Below, piece by piece: positions 1-64,000 of a stretch of DNA of 64,000 nucleotides; the first letter of the stretch is position 1; each line of letters opens with the position of its first letter. The notes beneath the pieces are model-generated. The model had not been told where the DNA came from, searched no databases, and was given only the letters and a program-made list of their open reading frames with translations. Source of the stretch: Phormidium ambiguum IAM M-71 (GTDB taxonomy: Bacteria > Cyanobacteriota > Cyanobacteriia > Cyanobacteriales > Aerosakkonemataceae); contig NZ_MRCE01000007.1 of the NCBI RefSeq assembly GCF_001904725.1, forward strand, positions 1-64,000. Reading direction: 5' to 3'. Position numbers and translations under genes: made by a program.

Positions 1-60
1 GTCCCCCTTGCTATAGGCGTAGCCTTCCCGCAGGGTAGGGGGACGGCGACAGCCGGGGGT
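1..60. repeat. palindromic interspersed repeat at the window edge
   Basis: An 8-base perfect inverted repeat (GTCCCCCT at 1-8, AGGGGGAC at 37-44) encloses GGCGTAGCCTTCCCGCAGGG, a type of GC-rich element often found between genes in filamentous cyanobacteria. It lies downstream of the Rpn-type gene. Only the part inside the window can be judged, so the true left boundary is unknown. Confidence 0.45.
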
Positions 61-139
61 TGATGATATGTCGCCCCTTCAGGAGAATTGGTATAACGCA
101 CGATCCCACCATATTTAGCGACACTGCATAAGTCCTAAT

Positions 140-964
140 TTACTTAACCCTTAAATTTCGCACTTCTTCCAAGTTTAATCCTGTTGTTTGACTGATAGTT
201 TGGTCGTCTAATCCTAAATCAATTAATCGCTTGGCAATTTCTCGCCTGTTTTGATTAACCGCCTTTGTAATCGCATTCCGCTGATCATGAATGTAAATTT
301 CTCGCTTTTCTAAATCTTCCAATTCTGCACGAGTTAAGTTAGCTTGATTAGCAATTGAAAAAGCTTTTTGAATTTCGGGAATTTCCCCTATTTCCTCTGG
401 TACGGTTTCCAAACTCCTAGCGGTTTTAAGAAAATAAATCCATTTATCAGTAATGGTTTCTAACTGAGATAATTCTTTGTTAAATTTGGGCAATTCTACA
501 AACACTAATTCAATATCATAAATTGAATAATCAACCAAGTAATCTTGCTCTTTGAGAGCAAAGCGAGAAATTACTTTATCCCAATTAGTAAACATTTCAA
601 AATCGGTAATTGTTAGAGCAATTACAGGATTTAAAAGGTTATAATTTTCTCCTGAATCGAGTTGAATTGAATAAGCTTTTGCAGCGTTGTACAAAATCCG
701 CTTTTCAAAACCTTCAACGTTCAATACTTGCATTTCGATAATTACAGTTTTGTCGCCTGTAATTTTGGCTTTGACATCCAAGTAAGTATCTTTAATGCCT
801 CTAATTTTCGGTGCTAGATAAGGGTTGAGTATTTCTAAATCTTCAATGGTGGAATTGCCGTTATAAAGCAGAGCATTTAAAAAGCTGATTAAAATGTCTT
901 TGCTTTGTTCAGAACCAAAGATTTTCTTAAATGCAAAGTCGGTTTTAGGGTTGATGAATCTCAT
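140..964 (-). CDS. Rpn family recombination-promoting nuclease / PD-(D/E)XK transposase-like protein
   Basis: The 274-residue protein opens with MRFINPKTDFAFKKIFG, the typical start of the Rpn (YhgA-like, PDDEXK_2) family. The region around residues 60-90 (DVKAKITGD...IIEMQV) fits the PD-(D/E)XK core, with D at the start of one strand and an ExQ in the next. The C-terminus is charged and helical (EIAKRLIDLGLDDQTISQTTGL), ending in a helix-turn-helix-like tail common in these proteins. Family members are DNA endonucleases that were first linked to RecA-independent recombination. The length is complete. It starts 4 bp after the stop of the dynamin-like gene, so the two are probably cotranscribed. 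Confidence 0.85.
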   Translation of the reverse strand: MRFINPKTDFAFKKIFGSEQSKDILISFLNALLYNGNSTIEDLEILNPYLAPKIRGIKDTYLDVKAKITGDKTVIIEMQVLNVEGFEKRILYNAAKAYSIQLDSGENYNLLNPVIALTITDFEMFTNWDKVISRFALKEQDYLVDYSIYDIELVFVELPKFNKELSQLETITDKWIYFLKTARSLETVPEEIGEIPEIQKAFSIANQANLTRAELEDLEKREIYIHDQRNAITKAVNQNRREIAKRLIDLGLDDQTISQTTGLNLEEVRNLRVK

Positions 965-968
965 GATA

Positions 969-3404
969 TCATAAGTTAGATATTAATAGGTTAGTGTCTC
1001 TGCGTAAAGTTTCGGCTTCCTCTTTCAGTTTGTCTACCTCTAGTTTGCCAGCACCATCTGCAAAGGAATCAAGTGCTTGCTTTAATTGTTCTAACGTCTT
1101 AACTGGTAACTCTTTATCTTTCAATGATTGCTCTAAATCATTTTTATACTCACCCAAACAAGCGTCAAGAGCCTTAAAGTATATTTCAACTTTTTTTTCA
1201 AAGTATCCTTCTGTATATTCTTTAGCTTCTTGTTTTACTTCTTCTACCTTGCTTTCAAACAATTTAATTACTTCTCCCCTGTAATGAATTAAGTTAATGT
1301 AGTATTTTCCTTTTTTCTGCGGCTGGAAACCAAAAAAATTAGAAAACCAACCCGTTACTGCATCAATCGCCATGTGAACAGCTTGACGAATTGATTGCAT
1401 TAAAGGATTATTTAGGATAACTTCATTGAATACAGAGATAAATAAACCATCAAATAAGTTTTTCAAGAAATCAACAAAATCGTCTGTATATTTAGATTCA
1501 CCTTTAGGCTTGTTGAGTTTTACATAAACATCTACTATTCTTAGAGGCTCTGAACTAAAATGAACGTCGAAATCTTTTTTTAATCGCTCTTGAGCGCGTT
1601 TAATAATTGGTTGAGTTCGCCTTTCTAGTAAACTAGATAACTCTTGGATTAAAATTTCTGTCTGTTTTTCTGTATTTTCACATACACTATTTAATTCTGT
1701 TTCAATTACCTGTTTTATAAAATCTGCTATCTTAGTTGCAAATGACTTTGCATCCTCCTCATTCTCAAATTCAAATTCACCAGTATCTCCGTTGAGGAGA
1801 TTCATGAAATATTTCGATACTCTAGCAATTGCATTTCTGAAAGAATCGACAGCATAACTAATAAGAAGACTATCTAGTTTTTCTATAACGTTTGTTTTTA
1901 GTCTTTCTAGGTTTCCATTTACAGTAACATCAATTTGCTTTTTTGTTTTCCCAACTTCTTGTTCCAATCTCTTACGACAATCTGCTAAACTAGCAAGTTC
2001 TTGATTCAGTTCATCAATAGCTTTCTTGAGTTTTTGAGCATCACTATCAATGTAACTCCTCCGAGCCTGTACGCTTTCACATAAACTATCTAAACGGACA
2101 AGACAAAGGTTAAGTGCGGACTCCATACAGCGAGGCGCAACTTGTTCCATGATGACATTGATAGCTTTTTCTAAAAAGGGTGCAAACCCTGATTCTTGCC
2201 AAAGCCTTCCTGCTTTACGTTGTAGTTTTTCTACTGTTGCATCTTCAAGTTCTTCTTCCCAATCAACGCGCCATATTTCTTGAGCAAGCGCTTGGGCTGC
2301 TTCAGATGCCTTAATATCTGAACTTTGTTGGGATTCCCGAAGAAAATCCATAGAACAGAATGCTTGTCTAGCCGAAATTTCAAATACTCGATCTGTATCG
2401 TCGATATTAACCAGTTGAAGGTTATTAGCAACAAACTGTCGCACCATATCAGTATCCATGTCACCTTTTCGGCGCTGATCTACTTTATTGACTAGAACAT
2501 ACAAATTTTGTTTACCTCTTGTTCTGATGACTTTCTGAACTTCATCTTTAATTTTTTCTGCTGGTTGTGCTTTAAGTTGGGTGAAATCCAGCACAATCAA
2601 TACAAGCTGGCTGTTTGCAAGTTGTTTGGACACAACATATTCCAGTTTGGTGCTGACTCCCGACTCATTTGGCCCCGGCGTATCAACAATCACAAGATTT
2701 CCTAGCTTTTCTGATTGTTGATTTTGCTGAACTCGGAAAAAGGGAGTTTCAATACGAGGAACATCTTTTTCATCAAGCGACTGTAGAGGATCTTCAGACA
2801 GTTCTAGAATGCTGCAAAGGCGGATAATATGGTTTAGGTTGGTTAGTATTTTGTTAATTTCCTCAGAGCCAGCAATCTCAGATGGAACTGGAAAATCTTG
2901 CATAGTATTGATTTGTGTAAGTAAACCAGCTAAATGAGGATATTCACCAGTCTGGTTTATAACTTCGTTAATTCCATGTTGATCAATTTTCCCTTTTAAA
3001 GCCAAAAAAGCTTTCTCAAAAGCTGACCTAATTCCGTCACTTAGCTTGAGAATTGGCTGTGTAGCATTAACTTTGAATACAATTTCTGTGGGAAGCGTTG
3101 TCATTGCTGTAGCCGAACTTGGCAGAAGTTCTTGCCCAATAATGGCGTTGATGATTGTAGACTTGCCAGTGTTCATCGGTGCTGCGATCGCCATCCTTAG
3201 TTCCAGGTTCTCTACCTTGCCCCGTTCCTTGTCTACTTCGTGCTGGTAAATTTCATATCTGCTTTCTGAACCATCCTCGAACCAAAGCTTTTTACTGGCG
3301 CTATTCATCAGATCGCTGACTTGTTCTAGAAGGTTGATAACTCGTTTTTGTAAATCTTGAATATTTGGCATTAGCACATCAGCGTCCATTGAACTAGCTC
3401 CCAT
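969..3404 (-). CDS. dynamin family GTPase (bacterial dynamin-like protein)
   Basis: The 811-residue protein carries a large GTPase domain. The P-loop is APMNTGKST near residue 77, the G3 motif is DTPGPNESG near residue 243, and the G4 motif is NKVDQR near residue 303. The C-terminal half is mostly coiled coil, as in the dynamin stalk, with a hydrophobic stretch around residues 640-690 (LFISVFNEVI...WFSNFFGF) that could be the membrane paddle. Bacterial dynamins remodel or tether membranes, and some have been linked to phage tolerance. The ATG at 3404 is used here. An internal Met (MPNIQDL) at residue 12 is an alternative start. The gene leads the Rpn-type gene. Confidence 0.88.
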   Translation of the reverse strand: MGASSMDADVLMPNIQDLQKRVINLLEQVSDLMNSASKKLWFEDGSESRYEIYQHEVDKERGKVENLELRMAIAAPMNTGKSTIINAIIGQELLPSSATAMTTLPTEIVFKVNATQPILKLSDGIRSAFEKAFLALKGKIDQHGINEVINQTGEYPHLAGLLTQINTMQDFPVPSEIAGSEEINKILTNLNHIIRLCSILELSEDPLQSLDEKDVPRIETPFFRVQQNQQSEKLGNLVIVDTPGPNESGVSTKLEYVVSKQLANSQLVLIVLDFTQLKAQPAEKIKDEVQKVIRTRGKQNLYVLVNKVDQRRKGDMDTDMVRQFVANNLQLVNIDDTDRVFEISARQAFCSMDFLRESQQSSDIKASEAAQALAQEIWRVDWEEELEDATVEKLQRKAGRLWQESGFAPFLEKAINVIMEQVAPRCMESALNLCLVRLDSLCESVQARRSYIDSDAQKLKKAIDELNQELASLADCRKRLEQEVGKTKKQIDVTVNGNLERLKTNVIEKLDSLLISYAVDSFRNAIARVSKYFMNLLNGDTGEFEFENEEDAKSFATKIADFIKQVIETELNSVCENTEKQTEILIQELSSLLERRTQPIIKRAQERLKKDFDVHFSSEPLRIVDVYVKLNKPKGESKYTDDFVDFLKNLFDGLFISVFNEVILNNPLMQSIRQAVHMAIDAVTGWFSNFFGFQPQKKGKYYINLIHYRGEVIKLFESKVEEVKQEAKEYTEGYFEKKVEIYFKALDACLGEYKNDLEQSLKDKELPVKTLEQLKQALDSFADGAGKLEVDKLKEEAETLRRDTNLLISNL

Positions 3405-3583
3405 TAAGCTTTCCCATCCAACAGAATTACAGTTTTAGCATTAATAAAACAACGGTGAAAACTCTGATAAAGCTGAATTGTTAGTACCTATGCAAATCTC
3501 ATTCGCAGCTTACGCACACATTCTCTTATATCTGTTTAGATATGTTGATACTAACTTTAGAGCTTTATACCAATATTACTGCT

Positions 3584-3949
3584 ATGTATATTTCAGAGCG
3601 AAAACTGGATTATTTATTTAACCAAAACATTGCTACCAATGCCCACAACACCCCACGCGCCGCCCAAAATGCTCAACAAATGCAGCGTTTGGGTTTCTGG
3701 GATACTCCAGAAAGCCGAGAAGTAGTCACACAGCATCTTCAGCAAGTGGTTCAAACTCCCGACAACGTTGTTGAACGGTTAACAAGAACTTTTGTAGACA
3801 AAGCAGGAACAATAGTAGAGTCAGAAATTGAAGTGCGCGAGTCCCTTCTTGCTGGCGCATCGGGAAAATTTGCTAAAGTAAAAAGTTCTTGGGAAATTAT
3901 GCCAGATGGAACTCGTAGATTTGTCAGTGCAGAAATTTACGGCAGCTGA
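3584..3949 (+). CDS. small hypothetical protein, possible toxin-domain module
   Basis: About 121 residues from MYISERKLDYLF; an upstream ATG at 3542 would add 14 hydrophobic residues with no good ribosome site. The N-terminal half is Asn/Gln/His rich (NAHNTPRAAQNAQQMQRLGF) and the C-terminal half looks like a small beta-rich domain (VERLTRTFVDKAG, then SSWEIMPDGTRRFVS). The organisation resembles detached C-terminal modules of secreted polymorphic toxins, but this is an impression from sequence style and not a recognised family. It is followed by three other small genes on the same strand, one with a duplicated 3' end. There is no signal peptide or membrane segment. Confidence 0.5.
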   Translation: MYISERKLDYLFNQNIATNAHNTPRAAQNAQQMQRLGFWDTPESREVVTQHLQQVVQTPDNVVERLTRTFVDKAGTIVESEIEVRESLLAGASGKFAKVKSSWEIMPDGTRRFVSAEIYGS

Positions 3950-4011
3950 CTACAGTTTAGCTTCATAAGCGTTATGCTCATATTATTAATTGCTTGCCTG
4001 GATCTGCGCTT

Positions 4012-4371
4012 ATGAAACTCCGCCAAAAGTTTGATGAACTGGCAATGCTGGAATTGTTCTATGCCGAACCAGTAATTGCTAATCCTGCTGATGGATACTG
4101 GTGTTATGAAGTAACCGATGCTTTAGGCATCAAACTACGCTTTGGCATGGATGTAATTCAAGAATCGGTTCAAATTAATCTAAAACTTGCTGATGTCTCT
4201 ATTTTTAACTTCACCTTTGAGATGGTTGAAGATATGGAAATTCTCGATCCAGACAAGGGAAAGTTTGCTTTTGAAGTAGCAGCCAAAAATCAAGAAGTTA
4301 AAACAAAAATACAAGTAGAACTAAGACCTTACATTAGAATCGAGGGAGCTACTTTAAGAGGCTTTTACTAA
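4012..4371 (+). CDS. small hypothetical protein, intact copy of a duplicated family
   Basis: The ATG at 4012 gives 119 residues (MKLRQKFDELAML); a TTG at 3994 would add six. The protein is acidic and beta-rich (YWCYEVTDALGIKLRFGMD), with no signal peptide or catalytic motif that I recognise. Its last 37 codons recur about 710 bp downstream with mostly silent or conservative changes, so a related second copy once existed. A compact acidic protein encoded just after a possible toxin module would suit an immunity role, but that is inference only. Confidence 0.6.
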   Translation: MKLRQKFDELAMLELFYAEPVIANPADGYWCYEVTDALGIKLRFGMDVIQESVQINLKLADVSIFNFTFEMVEDMEILDPDKGKFAFEVAAKNQEVKTKIQVELRPYIRIEGATLRGFY

Positions 4372-4402
4372 AAGAGTGGATTTAACCAATGAGAAAATAG
4401 AC

Positions 4403-4642
4403 ATGGCTTTTTATGTCCAGCTTTGGAAAGAAAAGGAAGACGATACCAGCGTCGTCTATTGTTTTGGCCCCCACGAACAGCTATTTGGCAGACTGTGGTT
4501 AGATAAAAGTAATGGCGTAGTTAAAGAAATCGAGCCAGTTCCTACTAATAACTCAGAGGCTATATTTCCGAGAGCAGCAGTCAAAATCCGCCAGCATTGG
4601 AAACAGGGAAACTTGCCGGAAAAAACTTGCTGGGCATCGTGA
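4403..4642 (+). CDS. small hypothetical protein
   Basis: From the ATG at 4403 (MAFYVQLWKEKEDD) the protein has 79 residues; a GTG at 4376 would add nine. It is soluble-looking, with aromatic and charged residues and the phrase VVYCFGPHEQLFGRLWLDK, and no known motif. It follows the preceding gene by about 30 bp and overlaps the next reading frame at its 3' end, suggesting a compact small-gene operon. No function can be assigned. Confidence 0.5.
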   Translation: MAFYVQLWKEKEDDTSVVYCFGPHEQLFGRLWLDKSNGVVKEIEPVPTNNSEAIFPRAAVKIRQHWKQGNLPEKTCWAS

Positions 4643-4989
4643 AAACAGAAGACCATAAAAATGTCACAAGTGAAAGGTATCCTGAGAGAGTTCAAGGAAC
4701 GGTTAGCTCAGTTTGCCAACCACACTTAACTAGCAAAGCTCTCGCCCAATGGTCGGATGAGCAATATTGGTATTTAATGGAAGGATCGGGTAAAGATGAT
4801 AAAACGCGATCGGCTAAATTTCTCCGCGAGGTGCTTTATGATGTGGCTGCACAATGGGAGTGTTTAGTTGCTGAATTCCACTCTACCAAAATTGAATTTC
4901 CAGAAGAATTGATTACAGATTGGTTTTCCCAGGTAACACAATTTATAGAAAGTGATGAAGAAGCAGGGGAAAGTTTGCTTTTGAAGTAG
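4597..4989 (+). CDS. hypothetical protein, probably frameshifted near its start and truncated at its end
   Basis: The open frame encodes 130 residues, but only the part from about residue 45 (SKALAQWSDEQYWYLMEGSGK) looks protein-like. In another frame an ATG at 4661 begins MSQVKGILREFKERLAQFANHT, a convincing amphipathic start that stops at 4727-4729, just where the long frame becomes plausible. A single indel near 4725 would join them. The last codons (ESLLLK) arise from an out-of-frame junction with a copy of the neighbouring gene's 3' end. The gene may therefore be non-functional. Confidence 0.45.
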   Translation: METGKLAGKNLLGIVKTEDHKNVTSERYPERVQGTVSSVCQPHLTSKALAQWSDEQYWYLMEGSGKDDKTRSAKFLREVLYDVAAQWECLVAEFHSTKIEFPEELITDWFSQVTQFIESDEEAGESLLLK

Positions 4990-5083
4990 CAGCGAAAAAT
5001 CAAGAAGTTAAAACAAAGGTACAAGTGGAACTCAGACCTTTTATTAAAATCGAGGGAGCTACTTTGAGAAACAGTTACTAAAA
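4967..5083 (+). pseudogene. truncated duplicate of the 3' end of the gene at 4012-4371
   Basis: This segment matches 4257-4373 with roughly 13 differences by eye over about 117 bases. In the matching frame it reads GKFAFEVAAKNQEVK onward to a stop at the equivalent position. The differences from the intact copy are mostly silent or conservative (I/V, Y/F, R/K), so the copy diverged under constraint before being cut. In this frame a stop lies just upstream (4956), and the upstream gene enters it out of frame, so it is not translated as part of that gene. Confidence 0.75.
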
Positions 5084-5105
5084 TAGTAAAAAGAGCATTG
5101 CAATA

Positions 5106-5192
5106 ATGGTGTGCGATATTTGTGGTAGCGAAGGTGCGCGTATCCGCCGAATTACCATCGCACCACCAAAGAAAAAGCGATCGCTAATTTAA
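5106..5192 (+). pseudogene. N-terminal fragment of a YgiT/MqsA-type zinc finger antitoxin
   Basis: A 28-codon frame reads MVCDICGSEGARIRR and ends in a lysine-rich tail at a TAA. The CxxCG start followed by basic residues is the hallmark of YgiT-type zinc finger proteins, which are the antitoxin side of MqsR-type or BrnT-like pairs. Intact family members need a second CxxC and continue into a helix-turn-helix, both missing here. No toxin gene is adjacent. It is most likely a remnant. Confidence 0.45.
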
Positions 5193-5453
5193 GCTGTTTT
5201 TTTATTTAGATAAAACAAATTTTTGTATAGCTATGATTTAGTCTAATAGTATTATCAGTGAAAACATAAAAGTAATGGCAAAACTCAACAATATTTAACA
5301 CAATTTGCGATCGATTTTGTCTTTCTTTTTTCTCTAAATTTATATAAAAGATAAATCTAAACTTTTTTATCGATTTTAGCCAGGAGTGTGAACTGACCAA
5401 TTTTAATGGGATTACTAAATTTAGAGTTCTATCCAATTTTGGGGTAACGAGTG

Positions 5454-6917
5454 ATGTTTAATTTTAGCAATCTCAAGCTTAGAGGACGCATTCTTTTAGG
5501 ATATTTAGTTCCGTTATTATTAACTCTAGGGGCAACCTCAGCAGTTATTGTTAATGCGAAAAAAGTAGAGCAGCAAGGAATATCCACTGAGCAAGGTTGG
5601 TCGCTTGTACAAGATAGCGATCGTTTAGAATTAACATTGCACAAACGACAGTCAATGATTCGAGCTTATTTATTAACAGGTGAAAACCGATTTTTACAGC
5701 AATATGAAGGTAGTGTTAGCGACTATAATAAATACATTCAATCTCTAGAAAGACTAGTGCAATTTTCCACCCCTGCTCAAGCACGACGATTAGAGGAATT
5801 GAAGAAGTTGGGAGAAGAAATTTATCAAGCTAATTTGGCAATATCGAGATTGGTTAAACCAGGTAATTCTAATGGCGCTACTATCTTATTTTCCAAAGGT
5901 AAAATACTACCTTTGATTGACAAAGCAACACTAATACTTCGAGATTTGAATCATACTGAAGATAAGTTACAGGAACAACGAGAAAAAGAGGGTGCTAGTG
6001 CGATGCGATCGCTTGTATTCACAGCAATATTTGGTACAGTTGCTGCGATCGTTATGGCATTGTTAATTGGTTCTTGGTTAGCTTCTCGCATTACTCAACA
6101 AGTAAATGAAATTGCTAATAATATTGCCAGTTCTTCGAGGGAAATTGCAGTTACAGTAGAACAACAAGAACGAACAGCTATTCAACAATCTAGTTCCGTT
6201 AATGAAACTACAACTACAATGGATCAGTTGAATGTATCAGCACAACAATCTGCTCAACAAGCTCAAACTGCGGCTACTGGTGCTCAACAAGTTTTGTCAT
6301 TAGCAGGAGAAGGAAATCAAGTAGTAAATCGTACTTTAGATAATATGTTAATGCTGACTTCTCGCATAAATACTTTAGCTGAACAAATGTCACTTTTAAA
6401 TGAACAAACTAGTCAAATTGGTAGTATTTCTGGATTAGTGGCGGATTTAGCTAATCAAACTAATATGTTAGCTTTAAATGCCGCTGTGGAAGCAGTAAGA
6501 GCAGGAGAACACGGTAAAGGATTTGGTGTAGTTGCTTCAGAAATTCGCAAACTTGCCGATCAAAGTAAAAAGTCAGCTGAAAAAATTAATCTGTTGGTAA
6601 ATGGTATTCAATCGGCGTTAAATTCCACAATAATACTCACTGATGAAAGTACAAAAGCAACTTTCCAAGGTACTCAAATTACGGAACAAACAGCAGAACT
6701 TTTTAATCAAGTAATAGCAGCAATTAATGAGGTTACTGGAAGCGTGCAACAAATTTCAATTAATGCTAAGCAACAAGCTATGGCTGTGCAACAGGTGGTA
6801 ACGGCGATGAATATTCTCAATACAGCTGCTAGAGATAATGCCAGTGGTATTAGTCAAACTAAGGTGAGTACTCATCAATTAAATGAAGCGGCGCAAAATT
6901 TAAAAGCTGTTGTTTAG
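5454..6917 (+). CDS. methyl-accepting chemotaxis protein
   Basis: The start is the ATG at 5454, directly after an in-frame GTG. A first membrane helix spans residues 11-32, followed by an extracytoplasmic helical sensor resembling CHASE3 (residues 45-170, [15 protein letters not shown]). A second membrane helix spans about 184-206, then a long coiled coil. The signalling tip near residue 340 reads [20 protein letters not shown], nearly canonical. No clear HAMP domain separates the second helix from the coiled coil. The protein would relay membrane signals to CheA, probably for phototaxis or chemotaxis via type IV pili, although no che gene is nearby. Confidence 0.9.
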
Positions 6918-6985
6918 TACAGTTTATAGATCCAATTTTTCTAATTAATAAGGTGAGATTTAATAAAATGAAAACAATAATAATT

Positions 6986-9900
6986 TTAACGATTTATTGA
7001 TGTTACAAAAAAGCGATCGCGTCCCTGATTTTTGGCTATGTAAAGAGCTTGATCTGCTTGTTCAACTAATATTTCCGAGCAGATTTCAGCTTTGGGAATT
7101 AAACTGGCAATACCCAAACTAATGGTAACTCGATCGCTAACTTCTGATCCAGAATGAGGAATTGATAATTTTTTGATTGCCTCACGAATCCGTTCTGCAA
7201 CCATAATTGCCCCTGCTTGATTAGTATTTGGTAAAATGACAGCAAATTCTTCCCCGCCGTAACGAGCAACTAAATCTGTAGGACGATATAATGCCTTTTG
7301 AGCAGCTTGGGCTATTTTGATCAAACATTCATCTCCTTCTTGATGTCCGTAGCGATCGTTGTAACGTTTAAAATAATCCACATCAAACATAATTAAAGAT
7401 AAAATCTTTTGTTCTCTTAATAACCGTTGCCACTCTTTTTTTAAGTAATCATCAAAGCGACGACGATTAGCAATTTGAGTTAGCGAATCGATATTAACTA
7501 GTTTTTCTAATTTGCGATTTGCTTGTAGGAGTTTAGCTCTCGTTAAACGCAAAACTTTTTCCATTTCTTTTCGTTCAGTAATATTGTAAAGAATGCAATG
7601 TGTCTTGAGAAATTGACCATTATTATCATACTGAACCCGACCTTCAAGTAATACAGTAATTTCTGCTCCATATTTTTGGATTAATCTTAATTCAGAACGG
7701 GTAATTCCATCATTTTTAAAACAAGCGAACTTTTTAGAGAATATATATTTGTTTTCTTGTGACCAGAAATCGCCAAAAGATTTGCCTATAATTTCTTCAC
7801 GAGTATAACCTAAAAGATCGCATAATTCGGAATTAACTTCAATAAAGCATCCCTCTTTATCTAAAGATTGATAGGCAACAGGTGAGTTTTCAAATAAGTT
7901 ACGGAAACGTTCTTCACTTTCCCGCAATGCGACTTCTGCTAATTTTCGTTCGCTAACATCCCGCTGAACGCCAAAATGTCCGGTAATTTCTCCTTGTTCA
8001 TTATAGAGACAGATATAGTAGCCTTCAATCCAAATTTGTGAACCGTCAAATCGCCGTTCATCAGTTTCTATATGTAGTTGACCTGCATCAAAAAAATTGC
8101 GCCAAACTTGTCTACCTTCGTTGAGATTATGAGCAAAAAAATCATTTGGTGTTAAGCCGATAAATTGCTCTCGACTAGCACGATATTGTTCTAGCATGGC
8201 ATCATTGACTTTGGTAACTTTTTGGTGAGTAAATATATAGTCTAGTACTTGTTCTTTATCAACAGTTTCATCCCATTTTACTGGTCGATCTAGCATCATG
8301 AAAAAGAAGCCATCAAGTGATTGAGAGAAGAATAATTCTAGTTGTGCTTTGCTTTGGCGTAGTGCGGCTTCTACCCGTTTGCGATCGCTAATATCTTTAA
8401 TCAGCACAATTGCACAGTCTCGCCCTTCTAAATTGCATATTTCAGCAGAAATTAATACAGTTCTAATTGATTTTGATTTTAGCTTAAAATTAACTTCCAA
8501 ATTATCCACTCTTCCCTGATTTTGCAGAATTTTTCTAAATGTTTTACGGTCTTTCAAATTATTCCATATTCCTAGTTCTAGAGTGGTATAACCAATCAAG
8601 TCTTCGCGGGAACAACCAAAAAAATCGGTGCAATGATTGTTGATTTCTATAATCCTTCCTTCAACGAGAGTGAGAATAGCAATAGGATCGGGACTAGTGC
8701 GAAAAATGGTGGTAAATTTTTCTTCGGAATCTAGAAAGGCAGTTTTAATTTGATTGAATGAATCACGTAATTGTTCTGCCATTAAATTGAAAGATTGTGC
8801 TAGTTCTCTGAGTTCTTTTACTTGGCTTTCTGTAGATAAATGTTGCCCTAAATTACCTAATGCCATTGCTTGACTAGCTTGATTAATTTGAGTGATTCTT
8901 ATAGTAATTTGGTTGGCGGTGAATAGTCCCAGTGCGATCGCAATCCCCAACGCACCTACACTCAAAAAAATTGTTTTCCAAGTGTTTGCCTTTATCTCAT
9001 TCATAAAATCGGATTCTGGCACAATAATTATTATTAACCAATCCAAACCATACAGATCTTGATAAGGGATAACTCGAATAAACTGTCGTTGATTTTTGTA
9101 AGTTAAACTTAGTTCTTTGACCGTTTTCCAGTTTTGATAATTACTAAATTTTTTTCTTAACTTTTGAGCAATTTCTCGGGTTTTAGCATCTTGGCTATTT
9201 ACTGCTAATAATCTTTGTTGTTTGGATTTTTTTTGTGGAAAAATGGGACTTTCTAAAGTTGATGTCGCAACTAATTTTCCCGAACGTTCCATAATAAATG
9301 TTTGTCCGGTAGGGGAAAATTTTAATTTATTAAGAAAAGTGCTGATATCTGCTAGAGAAAAACTAGATGTGAAAAGTCCTTGAAACTTTCCTTTTGGTTG
9401 ATAAATAGGAACAGATGCTTGCATTCCTAAAATAAAGTTAGCATGATAAATAAAAATAGGTGTCCAAGTTTGTTTACCCTTTTCTTTTGCATAAGAAAAC
9501 CAGGGAAGTTGACGAAAATTATCCGGCAATGTGTAAACCAATTTTTGGGGATTACCTTGATTATCAACTAAAAAAAATTTGCGTTGATTCAAATTATTTT
9601 TACTGATTTCCATTAAATAGATTGTTCCGATCGACAATTTTTCTTTAGTCAGTTTTTCCGCTTTTTGGCGAGATTCTTCCGTCAAAATACGTCCATAACC
9701 GATCGCTTCTCCCTGTGTACTCCAAAAGTAGTTACTTGCTAAGGAAGAATTTAAGATCATTTGTTGCCATAATTGTTGCCGTAGTTGCAGAAAGTTTTGT
9801 GGATTTAGAGTAAGTTGTTTGACTGCTAAATTGTTTGTTGCTACAACTTGATGTGGCAAACTTAGGTAATTAGTTAGGCGATCGCTAATTCTTTCTCCTA

Positions 9901-10078
9901 CTTGTGCCATCATTTGATTTGCTAGGTTTTCCACTGCCTTTTGTCCACTTTGAAAAGACAAATAACCAACCAAACTTACTATTCCGACTGTTTGCAACAC
10001 AAAAGGTACTACTAGTACCGAACGTAAGTTAACTTGTTTTTGACGAATATTTAACCATCGAAGTAAAAAATAAAGCAT
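6986..10078 (-). CDS. membrane-bound diguanylate cyclase with Cache, HAMP, three PAS and GGDEF domains
   Basis: The ATG at 10078 gives about 1030 residues; an upstream TTG at 10132 would add 18. Numbered from that TTG, the order is: membrane helix (residues 35-60), periplasmic dCache-like sensor (about 65-385), second membrane helix (about 390-410), HAMP, PAS domains near 466, 600 and 745, and GGDEF from about 877. The active site is RYGGEEFAV near 959, with the RPTD inhibitory site five residues before it, so product feedback should work. It makes c-di-GMP from two GTP. It is convergent with the chemoreceptor gene 68 bp away. Confidence 0.92.
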   Translation of the reverse strand: MLYFLLRWLNIRQKQVNLRSVLVVPFVLQTVGIVSLVGYLSFQSGQKAVENLANQMMAQVGERISDRLTNYLSLPHQVVATNNLAVKQLTLNPQNFLQLRQQLWQQMILNSSLASNYFWSTQGEAIGYGRILTEESRQKAEKLTKEKLSIGTIYLMEISKNNLNQRKFFLVDNQGNPQKLVYTLPDNFRQLPWFSYAKEKGKQTWTPIFIYHANFILGMQASVPIYQPKGKFQGLFTSSFSLADISTFLNKLKFSPTGQTFIMERSGKLVATSTLESPIFPQKKSKQQRLLAVNSQDAKTREIAQKLRKKFSNYQNWKTVKELSLTYKNQRQFIRVIPYQDLYGLDWLIIIIVPESDFMNEIKANTWKTIFLSVGALGIAIALGLFTANQITIRITQINQASQAMALGNLGQHLSTESQVKELRELAQSFNLMAEQLRDSFNQIKTAFLDSEEKFTTIFRTSPDPIAILTLVEGRIIEINNHCTDFFGCSREDLIGYTTLELGIWNNLKDRKTFRKILQNQGRVDNLEVNFKLKSKSIRTVLISAEICNLEGRDCAIVLIKDISDRKRVEAALRQSKAQLELFFSQSLDGFFFMMLDRPVKWDETVDKEQVLDYIFTHQKVTKVNDAMLEQYRASREQFIGLTPNDFFAHNLNEGRQVWRNFFDAGQLHIETDERRFDGSQIWIEGYYICLYNEQGEITGHFGVQRDVSERKLAEVALRESEERFRNLFENSPVAYQSLDKEGCFIEVNSELCDLLGYTREEIIGKSFGDFWSQENKYIFSKKFACFKNDGITRSELRLIQKYGAEITVLLEGRVQYDNNGQFLKTHCILYNITERKEMEKVLRLTRAKLLQANRKLEKLVNIDSLTQIANRRRFDDYLKKEWQRLLREQKILSLIMFDVDYFKRYNDRYGHQEGDECLIKIAQAAQKALYRPTDLVARYGGEEFAVILPNTNQAGAIMVAERIREAIKKLSIPHSGSEVSDRVTISLGIASLIPKAEICSEILVEQADQALYIAKNQGRDRFFVTSINR

Positions 10079-10219
10079 CTTAAAACTTAGAAATATATAC
10101 AGGAATAACTTAATTCTTCTAAACCAAATCAATTTAACAATTATTATGACCTATTGAGCGATCGCACCTATCATTAGGAAGAGGTTTCTGAAAAAACTTA
10201 GTCATTAGGCTATAAAAAA

Positions 10220-11728
10220 TTACTCACACCGCTTTAACTGAGTTAATAACAGCACAATTTCATCAATTGCATTCCGAATAATTCGTGTAGGTTTATCTGA
10301 TTGATTCACCATAATGCTAAAAACTAATCTTTCATAATTTGGCGTGTCCACATATCCTGATAATGTTACTACTCCTGTTAGAGTACCCGTTTTAGCATAA
10401 ATAATTCCCATTGCTGGACTATCTTTAAACCGATTACGTAAAGTTCCGCTAATCCCAGCAATAGGTAAAGAAGTAAGATAAATTTCTCCTTGAGGCGAAC
10501 GGGAAATTACTTGCAACGTTTGGACAATAGATTCAGGACTTACTAAATTGCGTCGAGATAAACCAGAACCATCTACTAAAATAAAACTTCCGCGATCGAC
10601 ACCTAAATTACTCAATTTTGTTTGAATTAAATTTAACCCCGCCGTAGCAGTATCTTGATTGTTAATCGGAGAATTATTAACTCCTAAAGTTCTTAACAAA
10701 GCTTCAGCATAAAGATTATTACTCGGTTGATTTATATCAGTAATTAATTGCGATAATGGTGGAGATTCCACAAAAGCTAATTCCGGTTCCTTAACCTGTT
10801 CTGTACTGTTAATTACCTGAGATTGTGCTACAGTAATTCCTTCTTTAATTAAAGCTAATTTAAAATGCTGTAAAAAGTGCTCCCCTGGAGTTCTAACAGG
10901 TATAGATAATACTTGTGATGGCGAATCAATTGCCATTTGCCCGCGAATTTGTAAACTAGGTTTACCTAAAATACCATTCACTTCAAAAGCACTTTTTGCC
11001 CCACTTATTTCCGTCAATGTTTGGTTTTCAATTTGCCATTGCCATGCTGCCAAAGGGTCAGTCCAAGTAATTTTTACAGGTTCTCCTAATGCTTGGGGTG
11101 AAAGTTGCAATTCCACTAAATTTTGATTCAAAATTAAACTGTTAATTGGTGCGCCATAATCTGCATAAACGTCTTCCCATTCCCAAGTCGGATGATGTGA
11201 TAATCCTTGAAAATAACCATCTTGAACAATTAATTGCTGAATTTGGCGAATTCCTTGACGGTGTAATTGTTGTGCTAAGTCTTGTAATTGTGCATTTGTT
11301 AAACTAGGGTCGCCGCGTCCGACTAAGCGTAAAATGCCATCTTTGCCATAAACAGAAGTGCGGATGCGAAATTCCGATCCTAATTGCAATAAAGCAGCAG
11401 CAGTGGTGAATAGTTTAACGTTGGAAGCGGGGATAAAATATTGTTGGGCATTCCGGGTGTAAAGGGGGCGCGAAGGTGATAATCTTTGAATTAAGATGCC
11501 CCAATATAGGCGACGATGTTCGGGACGATCGACGATCGCATCGATCGCTTCTGGTAATTGACTAGGACAAATATTCCTGGCAGAATTCTCCTTAGCTGAT
11601 ACTATAGACTGTGTAGAACCAACTAATTCGGCTTCAGTAGAGGTAGCTTTTATACTCCAGGGAAAACCTAAAAATAATATTAAGAAAGCCACTGTTTCCC
11701 CAACTGCTGTTAGCCTTTTACATCTCAT
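10220..11728 (-). CDS. dacB: D-alanyl-D-alanine carboxypeptidase/endopeptidase (PBP4, peptidase S13 family)
   Basis: The 502-residue protein has a hydrophobic signal sequence at residues 8-28. All three penicillin-binding motifs are visible: SxxK as ASNVKLF near residue 101, SxN as SNN in QPSNNLYAEALL near 335, and KTG as YAKTGTLTG near 444. The DGSGLSRRNLVS block near 388 is also typical. It trims or cleaves peptidoglycan cross-links in the periplasm. The start ATG at 11728 is 37 bp from the divergent gene at 11766, so they share a promoter region. Confidence 0.93.
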   Translation of the reverse strand: MRCKRLTAVGETVAFLILFLGFPWSIKATSTEAELVGSTQSIVSAKENSARNICPSQLPEAIDAIVDRPEHRRLYWGILIQRLSPSRPLYTRNAQQYFIPASNVKLFTTAAALLQLGSEFRIRTSVYGKDGILRLVGRGDPSLTNAQLQDLAQQLHRQGIRQIQQLIVQDGYFQGLSHHPTWEWEDVYADYGAPINSLILNQNLVELQLSPQALGEPVKITWTDPLAAWQWQIENQTLTEISGAKSAFEVNGILGKPSLQIRGQMAIDSPSQVLSIPVRTPGEHFLQHFKLALIKEGITVAQSQVINSTEQVKEPELAFVESPPLSQLITDINQPSNNLYAEALLRTLGVNNSPINNQDTATAGLNLIQTKLSNLGVDRGSFILVDGSGLSRRNLVSPESIVQTLQVISRSPQGEIYLTSLPIAGISGTLRNRFKDSPAMGIIYAKTGTLTGVVTLSGYVDTPNYERLVFSIMVNQSDKPTRIIRNAIDEIVLLLTQLKRCE

Positions 11729-11765
11729 AGCACACCAAAAAGTTTAGGTTTTTATAGCTTAAATT

Positions 11766-13256
11766 ATGAGAACACCAAATAAAAATTTGTACCCACATCC
11801 CGTTAAAAGAAGATTTAAGCTACCAGGAAACAGTTTTATCACTTTTTTTGGTGGAGTCAGTATTATATTGGGAATTATCGGATTAAGTGCGATCGGATTT
11901 TTGGATAGTTTTAATCAAGAGTCGCCCTTGCCTAAAAAAGCATTACAACCTTTACTAAAATCTCCTAATCCTCCCGTAAACATCCCCAATGTCACCCCTC
12001 CTAATTTAGCTTTAGAAAGCAATTCTACAATTCAACAAAATTCTTATTTACAACCGATTCTAGGGAATAAAGGGCAGATTCAATTAGTTTCGCTACAACG
12101 AGTTTTCGGCAAAACTGACGAAGTAAAACTGCAAATGCGAGTTTATCGTCAAGCCGCAGAAGTTAACCCGAAAGATACTATTAATATTGGCACAATAATT
12201 GCAAAAAATTCTATTTCAGGAGAAACGTATCAACCAGTAGATCCCGTCACTCAATCTTCAGGAATCATCAATTTATCAACTATTCCTGTCGGTAAAGCTA
12301 TAGATGCTTTTGTTGTATTAAAAGTGCCGAAAAATGCGATCGTACTCGATATTATTAGCGAAAATACTACTAAATTTAAAAATGCTTTAATTGGAATTTC
12401 TGAACCAGCAAACACTAATTTAACAAATAATTCCGCCCTGCCTCCCATCAGTGGAATTTCTGGACTACCAAAAGCACCAATTACAGGTAGTACAGCTTAT
12501 CCATTGCCATCAGCTATGCAAAATGCCAACTTACCGGAAGTTACTGTACCGGGAAACCCAACAAAACAAGATATTGGCAATGCTATAGCAATTGCGATCG
12601 GACAAACTCCGACATCAAGTACAACAAATACTGCGGAAAAATCCGCCAATCAACCTAAAACTAATACACAAGTTCAAGTTCCATCATCACCAAATTCCAA
12701 TAATCAAGAAACCAAAACTTCTAACGCTACGCCTACTCTGCCACCTGCTCCCACTTTAGTCAATCCCTCATCAAAAACTCAAGAAACAAATCCCTCTGTA
12801 AATATCAATCTAGCTGATAAAGCTGCACCTATTTTTCCCGATCAGAATCCATTTTTAGAACAAAATAATGGATTCAAACCTGGAGAATTTGCTCAATTAG
12901 CTTATGGTAGTAAAGCGAAAGTAGAACTAATTTCTGTCCAACGCATTCCCGATCCTAAATCAGGCGATCCTGATATGGTAAGCGTCCAAATGCGAATTAG
13001 TCGTTTAGATGAAAAAATAGACGAAAATAACATAATTAAAATAGGCGATACAACTGCCCGTAACTCAGTTTCCGAACAAACTTATAAACCAACAAATTCT
13101 TTAGAAAATGTTCCTTTACCTGTAACTTTAAAAGATATTCCCCAAAACAGTTCCGTAGATACTTATGTATGGTTAAAAGTTCCTAAAGGTGTTTATGCCA
13201 TAGATATTTATGTACCCCAAACGGGGGCATTTAAAAATGTTCCAATTGCTCAATAA
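11766..13256 (+). CDS. membrane-anchored protein with two repeated beta domains and a Pro/Asn-rich linker
   Basis: Not a family I recognise. Residues 20-45 form a single membrane anchor (FITFFGGVSIILGIIGLS), so the rest is probably periplasmic. Two homologous domains follow: about 95-215 (GQIQLVSLQRVFGK...VVLKVPKNAIVLDI) and about 370-494 (AKVELISVQRIPDP...VWLKVPKGVYAIDI). Both contain the phrase ARNS or AKNS followed by TYxP and end FKN. They are joined by roughly 150 residues rich in Pro, Asn, Thr and Ser. Its position back to back with dacB suggests an envelope role. The start ATG at 11766 is the only good one. Confidence 0.75.
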   Translation: MRTPNKNLYPHPVKRRFKLPGNSFITFFGGVSIILGIIGLSAIGFLDSFNQESPLPKKALQPLLKSPNPPVNIPNVTPPNLALESNSTIQQNSYLQPILGNKGQIQLVSLQRVFGKTDEVKLQMRVYRQAAEVNPKDTINIGTIIAKNSISGETYQPVDPVTQSSGIINLSTIPVGKAIDAFVVLKVPKNAIVLDIISENTTKFKNALIGISEPANTNLTNNSALPPISGISGLPKAPITGSTAYPLPSAMQNANLPEVTVPGNPTKQDIGNAIAIAIGQTPTSSTTNTAEKSANQPKTNTQVQVPSSPNSNNQETKTSNATPTLPPAPTLVNPSSKTQETNPSVNINLADKAAPIFPDQNPFLEQNNGFKPGEFAQLAYGSKAKVELISVQRIPDPKSGDPDMVSVQMRISRLDEKIDENNIIKIGDTTARNSVSEQTYKPTNSLENVPLPVTLKDIPQNSSVDTYVWLKVPKGVYAIDIYVPQTGAFKNVPIAQ

Positions 13257-13268
13257 ACCTGGTTCTGT

Positions 13269-13874
13269 TTACCAATGTGGATTTCGTAACCAATTTTTAA
13301 TTTTTTCTGGCCATAATTTAGGATTATCATCTGGGCGAGTTTTGCTGTCAAACATAGACAGCAGTAGAGGAATTCCCCCAACTTTAATCCCCATTAATAA
13401 ATGCAATGCTAAAGCAATTACAACACCACACCAAGCAATCAAATGTGCGTAGTACCAAGGATGATTTAATTCTCCTTGTGGTAGCCAATTTTCGTCTTGA
13501 AATTTACCAGAAAGCAAAGCAAATAAAGCAGCAATTAACATTAAAGTATTAGCGAAACGTTGGAGGGTATACCACCAAATTGGTTGACCAACTTCTTTGA
13601 GTTTGCTGAAAGAATCGGGTTGAATTAAACGTCGATGACCAACCCGAATGCTGTAAATTGTCAAAAGTATCAAAATTGGTAACAAGAAAAAAGCAATAGT
13701 TCCATGAATATCAATTAAATCGCGGTTTTTTACAGTTAGTCCCAGGCGACCGAAACGACCGTCCCAGCTATCATATACTAAAAATCCGGCGATCGCAGCA
13801 CTAATTACAATTAAGGCGGTAATACCGTGCAATAGTCTGAGAGTTAGTGGTTGATAAGGTTTTGTGGGTGGCAT
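13269..13874 (-). CDS. cytochrome b561/b6-like membrane protein
   Basis: The 201-residue protein has four membrane helices. Histidines suited to bind two b hemes are at the ends of helices: LLHG (residue 16), DIHGTI (about 54), YAHLIAW (about 142) and ALHLLMG (about 159). This is the Ni/Fe-hydrogenase b-type/cytochrome b561 domain architecture, which moves electrons across or within the membrane. No partner dehydrogenase is adjacent. It is convergent with the two-repeat protein, with 12 bp between stops. Confidence 0.8.
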   Translation of the reverse strand: MPPTKPYQPLTLRLLHGITALIVISAAIAGFLVYDSWDGRFGRLGLTVKNRDLIDIHGTIAFFLLPILILLTIYSIRVGHRRLIQPDSFSKLKEVGQPIWWYTLQRFANTLMLIAALFALLSGKFQDENWLPQGELNHPWYYAHLIAWCGVVIALALHLLMGIKVGGIPLLLSMFDSKTRPDDNPKLWPEKIKNWLRNPHW

Positions 13875-14009
13875 ATTTGCAACAAAATTCTAAATATTTT
13901 AGATGATATCAAATTAATTTTCTAATTGATTATACATAAGGTAGAGACACTTTATACAAAGTCCGTAGCAGGTTTTGAATTAGGGGTTGTGTTTGGGAAA
14001 TAATGTAGA

Positions 14010-14252
14010 TTAATCAAACTCGACACTGTACTTAACATACTGTTTCATAACTGGTTGCAAGTTAAAAAGCGTTTCATTACCTGGGTTGATTTTAGCAATT
14101 AATGAACGTCTTCCCAAAGATTGCATAGCATTTATTAATTCCGAAGCAGGTAATTGTAAATGTGACAATAATTGAGAAATAGCAACTGCTTCGTTTTCTG
14201 CTGCGACATTACAAATTATTTGTTTTTCTATTTTTGATAAGCGATCGCACCT
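14010..14252 (-). pseudogene. remnant of an NB-ARC/WD-40 type regulatory ATPase (winged-helix region)
   Basis: A stop-free stretch of about 80 codons has no start codon. It reads RLSKIEKQIICNVAAENEAV, then LQSLGRRSLIAKI with Met for Leu at one point, then FNLQPVMKQYVKYSVEF to a TAA. The phrases SKIEKQI, QSLxRRSLI and LQPVVMEYV are characteristic of the region following the NB-ARC domain in large cyanobacterial WD-40 or TPR proteins. Here the ATPase and repeat parts are absent on both sides. It is therefore a decayed fragment next to a toxin-antitoxin pair. Confidence 0.6.
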
Positions 14253-14278
14253 CTACCCAAAATATGTGCGATCGCCAT

Positions 14279-14527
14279 TCACAAATCAGCAGCTAAAAGC
14301 CGACCTTCTATAGGTTCATACTCATCTTCCAATAACCACAACTTTGCATCATTATAGTTATTACTAGAAAACACAATTTTATATCCTTGAGCCGGATCGT
14401 ATATCCGAAAATTTCCCTCTTTATCTCCTAGTAATAACAACAAATAAGGAGGAGACAACATTGCATCTATCCATACTTCGGAAAACTCCCAATTATTCTT
14501 CACTTGGTTTTCGGCTTTCATACTCAT
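14279..14527 (-). CDS. small hypothetical protein downstream of a MazF-like toxin
   Basis: The ATG at 14527 (MSMKAENQVKNNWEF) gives 82 residues; an open extension upstream starts only with TTG and overlaps the toxin gene. The protein reads like a small alpha/beta domain (PPYLLLLLGDKEGNFRIYDP, then DAKLWLLEDEYEPIEGR). I do not recognise the family. It follows the toxin by 47 bp on the same strand and could be a passenger of that module or an independent gene. Confidence 0.6.
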   Translation of the reverse strand: MSMKAENQVKNNWEFSEVWIDAMLSPPYLLLLLGDKEGNFRIYDPAQGYKIVFSSNNYNDAKLWLLEDEYEPIEGRLLAADL

Positions 14528-14574
14528 TGATATTCGACGATGGATGCGATCGCGTAACCTTATATCTCTCTTTC

Positions 14575-14934
14575 TTAAATAGTGAAACCTAACATAATAT
14601 CGAGTGCCAAACGAATTTGTTCCCAATACTCCGGTTCCAAAACACCAATTAAATCCATTATCCGTTGATGATCGACTCCTCGAATCTGTGCCACATCAAT
14701 ATAACGATTTCTGTCGAGTCCATTTACAGATGTTGCTGCTACATTAATAGCATAAGGTGCAGATCTTGTTCCAGCAAGAAATGGCATTACAATTGTTAGT
14801 AAACTATGGCGATTACTAATATCATTTTGCACAATCAAACAAGGGCGAGTTTTTTTAGTTTCCACACCTAAAGTCGGGTCGAGTTTTACCCAACGAATTT
14901 CTCCACGTTGATATGTGAGAATTCCATTAGGCAT
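14575..14934 (-). CDS. type II toxin, PemK/MazF family endoribonuclease
   Basis: From MPNGILTYQRGEI the protein has 119 residues. Diagnostic features are the RGEIRWVKLDP opening strand, KKTRPCLIVQND with the basic TRP turn that contacts RNA, and the closing TVMPF-like and DVAQIRGVD segments. Upstream in-frame Met codons at 14940, 14943 and 14955 are alternatives. The 14934 start overlaps the antitoxin 3' end by 8 bp, a typical arrangement for coupled translation. MazF-type toxins cleave single-stranded RNA at short motifs and slow growth when the antitoxin is lost. Confidence 0.9.
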   Translation of the reverse strand: MPNGILTYQRGEIRWVKLDPTLGVETKKTRPCLIVQNDISNRHSLLTIVMPFLAGTRSAPYAINVAATSVNGLDRNRYIDVAQIRGVDHQRIMDLIGVLEPEYWEQIRLALDIMLGFTI

Positions 14935-15166
14935 CAGCATCATCTCCAATTCCATCGGCTACTACCGCATCCCACAAAGCGATTTCGGCTCTGTATTCAG
15001 GGTTTTGAGCATCCTGTTGATGTGCTGCTGCTAACTCTGATTCGATCGCAAATTGACACTGTTTTCTTAACAGCTTATTAATATACTCACTCCGATTTCC
15101 TCCAGAAAGTCGATCGAGAAAAACCAAAACTTCATCATCGAGATCGATCGTTACTTGTTTAGTCAT
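14927..15166 (-). CDS. ribbon-helix-helix antitoxin partner of the MazF-like toxin
   Basis: The 79-residue protein starts MTKQVTIDLDDEVLVFLDRL, a ribbon-helix-helix (CopG/MazE-like) DNA-binding strand and helix, followed by GNRSEYINKLLRK. The acidic C-terminal half (WDAVVADGIGDDADA) would be the flexible segment that wraps the toxin. It is first in the operon, as expected for autoregulation. The AT-rich stretch just upstream (15180-15210) is the likely operator and promoter region. Confidence 0.85.
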   Translation of the reverse strand: MTKQVTIDLDDEVLVFLDRLSGGNRSEYINKLLRKQCQFAIESELAAAHQQDAQNPEYRAEIALWDAVVADGIGDDADA

Positions 15167-15201
15167 TTTTATTTTTGTTCATAAGTTCTTTGACTATTTT
15201 A

Positions 15202-15240
15202 TAATATTGTAAAAAAAAAGGCGTGAATATTCACGCCTCT
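15202..15240 (-). terminator. rho-independent terminator of ilvB
   Basis: A perfect 20-base palindrome, AGGCGTGAATATTCACGCCT at 15219-15238, is followed in the minus direction by a run of at least eight T (15211-15218). It lies 28 bp past the ilvB stop. Confidence 0.9.
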
Positions 15241-15265
15241 AAACTAACATTAATCAAAAAGTAAC

Positions 15266-17143
15266 TTACAATTTCGTGCCACATTCTGGGCAGAAATGGT
15301 TAGTAGAAACATTTTTTGCACCGCAATTATTACAGTAAATTAATTCAGCAACTCGATCGGTCTTCGGATGTTCTGGCAAACCAATCATCTGTGCATTGCT
15401 CTTACCAGGAGCTACCATTGGATAGCAGTTTTCATCGCGCTTCACATGAATATCTAGCAACACAGGGCCTTTGTGCGCTAGCATTTCGGCAACGGCATTT
15501 TTCAACTCTTCACGAGTGCGAACCAAAATCCCCTTAATACCATAAGCTTCTGCCAACTTCGGTATATCAGGCATTCCCGCTTCCATATTCGATGCCGAAT
15601 AATGACCGTCGTAGAAAGTTTCTTGCCACTGGCGCACCATGCCTTGCCAACCGTTATTAATAATCACGGTTTTGACATTGATGCCATACTGAGCGAGAGT
15701 TCCCAACTCCTGAATATTCATTTGGATGCTGGCATCTCCAGCAACACAAATTACCTCTTCATCTGGCAATGCCACTTTAGCACCCATCGCCGCAGGCATT
15801 CCAAAACCCATTGTGCCTAAACCTGCGCTGGAAATCCACTTCCGGGGGCCATTTTTCAGGAATTGTGCTGCCCACATTTGGTGTTGACCAACATCAGTAG
15901 TGTAACAAGCATCTGGTGCTTGTTTTGTTAATTCGACAACTACTTCTTGGGGAGAAAGTACATCAGAATATTGAGGTACTACCAAAGGATAATCATTCCG
16001 CCAACGATCGATCCGTTCCAACCATTCCTTAGTTTGATCCAGGTATCCACAAACACCTGTTTCCTGACAACGGCGCAACAACTCGATCAAAACTTGACGC
16101 ACATCACCAACAATTGGCACTTCTGGTGGGCGGTTTTTGCCGACTTCGGCGGGGTCAATGTCAATGTGAATTACTTTAGCGCGGGAGGCAAATTCATCCA
16201 ATTTACCTGTTACTCGATCGTCAAAACGCGCACCAACCGCAATCAACAAATCGCATTCTGTCACCGCAAAGTTAGCATAAGCTGTGCCGTGCATTCCCAA
16301 CATTCCCAACGCTAAGGAGTGATTTTCATCAAAAGCACCCTTACCCATCAAGGTGGTAGTAACTGGGATTTGGAAACATTCAGCTAATTCTTTAATTTCC
16401 GAATGGGCGCTAGCTGCGATCGCACCACCACCCACATATAATAATGGTCGTTGCGCTTCCCGAATTAAACTAATTGCTTGGCTAATTTGCCGAGGATTAC
16501 CTTTAAATGTAGGTCGATAACCGTGCAATTTTACCGAACCTGGATCTACAGGCACATAATCAAATTCTTCTAAACCTACATCTTTAGGCACATCAATTAA
16601 AACTGGCCCCGGACGACCTGTGCTAGCAATGTGGAATGCTTCCGCCACAATTCTCGCCATGTCTTTCGGGTCGCGGACTACATAAGAATGTTTAACAATT
16701 GGTAAAGTAATTCCATAAATATCAATTTCTTGGAAAGCATCAGTACCAATTGCGGCGCGTGGTACTTGTCCGGTAATTACTACGATCGGAATTGAATCCA
16801 TATAAGCTGTAGCAATCCCAGTTACTAAATTAGTTGCTCCCGGCCCTGAAGTACCGAAGCACACCCCAACTTTGCCAGTAGCACGAGCATAACCATCCGC
16901 AGCATGAGCAGCACCCTGTTCATGTCTTACCAAGAAATGCTTGATGTCACCTGCGGCTTCAAAACGATATACTTCATCATAAATCGGCAGAATTGCGCCA
17001 CCTGGATAACCAAAAATATGTTTAACACCATGACGCTTTAGACTGTCAAGTAGGGCAAACGAACCTGTGGCACGTATGGCATGAGGTGAGGAAGTATCCT
17101 CCCCACCACTGGATTCTTTAGAACTCAAGGTTTGAGTAGACAC
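15266..17143 (-). CDS. ilvB: acetolactate synthase large subunit with C-terminal zinc ribbon
   Basis: The 625-residue enzyme condenses two pyruvate to acetolactate, or pyruvate with 2-ketobutyrate, in branched-chain amino acid synthesis. The thiamine-diphosphate activating Glu is in [17 protein letters not shown] near residue 74. The ThDP/Mg site is [15 protein letters not shown] ending in VIINNGW. After the usual end (about residue 598) a short zinc ribbon follows: CNNCGAKN then CPECGTKL, two CxxC knuckles. The start is a GTG at 17143, with GAGG about 11 bases upstream. The regulatory subunit (ilvN/ilvH) is not in the window. Confidence 0.95.
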
Positions 17144-17474
17144 GGATAAAATACCTCACTATTTAACGACGAATCAGGACAAATAAATTTGTTTGGCAAA
17201 TTTGTATCTAATAATACTTTATGTTTAGCTCTCCTCATCTTGGTAGCTACTTACAATTTTGATACAGTTTTTTTTGGCCAAAACTAAACATACCCATCTT
17301 TTAATATTTGTGGAACCAATTTCGGCAAAGGGCAACGGGTATAACCCATAAGCAATGGCCTAAAATTCTTACCCATAAAGGTAATTCACCATGAAATCAT
17401 TTGGGTTATTTGCCAATAGCTATCATGCTGCCATAAAAATTTCTCCATTGTCTACACCTTATATGGTGAATTTG
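17144..17474. other. intergenic region upstream of ilvB
   Basis: AT-rich, 331 bp, with no convincing gene. It contains a small palindrome CACC-TTATAT-GGTG near 17455-17468 and presumably the ilvB promoter and leader. No leader peptide rich in Val, Leu or Ile codons was apparent. Confidence 0.4.
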
Positions 17475-18026
17475 TCACATTTTGTATTTGTCCAATAACA
17501 TACTTATGAATTGGGCAGCAGTTGTTTGGGTTTTCGGTTCCGATTTTCCAGTTGACGGTTGTAGCGCCCAACCAGAGATGGTTTGCGGTTCTCGCCAAAG
17601 TGCCAAATGCTCCACTGACGGTGCGGCGTAGAAACTATCTTCGCCACTTCCTAGTAAAGCTGAACTCCAGTGAGTAAAGTAATCGTGGCTAAGTCGATGA
17701 ATGGGAAAGTTACCTGTTAGAGGAACACCCCAACCATCTAAGGCAATGAAAGCTGTAACTTTACCCCCTAAAAGTTGCCAACTCCAAGCTGCTGCGATCG
17801 CACCTACCACCCCAGCACTAAAACTAATAAAAATAATCGGTGAAGAGACAGAATGATTTTGGTGCAAAAAATGCAAAATATGAACAGATGAGTAAGCAGG
17901 ATAATCTTGAATCGGAAAAATCAAGATATTTTCGAGTTTTTGACCAACCTTTACTGATAATAATCCTGTTAAAAAGCTCTCTGTTAACTTTGGATCGTGA
18001 ATTCCGGGACAAATAATTAAGCTCAT
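17475..18026 (-). CDS. alpha/beta-hydrolase-like conserved protein
   Basis: The ATG at 18026 (MSLIICPGIHDPKLT) gives 183 residues; the longer frame from 18059 adds only a hydrophobic leader. A serine nucleophile elbow is suggested by IFISFSAGVVGAIAAAW near residue 80, and the order of strands and the late His (LSHDYFTHWSS) fit an alpha/beta hydrolase. The first Gly of the classic GxSxG is replaced by Ser or Phe, so catalysis is uncertain. Related proteins appear in cyanobacteria without an assigned role. It is not in an obvious operon. Confidence 0.65.
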   Translation of the reverse strand: MSLIICPGIHDPKLTESFLTGLLSVKVGQKLENILIFPIQDYPAYSSVHILHFLHQNHSVSSPIIFISFSAGVVGAIAAAWSWQLLGGKVTAFIALDGWGVPLTGNFPIHRLSHDYFTHWSSALLGSGEDSFYAAPSVEHLALWREPQTISGWALQPSTGKSEPKTQTTAAQFISMLLDKYKM

Positions 18027-18059
18027 CAGTTTATTAATTACAAAAATTAACGAAAACAC

Positions 18060-18360
18060 AGTTTCATGTTTCTAAAAGAAAACTTTGTTAGACTTTTGAC
18101 CTTTAATTAGCTGATAATTTGTATATAGGTATACATTTGGGGGCAAAAAATAAATGCTGAAATATACATTAAATTTTATGGCAATTTTACTTCAAGCTAC
18201 CAGTGTATTTCTAACTAGGGAATAGCAGAAGCACACCAAGAGATTTACTCTCAGGATTAATTTGACAAATTTATCACAAACTATCTACTGGAGAAAAGTT
18301 TACTGAAAGTAAAAATTTGTTTCAAATCATCAAAATTCCCTAACAAAATTTACTATCGCT
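18060..18360. other. AT-rich intergenic region between divergent genes
   Basis: About 300 bp of AT-rich sequence with an approximate palindrome GTATATAGGTATAC near 18121. Presumably it holds the promoters of the two diverging genes. No ORF or RNA structure is convincing. Confidence 0.35.
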
Positions 18361-21054
18361 ATGAATAATCATAAATCGCTTAAAAATCGCCATACAAATA
18401 TCTTTTTAATCAGAGCAATTTGCTTAATATTGCAAAATACACCTATATTAATTAGTATTATTTTTTCCTTAGCAGCCTTATCACTTTGGCAAGGCACAAA
18501 AATAAACGATCGGCATCAAATTCATAGACAAAATGTATTAGAAACAACTACTTTATATGGACTAACTTGGAAAGGGCAAGTTTGGTCTAATAAAAATTCA
18601 TTAATTACAGAACAACACTTAATCTTAGAGTTAGGTTTATCTGCTGGAGCATTAACTGTTATTTTATTGGCAATTACCGGAAAGTTAGCACAAAATACAC
18701 AAAACAAAAAACAAGAATTAGAAGTAATCAATCGCCAATTAGAAGAGCAAATTAGCGAACGGAAGAAATTCATAGAAGAAATTTCACAATCTCACCAACA
18801 GTATGAATCCTTAGTTAATTGGATTGAAGGAATTGTTTGGGAAGTTGACGCAGAGACTTTTCAGTTTACTTTTGTCAGCCAAAAAGCAGAGAAATTGCTA
18901 GGTTATCCAGTAAAACAATGGATTGAAGAACCCAACTTTTGGAATAACCATATACATCCAGACGATCGAGAATGGGCAGTACAATTTTGTCACACAAACT
19001 CCCAACAAAAGCATGATTATGAATTTGAATATCGGATGATTGCTGTTGATGGCAGAGTAATTTGGTTGAGAGATCTTGTGAATGTAGTTATTGAAAATAA
19101 TCAACTAGTAAAACTGCGGGGAGTCATGATTGATATTACTGCCCATAAACAAGATCAAATAGCACTTCAAGAAAGCGAAGAACGTTGGCAATTAGCATTA
19201 CGTGGCAATAATGATGGAATTTGGGATTGGAATCTTAAAACCAATGAAGTATTCTTTTCTAGTCGATGGAAAGAAATGTTAGGTTATACAGAAGAAGAAA
19301 TTTCTAACCATGTTAATGAATGGGAAAAAAGAGTACACCCAGATGATTTAAATGAAGTTACAAAACTAATAAAAGCGCATTTTGCCAAAGCCACACCATT
19401 TTATATTTCCGAACATCGTGTACTTTGTAAAGATGGAACTTATAAGTGGATTTTAGATCGAGGTCAAGCACTGTGGGATGAAGAAGGTAATCCGATTAGA
19501 ATGACAGGTTCCCATACTGATATTACAGAGCGCAAAAATTCTGAAAAAGCTTTACAAGAAAGTCAGCATTTTATTCAAAGAATAGCTGACGCAACTCCCA
19601 GCATTTTGTATATTTACGACTTACTAGAAAGTCGAAATATTTATGTTAATAATGAGATTACACTAATCCTTGGCTATACACCAGAAGAAATTCAAAAAAT
19701 CCATAGTTCATTGTTTATCAAACTTTGGCATCCCAATGATTTAGCTATTTTATCAGAACGGATTAAACGTTTCGATCGGGCCAAAGATGGTGAAGTAATT
19801 GAAACAGAATATCGTTTAAAAGATCGACTAGGTGAATGGCATTGGTTTTACAGCCGCGATACCATTTTTTCCCGAACTCCCGAAGGAAAACCTTGGCAAA
19901 TTTTAGGTACTGCGACTGATATTACTAACCGCAAACAAATGGAAGAAGAACTCCATCAAGCTAATCAAGAGCTCAATGGTTTAGTCAAGCAATTAGAACA
20001 ACGTAATCAAGAAATTATTAGACTTGGAGAACTCAGTGATGTTTTACAAGCTTGTTTGACAATTGAAGAAGCTTACAAAGTAATTGCCCAAATGCTACAA
20101 CCATTATTTTCTAATATATCCGGGGGCATTTTTATTACTAGTGCTTCTCGCAAATTAGTGGAAGCGGTAGCAGTTTGGGAAGAAGAAGTCGAAAACCTTT
20201 CCCTAGAAGAAGTTAAAAAAATTAACTATTCTGCCAATTATAAACAAATTTCGCTTTCAGATTCTTTTCCCAGTCAGCAACTATTTTCCCCTCATGAATG
20301 TTGGTCTTTGAGACGTGGTAGATTGCATTTTATCAAAGGTAAAAATAGTGGCTTAGTTTGTAAACATATCCACACTCGTCCGGCAGAATCTTTGTGTGTT
20401 CCCATGATGGCACAAGGAGAAGCTTTAGGAATACTTTATTTAAGTGCAAAACAGCCAGGACAAATTACAGAAGCTAAACAAATATTAGCAGCAACAGTCG
20501 CCGAACATATTGCTTTAGCTTTAGCAAATTTACGGCTACGAGAAACATTACAACATCAAAGTATCCGCGATCCATTAACCGGATTATACAATCGCCGTTA
20601 TTTAGAAGAATCTTTGGAACGAGAGTTGCATAGAGCCAATAAAGTTAACCAAAGTTTAGTAGTAATGATGCTTGATGTGGATTATTTCAAAAAGTTTAAT
20701 GATACTTTTGGTCATGATGCAGGTGATGCAGTATTACGAGAATTAGGAATATTTTTACAAAAAAATACTCGTGTGAGTGATATTGCTTGCCGTTATGGTG
20801 GTGAAGAATTCACATTAATTATGCCCGAAACTTCGATTCTGGATATTCAAGAACGCGCCGAGAGTTTCCGTCAAGGTGTGAAATGTTTAAATTTACAACA
20901 TCAAGGTCAACATTTAGGTGTGATTACTCTTTCGATCGGAGTGGCAGTTTATCCGACGCATGGAATTACGGGAGAAGAATTAATTCAGGCAGCTGATACT
21001 GCTTTATATGCGGCGAAGAAAGGAGGGCGCGATCGCGTTAGTATTTGTCACTGA
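18361..21054 (+). CDS. PAS/GAF/GGDEF diguanylate cyclase
   Basis: The 897-residue protein has two N-terminal membrane helices (about 28-45 and 82-102) and a coiled coil. Three PAS/PAC units follow (about 140-265, 265-390, 395-525, each ending with a DIT-type PAC sequence). A GAF domain spans about 545-715, and GGDEF runs from 725 to the end. The active site is CRYGGEEFTLIMP near 815, with an RVSD inhibitory site. The PAS regions probably read redox, light or small ligands. Its GAF-GGDEF half is closely similar to that of the next gene, indicating a tandem duplication. Confidence 0.92.
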   Translation: MNNHKSLKNRHTNIFLIRAICLILQNTPILISIIFSLAALSLWQGTKINDRHQIHRQNVLETTTLYGLTWKGQVWSNKNSLITEQHLILELGLSAGALTVILLAITGKLAQNTQNKKQELEVINRQLEEQISERKKFIEEISQSHQQYESLVNWIEGIVWEVDAETFQFTFVSQKAEKLLGYPVKQWIEEPNFWNNHIHPDDREWAVQFCHTNSQQKHDYEFEYRMIAVDGRVIWLRDLVNVVIENNQLVKLRGVMIDITAHKQDQIALQESEERWQLALRGNNDGIWDWNLKTNEVFFSSRWKEMLGYTEEEISNHVNEWEKRVHPDDLNEVTKLIKAHFAKATPFYISEHRVLCKDGTYKWILDRGQALWDEEGNPIRMTGSHTDITERKNSEKALQESQHFIQRIADATPSILYIYDLLESRNIYVNNEITLILGYTPEEIQKIHSSLFIKLWHPNDLAILSERIKRFDRAKDGEVIETEYRLKDRLGEWHWFYSRDTIFSRTPEGKPWQILGTATDITNRKQMEEELHQANQELNGLVKQLEQRNQEIIRLGELSDVLQACLTIEEAYKVIAQMLQPLFSNISGGIFITSASRKLVEAVAVWEEEVENLSLEEVKKINYSANYKQISLSDSFPSQQLFSPHECWSLRRGRLHFIKGKNSGLVCKHIHTRPAESLCVPMMAQGEALGILYLSAKQPGQITEAKQILAATVAEHIALALANLRLRETLQHQSIRDPLTGLYNRRYLEESLERELHRANKVNQSLVVMMLDVDYFKKFNDTFGHDAGDAVLRELGIFLQKNTRVSDIACRYGGEEFTLIMPETSILDIQERAESFRQGVKCLNLQHQGQHLGVITLSIGVAVYPTHGITGEELIQAADTALYAAKKGGRDRVSICH

Positions 21055-21475
21055 ATTTAATCGAGTATCGCCGCAAGTAAAATATTGATTTTTTTAACTT
21101 TTCTATAACTTATCTTGCAAATTAAAAATTCTCCTTAAAACTGTTAAATTATTCTTTTATTTACCAAATTAACTAAGCCTTTTTGCTAAATTATATTTAC
21201 CCAAGCTTACTAATGCCGATAATTATAAAAAATCCATGACTACTGTGAACTAGCATTTAACCGTTGAATCCGCATCAAGTAAGCATAGGTAATAACTAGG
21301 AAATAGACAATTGAATAGCGATTCTCATTGGTAACTCAGTGATAAATATGAAATACTGATTATTCGATCCTAGAGGCACGTTTTTGTTTTGCTTTTAGTT
21401 CCAGTATTTTAATTAATGAAGTTTAATTGCTAAATACTTTAGCAAAAAATTAATTAATCCTAACTAAGTTACAAC
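21055..21475. other. AT-rich intergenic region
   Basis: About 420 bp without a gene. The sequence is AT-rich and lacks obvious hairpins or known motifs. It presumably contains the promoter of the next diguanylate cyclase. Confidence 0.35.
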
Positions 21476-21508
21476 TTGGCGGCATACATACTTTATCAGA
21501 ACTTGTCT

Positions 21509-24448
21509 ATGCTCCCTAAACTACTCTACCAAGATTCTCTTCAACGATGGCATTTAATAGTTAAAAATACTCGTATCAATAAAATGGATAGCAAACAAAA
21601 TCACCCACCAGAAGAACTGCAATTTTTAGAAAAAATAGTCATTAACTCTGGTAAACTAAGCCAACAGCTATCAGCTAGAAAAAGTTTGGATGCCAAGCAA
21701 CAACTAAAATCAAAATTGCCCTCAACTAATAATAGATTAGAATCGCAATTTGCTCATAGTATTCTAGAATTGCGCCAAGCTTATCAAGAAATTCAACTAC
21801 AAATTGTTGAAAATGAGCGGATTCAAAAACTGCTCCAAGAGCAAGCTGAACTGCTCAATTTAGTTCATGATGCCATTTTGATTCGAGACTTAAATAATAT
21901 AATTAGCTTTTGGAATCATGGTGCCGAAAAAATTTATGGATTCCCCGAACATGAAGCTCTAGCTAAACCATATCATATTTTGCTAAAAACCCAATTTCCT
22001 CGACCTTTTTCCGAAATACAAGCTGAAGTTTTGCAAAAAGGACGTTGGGAAGGGGAATTAATTCAAACTAAATCTGACGGTACACAAATAGTTGTTTGTA
22101 GCCGTTGGGTATTAAGAAAAAATGCCCAAAATCAACCCCAAGAAATTATCGAAATTAATAAAGATGTTACCGTTATTAAAGGTACAGAGGAAGCTTTATT
22201 TGCTGTTGGCGTGAGATTTGCTGGGATTTTAGACAGTGCCAAAGATGCAATTATTTCTCTAGATGAACAGTGGAGAATTACTTTATTTAATCAAGGTGCG
22301 GAGACAATTTTTGGTTACAGTGCTGTGGAAGTTTTACATAAACCTATTAATTTCTTAATTTCTTTTGATTCATTAGAAAAATTGCAATTAAATCATGGAT
22401 TTAATAATTTAGATTACTTAAATAAAAAATTATTAGAACATAGTCAAATTTTAGGAAGGAATAAAAACGGAAAATTTTTTCCAATCGAAGTTTCTGTTTC
22501 TCAATTAGAATTAGTCACGGGAAAAGTATTTACCCTAATTTTGCGAGATATTACTCAGCGCGTGCAGACAGAAGAAGCATTGAGGCAAAGTGAAGAACTT
22601 TACCGTCAAATGTTTCAAGTAACTCAAGCAATTATGTTAATTATTGAGCCTAATGCAGGTTTCATAATTGACGCTAATTCGGCAGCATATAGTTTTTATG
22701 GATATGCGCCCGATCGCCTGAAGCAAATGAAAATTACAGACTTAAGTTTAACACCACCAGAACAAATTTTTTCTCATATTTTTCACAATAATTTAGAAAA
22801 ACAAGGTTGTTCTTATTCTCGTCATAGAATTGCATCAGGAGAAATTCGGGATGTAGAAATTTACTTTAGCCCAATTACTAAGCAAGGTAAAAATTTAATT
22901 TACTCAGTAATTCATGATATTACTGAGCGCAAACAAGCCGAAGCTGCTTTACGCGATAATGAATCTATTCTTCGCAGTTTTTATCACAGTGCGCCCATAA
23001 TGATGGGAATTATTCAAGTTTTGAATGATAATATTTTGCATATTTCTGACAATACGGCGGCAGCAGAATTTTTTGGTAGTACGCCGGAAGCACTGCAAAA
23101 TCAATTGGCGCGTGATTTTTCTATTTCAAGTCAGCATATAAACAAATGGATCGATCGCTGTTATGAAAGTGAAAAAACTGGTAATCCGGTTTACTTTGAA
23201 TATGAACAAAATACTGCTTTAGGCTTAAGGTTGGTATCTGTTAGTGTTTGTCCAATTCAAAGTTTCCACCAGAACACAGTAACAACAGACAGTAATGAAT
23301 TAATTTTGTCTGTAGCTAAAATAACATCAAAAATTTTTCAATCTAAAGGTAATAAACTGTTATATTGTTATATTATTAACGATATTACAAATAAAAAGAA
23401 ATCCGAAGAAAACTTACAAAAAACCAATGAAAAATTAACTCGCTGGATTAAAGAATTAGAAGCTCGTAACCAAGAGATTATTCTGTTAGGTGAAATGAGC
23501 AATATTTTGCAAGCTTGCTTAACAACTGAAGAAGCTTATAATACAGTGGCTCAATTAATAGAACCTCTATTTCCTAATATGTCAGGAGCCATATTCGTAA
23601 TTAGCAACTCCAAACAATTAGTTTCGGCTGTTGCTAATTGGGGCGATGTTAGTGATACCACCGAAATGCTATTTACACCCAATGAATGTTGGGGTTTGCG
23701 ACGTGGGCGATCGCATTTAATGGAATCTTCTATTAGTGCTATTAATTGTCAACATAGTCACCATGATTCACCAAATGTTGAATCTCTTTGTATCCCAATG
23801 ATGGCGCAAGGAGAAGCTTTAGGCATATTGTATTTAAGCACTACTGAAAAAGGAGTACTTACCCAAGCAAAACAACAGTTAGCTATTACCGTAGCCGAAC
23901 AAATTGCGTTAGCATTTGCCAATTTAAAATTACACGAAGTTTTGCAACAACAAAGTATTCGAGATCCTCTAACAGGTTTGTTTAACCGACGCTATTTAGA
24001 AGAATCATTAGAACGAGAAATTAGTCGTGCGGAACGCAAGCAGCAAAGTGTCGGACTTATTATGTTGGATGTCGATCATTTTAAACGTTTTAATGATACT
24101 TTTGGTCATGATGCTGGAGATACTTTGCTGCGAGAGTTAGGAATTTTTATTAAGAATAATATTCGCGGTTCTGATATTGCTTGTCGTTTTGGTGGTGAGG
24201 AATTAATATTGATTTTGCCCGAAGCTTCTTTAGAAGTTACCGTACAACGAGCAGAACAAATCCGCGAAGGAATTAAGCATTTAAATTTACATAATCGCCA
24301 TCAACAATTAGGCACAATTACCTTATCTTTAGGCGTAGCAATTTTTCCCTTACATGGCACGACAGGGGAAATGGTAATTCAAGCAGCTGACTCTGCTTTG
24401 TATCAAGCAAAAGGGGAGGGACGCGATCGCGTAATTGTCGCTTCTTAA
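21509..24448 (+). CDS. PAS/GAF/GGDEF protein with GGEEL active-site variant
   Basis: About 979 residues from the ATG at 21509; TTG 21476 and ATG 21584 (MDSKQNHPPEE) are alternatives and none has a strong ribosome site. There are no clear membrane helices. PAS/PAC units lie near 125-235, 235-365, 370-490 and 490-630 (numbered from the TTG), then a GAF domain (about 670-815) and GGDEF to the end. The signature is CRFGGEELILILP near 905, where the usual final Phe is Leu. The RGSD inhibitory site and the metal-binding D of MLDVDHF are kept, so it may still be active. Confidence 0.9.
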   Translation: MLPKLLYQDSLQRWHLIVKNTRINKMDSKQNHPPEELQFLEKIVINSGKLSQQLSARKSLDAKQQLKSKLPSTNNRLESQFAHSILELRQAYQEIQLQIVENERIQKLLQEQAELLNLVHDAILIRDLNNIISFWNHGAEKIYGFPEHEALAKPYHILLKTQFPRPFSEIQAEVLQKGRWEGELIQTKSDGTQIVVCSRWVLRKNAQNQPQEIIEINKDVTVIKGTEEALFAVGVRFAGILDSAKDAIISLDEQWRITLFNQGAETIFGYSAVEVLHKPINFLISFDSLEKLQLNHGFNNLDYLNKKLLEHSQILGRNKNGKFFPIEVSVSQLELVTGKVFTLILRDITQRVQTEEALRQSEELYRQMFQVTQAIMLIIEPNAGFIIDANSAAYSFYGYAPDRLKQMKITDLSLTPPEQIFSHIFHNNLEKQGCSYSRHRIASGEIRDVEIYFSPITKQGKNLIYSVIHDITERKQAEAALRDNESILRSFYHSAPIMMGIIQVLNDNILHISDNTAAAEFFGSTPEALQNQLARDFSISSQHINKWIDRCYESEKTGNPVYFEYEQNTALGLRLVSVSVCPIQSFHQNTVTTDSNELILSVAKITSKIFQSKGNKLLYCYIINDITNKKKSEENLQKTNEKLTRWIKELEARNQEIILLGEMSNILQACLTTEEAYNTVAQLIEPLFPNMSGAIFVISNSKQLVSAVANWGDVSDTTEMLFTPNECWGLRRGRSHLMESSISAINCQHSHHDSPNVESLCIPMMAQGEALGILYLSTTEKGVLTQAKQQLAITVAEQIALAFANLKLHEVLQQQSIRDPLTGLFNRRYLEESLEREISRAERKQQSVGLIMLDVDHFKRFNDTFGHDAGDTLLRELGIFIKNNIRGSDIACRFGGEELILILPEASLEVTVQRAEQIREGIKHLNLHNRHQQLGTITLSLGVAIFPLHGTTGEMVIQAADSALYQAKGEGRDRVIVAS

Positions 24449-24519
24449 GCAGATAAGTTCCTTTGTTCTCCACTACCTCAATCATTAAATTAGATGGATG
24501 ACAAAATCCTATCCGGGGG

Positions 24520-24620
24520 GAGGGGATGCTAACCTAGAGAAATGAGTGGCGTTTTGTAGGGATACGAGCCGCAGCAAAAGGCATCACCGAGAACCCACTC
24601 TGGTTTGGACATTATTTTCT
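24520..24620 (+). other. possible structured leader upstream of the His-tailed chelatase
   Basis: The leader contains nested pairings: GAGTGG (24544-24549) with CCACTC (24595-24600), and inside it TTTTG (24552-24556) with CAAAA (24575-24579). It begins after a G-rich stretch (GGGGGGAGGGG). It does not match a riboswitch consensus I can recall, including cobalamin. Support is limited to these pairings. Confidence 0.3.
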
Positions 24621-24633
24621 AGAGGAATTCAAC

Positions 24634-25803
24634 ATGGTTGCTACCCCGGAAAAGCTGGACGCATCATCTCTACAGTCAAATGCCAAAGATCGGGTTGCTG
24701 TATTGTTGATGGGTTATGGTGAAGTGGAAAGTTACGAAGACTTTGCTAACTACAACGAACAAGCATTAAATTTATTGACAGCTAAATTTGCCCCGGTACC
24801 AACCTGGATTTATCCGCCATTGGCAAAAATTTTAGCAATTTTCGATCGCCATGAGTGGGGACATCAACACGATCATTTTATTTCCCCACACAACGCAATT
24901 TTTGAACAACAAAGAGCCGGAATTGAAAAGAATTTACAAGAAAAATGGGGCGACAAAATTAAAGTTTTTAAAGCTTTCAACTTTTGCGCTCCCTTTTTGC
25001 CAGAACAAGTAATCGCCGAAATTAAAGCTGAAGGATTTGACAAAATCCTGATTTATCCTTTATTAGTTGTTGATTCAATTTTTACCAGTGGAATTGCGGT
25101 TGAACAAGTTAACAAAGCTCTAGCAAATGTCGCAGATGGTGAAGAACATTGGGTCAAAGGACAGCGTTACATTCCCTCTTTCTACAATGAGCCAGCTTAT
25201 GTTAACTTGATGGCTAAGTTAGTAGAAGAAAAGATTGCCCAAGAGTTAGCAAATGCTTATTTGCCTTCGCAAATTGGTATTGTGTTAATGAATCATGGTT
25301 GTCCGCACAAAGCTAAAGGTTTCACTTCGGGAATTATGGAAAGTGAAGCACTTTACGAATTGGTGCGGGAAAAACTAATTAACCGCTTTCCTTTAATTTC
25401 TGTGGGTTGGTTGAACCATGACACGCCGTTAATTGAATGGACACAACCGAATGCTACTGTAGCAGCACAAAACTTAATTGAATTGGGAGCAAAAGCGATC
25501 GTCTTTATGCCCATTGGTTTTGCCACAGAAAACCACGAAACTCTCTTGGACGTAGACCACATTATTCATAGTTTGCAAAGTCAATATTCAGAAATTAACT
25601 ATGTGCAAATGGCTTGTGTTAACGACCATCCAGAGTTTTTGAAAATGGCAGCAGAATGGGCAAATCCCCAAATCGAAGCATTGTTATCCGAACAAGCATT
25701 AGCGGTGAATTTGCATTCAGCTAGCCATCATCACGATCATCATCATCACCATCATCATGATGGTCATCATCACCATCACGATCATCATCACCACGATCGC
25801 TAA
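24634..25803 (+). CDS. ferrochelatase-like chelatase family protein with His-rich C-terminal tail
   Basis: The 389-residue protein resembles the ferrochelatase/class II chelatase fold. MNHGCPHKAKGF (near residue 210) occupies the place of the catalytic His segment, and GFATENHETLLDVD (near 302) that of the ferrochelatase SExxETL motif. The canonical N-terminal ferrochelatase signature is absent (here LLMGYGEVESY). The last 25 residues contain about 19 His broken by Asp and Gly, a likely metal-storage or delivery tail for Fe, Co, Ni or Zn. A strong ribosome site (AGAGGAATTC) precedes the ATG. It may be a second chelatase or a metallochaperone, and the substrate is unknown. Confidence 0.75.
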   Translation: MVATPEKLDASSLQSNAKDRVAVLLMGYGEVESYEDFANYNEQALNLLTAKFAPVPTWIYPPLAKILAIFDRHEWGHQHDHFISPHNAIFEQQRAGIEKNLQEKWGDKIKVFKAFNFCAPFLPEQVIAEIKAEGFDKILIYPLLVVDSIFTSGIAVEQVNKALANVADGEEHWVKGQRYIPSFYNEPAYVNLMAKLVEEKIAQELANAYLPSQIGIVLMNHGCPHKAKGFTSGIMESEALYELVREKLINRFPLISVGWLNHDTPLIEWTQPNATVAAQNLIELGAKAIVFMPIGFATENHETLLDVDHIIHSLQSQYSEINYVQMACVNDHPEFLKMAAEWANPQIEALLSEQALAVNLHSASHHHDHHHHHHHDGHHHHHDHHHHDR

Positions 25804-25845
25804 TTATATTGTGTCCGTTCATCTAGATTACTGTTAGGCAAAGTG

Positions 25846-25892
25846 AGAAAAAAATGCCTGCTTAATCTAATTCAAGATTAAGCAGGCATTCG
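25846..25892 (-). terminator. bidirectional rho-independent terminator
   Basis: A perfect 16-bp stem (25853-25868 with 25875-25890) encloses the loop AATTCA. An A-run on its left gives a U-tract for the minus-strand PEP-CTERM gene. It also lies 50 bp past the plus-strand chelatase gene. Confidence 0.85.
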
Positions 25893-25935
25893 GCTGAATT
25901 TTAAGGTGCAACAAAAGAATAAATCTGACGCAAAA

Positions 25936-26931
25936 TTAAGATTTAGCATTCACAATTTTTAACTGTTTGCGTTGACGACGTGACATTCCTAAGAGCGCAC
26001 TAACTAAACCTAAACCTAACCAAGTTGATGGCTCTGGAACGCTTTGTTCTACAGGAATGCTAGGATTTTCTTTTGCAGGCATATCAGGCAAACTACCGTT
26101 AAATAGATAATTGTGAGATTCTCCTGTTCCTGTTAGTGAACCTGCAATTAAGTTGCCGTTAATTTGACCATTATTAAAGTTAACATTAGCTAGAGGAGCA
26201 AGAATGCTACCTTCGATGCCAATCCCGCTAATATCTAGACTCGTTGCTTCATAGAAGTTGTACAGAACTTTTTGTCTGTTGGTATTCATAAGGTTGAAGC
26301 CAAAGTTTTTCATTGAAACATCTTTGCCGCTAACATTTACTACCACAGTAGAACTATTGGTTGCATTAAGCTCGAAGTAGTTTGTCTTTGACAAATCGGC
26401 TCCTGAGAGATTAAAAATATTTAAAGAAGAACTGTTGCCTAAAAGATTAATGCCGCCCCAAGATTGAACTGTAGTATTAGCAGTGGGAGTTAAACCTGAC
26501 AAATAAGAGGATAAATCTTTGAGGTAGGTTCCAGCAGCATTAAAATCGATCGGATTACCTTGGCTAAGCGTACCATTAGGAAAGCCTACTCCCGATACAT
26601 TAGCAGTTCCACCATATACCGTATTGCCATTGCTAACTTGACCGTTATTCAGAGTCAAATTACCACCTGTTACTAGCACGTTACCGCTACCAGAACTCAG
26701 TCTGGAACCTACACCAAAACCGCCTGTAAAAGTAGCGTTACCTCCAACAGCTAGTTTACCCTCAACATCGGTTCTTTCTTGGTAGTAATTTCCTAAAGTA
26801 AAGACGTTGTAATCAGATGCGACACCGAGACTGGCGGCTGTTGCTTGCGAAGAAATTCCTATTGTTAAACTAGCGGCTAGAGGAAATACTAACCCAATTT
26901 TGGGGAACAATTCTTTAATGTGCATATTCAT
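25936..26931 (-). CDS. choice-of-anchor A family PEP-CTERM surface protein
   Basis: The 331-residue protein has an N-terminal signal peptide (residues 10-32, FPLAASLTIGISSQATA). The body is a glycine- and asparagine-rich beta domain of the choice-of-anchor A type (LGVASDYNVFTLGNYYQ near the start). The C-terminus has the sorting signal VPEPSTWLGLGLVSALLG followed by a basic tail, the PEP-CTERM signal processed by an exosortase. Such proteins are exported and are often part of the extracellular matrix. The start ATG at 26931 or the next Met two codons later are equally possible. Confidence 0.85.
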   Translation of the reverse strand: MNMHIKELFPKIGLVFPLAASLTIGISSQATAASLGVASDYNVFTLGNYYQERTDVEGKLAVGGNATFTGGFGVGSRLSSGSGNVLVTGGNLTLNNGQVSNGNTVYGGTANVSGVGFPNGTLSQGNPIDFNAAGTYLKDLSSYLSGLTPTANTTVQSWGGINLLGNSSSLNIFNLSGADLSKTNYFELNATNSSTVVVNVSGKDVSMKNFGFNLMNTNRQKVLYNFYEATSLDISGIGIEGSILAPLANVNFNNGQINGNLIAGSLTGTGESHNYLFNGSLPDMPAKENPSIPVEQSVPEPSTWLGLGLVSALLGMSRRQRKQLKIVNAKS

Positions 26932-27294
26932 ATTTTGTGAGTAATTTAATGTTTAAAGCGCGATCGTTCTGTTCACTGTAATGGGACTAAAATTTAATGA
27001 CAAGACTGAAGTACTACACTTCATCTAATCTTAAAAGCTATGAGTCATTAATAAAGTAACTGCTAATTATAATCAATCAGAACTTTGTATATGTAAGATT
27101 TTGCGGGTTTTCTGTAACTTTTAATTACTGAAATTTTTAGATATTATATCTAGAAAAAATTTGTTTTTTCGGTTTATACATACTAATATAATATTAATTT
27201 CAGTGTTTATCTATATTTAATTAAACTAAATACGCAGAGTTTGAGTTCATTCTCTGCGTATTAGTACTTAAATTAAATTAATTACCAGCAAATA
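26932..27294. other. AT-rich intergenic region
   Basis: About 360 bp of AT-rich DNA holding the PEP-CTERM gene promoter (right of 26931) and the terminator hairpin listed at 27229-27262. No gene was seen. Confidence 0.35.
27229..27262 (-). terminator. terminator of the FMN reductase gene
   Basis: An 11-bp inverted repeat AATACGCAGAG / CTCTGCGTATT with a 12-base loop lies 33 bp past the stop of the FMN reductase gene. It is followed on the minus strand by TTTAGTTTAATT. Confidence 0.6.
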
Positions 27295-27840
27295 CTATGA
27301 AATGCCTCTAATTTTGCCTGTATTTTCCACTAAGCTTTGGGCGAATTCATCGAAGCGTTGTGAGAGTTTTTCATCGACAATTTTGCCATCGTTACTAAAA
27401 GCATTCCAAGCTTGTCCGATCGCAATTTGTTCGGGAATCACCCAAGCATGAACCCAACGCATAATTACCCGCAAATCATTCAAAGCATTACTGTTAGATT
27501 GACCACCCAAAACACTAATCAAACCAGTAACTTTGTCGCTTAGTTGCTCGAAATTCATCAAATCCAAGGCATTTTTCATCACACCACTAACACTGCCATG
27601 ATATTCCGGTGTCGCTAATATTAAACCATCTGCTTGTTGCACCGCATTTCGCAATTTTTTTACATCGGGATAGTCTGGGTAGCTCTTTTCTCCATTGCAA
27701 AAAGGTAATTGCATTTCTCGTAAGTCGAGAATTTCTACTTCTGCGCCTAAAGCTTCGATTCTTTGCGCGGCTAATTTTAGGGCTAACTGACTGTAGGAGT
27801 CATTCCGCAAACTACCACCAATGCCAACTATTTTTACCAT
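27295..27840 (-). CDS. NAD(P)H-dependent FMN reductase (flavodoxin-like)
   Basis: The 181-residue protein has the flavodoxin-like FMN_red fold. The phosphate-binding loop is GIGGSLRNDSYSQ at residues 7-19. The second flavin loop is ATPEYHGSVSGVMKNALDL near 82, highly typical of the family, and LGGQSNSNAL follows near 112. It reduces flavin or quinone-like acceptors with NAD(P)H and may counter oxidative or metal stress. The family includes azoreductases and chromate reductases, so the substrate is not fixed. It is monocistronic. Confidence 0.9.
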   Translation of the reverse strand: MVKIVGIGGSLRNDSYSQLALKLAAQRIEALGAEVEILDLREMQLPFCNGEKSYPDYPDVKKLRNAVQQADGLILATPEYHGSVSGVMKNALDLMNFEQLSDKVTGLISVLGGQSNSNALNDLRVIMRWVHAWVIPEQIAIGQAWNAFSNDGKIVDEKLSQRFDEFAQSLVENTGKIRGIS

Positions 27841-28162
27841 ACTTTCCTCTTTTTTTTGTCAATACATTCTTGATTAAAAGCAACAATAATTTACTTTGCT
27901 TAATCGATCTGAGTTAATTCGTACTCGTTATGACTACATAAAGGATAACAAGTTTAATTCCGGCTTGTCAACTTCACAGGAAAGCCCTTCTAGCTCAAAA
28001 TAGAAAAGAGTCAGTTTAGCGATCGGGAAAAATTGTGCCAACCAACAATTCTTTTGGGCTAAAATCTGAAAGCATTTCCAGGGAGCAACGATTTCCGCAC
28101 CCAAAAACAACTGACATTGCTGCTTTGACATGGGCTATGCCAGGATTTGATCGAAAAAATCC
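27841..28162. other. divergent promoter region
   Basis: 322 bp between the FMN reductase and the DICT-domain kinase, presumably with both promoters. No structured RNA or gene was found. Confidence 0.35.
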
Positions 28163-30112
28163 ATGATAATAAACAATTCTGTGCTGGCAGATTTGCTGCA
28201 AGAGTTACCTGATTTGCGACCCCAAATCTACTTTAAGTCTTCCCTAACCGCACTTTCCCACGCAATGGAAGACCAAGTTTTGGCGAGTTCAGACCCACCT
28301 TTAGTAATAGCGAGTTTTCAGCGCGAACGGTTTTACCGTCAGGAAGCACACCGTTATCAGAAAATCGCCGAAAGAAGCGACCAAATTTACGTACTTGCAG
28401 CCCCAGAAACAAGTTTTACTAATGGCTACGATCGCTACGAAATGGTAGCTTTTGACCCAGAGGATAGCTTAACTCAGGAGTGGCATTTGATAGTGATTGG
28501 ACAGCAGTATGCTAGCTGTCTGATTTGTCGGGAACGCTTAGCCTCAACTTTGGCGGAAGAAGAAAATTTAGTCGATATAGACACTTCCCGCAGATTTGAA
28601 GGGATTTGGACATTCGATCGTCAGGTGACAAAAAAAGCTGCGGAAATCTTGCTACAGCGGATTTCGCTTTACCGACCAGAGTTAAAAACCAAAATTAAGC
28701 GGGCGCAGAAACAATTTTTACAAGTAAAAGCAGCGGAAGTTAAGAAAAAGGATTCACAAGAATCTCCAATTGTCAATCCCGATCCTTTCGTACAACGTTT
28801 AGTTACCTATTTACAAGCGGGTCAATATAAATTATTGAAAGCTTATAAATCAATTAGCGAACAAGAGCGCAAAGAACGCTTAGTTAATTCCATCACAGCG
28901 GCAATTCGGCAATCACTGAACACCCATGAAATTCTGAAAAAAGCCGCAGAAGAATTAGGGCAAGCAATGCAAGTTTGTCGGTGTTTGATTTACCGTTGTA
29001 AACAAAGCGACAAAGTAGCGAATAATCAACATGAATCTTTAAGTCACGGGGTTTCGCCGTTGGCTGGGGAAAATTGGCCTTTACAAGATAACCCTTTGTT
29101 TCAGGAAGTGGTAGCGAAACAAGCCAGAGTATATGTAGCAAATACTCAGACAGATGAACGGGTGAAAAATTCGCCAGTGTTGCAAAATTTGGTACAACGC
29201 TTTGGAATTGTTTCTTGGTTGTTAGTGCCAGTGTTGGATAAAGGCAGATTGTTGGGCATGGTGGAGTTACACCATTGCGGGACAACACCGCATGAGTGGG
29301 AATACGAGGCATTAGAATTAATAGAAGCGATCGCATCGCAACTCGGAGTAGCCTTAATTCAAGCCGAAGCCTACGCCAACCTAGAAGACCTCAACGAACA
29401 ACTAGAAGCATTAGAACGCACTCGCAGCAACCTGATTGCCATTACCGGACACGAACTGCGAACCCCCCTTTCTACCATTCAAGTTTGCCTGGAAAGTTTA
29501 GCCAGCGAACCAGATATGCCCCCCGAACTGCGGCAGGTAATGTTGAACACAGCATTATCTGACGGCGAAAGAATGCGGAAACTGATTCAAGACTTTCTCA
29601 CTCTTTCCCAACTAGAAAGCGGTCGAGTACAATGGCATCCCGAAGCCCTACAAGTCCAAGAATGCGTAGACCTAGCCCTCAGCAGTACTCGCGTGCGGAA
29701 TACAGAAAATTTGCCGCAAATTACTGCTGAAGTACCATCAGAACTGCCCTTAGTCCAAGCAGATGGAGAATGGTTAGTGGAGGTACTTAATAAATTGCTA
29801 GACAATGCTTGTAAATTTACCTCGCCTGATGGAGAAGTGACAATTCAAGCCAAAACTAACGGTCATCAAATGCTGGAAGTCACAGTAGCAGATACCGGAA
29901 GAGGAATCGAACCAAATCGTTTGGAGAGAGTGTTCGATCGCTTTTACCAAGAAGAAGGCGCATTGCGCCGCACCACAGGCGGTACAGGCTTAGGACTAGC
30001 AATTTGCCGCCAAATCGTCACCGCTTGGGGCGGTCGAATTTGGGCTGAGTCCGCAGGCAAAGACCAAGGCAGTCAGTTTCATTTTACAGTGCCGATCGCA
30101 GAAGCAAATTAG
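28163..30112 (+). CDS. DICT-GAF histidine kinase
   Basis: The 649-residue protein starts with a DICT sensory domain (residues 1-130; FKSSLTALSHAMEDQ and PPLVIASFQRERFYR are typical). A GAF domain spans about 240-400. HisKA follows, with the phosphoacceptor His in ITGHELRTPLS near 427, and then an ATPase domain with N box LDNACKF (about 546), G1 DTGRGIE and G2 GGTGLGLAIC (about 606). There is no membrane helix, so it is a soluble sensor. DICT domains occur with GGDEF and two-component proteins in cyanobacteria and are often linked to light signalling. No response regulator is adjacent. Confidence 0.93.
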   Translation: MIINNSVLADLLQELPDLRPQIYFKSSLTALSHAMEDQVLASSDPPLVIASFQRERFYRQEAHRYQKIAERSDQIYVLAAPETSFTNGYDRYEMVAFDPEDSLTQEWHLIVIGQQYASCLICRERLASTLAEEENLVDIDTSRRFEGIWTFDRQVTKKAAEILLQRISLYRPELKTKIKRAQKQFLQVKAAEVKKKDSQESPIVNPDPFVQRLVTYLQAGQYKLLKAYKSISEQERKERLVNSITAAIRQSLNTHEILKKAAEELGQAMQVCRCLIYRCKQSDKVANNQHESLSHGVSPLAGENWPLQDNPLFQEVVAKQARVYVANTQTDERVKNSPVLQNLVQRFGIVSWLLVPVLDKGRLLGMVELHHCGTTPHEWEYEALELIEAIASQLGVALIQAEAYANLEDLNEQLEALERTRSNLIAITGHELRTPLSTIQVCLESLASEPDMPPELRQVMLNTALSDGERMRKLIQDFLTLSQLESGRVQWHPEALQVQECVDLALSSTRVRNTENLPQITAEVPSELPLVQADGEWLVEVLNKLLDNACKFTSPDGEVTIQAKTNGHQMLEVTVADTGRGIEPNRLERVFDRFYQEEGALRRTTGGTGLGLAICRQIVTAWGGRIWAESAGKDQGSQFHFTVPIAEAN

Positions 30113-30245
30113 AAGGCAGAAGGGAAGAAAGGCAGAGGGCAGAAGGCAGAGGGCAGAAGGGAAGAAAGGCAGAAGGCAGAGGGCAGAAGGCAGAAGGCAG
30201 AAGGGAAGAAAGGCAGAAGGCAGAGGGCAGAAGGCAGAAGGTAAA
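30113..30245. repeat. GGCAGAAGG-type low-complexity tandem repeat
   Basis: Imperfect tandem copies of GGCAGAAGG and GGCAGAGGG, with interspersed GGGAAGAAA, run from just after the kinase stop. The pattern is a simple A/G-rich slippage repeat typical of cyanobacterial intergenic DNA. Confidence 0.85.
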
Positions 30246-30249
30246 AATC

Positions 30250-30330
30250 TCTTTATCCCCTTGTCCCCTTGTCCCCTTATCCCCTTGTCTCCTTGTCCCC
30301 TTGTCCCCTTGTCCCCTTGTCCCCCAATCT
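30250..30330. repeat. CCCCTTGTCC tandem repeat
   Basis: About eight tandem units of CCCCTTGTCC or CCCCTTATCC, changing to CCCCAATCTCCCC at the right end. It is pyrimidine-rich on the plus strand, in contrast to the purine-rich repeat to its left. Confidence 0.85.
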
Positions 30331-30459
30331 CCCCTGCCCCCCTGCCCCCACCTCCCCAACCCAACCCAACCCTAAAGAACTGTTACAGTTCGTATCGGAG
30401 TAGCAATACTAGACCTAACAGAGTGATACGATTCCCTAAAACGTTTCAGAAAGGAACCT

Positions 30460-30885
30460 ATGGCAGAAGAGCTTAAAGGACAAGCACCTCTGTTCGGTGG
30501 CAGCACTGGCGGCTTACTGAGCAAAGCAGAAACCGAAGAAAAGTACGCCATTACTTGGACTAGCCCCAAGGAACAGGTATTTGAAATGCCGACTGGTGGT
30601 GCAGCTGTAATGCGTCAAGGCGACAACTTGCTATACTTAGCCCGCAAGGAACAATGTATCGCTTTGGGCGGTCAGCAACTCCGCGCTAAATTTAAAATCA
30701 ACAATTACAAGATTTACCGCGTTTTCCCCAACGGCGAAACCGAATACCTGCATCCTGCGGATGGCGTGTTCCCTGAAAAAGTGAACGCAGGTCGTCAATT
30801 TAACGGGAAGAAAGACCGCAGTATTGGTCAAAATCCCGAACCTGCAAAACTGAAATTTAGCGGTGTAACTCCTTACAACGCCTAA
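30460..30885 (+). CDS. psaD: photosystem I reaction center subunit II
   Basis: The 141-residue PsaD is on the stromal (cytoplasmic) face of photosystem I and docks ferredoxin. Typical segments are [19 protein letters not shown] at the start, [19 protein letters not shown], then [20 protein letters not shown]. The C-terminus, [14 protein letters not shown], shows a full-length protein. A ribosome site (AAAGGAA) precedes the ATG. This gene alone identifies the host as an oxygenic phototroph. A terminator follows. Confidence 0.98.
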
Positions 30886-30915
30886 TTAAGCAAAACTGCT
30901 TCATAGAAAAGGTGC

Positions 30916-30950
30916 CGGAGGACAAACGGAAAACCTCCAGGTTTTTAATC
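30916..30950 (+). terminator. terminator of psaD
   Basis: The stem GGAGG (30918-30922) / CCTCC (30935-30939), extended by flanking CC and GG, has a 12-base A-rich loop. It is followed by GGTTTTTAAT. It lies 30 bp past the psaD stop. Confidence 0.6.
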
Positions 30951-31062
30951 TGGTAAATGCTTGGGAATTTAGGTTAATAAACCGACAAAAACCAAGAATC
31001 ACACAGAAAATTTCTGTAGTGAATGTCCTAATAAATTGGCAATAGTCCATTACCCTTAAATT

Positions 31063-31102
31063 ACTCAAGTCTCGGAAGGGACATTCTTTCCGAGACTTGA
31101 GT
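31063..31102 (+). terminator. second hairpin downstream of psaD
   Basis: A perfect 15-bp stem ACTCAAGTCTCGGAA / TTCCGAGACTTGAGT with a 10-base loop is followed by TATTAATGTTATT. The T-run is weak, so it could be a terminator or a mobile palindromic element. Confidence 0.6.
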
Positions 31103-31137
31103 TATTAATGTTATTGGTCATTTGTGGTTAAAAAAAA

Positions 31138-31764
31138 TTGGTAAATGGGAAAGCGATAATTGGTTTGGTTTTGAGTATACTGACGTTAACAGTATGCTCT
31201 TGGAAAGTTATTGCCCAATCAGCTTCAGAAAGATACCCGACAAGTACAGAATTAGTGAGATTGCGGGAAAAGTTGCGATCGCAAATTCGCGCTATAGAAA
31301 GAGAGAATGAATTCAAAGATTTTCGCACTTCAGACGATCGACAACGCCACACTTCCTTTATTTCCGCATGGGCAAAAGTCGATCCAATTGTCGCCCCTTT
31401 TTTGGGATATTGGTCAGGGTACGAAGAAAGTTTGCTGATCTATCCCAGAAATACAAAAGGTAGTGTTTGTATAGTTTACGAAGGATTAGGAGAAGTTGAA
31501 TTATATTTTGGCAATGTAATTAATGGACAAATTCGCACCGAGCAGAATGAAAGTATTATTAAAGAGGGAGATTATTTAGCAATAGCCACTGTGAGAAATA
31601 ATCAAGCAGATATTTTTGTCACACCTCCTTATATGAATCCGAGAATTCCTCTAACAGGGAGTGAATTTATGAATAGGGCGAGCATGAATCGACCAGATAT
31701 AGCAGAAATGGTAAAAAAATTTAAAGCTTCCGGTTGTCGAGATGGTTTACCATCCAAAAGGTAA
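31138..31764 (+). CDS. secreted hypothetical protein with TTG start
   Basis: No ATG is available before the signal sequence, so the TTG at 31138 is used. A signal peptide is visible (GKAIIGLVLSILTLTVCSWKVIAQ). The mature 185 residues are soluble and contain FISAWAKVDPIVAPFLGYWSG and ESLLIYPRNTKGSVCIVYEG. It reads like a small periplasmic beta protein, but no family is recognised. It lies between psaD and trpE and ends 23 bp before trpE, so it may be in a transcription unit with it. Confidence 0.65.
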   Translation: MVNGKAIIGLVLSILTLTVCSWKVIAQSASERYPTSTELVRLREKLRSQIRAIERENEFKDFRTSDDRQRHTSFISAWAKVDPIVAPFLGYWSGYEESLLIYPRNTKGSVCIVYEGLGEVELYFGNVINGQIRTEQNESIIKEGDYLAIATVRNNQADIFVTPPYMNPRIPLTGSEFMNRASMNRPDIAEMVKKFKASGCRDGLPSKR

Positions 31765-31787
31765 AATTATAGAGTTATTCAAAAGTT

Positions 31788-33311
31788 ATGATATTTCCAG
31801 ATTTTCAGCAATTTTCTGAATTAGCAAAGCAAGGAAATTTTGTTCCAGTTTATCAAGAATGGGTAGCAGATTTAGATACTCCGGTATCAGCTTGGTATCG
31901 TGTTTGTGCGGGACAAACTTATAGTTTTTTATTGGAATCTGTAGAAGGCGGCGAAAAAATTGGTCGCTATAGTTTGTTAGGTTGCGATCCTTTGTGGATT
32001 TTGGAAGCCAGAGGAGAAAAAACAACCCAAACGTATAGAGATGGGACAAGTATAGTTTTTGAAGGCGATCCTTTTCAAGCTTTAACTTATTGTTTAAAAC
32101 AGGTTCGTCCGGTCAAATTACCGCAGCTACCGCCGGGAATTGGTGGGTTGTTTGGTTTTTGGGGATATGAGTTAATTAAATGGATGGAACCTCGGGTTCC
32201 GATTCATCCTGCATCAGAAACAGATTTGCCTGATGGGTTGTTTATGCAGGTGGATAATCTGTTAATTTTCGATCAGGTGAAACGGAAGATTTGGGCGATC
32301 GCATACGCTGATTTAAGAGATCCTGATGTAAATTTAGAAAGTGCTTATCAACAAGCTTGCGATCGCGTTTCCCAATTAGTCAATAAATTACAATCTCCCT
32401 TATCCCAACAAAGTACATTAATTGCTTGGAAACCTCCGGGAAATAGTGCCGAAGAAATTACTTATACTAGCAATATTTCCCAAGAAAATTTCTGCGCTAA
32501 TGTCCAAAAAGCTAAGGATTACATTAAAGCCGGAGATATTTTTCAAGTAGTACTTTCTCAACGATTATCGGCGGAATATACTGGCGATCCCTTTGCGCTT
32601 TATCGGTCTTTAAGGTTAATTAATCCTTCACCTTATATGGCTTATTTTAACTTTGGTGATTGGCAAATTATTGGTTCTAGTCCTGAAGTGATGGTAAAGG
32701 CGGAACTTGATGCCGAAGGCGCATTAGTGGCAACTTTAAGACCGATTGCCGGGACAAGAAAGCGGGGTCAAACTGTTGCTGAAGATGTGGCTTTAGCGGA
32801 AGAATTATTGCAAGATCCCAAGGAAGTTGCCGAGCACGTTATGTTAGTTGACTTGGGTAGGAATGATTTAGGTAGGGTGTGTAAAAGTGGGACGGTTACT
32901 GTTGATGAATTGATGGTAATTGAGCGTTATTCTCATGTGATGCACATCGTTAGTAATGTGATTGGAAAGCTGGGGAATAATAAGACAGCTTGGGATTTGT
33001 TGAAGGCTTGTTTTCCGGCGGGTACTGTTAGTGGTGCACCGAAAATTCGGGCGATGGAAATTATTTATGAGTTGGAAGGTTGTCGTCGAGGGCCTTATTC
33101 TGGGGTTTATGGTTATTATGATTTTGAGGGTCAGTTGAATAGTGCGATCGCTATTAGAACTATGGTGGTTCGTAGTGAGGGAAATGGTAAGCATTCGGTT
33201 TCTGTGCAAGCTGGTGCAGGGTTAGTTGCTGATTCTGTTCCTGAGAAGGAATATGAGGAAACTTTGAATAAGGCGCGGGGTTTGTTGGAGGCTATTCGTT
33301 GTTTGCGATAA
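31788..33311 (+). CDS. trpE: anthranilate synthase component I
   Basis: The 507-residue enzyme converts chorismate and ammonia or glutamine-derived amide to anthranilate, the first step of tryptophan synthesis. The N-terminal feedback site [18 protein letters not shown] (near 51) is present. The catalytic half includes [11 protein letters not shown]-like [45 protein letters not shown] and [14 protein letters not shown]. All are in place, and the length is normal. The glutaminase subunit (trpG) is not in the window. The gene ends close to a run of three related repeats. Confidence 0.95.
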
Positions 33312-33532
33312 TTTTTTTTGAACCGCAAAGGACGCAAAGGACGCAAAGAGAAGAGGTAAAATTTGTTGCTTACATGGAATTTTTTTGAACCGCGAAGACG
33401 CGAAGGACGCGAAGGGAAGAGGAAGAAGAAAGGAGAATTGAGAGAGTTTTAATTAGGCTTTTAGTTTTCTGCGATATCTTTTTTTTTGAACCGCAGAGAC
33501 GCAGAGGACGCAGAGGGAAGAGGAAGAAGGAG
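33311..33532. repeat. three copies of a TTTTTTTGAACCGC...GACGC repeat
   Basis: Three diverged copies start near 33311, 33380 and 33479. Each has a T-run, GAACCGC, then units of the type AAAGGACGC, GAAGACGC or GAGGACGC, and ends in an AGAGGAAGAAG-like stretch. Within each copy the same substitution recurs in every unit (AAGGACGC versus GAGGACGC), suggesting gene-conversion-like homogenisation. This dispersed repeat family is common in cyanobacterial intergenic regions. Confidence 0.75.
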
Positions 33533-33540
33533 AGGGTGTG

Positions 33541-34428
33541 ATGTTGCAGTTTTATATTGTTGATGTGTTTGCTGAGGAAAGGTACGCTGGTAATCAGTTG
33601 GCTGTTTTTACAGGGGATGGGGTGGCGCGTCTTTCTGATGAAGAAATGCAGAAGATTGCTAAGGAAATGAATTTTTCGGAAACTACTTTTATTACTTCTA
33701 ATGAGGCGATCAATGGTGGTTACAATGTGAGGATTTTTACGCCGGGACAGGAGTTACCTTTTGCTGGTCATCCGACTTTGGGAACTGCGTTTATTTTACA
33801 GCAGGAAATCATTAAAAGTTCGGTGGAAAGGGTAGTTTTAAATTTAAAGGTAGGACAAATTCCGGTTACGCTAAATTATGCAGGTGAGGCGGTTGAATGG
33901 TTGTGGATGCAGCAGAAAACTCCTACTTTTGGTCAGGGGTTTTCGCCAAATCAGCTTGCACCTATTTTGAACTTAGAAGTTGAGGAAATTGATTCTCGGT
34001 ATCCGATCGAAGAAGTGTCAACAGGTGTACCTTTTATTATTGTACCCTTGAAAAATCACGCCACTTTGAAAAGAATTAAGGTCAACAAAGATAAGTATTT
34101 CGAGTTAGTAGAAAAAACAAATGCTAAGGCAATTTTAGTGTTTTGTCCTGAAACAAATAAGCCGGAAAATGACTTGAGTGTGCGAATGTTCGCAGATTAT
34201 CTAGGTGTAGCAGAAGACCCCGCAACAGGTAGCGCAAATGGTTGTTTAGCTGGCTATTTGGTAGAGTATAATTATTTTGGTGAAAAACCAGTTGACGTAA
34301 GAGTTGAGCAAGGTTATGAAATTGGTAGACCTTCCTTACTACTACTAAAATCCCAAAGAAGCAACACAGGAATTGAAGTATTTGTCGGCGGAAAATCCAT
34401 TATGATAGCCAAAGGAGAATTCGTCTAA
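33541..34428 (+). CDS. PhzF family isomerase/epimerase
   Basis: The 295-residue protein (a GTG directly upstream is an alternative start) has FYIVDVFAEERYAGNQLAVF at the N-terminus and MNFSETTFI with the catalytic Glu near residue 46. RIFTPGQELPFAGHPTLG near 70 and a duplicated second half with DPATGSANGCLAGY complete the signature. PhzF proteins act as isomerases on small acids, and the relatives outside phenazine producers have unknown substrates. No phenazine genes are nearby. The preceding repeat array places it outside the trpE transcription unit. Confidence 0.9.
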   Translation: MLQFYIVDVFAEERYAGNQLAVFTGDGVARLSDEEMQKIAKEMNFSETTFITSNEAINGGYNVRIFTPGQELPFAGHPTLGTAFILQQEIIKSSVERVVLNLKVGQIPVTLNYAGEAVEWLWMQQKTPTFGQGFSPNQLAPILNLEVEEIDSRYPIEEVSTGVPFIIVPLKNHATLKRIKVNKDKYFELVEKTNAKAILVFCPETNKPENDLSVRMFADYLGVAEDPATGSANGCLAGYLVEYNYFGEKPVDVRVEQGYEIGRPSLLLLKSQRSNTGIEVFVGGKSIMIAKGEFV

Positions 34429-34484
34429 AAAAATCATCTGCGTAAAAAAAACCAAGATGATAAACAAAGCTAAAAACTCTCAAG

Positions 34485-34602
34485 AACATCTGTGTTTATC
34501 TGTGTGCATCTGTGGAAATCTGTGGTTAAAAAACCAAAATTTCAACCGAAGCCAAAAACTCGATTAAACATCTGCGTTCATCTGCGTTAATCTGCGGTTT
34601 AT
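34485..34602. repeat. CATCTGTG / CATCTGCG short tandem repeats
   Basis: Two clusters lie between PhzF and the DUF1823 gene: ACATCTGTGTTTATCTGTG with derivatives (about 34486-34528) and ACATCTGCGTTCATCTGCG with derivatives (about 34568-34602). They share a period near 10 bases and probably represent the same dispersed repeat with different fixed substitutions. Confidence 0.7.
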
Positions 34603-34609
34603 ACAAAAA

Positions 34610-34978
34610 ATGTCCAACCTCCCACCATTAAACACCGAAACAATTTGGTCGATCGTCAACGAAGAAATCGACACCCAAACAGTCAACCAACTACTTTGGT
34701 ATTACTTAGGCTACCGCTACGACGAAACAACCGGAAAATGGGATAACTCCGCCGTTCCAGATGACTGGAAAAGCGAATATCCCGAACCTCCAGATTTTAT
34801 CGGTTGTCGTCCTCCAACAGTTAAATTAACTCGTTCAATTCCCCCAGAAAACAAACAGTTATTAAAAGAAAAATTGGGTTTTAAAGGTTATAAAGTTGGG
34901 GAATTTAGTCCCGAACAGGCTAGGAGAGCAACCGCAGCTAATTGGTTGTTGAGTTATCTAGAAATTCACGGTAATTAA
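34610..34978 (+). CDS. DUF1823 family protein
   Basis: The 122-residue protein matches the DUF1823 family found in cyanobacteria and plastid-bearing plants. Recognisable segments are LPPLNTETIWSIVN, WDNSAVPDDWKSEYPEPPDF, RPPTVKLTRSIPPENKQLLK and FKGYKVGEFSPEQARRATA. It is cytosolic, with no known function. Its last 41 bp overlap the convergent inositol phosphatase gene, so the two cannot both be fully transcribed without antisense contact. Confidence 0.85.
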   Translation: MSNLPPLNTETIWSIVNEEIDTQTVNQLLWYYLGYRYDETTGKWDNSAVPDDWKSEYPEPPDFIGCRPPTVKLTRSIPPENKQLLKEKLGFKGYKVGEFSPEQARRATAANWLLSYLEIHGN

Positions 34979-35762
34979 TTAGTTCTAATAACTCATTTAT
35001 CAACTCAATATTAGCCGCACCAATCAAAGTGGTAGCAGTATAATCAAAAGCTTCGCCTGTCAATTGTTGAAATACTGCACCCGCTTCTTTTGCTATCAAA
35101 TATCCTGGCATAATATCCCAAATATCGTAGGAATAAACTAAGTAAATATCAGTTTTTCCAGAGGCGAGAGAGGCTAAATCATAACAAGCTGCACCCCACA
35201 TTTTTAATCTATTAATGTGATTAGCGATCGCACACACTCCCGCCAACCTAACTCGGTTTTTCTCAGCGCGATCGCTTCCCTTACTAAAATCTCCCATCGA
35301 AGCGATCGCCTGATTCAAATCCCCACAAGAACTAACATAAATTCTCTCATCATTCAAATAGCTACCTTGATTCACCGCAGCAGAATACATTTCCTCAAGT
35401 TCCGGTAAATAAATCACAGCAACTACAGGGTTTTTATTAATTAACAGCGCCATTTGAATCCCATAAATCGGAATTTTTCTCGCATAATTACTCGTTCCAT
35501 CCAAAGGATCGATTACCCAAGTTCTCTCGTCAGTAATTTCTGCTATATGTGTTTCTTCGGAAATAATGCGATCGTCGGGAAATTTCTGCAATAATTCATC
35601 AACTAAAAACTTTTCGATCGCATAATCTGTAGAAGTTACTTCATCAAGTACTCCTTTTTGGTAAACAGTTATTGGATTTTCTCTTCCTTTTATATGTAAG
35701 CAAGCAGCTGTTTTGACCAGATTAGTAGCAACTTCTAATTCTGCTGTAAAATTATCAATCAT
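34938..35762 (-). CDS. inositol monophosphatase family protein
   Basis: From MIDNFTAELEVATNLV the protein has 274 residues; a GTG at 35780 would overlap glpK. Metal-site motifs are ISEETHI with the Glu ligand (near 68), VIDPLDGTSNYARKIP (near 84) and the distal WDIMPGYLIAKEAGA. The family dephosphorylates myo-inositol 1-phosphate or related sugar phosphates. It follows glycerol kinase by 4 bp in the same direction, so the two are probably cotranscribed and may share polyol metabolism. Confidence 0.92.
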   Translation of the reverse strand: MIDNFTAELEVATNLVKTAACLHIKGRENPITVYQKGVLDEVTSTDYAIEKFLVDELLQKFPDDRIISEETHIAEITDERTWVIDPLDGTSNYARKIPIYGIQMALLINKNPVVAVIYLPELEEMYSAAVNQGSYLNDERIYVSSCGDLNQAIASMGDFSKGSDRAEKNRVRLAGVCAIANHINRLKMWGAACYDLASLASGKTDIYLVYSYDIWDIMPGYLIAKEAGAVFQQLTGEAFDYTATTLIGAANIELINELLELINYREFLDNSTTN

Positions 35763-35766
35763 ATTT

Positions 35767-37290
35767 TCATTGATTACCACGATCGCCTATCCAATTTTTT
35801 GTCCGTTCTACTGCTTCTAACCATTGCAAAAAGTTATTTGTAACTGATTCAGTATTTCTTGGTTCAAATACTCGATCGATCTGTTTTTGACTCACAAATT
35901 GTGTATCATTTTGCCAAACCCCAGAAACTATTCCCGCTGCAATAGCAACTCCCTGAACCGTAGTATCTCGCATTACAGGTCTTTCGACGGGAATTCCTAA
36001 CACATCTGCTTGAAATTGCATGAGAAAATTATTTTCACACGCACCTCCATCTACTTTTAATTTTTCTACTTGTAATACTCCAGAATTATTAATTGCTTGC
36101 ACTACTTCTTTAACTTGAAATGCGATCGCTTCCAATACCGATCGCACTAAATGCTGTCTTTTTACACCACCTGTAATTCCAAAAAAAGCACCCCTAGCAT
36201 TCATATCCCAATGAGGTGCGCCTAAACCACTTAAAGCCGGGACAAAATACACTCCACCATTATCAGATACTTGTTGTGCTAACACTTCGGTTTGAGCAGC
36301 ATTATCAATTAATCCAATTCCATCACGTAACCATTGAATACAAGCACCTGTGGTGAACATACTTCCTTCAACCGCATAACCAACTTTTGCTTTACTATCA
36401 GAATCATTTTGAGTCCAAGCGATCGTTGCAATCAGTTGATTTGGCGAATTAACAATATTATTACCCGTGTGTGCGACTAAAAAACTTCCGGTTCCATAAG
36501 TGCATTTGACTAATCCAGGGCGATCGCAACCATGACCAAATAATGATGCTTGCTGATCTCCTAGTATAGCTGTAATTGGAATTTCTACACCTAATAAATC
36601 TGGTTTAGTTGCGCCAAAATATCCTAAACTTGGTTGAATTTTTGGTAATATATGCGCCGGAATATTAAACAAATCGAGTAATTTTTTATCCCACTCACGA
36701 GTATTGAGATTGTATAGCATGGTGCGACTAGCATTACTATCATCTGTGGCGTGTACTTTTCCGCCTGTCAAGTTCCACAAAATCCAAGAATCAATTGTTC
36801 CCGCTAAAACATTATCTAAATTTATCGAAGAAGGTTTAACAACTTCTTCTAATAACCAACTTAACTTAGTAGCAGAAAAATAAGCATCAACGATCAATCC
36901 TGTGCGGGCAAAAATTTCCTCAGCGTAACCTTGTTCTTGCAATTTTTGACAGTGAGATGCTGTGCGACGATCTTGCCAAACTATCGCATTATGTAAAGGT
37001 TTTCCAGTAGTTCGATCCCATAATAAACAAGTTTCCCTCTGTACTGTAAGTCCAATTGCTTTAATATTTGTCGCTTTAATTTTGGCTTTTTGAATTGCTT
37101 TTTGCATCACTGTGCAAGTTGCTTGCCAAATTTCTAAAGGGTTATGTTCTAACCATCCTGGTTGCGGGTAATACTGAGTTAATTCTTGATATGCTTGAGA
37201 GACTACGTTACCACTACTATCAAACAGAAATGCACGGTTGCCTGTTGTTCCTAAATCTAGTGCGAGAATATAGCCCGAAGATGCTGTCAT
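35767..37290 (-). CDS. glpK: glycerol kinase
   Basis: The 507-residue FGGY carbohydrate kinase phosphorylates glycerol to glycerol 3-phosphate. The ATPase fold phosphate loop is LALDLGTTGNRAFLFDSSG at the N-terminus. Substrate residues sit in LTVQRETCLLWDRTTGKPL and IVWQDRR, and the second signature is SGLGAPHWDMNARGAFFGIT. The KVDGGACENNFLMQFQAD motif near 400 is the adenosine-binding segment. The usual first-loop DQGTTSSRA is replaced by DLGTTGNRA, a modest variation. Length is complete. Confidence 0.93.
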   Translation of the reverse strand: MTASSGYILALDLGTTGNRAFLFDSSGNVVSQAYQELTQYYPQPGWLEHNPLEIWQATCTVMQKAIQKAKIKATNIKAIGLTVQRETCLLWDRTTGKPLHNAIVWQDRRTASHCQKLQEQGYAEEIFARTGLIVDAYFSATKLSWLLEEVVKPSSINLDNVLAGTIDSWILWNLTGGKVHATDDSNASRTMLYNLNTREWDKKLLDLFNIPAHILPKIQPSLGYFGATKPDLLGVEIPITAILGDQQASLFGHGCDRPGLVKCTYGTGSFLVAHTGNNIVNSPNQLIATIAWTQNDSDSKAKVGYAVEGSMFTTGACIQWLRDGIGLIDNAAQTEVLAQQVSDNGGVYFVPALSGLGAPHWDMNARGAFFGITGGVKRQHLVRSVLEAIAFQVKEVVQAINNSGVLQVEKLKVDGGACENNFLMQFQADVLGIPVERPVMRDTTVQGVAIAAGIVSGVWQNDTQFVSQKQIDRVFEPRNTESVTNNFLQWLEAVERTKNWIGDRGNQ

Positions 37291-37397
37291 TACCTATTCC
37301 TTAATTTAAGCAATGGGAGAAATGTTATTAAACTATTTTAAATTTCGCAGTTATGACTAATTGTAATCAAACTCAATTATTTAATCTTTTATTAATA

Positions 37398-37430
37398 AAA
37401 TGCTCCGACTGTCAACACACAGTCGGAGGT
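37398..37430 (-). terminator. terminator of the glycine-rich membrane protein gene
   Basis: A perfect 10-bp stem CTCCGACTGT / ACAGTCGGAG (37403-37412 and 37419-37428) with the loop CAACAC is followed on the minus strand by ATTTTATTAA. Confidence 0.75.
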
Positions 37431-37471
37431 TTAAATTTTCTATTAGCAAGAGAGAGATCGACTAAATTTAA

Positions 37472-38086
37472 TTAGCTATAAACACGAGGTCTACGTGCGC
37501 CAACGGAAGCACCAACCATTGTAGCTATCAACCCTAATAAAGAGCCAAATATAAATGACCAAGCTGCTTTTGCGGTATTTCCAGCAATATTGCGAGCTTG
37601 ATTAGGGTCTATATTAACCTGATTAGGTATATTAACTCCACCTGGTTGTTGCACTTGATTGGCAATTTCTCCAGCATTAGAAGCAATGACACCAAATGTA
37701 CCCGATATACCGCTAACTAATAGCCAAGAACTCAATGCTAAAGTAGTTCCCCACAAAATAGCTGCGTTTAAAAGAGCCGTTTTCTTGTTCATTGGGCCAC
37801 AACTCATAGCCATAACCCAACCACCCAAAAATAAGGCAATTAGTAAACTAATAATGGCCCAAATCCCTACACCAAGACCAACATTACCTGCATTTGTACC
37901 GTTAGCACCAGCACTTAAGCCAATAGCTGCTCCGAAAGCACTTAAAATTAATTGAGTGCTAATAGCAATAGCTATTCCGCCAAAGATTGGCCCCCATCTT
38001 ACGCGATCGTGATAATCAACTACAGGATTTATAATTGCAGGTTCAACAACTTGAGTACCTGGTGGCTCTGAAGAATAGTAAGTCAT
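37472..38086 (-). CDS. glycine/alanine-rich integral membrane protein
   Basis: The 204-residue protein has about four hydrophobic helices: IFGGIAIAISTQLILSAFG (about 33-55), VGIWAIISLLIALFLGGWV, AILWGTTLALSSWLL, and AAWSFIFGSLLGLIATMVG near the end. Small residues (Gly, Ala, Ser) dominate, as in membrane-packing proteins of unknown role. It diverges from the PRC-barrel stress protein gene at 38351, suggesting a shared regulator region between. I do not recognise a named family with certainty. Confidence 0.75.
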   Translation of the reverse strand: MTYYSSEPPGTQVVEPAIINPVVDYHDRVRWGPIFGGIAIAISTQLILSAFGAAIGLSAGANGTNAGNVGLGVGIWAIISLLIALFLGGWVMAMSCGPMNKKTALLNAAILWGTTLALSSWLLVSGISGTFGVIASNAGEIANQVQQPGGVNIPNQVNIDPNQARNIAGNTAKAAWSFIFGSLLGLIATMVGASVGARRPRVYS

Positions 38087-38350
38087 AAAACATTTAATCC
38101 TTTTGTTACTAAGTTAATCTTTATTAACTAATAGATTTTATGTAATAATTAATAAATAAATTATCTATCCGCAGTTATAATAATTTTTTCTAATTTAAAT
38201 ATTTATTCAATTCATCTATCAAAAGTTATAAAAAAAATTATAAAATCTTGATATATAAAAATTACCTGATCCTTCATCAGAAAGAAGTTTCCAGATTGAA
38301 ACCTCTCTACAGTGGTGACATAACTTGATGATGATAGGAAAGAAAAGTAA

Positions 38351-39268
38351 ATGTTACTCTACAAAGTTGAAGATTTTAATCCCGATTACCGCACAGAAGC
38401 TTTTGATGGCAGAGAATTCAAGGGTTTGGATGTCTATGCCGGAAACAGCGATGAAAAAATTGGCAAAATAGATAACGGATTAGTTGATGAAACAGGACGT
38501 TTCCGTTATTTTGTTGTTGATACAGGTTTCTGGATTTTTGGGAAAAAGGTTTTAGTTCCGGTTGGTCTTTGTCGAATTGATTTTCGTTCCCATCGTGTTT
38601 ATGCCACAGGTTTGGAGAGTAAAGAACAAGCGGAAAGATTACCTAGATATGAAGAAGGAATGTCAGTAGATTATGACTACGAAGAACAAGTAAGAAATGT
38701 TTATCGTACTCGAACTGTAGAAGCTTCTCCGCCAGTGGAAGCGTCATTACCTGTAGAATCAACAGGAATTGTAGATGCAACTGCTCCAGTTTCTAGACCA
38801 CAACCAGTAGTTAAAAAAGATAATTACGATCGCCAAAGCTACACTTACGAAAAAGAGCCTGCAATGTATAATATCAACGAGCAGGATCACCAAGAATTTA
38901 AACTTTACGAAGAACGATTAGTTGCCAGTAAAAGCCGTCGCAAAACTGGTGAAGTAGCTATTGGCAAGCACGTTGAAACTGAAACTGTACGAGCTTCTGT
39001 TCCTGTAGAAAAAGAACGAGTTGTCATTGAACGTACAACTCCTACAGATGCAGGCATTTCACAACTTCCTAATGATGTTTTCCAAGAAGAACAAGCAATG
39101 CGAATGGAAATTTACGAAGAAACTGCTGATATCAGAAAGCAAGCTTTTGTGCGCGAAGAAATCAACGTCCGAAAAGAAGTTACTCAAGAAACAGTTGAAT
39201 TAAAAGACACTGTACGTCGTGAAGAATTAGATTTAGATACTCCGGGTGATTCAACTATTAAGAAATGA
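38351..39268 (+). CDS. PRC-barrel and DUF2382 (YsnF/AvaK-type) stress protein
   Basis: The 305-residue protein has a PRC-barrel at residues 15-95 (FKGLDVYAGNSDEKIGKID, then VDTGFWIFGKKVLVPVG). A proline-rich linker follows, and then DUF2382 (about 180-300; FKLYEERLVASKSRRKTGEVAIGK, VPVEKERVVIERTTP and EEINVRKEV). This architecture is typical of general stress proteins, for example in Nostoc under dehydration or salt. A terminator-like hairpin separates it from the SLH gene. Confidence 0.88.
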   Translation: MLLYKVEDFNPDYRTEAFDGREFKGLDVYAGNSDEKIGKIDNGLVDETGRFRYFVVDTGFWIFGKKVLVPVGLCRIDFRSHRVYATGLESKEQAERLPRYEEGMSVDYDYEEQVRNVYRTRTVEASPPVEASLPVESTGIVDATAPVSRPQPVVKKDNYDRQSYTYEKEPAMYNINEQDHQEFKLYEERLVASKSRRKTGEVAIGKHVETETVRASVPVEKERVVIERTTPTDAGISQLPNDVFQEEQAMRMEIYEETADIRKQAFVREEINVRKEVTQETVELKDTVRREELDLDTPGDSTIKK

Positions 39269-39299
39269 ACCTTAAGTACCTGAAGACAATTAATTATTA

Positions 39300-39336
39300 A
39301 GAGATGGTTGCTAATTAATCAGTTTTAACCATCTCT
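39300..39336 (+). terminator. hairpin between the DUF2382 and SLH genes
   Basis: A 10-bp stem AGAGATGGTT / AACCATCTCT encloses a 17-base loop. The following TAATTAG is T-poor, so termination may be partial. Confidence 0.45.
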
Positions 39337-39363
39337 AATTAGACAAAAAGGAGGGAATTTATT

Positions 39364-40293
39364 ATGTCTAAAAATTGGCATTTACCATTAATGAGTGTTG
39401 TACTTGCAGGGTTAACAATTTTTTCGGGAGTCATGGCTTTTTTGAGCGAACCTGAACAAGTGACAGCGCAACAAGCAAAACAAAAATTCTCTGATGTAGC
39501 ACTTAATTACTGGGCTCGTCCATTCATTGAACCTTTAACAGAACAAGGAATTATTGCAGGTTATCCTGATGGTACATTTAGACCAGAACAGACTATAGAC
39601 AGAGATGAATTTGCTGCGATTATTCGCCAATCTTTCGATCGAGAAAGAATTAGAAATATCTCCAGCGGCAGCGACTTTAATGACGTTCCCGAAAACTATT
39701 GGGCAACCGAACCCATTCAAGAAGCTTACGAAATGGGATTTATGGGAGCATTTGAAGGTAATACATTTCGTCCTCAACAGGGAATTACTAGAGCGCAAGC
39801 TTTAGCTGCTTTATCGAGAGGTATGCAAATGAATTTCGATCGCCCTACCACAGCAACAACTCAACAGAGAACTCAACCTAGAACTGCTAAAAATCGCTTA
39901 GTATTTCCTTTAGCTTCAACTGCTTTAATGCAGCCATTGCTACCTGTAATTGCAGCACAAAAACCCAGACCTGCTACTACTGCAACAGGAACAACAGCAG
40001 CAACAGTTCCTGCACAAAGATATCTCAATAATTACTACGATGATGCGGAACAAATTCCCCCAGCTTTAGTTGCTCCTGTAGCAGCAGCTACCCAAGAAAA
40101 TGTTGTGGTTAACTATCCAGCACCACGCCTTCTTAGACCTAACGAATTACTCAAACGTAGTGTTGCTGCGGCGATGATTCATCGAGCTTTAGTTTCTCAA
40201 GGTAAGTTGCAACCGATTCCTAACAATACTCAGGCTAATAAATATTTTCCTCAGCCTGTAAGCAACACCTCTGCTACTACAAATTCACAGTAA
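39364..40293 (+). CDS. S-layer homology domain protein
   Basis: A very good ribosome site (AAGGAGGG) precedes the ATG. Residues 8-35 form a signal or anchor helix. Two SLH motifs are clear: FSDVALNYWARPFIEPL with IIAGYPDGTFRPEQTIDRDE (about 42-95) and FNDVPENYWATEPIQEAY with FEGNTFRPQQGITRAQAL (about 100-150). The remaining half is Thr/Ala/Pro-rich and ends in ANELLKRSVAAAMIHRAL-like ELLKRSVAAAMIHRAL, a diverged third SLH end. The protein likely binds peptidoglycan-linked polymers at the cell surface. Confidence 0.88.
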   Translation: MSKNWHLPLMSVVLAGLTIFSGVMAFLSEPEQVTAQQAKQKFSDVALNYWARPFIEPLTEQGIIAGYPDGTFRPEQTIDRDEFAAIIRQSFDRERIRNISSGSDFNDVPENYWATEPIQEAYEMGFMGAFEGNTFRPQQGITRAQALAALSRGMQMNFDRPTTATTQQRTQPRTAKNRLVFPLASTALMQPLLPVIAAQKPRPATTATGTTAATVPAQRYLNNYYDDAEQIPPALVAPVAAATQENVVVNYPAPRLLRPNELLKRSVAAAMIHRALVSQGKLQPIPNNTQANKYFPQPVSNTSATTNSQ

Positions 40294-40303
40294 AAATTTA
40301 ACT

Positions 40304-41272
40304 TCAACTCGATGTTAATTCTGGCAAAACTTTAGCACCAAACACTTCAATAAACTGTTCTTGTTCACGATTAACATTGTGCAAAATCAGTTCATTAAAT
40401 CCCAATTCAATATCTTTTTGTAACCACTCAATATGCTGCTGTGGATCTGCCGAAATCCTAACGTGATTAAATAATTCTTCTGGTTGGACAAACTCCCCAG
40501 CAGCATCAAATTGTTCGGGAGTTATCAGTTCGGTTAACATCTTGCTTTTGAATATATTGTTACGCCATTGATGATAAGCACCTTGTAATGCTTTCTCCTC
40601 AGAATTATCGTAAGAAAGCTGTACTTTTAAAATCATTGGTTTGCCTTCTCCGCCACCTCGACGAAAGGCATCAACGACTTTTTTTAACTTTTCTGGTGGG
40701 CGAGAAGTGGTAATTAATCCATCTGCCCAACTTCCCAACCATTCAGCGGTTTCGGGAGTAATTGCTGCTCCAATAATTGCGGGAAAAATTTCCGGGCGCG
40801 TGTAAAGTTTGGCATCTTCAATGTTTACTAAACCGTGATGGGTAACTGTTTCTCCTGACCAAAGAGCGCGGATAATATCAACACATTCTTTTAAACGGGC
40901 GTTGCGATCGCCTTTTGTCGGCCATTTTTCCCCAGTAATATGTTCATTAACTGCCTGTCCGCTACCCACAGTTAACCAAAAACGATTCGGAAACATTTCC
41001 GCTAAAGTTGCCGCAGCTTGGGCAATAATTGCCGGATGATAACGTTGTCCGGGAGCACAAACAACCCGATAAGAAAGTGTTGGCGTTGCCTGCATTGCTG
41101 CACCTAACCAAGACCAAGCAAAACCGCTTTCTCCTTGCGCTTCTCCCCAAGGATGAAAATGGTCTGAGGAAAGCGCCAAAGTAAACCCAGCTTGTTCTGC
41201 CATTTGCACATATTTCAACAATTCACTAGGTTTGAATTGTTCGTGAGATGAGTGATAACCAATGTTAGCCAT
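40304..41272 (-). CDS. LLM-class flavin-dependent oxidoreductase (TIGR03885-like)
   Basis: The 322-residue protein has the luciferase-like monooxygenase barrel. Characteristic parts are IGYHSSHEQFKPSELLKYV, LALSSDHFHPW, YHPAIIAQAAATLAEMFPNRF and VGSGQAVNEH. The resemblance is to the TIGR03885 type FMN-dependent group, found beside glycosyl hydrolases such as trehalose synthase-like proteins, as here. The substrate is unknown. It is 112 bp past the GH13 gene; that gap holds an inverted GGTGCGTCA repeat. Confidence 0.88.
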   Translation of the reverse strand: MANIGYHSSHEQFKPSELLKYVQMAEQAGFTLALSSDHFHPWGEAQGESGFAWSWLGAAMQATPTLSYRVVCAPGQRYHPAIIAQAAATLAEMFPNRFWLTVGSGQAVNEHITGEKWPTKGDRNARLKECVDIIRALWSGETVTHHGLVNIEDAKLYTRPEIFPAIIGAAITPETAEWLGSWADGLITTSRPPEKLKKVVDAFRRGGGEGKPMILKVQLSYDNSEEKALQGAYHQWRNNIFKSKMLTELITPEQFDAAGEFVQPEELFNHVRISADPQQHIEWLQKDIELGFNELILHNVNREQEQFIEVFGAKVLPELTSS

Positions 41273-41317
41273 AATTTTCAGTTGTCAATTATTTGTTAAC
41301 AAGAATTGTATGGGTAG

Positions 41318-41374
41318 GGTGCGTCATAAATTTTTACCTTAATGCTCTCGATCGAATGTAGAGTCTGACGCACC
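41318..41374. repeat. inverted repeat GGTGCGTCA / TGACGCACC
   Basis: 9-bp perfect arms at 41318-41326 and 41366-41374, separated by about 39 bases, between the LLM and GH13 genes. This is a dispersed cyanobacterial repeat arrangement and could also weaken readthrough between the genes. Confidence 0.5.
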
Positions 41375-41384
41375 GTACTAATTG

Positions 41385-43016
41385 TTAACTCATTCGGTTA
41401 ACTCGAAACCAACGATAACCGTAACCTGATAAAGGAACAGAACTTAAATCTCCATTCAGAGAATCATATTGGCGATCGCCAAATAAATCGAACAAATGAG
41501 TGTAATTATTCGCTTTCAACGACACCGTACAAGGTTTGTCAGCCAAATTATGTAAAGCAATAACTGTCTTACCTTGCCACTCACAACTATGAGCAAAAAC
41601 CGCAGGTTCATCAGTTTCTAAAATTGTCCATTCACCCCAACCAAATTCCGGGCATTGTTTGCGAACTCTAATTGCTCGTTCCATCCAGTTTATTAACGAA
41701 TTAGAATCGCGTTGTTGGTAAGAAACATTTACTTTTTCATAGCCATATTCTCCGCCTTTAATTGTTGGTCGAGTCAGTTGATCTGGTTCAGCTTTAGAAA
41801 AACCACCGTTCTTTTCATCTGACCATTGCATCACTGTGCGGACACTATTTCGGTCTTCTAAAGACAAATCATCGCCCATACCAATTTCTTCACCGTAGCG
41901 GACTAAAGGTGTACCAGGAAGAGTGAAAAGTAAGCTGTAAACTAATTCAATTTGACAGCGATTTCCGCCCATCATTGGTGCTAAACGACGGCGAATTCCA
42001 TGCCCGTAAAGCTGCATATTTTCTTCCGGTGCAAAGGCGGCGAAAATTTCCTGTTGTTCGGATTTACTTATGCGATCGAGCGTCAATTCATCATGATGGC
42101 GAACAAAATTTAACCATTGACAAATCCCTGGAATTTTCGGCAGTGTTTTTAACCCATCCCGCAGAGTATTTGCATCTTTTCGCGCTAGTGCCAAAAACAT
42201 ATACTGATTCAACAAAAAGTTGAATAGTAAGTGCATTCTGTCACCTTCACCAAAATATATAGGAATATTTTCTGAGGCAACATTTGCTTCAGCTAATAGT
42301 ACAGCATCACCTCGACGCGATACTAAAAAACTGTGCATTTCTGCTAAAAACCCTTCTAATTCTTCTGGATTAGCACCTTCAATGCCAATTCCTTTAATTA
42401 AAAAAGGAGCCGCATCAATGCGAAATCCAGACACACCCAGTTCTAGCCAAAATGCCATGATTTTGCAAATTTCTTCTCGGACTTTGGGATTGCCAATATT
42501 TAAATCTGGCTGTTCTTTGTAGAAGTGATGCAGATAGAAAGCTTCTGCTTTCTCGTCATATTCCCAAATACTATCCTCAGCATTAGGAAAAGCGAGTAAT
42601 CCTGGCTCAAAATCTTTTGGCGGTTTTTTTTCCCACACATAGTAGTCACGATATCGAGAGTTTTTATCGCTACGTGCTGCTTGAAACCAAGGATGTTCAA
42701 TTGAGGTGTGGTTAACTACTAAATCGATAATTACACGAATTCCTCTTTCCTTTGCTTGGTGCATGAATTCAACAAAATCTCCCAGCGTTCCTAAACGTGG
42801 ATCGACACCGTAATAATCCATGACATCGTAACCATTATCTCGATTAGGAGAAGGATAAAAAGGTAGTAACCACAAACAAGTAATTCCTAATCCAGAAAGG
42901 TGATCTAAGCAATTAGTAAGCCCTTGAAAATCACCGACACCATTGCCATCGGAATCTAAGAAAGTTTCGACATCTAGAGAGTAAACAATTGCGTTTTTGT
43001 ACCAATGATTTTGCAT
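41385..43016 (-). CDS. GH13 alpha-amylase/trehalose synthase-like enzyme
   Basis: The 543-residue enzyme has a GH13 barrel. N-terminal markers are DSDGNGVGDFQGLTNCLDHL and LWLLPFYPSPNRDNGYDV; IIDLVVNHTSIEHPWFQ is conserved region I. The catalytic Asp lies in GFRIDAAPF (near 200), the acid Glu in LLAEANV (near 242) and the stabilising Asp in FVRHHDELT (near 305). The arrangement suits trehalose synthase (maltose-to-trehalose isomerase) or a related glucosylase. The protein lacks a signal peptide, so it is cytosolic. Confidence 0.9.
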   Translation of the reverse strand: MQNHWYKNAIVYSLDVETFLDSDGNGVGDFQGLTNCLDHLSGLGITCLWLLPFYPSPNRDNGYDVMDYYGVDPRLGTLGDFVEFMHQAKERGIRVIIDLVVNHTSIEHPWFQAARSDKNSRYRDYYVWEKKPPKDFEPGLLAFPNAEDSIWEYDEKAEAFYLHHFYKEQPDLNIGNPKVREEICKIMAFWLELGVSGFRIDAAPFLIKGIGIEGANPEELEGFLAEMHSFLVSRRGDAVLLAEANVASENIPIYFGEGDRMHLLFNFLLNQYMFLALARKDANTLRDGLKTLPKIPGICQWLNFVRHHDELTLDRISKSEQQEIFAAFAPEENMQLYGHGIRRRLAPMMGGNRCQIELVYSLLFTLPGTPLVRYGEEIGMGDDLSLEDRNSVRTVMQWSDEKNGGFSKAEPDQLTRPTIKGGEYGYEKVNVSYQQRDSNSLINWMERAIRVRKQCPEFGWGEWTILETDEPAVFAHSCEWQGKTVIALHNLADKPCTVSLKANNYTHLFDLFGDRQYDSLNGDLSSVPLSGYGYRWFRVNRMS

Positions 43017-43028
43017 GATTTACTGTTT

Positions 43029-43418
43029 CTAATTACTGCTGGAGTATGCGATCGTACTAAGTAAAGCGTTCTCTGATTGCCGGGAATCTAGTCGCGTATG
43101 TTGCACCACAATTGGCACATCAGAAATAAACACGCTGGCGTAATCGGTATCACGAGGAATCGGTTCAGGATCGGTTAAATCATTAAAACGTAAATGCAAT
43201 GTGCGTCTGGCGGAAACTGTTACCCGATAAGGGCCTACAGGTTCTTTGTCTTTAAAATAAATGGTGATTTCTACATGAGCATCCTGTTCACCAGTATTCA
43301 ACAAACAAGCAGTTTCATGACTAGTAAATTGCGGTTCAGGGCCATTACCGTAAGCAGGAATGTAGCCTTCTGCGATCGCCCAAAAAGTATTTCCAATTGG
43401 TTTGTTCATAAGTTTCAC
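43029..43418 (-). CDS. Anabaena sensory rhodopsin transducer (ASRT) family protein
   Basis: The 129-residue protein strongly resembles the Anabaena sensory rhodopsin transducer (PF07100). Segments FWAIAEGYIPAYGNGPEPQF, SHETACLLNTGEQDAHVEITIY, KEPVGPYRVTVSARR and VPIVVQHTRLDSRQSENALLS span the whole chain. Known members are small soluble beta proteins, and the superfamily has been proposed to bind sugars or similar small molecules. No rhodopsin gene is in the window. It is 12 bp upstream of the GH13 enzyme in the same direction, and the genomic link to sugar metabolism supports a carbohydrate-related role. Confidence 0.92.
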   Translation of the reverse strand: MKLMNKPIGNTFWAIAEGYIPAYGNGPEPQFTSHETACLLNTGEQDAHVEITIYFKDKEPVGPYRVTVSARRTLHLRFNDLTDPEPIPRDTDYASVFISDVPIVVQHTRLDSRQSENALLSTIAYSSSN

Positions 43419-43451
43419 TCCTTGTTAGTAAAATCTGAAATTTAATATTAA

Positions 43452-44480
43452 CTAGCGGGCTGTTTGCCAACGATCCAAAACATCCTTAATTACAACTTCC
43501 CTAATCCAAGTTTGCAGCACAATCAAAATTGGTAAGGCTAAAAACAAACCTAAAAATCCAAAGAAAACCCCAAAAGCTGTCAAAATAGCCAAAGTATAAG
43601 CAGGCAAAAGAGATACCTCCTTTTCCATCACTATAGGTGTAACAAAATTACCTTCAACTTGTTGAATGAAAGTATAAAGTATGATTACTAAAATAGCTTT
43701 TATTGGAGAATATAATAAAGCCAGCAACAGTGGCGGAACTACACTTAAAATTGCGCCAATATAAGGAATTAAAGCCAAAATAGTTGCCAAAAGTCCATTC
43801 ACAAAAGGCAATGGCACATCTAAAAACCATAACCCAATAGTGGAAGTTATCCCAATAAAAGTCATACTCAACGCTACACCTTTTAACCAACCAATTAAAC
43901 CTTTTTCACATTCAGTAAGAATCTGCTCTACTCGCTGACGATAAAACGCCGGAAACAGGGAGATAAATACTTTCCGGTAAGGTTGTGGATTGACTAAAAG
44001 CATTATTGTTAAAACAACGATTAATAAAAAGTTTAAAACTAAAGTTAAAGAGTTTGATAATACAAGATATAAATTAGTAATTCCCCAAGCAAAAAATCGT
44101 TGTAGTTCTGTAGTCAAATCGTTGAGGCTAGGAATATTATTAACAAATTGGCTGGGAACTCTGGCTTGTAACCAATTAGTCCAAGTTTGAATTTTATCTA
44201 TGCCAAAAGGTATCAGTTTGATTAGTTCTTGAAATTGTTTAGTTAAAGGTGGGAAAATTAATAAAAAAGATAAAACTACAATTGTGATTACTATCCCAAT
44301 AGTTAATGTAAGAGCAATCCCTCTTTTTGCTCCTGACTGTTGCAGTCGTTTTACTACTCGATTAAGAGCCGTTGCGAAAACGACAGATGTAAAAAATATC
44401 AGGATAATTTCTCTAATTTCCCAAAGGATATAGAGAGATACAATTAAAGCGAAAAAACCGATCCATTTCCCTAAACTCAT
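43452..44480 (-). CDS. AI-2E family transporter (PerM/YdiK type permease)
   Basis: From MSLGKWIGFFALIV the protein has 342 residues; a longer frame to 44534 overlaps the upstream HAD gene. About seven membrane helices are visible, including ALIVSLYILWEIREIILIFF and ILVLNFLLIVVLTIMLLV. The family has many members, and true AI-2 export is shown for few. It follows the HAD-like gene by 11 bp, so both are probably transcribed together, and is 34 bp upstream of the ASRT gene. Confidence 0.9.
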   Translation of the reverse strand: MSLGKWIGFFALIVSLYILWEIREIILIFFTSVVFATALNRVVKRLQQSGAKRGIALTLTIGIVITIVVLSFLLIFPPLTKQFQELIKLIPFGIDKIQTWTNWLQARVPSQFVNNIPSLNDLTTELQRFFAWGITNLYLVLSNSLTLVLNFLLIVVLTIMLLVNPQPYRKVFISLFPAFYRQRVEQILTECEKGLIGWLKGVALSMTFIGITSTIGLWFLDVPLPFVNGLLATILALIPYIGAILSVVPPLLLALLYSPIKAILVIILYTFIQQVEGNFVTPIVMEKEVSLLPAYTLAILTAFGVFFGFLGLFLALPILIVLQTWIREVVIKDVLDRWQTAR

Positions 44481-44491
44481 AAAGCCGCCTT

Positions 44492-44851
44492 TTACTCGCC
44501 AACGCTTAATTGTGCTAAAGAAATTTGTTTGCACATACTTTCAACAGCTAAAGTAAGAGAGCGCATTAATTCCGAATCTTCCTCATATTCTGCGGGAGCT
44601 AAGTTAACAACTCGCTGACTTTCAGAAATACCAAGTTCCCGGCTCCATGCTTCGGCTATCAGGGCGTAAAATCGAGCCATGATATTATCCCAACCTTGAT
44701 TAACTAAAGGTTGAATTTGTTGTTGCCGAAATTCTTGATGATCGATCGATAAACTTTCCAGCAAATGATCGACCGTATCCGGTACGAGAGTATCATCGAA
44801 GTCAAAGACAACAGCGATGTAATTAGAAAGGGGTTTAGTTGCGAGAGACAT
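44492..44851 (-). CDS. short HAD-like protein lacking later motifs
   Basis: From the ATG at 44851 (MSLATKPLSNYIAVVFDFDDTLVPD) the protein has 119 residues. Motif I, DFDDTLV, is present with both Asp residues. Motifs II, III (Lys) and IV (DD or GDxxxD) are not found; the remaining sequence (WSRELGISESQRVVNLAPAE, then SELMRSLTLAVESM) is helical and may be a cap fragment or unrelated. It is probably a truncated HAD hydrolase. It lies 18 bp after the broken ZIP gene. Confidence 0.6.
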   Translation of the reverse strand: MSLATKPLSNYIAVVFDFDDTLVPDTVDHLLESLSIDHQEFRQQQIQPLVNQGWDNIMARFYALIAEAWSRELGISESQRVVNLAPAEYEEDSELMRSLTLAVESMCKQISLAQLSVGE

Positions 44852-44869
44852 AGTAACCACCAAGTATTG

Positions 44870-45604
44870 TTAGCCTAAATAAATTGAAAGCAGGGCAAAT
44901 AATGCAAAACCTCCTACAAAGGTAAATGTTTCTTTATAAGTTTCTTTTTCTTTAGCAACTGCTTCGGGAACCATATTTTCAATTACTACTGTTGTGAGTA
45001 TTCCTGCGGTAAAAGCCAGCAATACAAACTTAATTAATTCTGGTTGACCGCGTACTGTCCAATAGCCAATAGTTGTGCCCAAAAGAGCAGGTAATAAAAA
45101 ACCAAAAGATACGATTCGGCGTTGTTGGTTTGAAATACCTTTTTCTTTGAAACTGGCAAGGGTGACTAATCCTCCGGGAATGTTAGCCATTATTTGACCT
45201 AAAGCTAAAATTAAACCTAATCCAAAAGCGATGCTAGAACCAGTTCCTACCATTAATCCATCACTAAACAAATCAACTCCTACACCTAAAAAAATTAACC
45301 AAGCTGTCGCTTTTTTCTTAACTTTACTAACCCGGTTTTGTACCCATTTAATTAACCAACGAATGACAACGAAAAAGCCCCCTCCACCAACAAAAGCTCA
45401 AATCACTAACCAAGGGGGATTTGCTTGCAAAATTTGGGGCATTAATTCGACTCCGACAACTGCTAAAGCGATACCTGCGGCTGCATGAAGAGCTAAACTC
45501 AAGTTACGGTTGGATAGGGCTAAATATTCGGCCCACCATCCTCCTAAAATGCTGCCGATCGCAGGTAAAGTAGATAAAGCTAAAGCAATCAGATAATCGG
45601 TCAT
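44870..45604 (-). pseudogene. ZIP family metal transporter split by an in-frame TGA
   Basis: Two open frames are in the same phase: 45604-45398 (MTDYLIALALSTLPAIGSILG) and 45271-44870 (MFSDGLMVGTGSSIAFGLGL, with VLLAFTAGILTTVVIENMVPEA). The intervening 126 bp, read in the same frame, encodes convincing protein (AFVGGGGFFVVIRWLIKWVQ, then WLIFLGVGVDLFSDGL). The only interruption is a TGA at 45398-45400. Together they form a normal 244-residue zinc/iron permease with HAAAG and the typical GxxxDL. It may be a recent pseudogene, a sequence error, or (least likely) a recoded codon. Confidence 0.85.
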
Positions 45605-45663
45605 TTATTCCCCATTTCGCTCTTTATTTAAGTAACTACTATTGACAGTGATTTTTACTATTT

Positions 45664-47085
45664 TTAACCTCCACTACCTGAACCAATAATTCCAGTTAAT
45701 TGCAATAAGTAAATGACAGCAAACACGGCAAAAAATAGCCCAGCAATTACAGTTCCACCCAAAGACCATATTGAGGGTTTCAGTTCTTTAGGTAACATTC
45801 GATGATTTAAATAAAGCGTTAATCCGGTAACAACTGGAATATGCGCTGCTTCAATTCCTCCTGCTAATTGAAGTAACCCAACTGGTTGACCAAAAATCAG
45901 GTAAATTGCGATCGGTAAAGCTGCTACCAAAACGATAATGTAGGTTTTTTGGAGGAACTTTTCATTTGTCCAACGACCGCGCAAACCAAAGCCTTGTAAG
46001 ATGATTTGAGTGCCATCAGCAAACATTCTGCCAAAGCCATCTTGAACGGAAAGAGTAGTGCTACAAAAGGTAATAAATACGATCGCAATCATAAACCAAA
46101 AACCAAATGGCCCCCAAAGATCGCCTAATAAATTACCTAACGTTTCTGCCACTTGATTTTCTTTCGGAACTAAACCTTGAGGACGCAGTAATTCTCCGCC
46201 AAGAATTAAGAAAGCTAAAGCTGCTAACAGCGCACCAACAACCGCTAAAGTGTTAGATAAAGTCATTAACGTTACCCAACCATGTAATCGCTTTTTCTCT
46301 TCATCACTAATTTCATTAGCTTGAAGAGGTTGTTCCTGATTTAATCCCGCAGCACCATATCCTCTAGCTTCTACCCAATAGGAATACCACATTAATCCGG
46401 CGGCTCCTGCTAACATAAAACCTAGCCAAGGTAGAATTTCTTGATATTTCACATCGGCAGGTATTTGTGGAAGCAAACCTGCGGCTAATTGTCTCACATT
46501 GGGAAATACCAGAGTAGCCGCAACAACAACTGCAATTGTGCGAGCAATACCTATATAAGAGGAGATTTTTTCTACTACGTTATATTGCCCCAGAAAAACA
46601 ATTGCTGCGGTGACTAAGATAATAATTACTGTCCAAAGTTTGACCGTTCCTCCTGTTACTAAAATTAAGGCAGTGGCGGCGGCTCCTGCGAGTCCGGCAA
46701 CAGTGGCGATCGCCACAAAAAACTGTGGTACTAAAATCCACCAAATTGCCCAATTTTTCGGCCCCGGAAGTCGTTTAAAACCTTCTAAAATTGTCGCCCC
46801 AGTACAAACCGAAAACCGCCCAACTTCTCGATTAATAAACCACTTTAAAACTACTGCTGCTAGTAACGCCCATAACAAAGAATAACCGTAAAATGCGGCA
46901 ATTCTTGGAGTAAAAAGTAACTCACCAGAACCAGCTGCTGAAAGCATCCATAAAAAACTCGGCCCTAACCATAAAAACCTTGTCCATCCGGTTGGTGGTT
47001 TTGGTATTATTTGTTTGTTTTCCTGTTGTTCATTACCTGTCTGTGTTGAGGCAGAAAGATGATTTTTATTTGTCATTTTTGCCAT
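45664..47085 (-). CDS. Nramp-related divalent metal transporter family protein
   Basis: The 473-residue membrane protein has about 11 helices and the Nramp fold. Recognisable segments include LGPSFLWMLSAAGSGELLFTP at the first helix and a sixth-helix region. The canonical DPGN of helix 1 is replaced by AAGSGEL, and no MPH-like metal-site motif is seen in helix 6 (LMLAGAAGLMWYS or similar). It is thus an Nramp-related clade with atypical substrate selection. It is upstream of the broken ZIP gene on the same strand, with 59 bp between. Confidence 0.85.
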   Translation of the reverse strand: MAKMTNKNHLSASTQTGNEQQENKQIIPKPPTGWTRFLWLGPSFLWMLSAAGSGELLFTPRIAAFYGYSLLWALLAAVVLKWFINREVGRFSVCTGATILEGFKRLPGPKNWAIWWILVPQFFVAIATVAGLAGAAATALILVTGGTVKLWTVIIILVTAAIVFLGQYNVVEKISSYIGIARTIAVVVAATLVFPNVRQLAAGLLPQIPADVKYQEILPWLGFMLAGAAGLMWYSYWVEARGYGAAGLNQEQPLQANEISDEEKKRLHGWVTLMTLSNTLAVVGALLAALAFLILGGELLRPQGLVPKENQVAETLGNLLGDLWGPFGFWFMIAIVFITFCSTTLSVQDGFGRMFADGTQIILQGFGLRGRWTNEKFLQKTYIIVLVAALPIAIYLIFGQPVGLLQLAGGIEAAHIPVVTGLTLYLNHRMLPKELKPSIWSLGGTVIAGLFFAVFAVIYLLQLTGIIGSGSGG

Positions 47086-47526
47086 CTCCTAATCTTAGCG
47101 AGATTGACCTTGAAGAACCCCTGCATTGGTAATTAACGCATAAAGTATTTGGTCAAACATGGCTTATTTTGTTTTCAAATACATTGGAAAATAGATAGTT
47201 CCCCAGAGAACTGTAACCAAGATATGCTCGGTAATATTGATTATTAAGTTCAGAACTTGAAAAAGCTAAATGGCATCTTTTCCTTACAGCCACAAAAACA
47301 CACAAGGAAGATTAATAGATGTCAAATTCGTTCTCCCTAGTCAGAATAGCTGTTATTATTACTATCAACCTCTACTAAAAGAAGGGTTAAATTTATATCT
47401 CTAGGTAGAATGATATTTCCGCTGATGAAAATATTTGATTAAAGGGCAAAAATACAAGTGTAAGCAGAAAGGAGTTTTTACCATTTTCCTTTCCTGCTTA
47501 CTTAAGTTATCGTTTATGGTTGTGGT
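47086..47526. other. intergenic region with a lipoprotein terminator
   Basis: About 440 bp with no gene. It contains the terminator hairpin at 47460-47501 and presumably the promoter of the Nramp-related gene near its left end. Confidence 0.4.
47460..47501 (-). terminator. hairpin past the two-repeat lipoprotein gene
   Basis: The stem GTAAGCAG plus AAAGGA pairs with TCCTTT, a one-base bulge and CTGCTTAC around a 13-base loop. On the minus strand it is followed by ACTTGTATTTTT. Confidence 0.6.
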
Positions 47527-48330
47527 TTATTGAGAAACAGCAGAGGGATATACTTGTGTAGCAATTACCACAGGTTTATTGCTGTATTCTGCTTCCAGTT
47601 TTCTCTTCAAATTCAAGTCCCAAGTTATGTCATAGTCTCGTTCAATTTCTGCCACTACAAACGGACGTACAACACCTGTTACAACTACTTTTTCACCATC
47701 ATTAATTGCTGCTTGAGGAGTGGCGTGTAACACTAACAAGTTTTCGCCACCAACTAATTGATCTTCATCCAATGTAAAGGTGTTTGGGCCAGTAATATTT
47801 TCAACTTCACCATTTATGGCGATCGATCTACCGTAATATTGGGTAGGATTCTTACTAACTTCACCCGGTTTAGGAGATAAAGCAATTGATTGAGCAATAA
47901 TCGCTGGTTTATTCTCGTATTCTCTGTATAGATTCGGTTCCAATGTTAAATTGTACTCGCGCTCAATCTCAGAAACTACTAAGTTGCGAACTGTACCTGT
48001 TACCTGAACTTCTGTATTTTCAGGTAATAAAAAAGGTTGTCCTGAAGCATTAACTACCAGAATTGGTTCGTTACGAAAAAATTGTTGATCGCTAATAGTA
48101 AAAGATGCAGGGCCTACTTTTTGCACAGGTTCACTTCTCACTGTTACCGTTTTACCAATTAGTTGATTAGTATTATCGCTTACTTCTTGGGTGGTAACAT
48201 TTCCTGTGGCGTTAGGAACTGTGGCTGTTTCCTGTTCATTGGCGCAAGCAGGAAGCAATACAGCTGCTAATGCTAAGGCAAAAATTTTCTTTGGTTCCCA
48301 CAAGTTTTTGATTACGTTATGTCTCTTCAT
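47527..48330 (-). CDS. lipoprotein with two OB-fold-like repeats
   Basis: The ATG at 48330 has an excellent ribosome site (AAAGGAGGATC), preferred over an upstream start at 48369. The signal ends in the lipobox LLPAC near residue 27, so the mature protein is lipid-anchored. Two similar units follow: IGKTVTVRSEPVQKVGPASFTI to VQVTGTVRNLVVSEIEREY, and YYGRSIAINGEVENITGPNTFTL to VVVTGVVRPFVVAEIERDY. Both end in EIERxY. No catalytic motifs are seen. It could be a periplasmic binding or assembly factor of the envelope. Confidence 0.8.
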   Translation of the reverse strand: MKRHNVIKNLWEPKKIFALALAAVLLPACANEQETATVPNATGNVTTQEVSDNTNQLIGKTVTVRSEPVQKVGPASFTISDQQFFRNEPILVVNASGQPFLLPENTEVQVTGTVRNLVVSEIEREYNLTLEPNLYREYENKPAIIAQSIALSPKPGEVSKNPTQYYGRSIAINGEVENITGPNTFTLDEDQLVGGENLLVLHATPQAAINDGEKVVVTGVVRPFVVAEIERDYDITWDLNLKRKLEAEYSNKPVVIATQVYPSAVSQ

Positions 48331-48369
48331 AGATGAAGATCCTCCTTTAATTTTTCTGTGGATTGGCAC

Positions 48370-48703
48370 TTAAATCCATTAATTTGCTGCTTTAATTAAG
48401 CCAACTAATTTAATTTTCGATTATATGAAACCAATCTTGTTTAACTGGCTAAGTTTAATTGTTGTGTTGGCAAGTTGCTATTAATTTTGTGCAGGTCTGT
48501 TGCAACGCCAACTTAATCTTACATTCCCAAAATATAAGATTCTTATAACCATTGACTTAAAAGAGTGCTGATCTAAAGAACTAGAATTAATATGCCTGAT
48601 TAAAATTTTGTACGATTCATCTACCTTAAGAATGAAATTAAGAGGAATTATGATAAAATTTGCTGTCGAATCAATGCAGAATTTTTTTCGACTAAAATAG
48701 TAT
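48370..48703. other. AT-rich intergenic region
   Basis: About 330 bp containing the lipoprotein gene promoter. Only very short hydrophobic frames occur (19 and 22 codons) without support. Nothing else is visible. Confidence 0.35.
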
Positions 48704-50029
48704 CTAACAGTTTTTGACTACTTGTATTACTCTTTGATACTCCTCTTGCACCTGCAAACAATCTTGTTCTTCAGATAACTCTTCTCGACTACCTCGAAAA
48801 ATCATTTCTGCGTGTTTATATAGATGAGATTTATATTTAGGATTGTCCGTATAACTGGCAATCACAGCTATTGATTCCAGCAACTTTAAATTGACAGCTA
48901 AATCCGATTTACCATATATTCTAATTTGATTAAAAGCACTATCAACTAATTCAGCAAAACTTACTGTTTCAGCAATTATTCGCAAATTCTTTTCTTCGTC
49001 ATAACGGTAAGCTGAGGGAAATTTCCTTTGGGAAAGATGGACGAGTCCATCGGTGATGCGATCGATACAACGAATTGCCGTAAAAGGGTCATTAATCCCC
49101 GGAGAAAGCGCACGCATGGAAATTTCTACTAATTGCGCGATCGGAAATTCAATATCTTGTTGTTCTGTGCGTTCTTTGCCTAAAATAAATACTTTATGGA
49201 TTTCGTTAATAACTGTTTCATTTACCCGTTGAGCAGGGTAGATCGTTATTAAATTCTTACCTTGAATTATAAATTCACCTGGTTGAATGTTTAACTTTAA
49301 CAATAAATCATATTTACAGGCTATTTTCATCAATTGCTCATGATCGATCACTTGTAAATAACCTGCTTTATTAGCTGTAATTGGTGAAGATGCGATCGCA
49401 AAATCTTCAGGAATCTCCCCAACTATTCGTTCTGCTTGCTCTTTATTGTGTCCAATTTTTTCAGGATATAAATTCTCGATCGTTCTATGCAAATCTATGC
49501 TGACATTTTCAATTACATGAGACGCTTGAATAATAGTTGAAGCGTGATGAATAAAGAAAATTAGCACAGCAATACTGGCGATCGCTAATAAAATTCCTAC
49601 TGTTACAGAAAGCTGCGGTACAAATAGTTTGAAATCTTCTCCTCGTACTGTTCTGAGAATCAGCAAACAGTAAATAAATGTGCCAATAAATGTCCCTAAA
49701 ACCAACTGATTTCCCGTATCTTGCATGAAATTTCTTAGCAGTCGGGGGCCGAAATTAGCAGATGCTAATTGTAACGCCACAATAGTAATAGAAAAAGCCG
49801 TTGCTGCTACACTTACCATAGAACCTGCGATCGCTGAAAGTAGCGATCGCGCTCCCTCTGGCCCACCCGTATAAATCCAACTCCATTGATCCATTTTTAC
49901 CTTATCCGTGCGGTCAAGGGCGAGCGTAGTAAATGCTAAAACGATTCCCCCTAAAACCATCACCGATGGTAAAAACCAATAGCTAGAATGCAGCGAATCC
50001 CAAAGTTTTTTTAGCTTAACATTTCTCAT
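48704..50029 (-). CDS. DUF2254 family membrane protein
   Basis: The 441-residue protein has four N-terminal membrane helices in the order typical of DUF2254: FLPSVMVLGGIVLAF (about 20-38), then LLSAIAGSMVSVAATAFSITIVAL, LVLGTFIGTFIYCLLIL and VGILLAIASIAVLIFFI. The conserved SANFGPRLLRNFMQD lies after the second. A cytoplasmic domain follows, with GYLQVIDHEQLM and SPGINDPFTAIRCIDRI. No enzymatic role is known. It begins inside the last four bases (ATGA overlap) of the MscS gene, a sign of coupled translation. Confidence 0.88.
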   Translation of the reverse strand: MRNVKLKKLWDSLHSSYWFLPSVMVLGGIVLAFTTLALDRTDKVKMDQWSWIYTGGPEGARSLLSAIAGSMVSVAATAFSITIVALQLASANFGPRLLRNFMQDTGNQLVLGTFIGTFIYCLLILRTVRGEDFKLFVPQLSVTVGILLAIASIAVLIFFIHHASTIIQASHVIENVSIDLHRTIENLYPEKIGHNKEQAERIVGEIPEDFAIASSPITANKAGYLQVIDHEQLMKIACKYDLLLKLNIQPGEFIIQGKNLITIYPAQRVNETVINEIHKVFILGKERTEQQDIEFPIAQLVEISMRALSPGINDPFTAIRCIDRITDGLVHLSQRKFPSAYRYDEEKNLRIIAETVSFAELVDSAFNQIRIYGKSDLAVNLKLLESIAVIASYTDNPKYKSHLYKHAEMIFRGSREELSEEQDCLQVQEEYQRVIQVVKNC

Positions 50030-51030
50030 GAATTGTTATTAGGTGAAGTTTGACCATTACCATTTTTCTGGGCTTGTAATTCAACTAATTTTCGCAAAGA
50101 ACCACCGATGCTGCGAGGTTTTGGCGCTTCATTTCTGCCTGCGGGCCAACCTTCTCTTTGACGATTGCGATCGCCATCTGTCTCCTCTGTTTGGTCATGA
50201 AACAGAATTTGTTGCGTCGGAAATGGCAGATCGATCCCATTAGCAGTCAGCTTATTTTTAATCCCAGTTAAAACTTTATCTTGCAAATCCAAAGCATCAG
50301 ATCTTCGGGGTGGTTGAATCCACCATCGAGCGCGAATATTCACCGTACTTTCAGCCAAATCTACCACAATTGCATCCGGTGCAGGTTCTCTTAAAACGTC
50401 TTGGATGTCATACATTGCTTCCAGAATTAATTGCCTAGCTCGTTCAATATCATCACCGTAACCAATGCCAATATCGTATTGTAATCTCCGGTTCTCAAAA
50501 GCAGTATTAACTGTTACTGAATTAGTAAAAAGTTCTGAATTGGGAATTACTATCCGCCGCCCGTCATAAGTTCTAATTGTGGTCGCTCTCGTTTCAATAT
50601 TTTCTACAGTTCCCTCAAAATTCTTAAATACAATTTGGTCATTAATTTGAAAAGGTTCAGTTAATAAAATTAAAATTCCGGCTAAAAAGTTTTGCAAAAT
50701 ATCCCGAAAAGCAAAACCAATTGCTACCCCACTAATCCCTAATAATTGTACCAAGTCATTAGCTTTTATCGAAGGAATGACAATTGATAGAGACACAAAC
50801 AACCCCACCAAAACTATCGCTCCCTGTGCTAATCTTCCTAGCACTAATCCTAAATTTCGTGCTTGGCGACGATTGCGCGTTAAACTTCTAACTAGTCTTT
50901 TAACTGCCCTACCAACAAAGAAAAAGATGAAAAATACAATTAGTGCGATCGCAATATTCGGTAACAGAGCTAAGAAATCATTAATCATGCTCTGCAACTG
51001 TTTCCAAGCTGCTGATAATTGTATATTCAT
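50026..51030 (-). CDS. MscS family mechanosensitive ion channel
   Basis: The 334-residue protein has three membrane helices. The third, pore-forming region contains LLGISGVAIGFAFRDILQNFLAGILILL (near 95-122). The beta domain has PFQINDQIVF and ATTIRTYDGRRIVIPNSELFTN, a near-perfect MscS signature. Such channels release solutes under osmotic downshock. It overlaps DUF2254 by 4 bp, and together they look like an envelope-tension module. Confidence 0.93.
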   Translation of the reverse strand: MNIQLSAAWKQLQSMINDFLALLPNIAIALIVFFIFFFVGRAVKRLVRSLTRNRRQARNLGLVLGRLAQGAIVLVGLFVSLSIVIPSIKANDLVQLLGISGVAIGFAFRDILQNFLAGILILLTEPFQINDQIVFKNFEGTVENIETRATTIRTYDGRRIVIPNSELFTNSVTVNTAFENRRLQYDIGIGYGDDIERARQLILEAMYDIQDVLREPAPDAIVVDLAESTVNIRARWWIQPPRRSDALDLQDKVLTGIKNKLTANGIDLPFPTQQILFHDQTEETDGDRNRQREGWPAGRNEAPKPRSIGGSLRKLVELQAQKNGNGQTSPNNNS

Positions 51031-51123
51031 TATACTTCCTAACTCATCAGTTACTACTTAATGTTATAAGCAAAATTGGAAGTTAAAAATCTACCAGAAG
51101 TCAGTAATTTAAAAATTTCCCAA

Positions 51124-51176
51124 GTACGTTGTTGCGCTTTAGCGCTCTTATCTAGCGCTAAAGCGCAACAACGTAC
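51124..51176. repeat. long perfect palindromic element
   Basis: 23-base perfect arms (51124-51146 and 51154-51176, both starting or ending with GTACGTTGTTGCGC) flank the loop CTTATCT. It is followed by CTTTTTTAA. The preceding gene is transcribed away, so this is unlikely to be its terminator; a dispersed palindromic element is more likely. Confidence 0.8.
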
Positions 51177-51248
51177 CTTTTTTAATTTTCAGGTTTGGAA
51201 ATATTGTCAAATGTGAGATAAAATTAACTATATTTTTAGATAAATGTC

Positions 51249-51521
51249 ATGACAACTAACTTACCCCTAAAGCTGCATAACTTACCCAACAGTTTACCAA
51301 TAGAAGGTGCTGTCAGTATTGAGTTAGTAGAAGGAGTGCCAATTTTTCGGGCTTCTAGTACAGTGCAGAATCGAATTGAAGCTTTATTGACTAAACAGAA
51401 AGATTCTGCTCTTACAGCTGAAGAAGAAAACGAATTGGATAAATATGAAGAATTAGATGATTATCTCAGTTTGGTTAACAGAACTGTTAGAAATGTTTTG
51501 CTCACTCAAAATCAAGGATAA
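51249..51521 (+). CDS. small acidic cyanobacterial protein, possible antitoxin-like partner
   Basis: The 90-residue protein has KLHNLPNSLPIEGAVSIELVEGVPIFRAS and then a helical acidic part (RIEALLTKQKDSALTAEEENELDKYEELDDYL). In cyanobacteria such small proteins often precede an HNH endonuclease gene, and a remnant starting NRYI/ISAADKE lies just downstream. The role is unproven. The ATG at 51249 is the sole start. Confidence 0.65.
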   Translation: MTTNLPLKLHNLPNSLPIEGAVSIELVEGVPIFRASSTVQNRIEALLTKQKDSALTAEEENELDKYEELDDYLSLVNRTVRNVLLTQNQG

Positions 51522-51526
51522 TAAAA

Positions 51527-51612
51527 TTGTCTGCTAACCGTTATATCATATCAGTGCCGCTGATAAAGAAATTGGACGACATCCACCATCGATCGATCCA
51601 ATTCAGAGTTAA
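51527..51612 (+). pseudogene. likely HNH endonuclease remnant
   Basis: Directly after the small acidic gene, one frame reads LSANRYI and another continues ISAADKEIGRHPPSIDP to a stop. NRYISAADK is a typical HNH nuclease opening, and HPPSID resembles the end of such proteins. An indel near 51548 and a large internal deletion would explain both. The fragment is very short, so confidence is limited. Confidence 0.35.
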
Positions 51613-52412
51613 TTTGAATCTCGATTTACTAAAGTTTTAATTTCCTGACATAAAGCCAAAATTTCCTTTTGTAATGCCGCAATTGACTTTGCTCCCGCTA
51701 TCTCACCTTCCTCACTATCGGCATCACGACCAATAAAAAATGTGGCAATTGTAGCCGTAACATAACCAAAAACCGCAGAGGCATATAGCGCCAATAAAAA
51801 ACAAAGTACTCGACCTTCAGCAGTTTTTGGCGAATATTCCGAACCCATAGTTGTAATTAACATTGCCGTCCACCAAAGGGCGTTACCATAACTTCTTAAT
51901 CCAGTTTCATCAGCAACTTGATTTTCAAAAGCATACATTCCAGCTGCACCCATTAAAGTCACAATTATTGTTAATCCCAAAACATAACCAAAACCTCGAC
52001 GATGAAACGTTGTTGCTAAAGCTTTCATTCCTTGATTAGTCCGAGACATTACTCTTAATAATTGCAATCCCCGCACCGCACGAACTGTCCGCAAAACCCG
52101 AAAAATCCGAAAAATTCGTAACGCAGGTAACAGCAGCGAAAGCGCAGTTAACCAGTTTCTTCGCAAATAAGCAACTTTACGCGGCGCTAAACTAAACTCC
52201 AGCAAAAAATCTAAAATAAAAATAATCCAAATAGTAGTGCTAACTGCATCTAATATTGGTGTAAGTCCCCGAACTAACTCAATAATAAATAACAACAGCC
52301 AGACCAAAGCTAAAATTAACATTGGCATTTCTAGCCAATCTTCTAACTGTTGCAAAACCTCATTTCGTTCTTGCTCTAAAGCTTGTTTTTCTTCAAGATT
52401 TACATTACTCAT
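51609..52412 (-). CDS. voltage-gated-like ion channel with atypical selectivity filter
   Basis: The 267-residue protein has six membrane helices. The charged S4 is visible as LPALRIFRIFRVLRTVRAVR (near 92-112). The pore segment is LWWTAMLITTMGSEYSPKTAEGR (near 180-200): where potassium channels have TVGYGD, this has TTMGSEY. The final helix is FLLALYASAVFGYVTATIATFFIG. It is probably a tetrameric cation channel of uncertain selectivity. Confidence 0.88.
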   Translation of the reverse strand: MSNVNLEEKQALEQERNEVLQQLEDWLEMPMLILALVWLLLFIIELVRGLTPILDAVSTTIWIIFILDFLLEFSLAPRKVAYLRRNWLTALSLLLPALRIFRIFRVLRTVRAVRGLQLLRVMSRTNQGMKALATTFHRRGFGYVLGLTIIVTLMGAAGMYAFENQVADETGLRSYGNALWWTAMLITTMGSEYSPKTAEGRVLCFLLALYASAVFGYVTATIATFFIGRDADSEEGEIAGAKSIAALQKEILALCQEIKTLVNRDSN

Positions 52413-52523
52413 AACTTCAATTATTCAACATATTGGGATAACGGAGAAATTCCCGGTCTTTTTCTTAAAAGTTACCCATACAACTTACTAAAAGGTACAG
52501 CAGTAAAACCATAGTTAAATTAT

Positions 52524-53795
52524 TCATGGTTCCAGCACATTTACACTAACTAATGAAGTCAAATTAAAACCTTCTTCCTCTAAGCGATTTTGCACAGCAC
52601 GAGTAATCCGTTGACGAATTACAGCATCCGACAGCTTTACCCCCGGTTTACGTTGCACATAAACAACCGAAAGCAGCGTATTTTGTCCGGGAATTTCCGG
52701 GCGAGTAAAGCGCACATTTGATTCAATTAATTCTGCTAAACCTACTTCTTCGATCGCTTTTTGTACCTGCACATTTGCTCGTTGAGCGCGAGTCGATCGT
52801 TCTAAACTAGGAGAAGTGGAAAATTGCCATCCTAAAAGTCCTAAAAGTGCCATCAAAGTCACGCTTAAAGCAATCGGAAAAACTCCTTTTTTCCCTCGAT
52901 CGTAACGGCTTCCTTTAGTAGATAAACCAAAAATTCGGAATAAAATCGCCGCTGTTAAATTGATGCCGCATAATTGCAGTAACAACAAAAACAATCCACC
53001 TTTGGCTAAATCCCATCTACCAATAGCACAAGCCATTCCCACAATACCCGCAGGTGGTGCTAAAGAAGCCGCAACTAACATTCCCGTTGCCGCACCAGAA
53101 ACTAAACTGCTACGCTCAGATTGGACTAAATTTAACGCTCCGGCTGCACCTGCGGCAATGGGCAATAACACCGCTACAGCAGAAATTTGACTGCGATCGA
53201 TCATCAAACTAGTCGGAATCTTTTGCTGCAATATTAGACTGAGGAAAAAAGTAATTAAAATCGTTACTCCCAAAGCACTAAAATAACGCAACAAACTGCG
53301 CCAAAGCAAAAATCGATCGCCTCTAGCAGTAGCAATAGCAACATTCATCGCCGGACCCGCAAAAGGTGCAATCAACATCGCCGCCACCAACAAATAACTC
53401 GTATTTGTATAAAGTCCAATCCAAACTACAACCCCTGCAAGTGCGGCATATCCCAAAAAACCTCGCCAAGAACCAATACTTTGCAAACCCGAAAGAAAAA
53501 TCTCAATTGGACTACGTTCTTGCACATCTTTAACTTGTTGCGGTGCTTCCGAAGCAGGCGGTTGCAACGCTATCACACCAGTAGGCATTAAACTAATGTG
53601 GACATTTGATAAATCTTCTAACTCCCCTAAAAACTTCTCTACTTTGCGATTAGAAATATTAACTATGACTACATCAATTTCCCCATCATTGTTGCTAGCC
53701 TCGAATTGTGCCAAATTCACCCCATTGTGAGATTTAGCAAGATCGAGAACTACATTTCCTTGTCCTTTTGGTACTTGAATAATTAATTGTCGCAT
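52524..53795 (-). CDS. DUF389 family membrane protein
   Basis: The 423-residue protein has an N-terminal soluble domain (MRQLIIQVPKGQGNVVLDLAK) followed by DUF389 helices: FLGYAALAGVVVWIGLY, SYLLVAAMLIAPFAGPAMNVAIA and LAPPAGIVGMACAIGRWDLA. A C-terminal soluble part ends with TRAVQNRLEEEGFNL. Function is unknown in the family, but it is widespread in cyanobacteria and actinobacteria. It stands alone. Confidence 0.9.
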   Translation of the reverse strand: MRQLIIQVPKGQGNVVLDLAKSHNGVNLAQFEASNNDGEIDVVIVNISNRKVEKFLGELEDLSNVHISLMPTGVIALQPPASEAPQQVKDVQERSPIEIFLSGLQSIGSWRGFLGYAALAGVVVWIGLYTNTSYLLVAAMLIAPFAGPAMNVAIATARGDRFLLWRSLLRYFSALGVTILITFFLSLILQQKIPTSLMIDRSQISAVAVLLPIAAGAAGALNLVQSERSSLVSGAATGMLVAASLAPPAGIVGMACAIGRWDLAKGGLFLLLLQLCGINLTAAILFRIFGLSTKGSRYDRGKKGVFPIALSVTLMALLGLLGWQFSTSPSLERSTRAQRANVQVQKAIEEVGLAELIESNVRFTRPEIPGQNTLLSVVYVQRKPGVKLSDAVIRQRITRAVQNRLEEEGFNLTSLVSVNVLEP

Positions 53796-53898
53796 ATCAC
53801 CCGTATCTTACCTTCCCACTGCAAATATTGCGCGGGGATGTGGCGATCGCTCTCTAGCTACGGGTATATTTCCTGATATTAAGTAATAGTCTAGACAG

Positions 53899-54381
53899 TT
53901 ACAACTTATACCCAATCTTTCGCAAAAATTCCTTCCTAGCTTTTACATCACTTTCACTTTCCACACCCTTTGGTGAAAAGCCATCAATAACCCCTAAAAT
54001 TCCTCTTCCCTGTTCTGTTTCTGCCACAATTACTTGCACAGGATTTGCTGTGGCACAATAAATCGTGCAAACTTCTTGACACTGTTTAATAGCATTTAAA
54101 AAATTGATCGGAAAAGCTTCTTTTAACAAAATGACAAAACTGTGTCCTGCGGCAATATCCTGTGCATTTTTGGTGGCTGTTTCTGCCAAAGTTTTTTCGT
54201 TTCCCGCTACCCGAATTAAACATGGCCCCGAAGCTTCACAAAAAGCAATACCAAATTTTACCTGTGGCGAAGTTCCCACAATTATTTCATACAAATCTTC
54301 CACTGTTTTAATAAAGTGGCTATGACCAATAATGATGTTACTTTCTTCAGGAATTTCCATTGGGATTGCTTTGAGTTCCAT
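53899..54381 (-). CDS. adenosine-specific kinase family protein
   Basis: The 160-residue protein matches PF04008. Segments NIIIGHSHFIKTVEDLYE, VKFGIAFCEASGPCLIR, NAQDIAAGHSFVILLKEAFPINFLNAIK and GILGVIDGFSPKGVE are diagnostic. It is cytosolic, and a nucleoside-binding or kinase-like activity is inferred from an archaeal homologue structure. No nucleoside genes are adjacent. Confidence 0.9.
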   Translation of the reverse strand: MELKAIPMEIPEESNIIIGHSHFIKTVEDLYEIIVGTSPQVKFGIAFCEASGPCLIRVAGNEKTLAETATKNAQDIAAGHSFVILLKEAFPINFLNAIKQCQEVCTIYCATANPVQVIVAETEQGRGILGVIDGFSPKGVESESDVKARKEFLRKIGYKL

Positions 54382-54443
54382 TGTTATTTCCTTGACCTCA
54401 CTAACTAAATTTTACTTTTATATCGTTACTTTTTGGGAAGTTA

Positions 54444-54665
54444 CTAATCTTCTGACCAATCTTCTCTACCTAGTAAATCAATGATGCGATCGCGCAACAA
54501 ATAATCATTCAATTCCAACTCTTGTTCAACATACACCCATTCTCTTGCTGGAATGAATTGACAAAGAGTATAAATTGGTTGACTGCGGTTGATGATTCTT
54601 TTATTAACTAGTTCTCTTGCTTCTTCTCTGATCGCATTTATGTCATAGCGAATGGTAGTAATCAT
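54444..54665 (-). CDS. DUF4327 family protein
   Basis: From MITTIRYDINAIREEAREL the protein has 73 residues; an upstream start at 54707 seems less likely. It has the family hallmarks QPIYTLCQFIPAREWVYVE and LLRDRIIDLLGREDW. DUF4327 is a small protein family confined to cyanobacteria, of unknown function. Confidence 0.85.
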   Translation of the reverse strand: MITTIRYDINAIREEARELVNKRIINRSQPIYTLCQFIPAREWVYVEQELELNDYLLRDRIIDLLGREDWSED

Positions 54666-54865
54666 AGCCTTCACTATCCTTTCTGGGTAAACAACGAGTA
54701 GAAACACTCAAGTTTTTGACTCATAACTTACTCTAGCAAATTTATGACAACACTTGGTTAAATAGCAACAAACTGAAAGAGAAACACTTAAATAGAATAA
54801 AGCTCTAGAATTGCTCTGAACTAATTAAGTAATAAATAAAAAACTATAATAATTGTTAGCTGATT

Positions 54866-56071
54866 TTAGGAAATTTCCTCAAAATTTAACATTTGTCGAT
54901 CGACAGGCAAAGTAAACCAAAAACTTGTCCCAGCACCTAATTCGCTTTCTACACCAATAGTACCGCCATGTGCTTGGATGATATGATAACAAAGGTACAA
55001 TCCTAAACCTAAACCAACGGACTGACGTTTTTGTTTTCCCTGGAAATAGAGATCGAAAATTTTGTCACATTGTTCTTTACTAATACCTACGCCGTTATCT
55101 GCAACAGTGCAACGTAAAAACCCATTTTCTACTCGAGCATCTAAAGTTAAACAAAATCCCGGAGGATTGTGTTTTAAAGCGTTACCGATGAGATTTTGGT
55201 AAAGCCGGACTAATTGTAAAGAATCAGCCATTACTAAAGGTAGATCCGGGGAAATGCGATCGCGCAAAACCACCTCCTCTTTATCTAACATTGGCTGCAA
55301 ATCTATTAATGCTGATTCTACCAATGACTTTAAATTTAAAGGTTGGCAATTTAATTTTAATCCCCAAACTTCTGCCGCATGAGTTTCAATTAAAGAATTA
55401 ATTAATCCTAGTTGACGCTCATTACTCTCTTGCATTCTCTCTAACACTTTTCGCGGAACTTGAATAATTTCTCCAACTTGATTGGTTAAATTATGCAATA
55501 CCATTTTAGTCCCAATTACTGGATTTCTTAAATCATGAGAAACTGCATGAAGAAAGACATTTAATTGTTGCCGTAATTGAGTTTCTAATGCTTTTAATTG
55601 AGCATTTGCCTCTTCTGCTGACAAACGCTGGTGTATTTCTTCTTGGAGTTGAGAATTTTGTTGCTGTAATTGCTTTTGCAACTTTCTGATATTCAAATGA
55701 GTATTAACTCTAGCTAACACTTCTTCTAGTTGAAAAGGTTTCGTAATATAATCAACTCCACCAGCTTGAAAAGCCTTTACTTTATCAAAAACATCATCCA
55801 AAGCACTAATAAAAATTACTGGTATATCACGAGTCTTATCTGATTTTTTTAACCGACGACAAACTTCATAACCATTTATATCTGGCATATTAATATCAAG
55901 CAAAATCAAATCTGGCGTTACTACCTCTACAGCTTGTAAAGCTCTTTCGCCATTAATCACTTTTCTAGTTTTATACCCATTTTCAGTTAACATCAACGAT
56001 AGGAGACGCAAATTGTCTGGGGTATCATCAACTAATAACAGATCGGCAACGAAAGTTTGAGAAGTACTCAT
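54866..56071 (-). CDS. response-regulator/histidine-kinase hybrid
   Basis: The ATG at 56071 gives 401 residues; upstream is only a TTG. A receiver domain comes first (LLLVDDTPDNLRLLSLML, with phosphorylation Asp in LILLDINMPD near 55, and KPFQLEEVL). A coiled coil follows, then HisKA (HAVSHDLRNPVIG near 181) and an ATPase domain with DNGVGISKEQ and GLGLGLYLCYHIIQ. The architecture is a cytoplasmic sensor that receives its phosphate from another kinase. It sits between the DUF4327 gene and the porin. Confidence 0.93.
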   Translation of the reverse strand: MSTSQTFVADLLLVDDTPDNLRLLSLMLTENGYKTRKVINGERALQAVEVVTPDLILLDINMPDINGYEVCRRLKKSDKTRDIPVIFISALDDVFDKVKAFQAGGVDYITKPFQLEEVLARVNTHLNIRKLQKQLQQQNSQLQEEIHQRLSAEEANAQLKALETQLRQQLNVFLHAVSHDLRNPVIGTKMVLHNLTNQVGEIIQVPRKVLERMQESNERQLGLINSLIETHAAEVWGLKLNCQPLNLKSLVESALIDLQPMLDKEEVVLRDRISPDLPLVMADSLQLVRLYQNLIGNALKHNPPGFCLTLDARVENGFLRCTVADNGVGISKEQCDKIFDLYFQGKQKRQSVGLGLGLYLCYHIIQAHGGTIGVESELGAGTSFWFTLPVDRQMLNFEEIS

Positions 56072-56155
56072 CGGCAAAGATTACTCGTGTTTTCAGGATT
56101 AGTAAGTAGTTAGCTGTAATTAAAAAATTTCAACTAACTACTAACTAGTTTATCC

Positions 56156-57772
56156 TTAAAAGTTGAAGCTGGTACGAATTACCCCAACATATTGAGTATC
56201 GTTTCTACTATCGTTTTCTGGATTGAAAATTACCCAAAAACCTGGAGTAACCGTAATATACTCATTCACTTGAAACCGGAAAAAAGCTTCTACGTGATAA
56301 GAAGTATCACGCTCTTTTCGCACATCACTGTTCGATACTCGTGGCGGTAAACCAACTAAAATACCAGGTAAATTGCCTTTTTTCCACACATCTGGAAAAG
56401 ACATTCCCACCGCACCAAACCAAATATTGGCATCGCTACCTCTATTTACTAAAGTAGTAAACTCTCCACCAGTACCATTACTTATGGTACTCAATCCAGA
56501 GCTTTCTGCTTGAGCATTTATATAACCTCCCCAACCATGAATTTGGAAATTAGGAGTAAAGCGATAATAACCTTGAATTCCAAAAGTATCGCTGGATGTA
56601 GCAATAGCATCTCCAAAAGGACGAGTTGCTAAAAAACTACCCGTACTTCCAGTGAGATCTACTAATCCTCCAGGTGCATAAGCATGGGCATAAGATACAC
56701 CGATCGCACCCGAATTACCGTAAAAAGCTAGTTGAGCCATAGCATTATATTTGCCATTGAACAACCCATTTTTATCGATCGGATTAGCTGGAGTTCCTGC
56801 TAAATAACCCAGCGTAAGAATGACATTTTTACTAAAGTTAATATTGGTAGCAATCCCGCCACCACCTTGTCGGAAAAATGGGCTATATTCCCCAAATTTG
56901 GAAGGAATTCCGCGAGCATCATCAGCAATTCCCGACGGCGTAATTGTATCCGTAATATCAGTGTAACCGACTCCAGTTGGCCCGACGGTAACTGTCACCG
57001 ATGAAGTTAGAGGAAAGCGATATAACAAATGGGGAATGAAAACTCTACTTTCAGTCGCGGTATCAAAATTTAAACTAGTCATGTTTGTACCCGTGACTTC
57101 AGTAAATGGGCCAAAATTTCCCATTTCTAAACGAGTTCTCAATAAATCTCTTCCCGTAAAACTCGTTTCCAAATTCAAGCGAATCCGATAAGCAAAAGTA
57201 GTTTGCGATCGATTAGAATTACTACCTACAGCATTACCAAAAGTATCTTGAATTGCGGTAATTACTTCGGCATTCAGTTTAGTAGTAGTAGAAAATTGAT
57301 TGGCTTCTAATTCAGTTGTCCGCGCTTCTAAAGCATCAACTCTACCGCGCAAAGTTGTCAATTCTACAGCAAATTCTTCTTGTAATCTGCGTAAACGATC
57401 TAAATCTTCTTTACTTACTCCTTGGGGTAAAGCAGCAATTAATTCTTGAATTCTATCTAAACAACTGTTCAATCCAGCAGCAAATTCATAGCGTGTCATC
57501 GCCCGATTGCCACGATAAGTTCTGTCTGGGTAGCCTTCTATACAACCGTAACGTTCTACCAAAGATTGTAATGCTTGAAATGCCCAGTCTGTTGGTTGTA
57601 CATCTCGCAATTGAGAAACTGATGTTACCTGATCTATTTCCCCAGAAAGAGGATCGGATACTTCATTAAATTGGGACAAATCTGTTTCTAAAGAATCTAT
57701 TGGTGTTGCCCAAGTTGTAGGCGCTACCAAAAGGATGAATAAAAGACTAAATCCAAAATATTTTTTTTGCAT
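56156..57772 (-). CDS. SLH domain-containing OprB-type porin (iron uptake porin)
   Basis: The ATG at 57772 is preceded by GAGGAG, so it is preferred over the GTG two codons before. A signal peptide spans residues 5-23 (FGFSLLFILLVAPTTWA). An SLH motif lies near 55-115 (LRDVQPTDWAFQALQSLVER and CIEGYPDRTYRGNRAMTRYEFA), followed by a coiled coil (about 120-165) and an OprB beta barrel to the C-terminal Phe (VIRTSFNF). It anchors the outer membrane to peptidoglycan and passes ions or solutes. Homologues are induced under iron stress. Confidence 0.92.
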   Translation of the reverse strand: MQKKYFGFSLLFILLVAPTTWATPIDSLETDLSQFNEVSDPLSGEIDQVTSVSQLRDVQPTDWAFQALQSLVERYGCIEGYPDRTYRGNRAMTRYEFAAGLNSCLDRIQELIAALPQGVSKEDLDRLRRLQEEFAVELTTLRGRVDALEARTTELEANQFSTTTKLNAEVITAIQDTFGNAVGSNSNRSQTTFAYRIRLNLETSFTGRDLLRTRLEMGNFGPFTEVTGTNMTSLNFDTATESRVFIPHLLYRFPLTSSVTVTVGPTGVGYTDITDTITPSGIADDARGIPSKFGEYSPFFRQGGGGIATNINFSKNVILTLGYLAGTPANPIDKNGLFNGKYNAMAQLAFYGNSGAIGVSYAHAYAPGGLVDLTGSTGSFLATRPFGDAIATSSDTFGIQGYYRFTPNFQIHGWGGYINAQAESSGLSTISNGTGGEFTTLVNRGSDANIWFGAVGMSFPDVWKKGNLPGILVGLPPRVSNSDVRKERDTSYHVEAFFRFQVNEYITVTPGFWVIFNPENDSRNDTQYVGVIRTSFNF

Positions 57773-57871
57773 CAGCACTCCTCACAAGTACTGATTGTTA
57801 GAATAGAACAGAAAATCAGCAAAATTTTGTTTTAGATACAATTCATTAAATTTATCCGTAAAATATATTTA

Positions 57872-60800
57872 TTAAGTAAGTGCTGCCTGAGTAATATCAC
57901 TAATTGTATCTAGGCGATATTTATCAATTAATTTGGCTAAAGCATTTGCTAAATTAGCATGAGTTTGAGGAATTTGTTGAATTAATTGTTCAGCTAAGGC
58001 ATCATCCCCACTTACTGATGCTTGATGTAATTGTGTAACCCATGATAACGGCATTACTTGTAAAGCTTCGGCATTTAGGATGAATTCACCATTTAAGATT
58101 GGATTGTTGGTGTTTGTAAATTTTTCAGTGTCATAAAGATAGCGCAATCCTAAATGTTTTGCCATTGCTTCCCAAATGGTAATTTCTCGAAAAGGTTTGC
58201 GAATAAAATCATCACATCCAGCGGCAAAAACTAGGGAACGTTCTTCCTCTAAGGCACTAGCAGTAACGGCAATAATAATAGTATTTTTTCCTTCTGGCTG
58301 GGTTTTAATTATTTTTGTGGCTTCGTAACCATCCATCACAGGCATTCGCATATCCATCCAAATTAAATGAGGCTGCCATTTTTCCCATTTGGTAACAGCT
58401 TCTAAGCCATTTTCTGCTTCTTGAATTTCTAAACCTAAAGGTGCTAATAGTTGATGCAAAAGTAAACGGTTATCTTCCACTTCATCAACTATTAAGATGC
58501 GGTATTTTGGTTGATTGGCTGCCAAACCAACTACTCTTTGAATAGGTTTTTCTCTAGGAATTTCATTAGCATTACCAAGTTTAATTTGGATATCAAATTT
58601 AAAACTACTGCCTTCATTTAGTTTACTTTTAACAGTGATATCCCCGCCCATTAGTTGAACGAATTTGCGACTAATGGCTAGTCCTAAACCCGTACCTTGT
58701 TGGTATTTTCTTCCGGCTTCTGATTGCACAAATGGATCGAATAATTTTTTGATTTCATTTTCAGCAATTCCCGCGCCTGTATCTTCTATTTCAAAGCTGA
58801 TTAAGTTAAAAAGCCGATCTAATTTTTTATTTCTTGTTCTTAGGGTGACTCCACCTTCTTGGGTAAATTTAATCGCATTTCCTAATAAATTAATTAAAAC
58901 TTGCCTTAATTTGTTTTCGTCGGTTTTTATGTATTGGGGAACTTCTGGCGATCGATCGAATATTAGCTGCAAACCTTTAGCTTTAGCTTTTAAGCGCAAC
59001 ATCTCTTCTAAAGTATCCAGTACCGAATATAAATCAAAGCAACTTTCATTAACGGTAATTCTTCCGGCTTCAATTTTTGACATATCTAAAACATCATTAA
59101 TCAGTGTTAATAAATGTTCTCCACTGCGACTAATGATTTCTAGTTCTTTGCTACCAGTGGCAAAAGCTGGATTTTTTGCCATCAATTGGGTAAAACCTAA
59201 AATCGCATTTAATGGCGTTCTTAATTCATGACTCATGTTAGCAAGGAACTGACTTTTAGCACGATTTGCTGCTTCGGCTGCTTCTTTTGCTTGCTGAAAT
59301 TGCATTTCTGATTTTCGCAATGCTTCTTCTGTTTCTTTCCGCAGAGTTATATCTTTAACTGTGCCTTCATAGTAAAGTAAATTTCCTTTTTCATCTCTCT
59401 CTGCACGGGCATTTTCGGAAATCCAAATAATACTGCCATCTTGTCGATAAATTTGCGCTTCAAATTCTAGCAAAACACCATATTGTTCTAACTTTTCAAT
59501 AAAATCTTTTCGGCTTTTAAAATCAACATAAAGTTGTCTCGCATTAAGATTTTCCATTAAGATTTCCGGGGAATCATAACCATAAATTCTAGCTAATGCT
59601 GGATTAGCGCTAATAAAAACTCCATCACTTGTAGTTTGAAAAATTCCCTCAGTAGCATTATCAAAAATACTATGATATTTTCTTTCTGATTCTTTCAATG
59701 CTGCTTCGGCGCGTTTCCGTTCGCTTAGCGCAGCTTTCTGTTCGCTAATATCCCGAATCACAAAAATCGATCGCTGCCATTTACCAATATCAATTAATTC
59801 AATGGAAATTAATGCTGTGAAAATTTCCCCGGATTTCCGCCGAAATAAAACTTCCCGATCTCTAACAGACTCTCCATTTTGCACTGCTTCAATTAATTGA
59901 AAACGTTGTTCAGGATTTACCCAAACATTTAATTCCAAAGATGTTTTTCCTAAAGCTTCTTGCCTGGTGTAACCAATAATATTTGGGAAAGCATCATTAA
60001 CTTCAATTAATAACCCATTACTAGGATTAGCAATTACCATGACATCAGGACAAGCTAAAAAAGCTTTAGAAAATTTTTCTTCCGAAAGTCGTAGTTCCGC
60101 TTCTATTCTTTTGCGATCTTCAATTTCTGATTGTAGCTTGAAATTGGCTTCTTTAGTTTTAGCGATCGCTTCTCGTAATCTACTAGGATCGCGCATTAAC
60201 ATAAACACCTGAATTCCACTAATTATTGCCAAAACTCCACCGATTATACTAATCCAAATGTTGTTGGGTGCGATCGTCTCCCATCCCTGTTTCGGAATAG
60301 CTGCTAGCTGCCAATAACCATTAGGCAAATTAACTTTTACTGTCACCGGATTTTCTTGAAAAATTAATTCATTTCCCAGAAAAACTTCCCCTTTCTCTCC
60401 CAAACCATCTTTACCGCGCAAAGCATATTTTAAAGTATTATTTTTGTCTAAAAGTCCCGCTTTTTTATATAAATCTTCCGGGTTAATGACAATTCCCACA
60501 AAACCCCAAAACTTTCCGCTACCAGATTTACCATTTGCTGGAGTCACAAACACTGGAGTATAACTAATTAATCCCATCCCTCCTTCAATTAATTTAACAG
60601 GGCCAGTAATCATAGTTTTTCTCGTATCAATAATCCGCTGCATTGCTGCCCAACGCCCAGGAATTTTCTTTAAATCAACCCCAATTAAAGATGCGGTTAT
60701 TTCCGATGGATAACCAAACGCAATCACACTACCTTTAATCGCACCTATGGAATAAACATTTTCTTCTTGTTCAGCAACTACCCTAGCAATTTGATTAAAA

Positions 60801-61039
60801 GTAGCTTCTGTAACATTAGGATTCACTGATATATAAGTAGCTAAACCACTTTTTGTTGCTAATTGGGTATTTAAAGCATTTTCCAAATTTGCCCGCACAG
60901 CATCGAGTTTATTTAATACCTCACTACGCTGGCTTTGGCGGTACTGCTTTTGTTCCGTTTGCGCCAAAAACCCGACTCCGGTTAATATTAATATCACCGT
61001 CGAAAACGCTGCTACATAAGGTAACGCTTTGGCATTCAT
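57872..61039 (-). CDS. CHASE-PAS-PAS hybrid histidine kinase
   Basis: The 1055-residue protein has an N-terminal membrane helix, a CHASE sensor (about 60-230; GLATYISVNPNVTEATF and VSYTPVFV-like LISYTPVFV), and a second helix near 260. PAS/PAC units follow at about 322-440 and 452-580. HisKA (NMSHELRTPLNAILG, near 603) and an ATPase domain (DTGAGIAEN, GTGLGLAIS) come next. The receiver domain has DEVEDNRLLLHQLL and its Asp in IWMDMRMPVMDG near 893. The last 70 residues are helical. It likely feeds a further phosphotransfer step. Confidence 0.94.
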   Translation of the reverse strand: MNAKALPYVAAFSTVILILTGVGFLAQTEQKQYRQSQRSEVLNKLDAVRANLENALNTQLATKSGLATYISVNPNVTEATFNQIARVVAEQEENVYSIGAIKGSVIAFGYPSEITASLIGVDLKKIPGRWAAMQRIIDTRKTMITGPVKLIEGGMGLISYTPVFVTPANGKSGSGKFWGFVGIVINPEDLYKKAGLLDKNNTLKYALRGKDGLGEKGEVFLGNELIFQENPVTVKVNLPNGYWQLAAIPKQGWETIAPNNIWISIIGGVLAIISGIQVFMLMRDPSRLREAIAKTKEANFKLQSEIEDRKRIEAELRLSEEKFSKAFLACPDVMVIANPSNGLLIEVNDAFPNIIGYTRQEALGKTSLELNVWVNPEQRFQLIEAVQNGESVRDREVLFRRKSGEIFTALISIELIDIGKWQRSIFVIRDISEQKAALSERKRAEAALKESERKYHSIFDNATEGIFQTTSDGVFISANPALARIYGYDSPEILMENLNARQLYVDFKSRKDFIEKLEQYGVLLEFEAQIYRQDGSIIWISENARAERDEKGNLLYYEGTVKDITLRKETEEALRKSEMQFQQAKEAAEAANRAKSQFLANMSHELRTPLNAILGFTQLMAKNPAFATGSKELEIISRSGEHLLTLINDVLDMSKIEAGRITVNESCFDLYSVLDTLEEMLRLKAKAKGLQLIFDRSPEVPQYIKTDENKLRQVLINLLGNAIKFTQEGGVTLRTRNKKLDRLFNLISFEIEDTGAGIAENEIKKLFDPFVQSEAGRKYQQGTGLGLAISRKFVQLMGGDITVKSKLNEGSSFKFDIQIKLGNANEIPREKPIQRVVGLAANQPKYRILIVDEVEDNRLLLHQLLAPLGLEIQEAENGLEAVTKWEKWQPHLIWMDMRMPVMDGYEATKIIKTQPEGKNTIIIAVTASALEEERSLVFAAGCDDFIRKPFREITIWEAMAKHLGLRYLYDTEKFTNTNNPILNGEFILNAEALQVMPLSWVTQLHQASVSGDDALAEQLIQQIPQTHANLANALAKLIDKYRLDTISDITQAALT

Positions 61040-61240
61040 CGGAAAACCCCAAGATGAATAATCTCAATCTAATTGAGAAATTTTAGTTAATTAATAATTT
61101 ATGTTTAACTTCTTTAATATTACTCCTAAAAATGTCGATTTGATAAGGCAAAGAAAACCGTAATACTTTAATATAAAAAATATTACCGACTAAGGATATA
61201 AAATACCAAATAACTTGGTTTTCTTTCCTTGTGCCTTTTG

Positions 61241-62050
61241 TTATAATTTCCATCCTAAACGAGTAGGTTGTTGATAAATTCGCTTTAAAGTATTAACATC
61301 TCTGGGAGAAATTGGCGGTGAATTGCGAACTTGAGAAAAATATAACGCATCCGTTTCTATAGGACTGTGACCCCAAATACCTAACGCATGACCGAGTTCG
61401 TGGCGCATTGTCGGTAAAAGGTAATCGCTCACTTTATTGGGATTAACATTAATTGTAAATCGTTGTGATAATACTATTTTGTTTGGTGCAGATTGACGGC
61501 GATAAAATTCATAACGTGCTTCCGCTGTTCGGGCGCGAGGTAAATTAAACCTACCTGTGTTGCGATCGAATGTTGGTTTCCAAGCTGGCGCAGAACGCCA
61601 AATTAAAATATCCGCAATAGTAGAATCTGCAACAATCTCTAAAGGTAAATAATTATTCCATTCTTTAATTGCTTCTAATGCGGCATTTACCCATTTTGTA
61701 TGAATGGTTTTTGTTAATTCTGTTGCTACAGGTACGGGCGGGTTTTGTGTTAATTCTTTGGCTGTGTTTCCGAACTTATCTGCTAAACCCGCCCCTACAG
61801 TAGAATTTTTTTCTGGTTCCACAAAAACTTTTATCGGAAATTCCGACCACACTAAATAACCTGCTGGTGTTGGCTTAATTTCCGCAAAATAATCACCACT
61901 ATTGCTGCTATCTTGCCATTGCGCCAAAGATGGTGGTAAGGGATGAGGTTGTAGAGGGGGTAATTTCTCCGTTGTTTCCCCCCAAACTGCAAAGGTGCAG
62001 ACGAGGATGCAAGTAAAAACTGCTAAATTTATCGCCCAGAGTTTACGCAT
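61241..62050 (-). CDS. matrixin-like zinc metalloprotease
   Basis: The ATG at 62050 (MRKLWAINLAVFTCILVCTFAVW) opens a signal peptide and avoids overlap with secG; the longer frame from 62146 would overlap it. The zinc site is MRHELGHALGIWGH near residue 220 (HExxHxxGxxH pattern with Leu and Ala in between). The body before is an M10-type propeptide or protease fold (WVNAALEAIKEWNNYLPLEIV, then ILIWRSAPAWKP). It is a secreted or periplasmic peptidase. Confidence 0.9.
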   Translation of the reverse strand: MRKLWAINLAVFTCILVCTFAVWGETTEKLPPLQPHPLPPSLAQWQDSSNSGDYFAEIKPTPAGYLVWSEFPIKVFVEPEKNSTVGAGLADKFGNTAKELTQNPPVPVATELTKTIHTKWVNAALEAIKEWNNYLPLEIVADSTIADILIWRSAPAWKPTFDRNTGRFNLPRARTAEARYEFYRRQSAPNKIVLSQRFTINVNPNKVSDYLLPTMRHELGHALGIWGHSPIETDALYFSQVRNSPPISPRDVNTLKRIYQQPTRLGWKL

Positions 62051-62064
62051 CCTAATTCGTCTTT

Positions 62065-62313
62065 TTAACCGACCGGAGGTGGAGGAGTTAACCAATTGGC
62101 GCTTAAAACGATGGTTAAACCCATAAAAACGATCGTCAGCGCCCAAGTGACACGGTTAAGAGTAGTTTCTGCACTCTTGGTGCTGCTAAATAATTGCGCT
62201 TGTCCACCAATAGCCCCAATGCCATCTCCTTTGGGACTGTGCAGCAACACTAATACAATCAAAGCTAGGGCAGAAAAAGCCCAAATTCCCTCTAAAACGG
62301 TAATAACGGTCAT
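62065..62313 (-). CDS. secG: protein-export membrane protein SecG
   Basis: The 82-residue SecG has two membrane helices: VLEGIWAFSALALIVLVLL (5-25) and LTIVFMGLTIVLSANWL (59-75). The loop IGAIGGQAQLFSSTKSAETTLNRVT is typical. It joins SecYE in the cell membrane or thylakoid to help SecA-driven transport. It follows gpmI and precedes the protease gene; 127 bp lie between it and gpmI. Confidence 0.92.
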   Translation of the reverse strand: MTVITVLEGIWAFSALALIVLVLLHSPKGDGIGAIGGQAQLFSSTKSAETTLNRVTWALTIVFMGLTIVLSANWLTPPPPVG

Positions 62314-62345
62314 TGGTATTTGGTAATTGGTAATTGGTAATTAAT
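62313..62345. repeat. TTGGTAATT short tandem repeat
   Basis: Three or four tandem units of TTGGTAATT or TTGGTATTT lie directly upstream of secG. This is a small microsatellite-type repeat common in cyanobacterial intergenic DNA. Confidence 0.7.
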
Positions 62346-62439
62346 GAGCAGCGAATCTCAAATTGGAGATTGGCAAATTGTCGATCGAACATTCAACCAC
62401 CATTTCCCCATCTCATCTTGAAAATCGCCCATTAACCAA

Positions 62440-64000
62440 TTATAGGGAAACTCGGACAGGGGTGCGATTAGCTTTTGTTTGATATCCGGCAGGAAGAATC
62501 ATCGATCGACCTGTCATTTCTGGAGGTTGCGGAATCTTCAAAATATCCAGAATTGTGGGTGCAACATCGGATAATCGACCATCTTCCCGCAAAAGAACTT
62601 CTGTTCCATGTCCGGGAATTTTCACACCTTCCCCTTCCACCAGAATAAAAGGAACTAAATTAGTCGTGTGAGCAGTCCAAGGATTGCCCTTTTCATCCCA
62701 CATTAATTCTGCATTGCCGTGATCGGCGATGATAATTGCCGTACCGCCAGCTTTGCTAATGCTTTCCAGCAATCTTCCCAAACACTTATCTACCGTTTCC
62801 ACAGCTTTAATTGCTGCATCCATTTTTCCGGTATGTCCCACCATATCTGGATTAGCGTAGTTAATTACGATCATCGAGTAGATGCGTTTTTCCACTGCAT
62901 TAATCGCCACTTCCGTCACCGCTTCGGCGGACATAGCGGGGGCGCGATCGTAAGTCGCCACCATCGGACTTTGTACCAATTCTCGGTCTTCACCCGGAAA
63001 AGGTTCTTCTAAACCACCATTAAAAAAGTAAGTCACATGAGCGTACTTTTCCGTTTCCGCCGTGCGAAGTTGCTTTAAACCACGCTTAGCAACTACTTCC
63101 CCTAACAAATTAGTCAAGTTTTGCGGTTCAAACGCCACCAAAACCGGAAATTCTGGATCGTATTGTGTAAAAGTCGCATAACTTAACGGTGTAATTTGCT
63201 CCCGTGCAAAACCATTAAAGTCTGGACTGACAAACGCACTGGTAATTTCCCTCGCTCTGTCAGGACGGAAGTTAAAAAAGATCACACCATCTCCTGATTT
63301 TACGGCTCCCGGAGCCACGCGAGTTGGGATGATAAATTCATCGGTTAAGTCTTCGGCGTAGGAATTGAGCATTATTTCTACAGCACTTCGCCCATCGCCT
63401 TCGCCATCTTGGGTCATAATTTCGTAGGCTTTTTGCACTCGATCCCAACGCTTATCCCGATCCATTGCGTAGTAACGACCGCTAATGGTCACAATGCGTC
63501 CCACACCAATGCGATCGATGTGGGTTTGAATTTTTTTAATTGCTTCTACACCATCTTTCGGGTTAGTATCCCGACCATCTGTAATGGCGTGAACACAAAC
63601 TTCCGAAACACCTTGAACTTTCGCCAGGTCTAACAATCCTAATAAATGGCTGAGATGAGAATGTACACCACCATCGGAACACAAGCCCATTAAGTGCAGC
63701 TTGCCACCTCGACTTTGTACTTCCTGACAAACTTTTACCAAAGCTGGATTTCTCAGCAAGGAACCATCTTCTACCGCATCAGAAATGCGAACTAATTCTT
63801 GCGGCACCACCCGCCCAGCCCCTATGTTCAGATGCCCCACTTCCGAGTTACCCATTTGCCCTTCTGGTAGTCCCACTGCTTTCCCAGAAGCGCTAATTAG
63901 GGTGTGGGGATAAGCTGCCCATAGGCTATCCATTACGGGTGTTTTTGCCACAGCAATGGCGTTGCCGTCAGTTTCTTCACGAAATCCCCAGCCATCTAGA
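62440..64000 (-). CDS. gpmI: 2,3-bisphosphoglycerate-independent phosphoglycerate mutase, 5' end cut off
   Basis: The frame runs from the stop at 62440 to the window edge, so the true start lies beyond 64000. The readable residues begin LDGWGFREETDGNAIAVAKTP, the metal-ligand Asp region of the enzyme N-terminus. The catalytic Ser is in GQMGNSEVGHLNIGAG. Later motifs NFRPDRAREITSAF, NYANPDMVGHTGKMDA and IADHGNAELMWDEKGNPWTAHT carry the two metal sites. It interconverts 3- and 2-phosphoglycerate in glycolysis, without needing 2,3-bisphosphoglycerate. Confidence 0.96.
   Translation of the reverse strand, partial: LDGWGFREETDGNAIAVAKTPVMDSLWAAYPHTLISASGKAVGLPEGQMGNSEVGHLNIGAGRVVPQELVRISDAVEDGSLLRNPALVKVCQEVQSRGGKLHLMGLCSDGGVHSHLSHLLGLLDLAKVQGVSEVCVHAITDGRDTNPKDGVEAIKKIQTHIDRIGVGRIVTISGRYYAMDRDKRWDRVQKAYEIMTQDGEGDGRSAVEIMLNSYAEDLTDEFIIPTRVAPGAVKSGDGVIFFNFRPDRAREITSAFVSPDFNGFAREQITPLSYATFTQYDPEFPVLVAFEPQNLTNLLGEVVAKRGLKQLRTAETEKYAHVTYFFNGGLEEPFPGEDRELVQSPMVATYDRAPAMSAEAVTEVAINAVEKRIYSMIVINYANPDMVGHTGKMDAAIKAVETVDKCLGRLLESISKAGGTAIIIADHGNAELMWDEKGNPWTAHTTNLVPFILVEGEGVKIPGHGTEVLLREDGRLSDVAPTILDILKIPQPPEMTGRSMILPAGYQTKANRTPVRVSL

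What the first reader, a model, noticed from the sequence alone, without database searches (positions are those of the whole stretch)
45398..45400. ZIP transporter interrupted by a single in-frame TGA
The frame is otherwise open over 244 codons, and the region after the stop continues to encode a normal transporter. A single change from CGA, TGG or similar would restore it. It is an apparently very recent knock-out of a metal transporter, or a sequencing error.
Basis: seen in the sequence. Interest (0 to 1): 0.55.

Follow-up and report, generated by a model that had tools for sequence, protein, structure and literature searches.

The report
Recently stopped cyanobacterial ZIP transporter gene
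A cyanobacterial metal-transporter gene carries a single stop signal a quarter of the way in, most likely a recent inactivating mutation (or a sequencing error), next to another gene that has also lost its middle; this is ordinary gene decay.

Summary
On the minus strand, frame 45604..44870 has 244 codons plus a terminal TAA and one internal stop: codon 69, TGA, at 45398-45400. The read-through product is a full-length ZIP-family protein, 73-75% identical to uninterrupted orthologues. A branch test finds the window copy about as constrained as its relatives: omega 0.11 against 0.09, and 0.12 after the stop, with neutrality rejected. So constraint was lost recently, or the base is wrong, or the stop is read through. 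I judge a recent natural knock-out most likely, because the next gene, a HAD-type phosphatase, has lost codons 68-234 of 286, with no second copy found. The upstream Nramp gene is intact. "Normal transporter" also needs qualifying: this copy belongs to a cyanobacterial clade that, by alignment, lacks two acidic TM5 residues matching metal ligands in the solved ZIP, yet is under purifying selection. That clade is the more interesting by-product. A consensus error cannot be excluded without reads. The stop itself is ordinary.

The parts
44870..45604 (-). ZIP-family transporter reading frame, 244 codons + TAA, interrupted at codon 69
45398..45400 (-). in-frame TGA, codon 69, inside predicted helix 64-92
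   Evidence: 15 of 15 loci of its own clade have Leu here (9 distinct proteins; some genomes were fetched twice)
45398..45604 (-). 68-codon ORF that would be made if the stop is obeyed
44870..45397 (-). part after the stop, codons 70-244 and TAA, still constrained on the window branch (omega 0.12)
45173..45184 (-). codons 141-144 (NIPG) aligned with BbZIP D208-E211 of TM5; both acidic ligands replaced, as in the rest of its clade
44975..44977 (-). codon 210 (Asn); Glu or Asp in 57 of 60 loci outside the clade (2 unread, 1 stop)
44495..44851 (-). remnant of a HAD-type phosphatase gene: codons 1-67 joined in frame to codons 235-286; 167 codons missing at the 44650/44651 junction
45664..47085 (-). 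intact Nramp-family transporter gene upstream, same strand (473 aa)
43452..44534 (-). AI-2E family transporter downstream; the ORF as listed overlaps the end of the HAD remnant, an internal ATG at 44480 avoids that

Best explanation
The ZIP gene was a working, selected gene until recently and has been inactivated by one nonsense substitution in codon 69, probably in a leucine codon. Translation would stop just inside the third predicted helix, leaving a 68-residue fragment that cannot form a ZIP pore. The distal gene of the same run (HAD phosphatase) has lost its middle by an in-frame deletion, possibly across a short direct repeat, while the proximal Nramp gene is intact. The organism keeps two other ZIP-family genes, so loss is probably tolerated. 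Shown: the stop, the deletion relative to intact relatives, uninterrupted orthologues, constraint on the branch. Inferred: that the base is real, that no useful protein is made, that the genes form one operon, the leucine ancestor, and the tolerance.
For: One internal stop in 244 codons. Orthologues at 73-75% identity are uninterrupted, and 61 of 75 relative loci have a single match without a stop over more than 200 residues. Window-branch omega 0.110 (background 0.094); fixing it at 0.22 costs 2dlnL 4.5 and at 1.0 costs 18.5; codons 70-244 alone 0.121, omega=1 costs 17.7. A test with two more taxa gave 0.105 against 0.100, 2dlnL 0.02. The HAD copy lacks codons 68-234 and no other copy was found in the genome at E<=0.001; L014, L005 and G006 have full 286-aa copies. 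tRNA-Sec search: 10 hits, none over cut-off; the 8 that had loci are ordinary tRNAs. RF2 is present and TGA ends 7 of the 32 ORFs of 250 aa or more in the window. Other ZIP genes at C18 and C15.
Against: Nothing here separates a real base from a consensus error. No second genome of the species was found; the one same-genus genome found lacks the gene. A gene free to decay should also gather other damage; no further stop or frame break is seen in this frame. The branch test cannot see a loss of constraint confined to the last few per cent of a long branch (about 1.05 changes per codon).
Confidence: 0.7

Rival explanations
1. The TGA is a consensus or assembly base error and the gene is intact.
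For: Constraint on the branch is that of an intact gene; no other lesion in the frame; TGA is one base from TTA, the commonest Leu codon of this gene, 23 of 37 Leu codons.
Against: Consensus substitution errors are rare in good contigs (recalled, not tested); the adjacent HAD gene carries an independent lesion, which makes real decay here likelier. The TGA is recovered again, but from the same assembly, so that is no independent check.
Confidence: 0.2
2. The stop is real but tolerated: TGA is read through (or suppressed) often enough to make a working protein.
For: Omega after the stop is low, 0.12, and not distinguishable from background.
Against: The position is not conserved as a stop: 0 of 72 relatives with a readable residue there have one. 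RF2 is present; no selenocysteine tRNA over cut-off, the best hit being a tRNA-Ser (one search scored 150 of 323 candidates). TGA is an ordinary terminal stop in the window, 7 of 32 ORFs of 250 aa or more. No recoding element and no suppressor tRNA was searched for specifically.
Confidence: 0.06
3. The gene has been split into two products, the second restarting at the TTG of codon 112 (45271), which has an AGGAG upstream.
For: AGGAG lies five bases before that TTG; a 133-aa ORF follows.
Against: The restart would begin inside predicted helix 99-125 and drop D111; codons 70-111 would then be untranslated, yet the region 70-244 as a whole is constrained (70-111 was not tested alone).
Confidence: 0.03

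Closest known systems
ZIP (Zrt/Irt-like, SLC39; Pfam PF02535) transporters, solved example BbZIP (5TSA, 8CZJ, 7Z6N)
   Same: Pfam Zip over cut-off; the model made with Trp put at the stop matches ten BbZIP chains at TM-score 0.73-0.85 normalised by the query.
   Different: Interrupted by TGA. TM5 residues aligned with ligands D208 and E211 are Asn and Gly; TM4 ligands H177, N178, E181 align with Asp, Leu, Asp, as in its relatives in general.
Nonsense pseudogenes of bacteria (general notion, recalled)
   Same: One internal stop in an otherwise homologous frame, intact orthologues in relatives.
   Different: No sign of decay beyond the stop in this frame; the base is not confirmed by reads.
Nramp-ZIP-HAD gene run of Gloeocapsopsis crepidinum LEGE 06123 (L005/L021)
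   Same: Same gene order and strand.
   Different: There ZIP and HAD are full length and the ZIP keeps Asp and Glu in TM5.

Membership tests
ZIP transporter (PF02535) | Profile match over the curated cut-off | tested here: met
   52.8 bits against 35.1, with TGA read as W; the part after the stop alone also passes, 48.4 bits
ZIP transporter (PF02535) | ZIP fold like BbZIP | tested here: met
   Predicted model, pLDDT 84.5, nine helical segments (the sixth and seventh short, possibly one broken helix), matches 10 BbZIP chains at E<=0.001; assumes a residue at codon 69
ZIP transporter (PF02535) | Binuclear metal centre ligands of TM4/TM5 as in BbZIP | tested here: not met
   D208 aligns with Asn, E211 with Gly, H177/N178/E181 with Asp/Leu/Asp; by alignment only
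ZIP transporter (PF02535) | Divalent metal transport | not testable with these tools
   needs an assay
Nonsense pseudogene | Internal stop where orthologues have a sense codon | tested here: met
Nonsense pseudogene | Relaxed selection after the lesion | tested here: inconclusive
   no relaxation detected; upper bound of branch omega between 0.18 and 0.22
Nonsense pseudogene | Stop confirmed in independent reads or strains | not testable with these tools
   no reads; the only same-genus genome found lacks the gene

The most novel reading that the evidence does not exclude
The gene is still under selection with its TGA: ribosomes read through codon 69 enough to supply a transporter of the clade with the altered metal site, making this a tolerated stop in a working cyanobacterial gene.
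Probability: 0.05. Interest if true: 0.55.

Novelty: new member of a known kind. Interest (0 to 1): 0.17.

Why it matters
By itself it matters little: one more gene caught early in decay, or a base to correct. It suggests that Nramp-linked metal genes come and go piecemeal within one family of cyanobacteria: G006 has Nramp and HAD adjacent with no room for ZIP, and the same-genus G001 has no close copy of any of the three. The by-product deserves a look: a well-supported cyanobacterial ZIP clade, under purifying selection, without the acidic TM5 residues that hold the metals in the solved ZIP. That is a test case for what the site really needs.

Tried and rejected
First thought: the altered TM5 and TM7 residues (PEG to PGG, EEM to ENM) are decay on top of the stop (note). 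Rejected: the same residues (Gly or Thr at 144) are shared by relatives L014-L020 and L063-L070, 15 loci with uninterrupted frames, one clade with support 100/98 in the tree.

Selenocysteine or recoded TGA: judged unlikely. Two of the 10 sub-threshold tRNA-Sec hits had no locus and were not checked, and one search scored 150 of 323 candidates. Its controls rang in 14 of 14 known genomes, over the cut-off in 5, so sub-threshold hits mean little.

Chance open frame: rejected.

Split gene with restart at TTG 45271: judged unlikely.

Whether the Nramp-ZIP-HAD run was gained or lost in this genus: not settled. G006 carries its best matches to AI-2E (50%), Nramp, HAD and the gene at 47527-48369 on one contig, C25, while G001 has no close copy of Nramp, ZIP or HAD.

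Tree order inside the clade is unsure: the codon model slightly prefers window with L014 (by 1.2 lnL over window with L015), the protein tree pairs the window with L070, the same protein as L015 (support 100/76). The branch test used window with L014 only. For Nramp five topologies were compared; for HAD one was assumed.

Papers: four searches. Only passages of PMC9873690 were read; the rest were seen as listings. The listings show nothing on this clade, which is weak evidence that it is undescribed.

Rows dropped: L037 was left out of A2 because its translation holds a stop (error). A2 holds 21 of the 49 loci. In the tree, 14 of 75 loci without a single match free of stops over 200 residues were left out and identical rows were merged, giving 49 rows with the window. 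In the codon test the L016-like group (12 loci) was thinned to four and two. L066 and L068, on the reverse strand in their loci, were not placed properly in the alignment, which was not used further; both were aligned by tblastn. No genome-wide count of interrupted genes was made.

Full report
Observation. Reading the minus strand from ATG at 45604 gives 244 codons and a terminal TAA at 44872-44870. The only internal stop is codon 69, TGA, at 45400-45398. Under a Markov model of the local 10 kb, 0 of 20000 frames of this length had one stop or fewer; the mean was 14.8. The stop lies in predicted helix 64-92.

What the gene is. With the stop read as Trp, the protein passes the Pfam Zip cut-off, 52.8 bits against 35.1. 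The predicted model (pLDDT 84.5; 22 rows; Trp at codon 69 is my assumption) matches ten BbZIP chains in the PDB, TM-score 0.73-0.85 by query length. NCBIfam gives only a weak ZupT match, 39 bits against a cut-off of 252.

Neighbours. On the same strand lie an intact Nramp-family gene upstream (45664-47085; NCBIfam Nramp_1, 148 bits against 50), then the ZIP, a HAD-type phosphatase remnant (44495-44851) and an AI-2E family transporter. In L014, filed as Nostoc cf. edaphicum on a contig labelled coverage 2.99, two pieces with glucodextranase N-domain and GH15 matches lie between ZIP and HAD. In G006 (same family) HAD and Nramp are adjacent with no room for a ZIP, and its best matches to the AI-2E gene and to the gene at 47527-48369 are on the same contig.

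A second lesion. The window HAD aligns with codons 1-67 and 235-286 of the 286-codon gene, and nothing between; no other copy was found in the genome at E<=0.001. The two parts are joined in frame. In L014 both sides of the missing stretch carry GAAGAAT, a short direct repeat that could have mediated the loss; the repeat is less perfect in L021 and G006. On the retained codons the window branch has omega 0.135 (background 0.062; 2dlnL 2.0 against one omega; omega=1 costs 5.4), so this lesion too looks fairly recent, though the test is weak.

Timing. I fitted a codon model (GY94-type, F3x4, my own script) with its own omega for the window branch. With eight taxa, window 0.105, rest 0.100, 2dlnL 0.02. 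With six taxa, window 0.110, rest 0.094; fixing the window at 0.18 costs 2.4, at 0.22 costs 4.5, at 1.0 costs 18.5. Codons 70-244 alone give 0.121, with omega=1 costing 17.7; codons 1-68 give 0.071 with little power (omega=1 costs 3.2). Nramp gave 0.060 against 0.082, 2dlnL 1.6. If the branch were a mixture of constrained and neutral time, roughly a tenth of it at most could be neutral; that is my estimate from the interval, not a fitted value. So the frame was a selected gene for nearly all of its separate history. The place of the window within the clade is unsure (window with L014 in the codon model, with L070 in the protein tree); the test used the first.

What stood at codon 69. Of 75 relative loci, 72 have a readable residue there: 53 Leu, 6 Ile, 5 Val, 5 Ala, 2 Thr, 1 Gly; none Arg, none Trp and none a stop. 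Within its own clade 15 of 15 loci (9 distinct proteins) have Leu. TTA is the commonest Leu codon of this gene, 23 of 37. A Leu ancestor is the natural inference.

Stop or recoding. RF2 is encoded. The tRNA-Sec search scored 150 of 323 candidates and gave 10 hits, none over the cut-off (best 45.6 against 47); the 8 with loci are ordinary tRNAs. TGA ends 7 of the 32 window ORFs of 250 aa or more. Read-through is not excluded but has nothing specific for it except the lack of relaxation.

Real or error. I could not separate these. Relatives are other species, the one same-genus genome found lacks the gene, and no reads are held. The lesion in the adjacent gene tilts me to a real mutation. Two other ZIP-family genes with open frames in the genome (C18, 274 aa; C15, 252 aa) make loss tolerable, by inference.

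By-product. A profile alignment to BbZIP puts window D111, L112, D115 opposite H177, N178, E181, and A140, N141, G144 opposite Q207, D208, E211. A 2023 paper names these six among the eight residues of the binuclear centre (passages of PMC9873690). Of the 60 loci outside the window's clade, 54 have Asp or His at 141 and 54 have Glu at 144. The clade with Asn at 141, Gly or Thr at 144 and Asn at 210 (15 loci: 3 Gly, 12 Thr) is one side of a branch with support 100/98, 10 rows with the window. Five proteobacterial loci (L049, L052, L053, L054, L060) also have Asn-Gly, with Asp at 210, and lie elsewhere in the tree, so the change may have arisen twice; the tree is rooted at its midpoint only. Background omega near 0.1 over trees that are mostly this clade says these are working genes. 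What they carry is unknown.

Verdict. A real feature and an ordinary one: most likely a fresh nonsense mutation in a metal-transporter gene within a partly decaying gene run, with sequencing error as the main rival.

Noticed in passing
window 44495-44851 (-): HAD-type phosphatase gene with an in-frame loss of 167 of 286 codons; no other copy found in the genome; short direct repeat at the breakpoints in relative L014.
   Followed up: yes
window 45173-45184 and 44975-44977 (-); L014-L020, L063-L070: Cyanobacterial ZIP clade with Asn and Gly/Thr in place of TM5 acidic ligands and Asn at position 210, under purifying selection; five proteobacterial loci show Asn-Gly separately.
   Followed up: partly
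L014:3437-4890: Two pieces with glucodextranase N-domain and GH15 matches between ZIP and HAD, probably a broken gene.
   Followed up: partly
L041:5001-5747, L051:5001-5660, L061:2714-3267: Relatives of this ZIP whose tblastn matches also contain stops (L041 two, L051 one, L061 one in one piece): other copies may be broken too.
   Followed up: no
L014 (NZ_JADEXF010000193.1): Closest orthologue sits on a short contig labelled coverage 2.99 in an assembly named Nostoc; it could be a contaminant.
   Followed up: no
window 45664-47085 (-): The Nramp protein has GSGE (in LSAAGSGELLFTP) where the solved NRAMPs it matches align DPGN; its metal site may be unusual.
   Followed up: no
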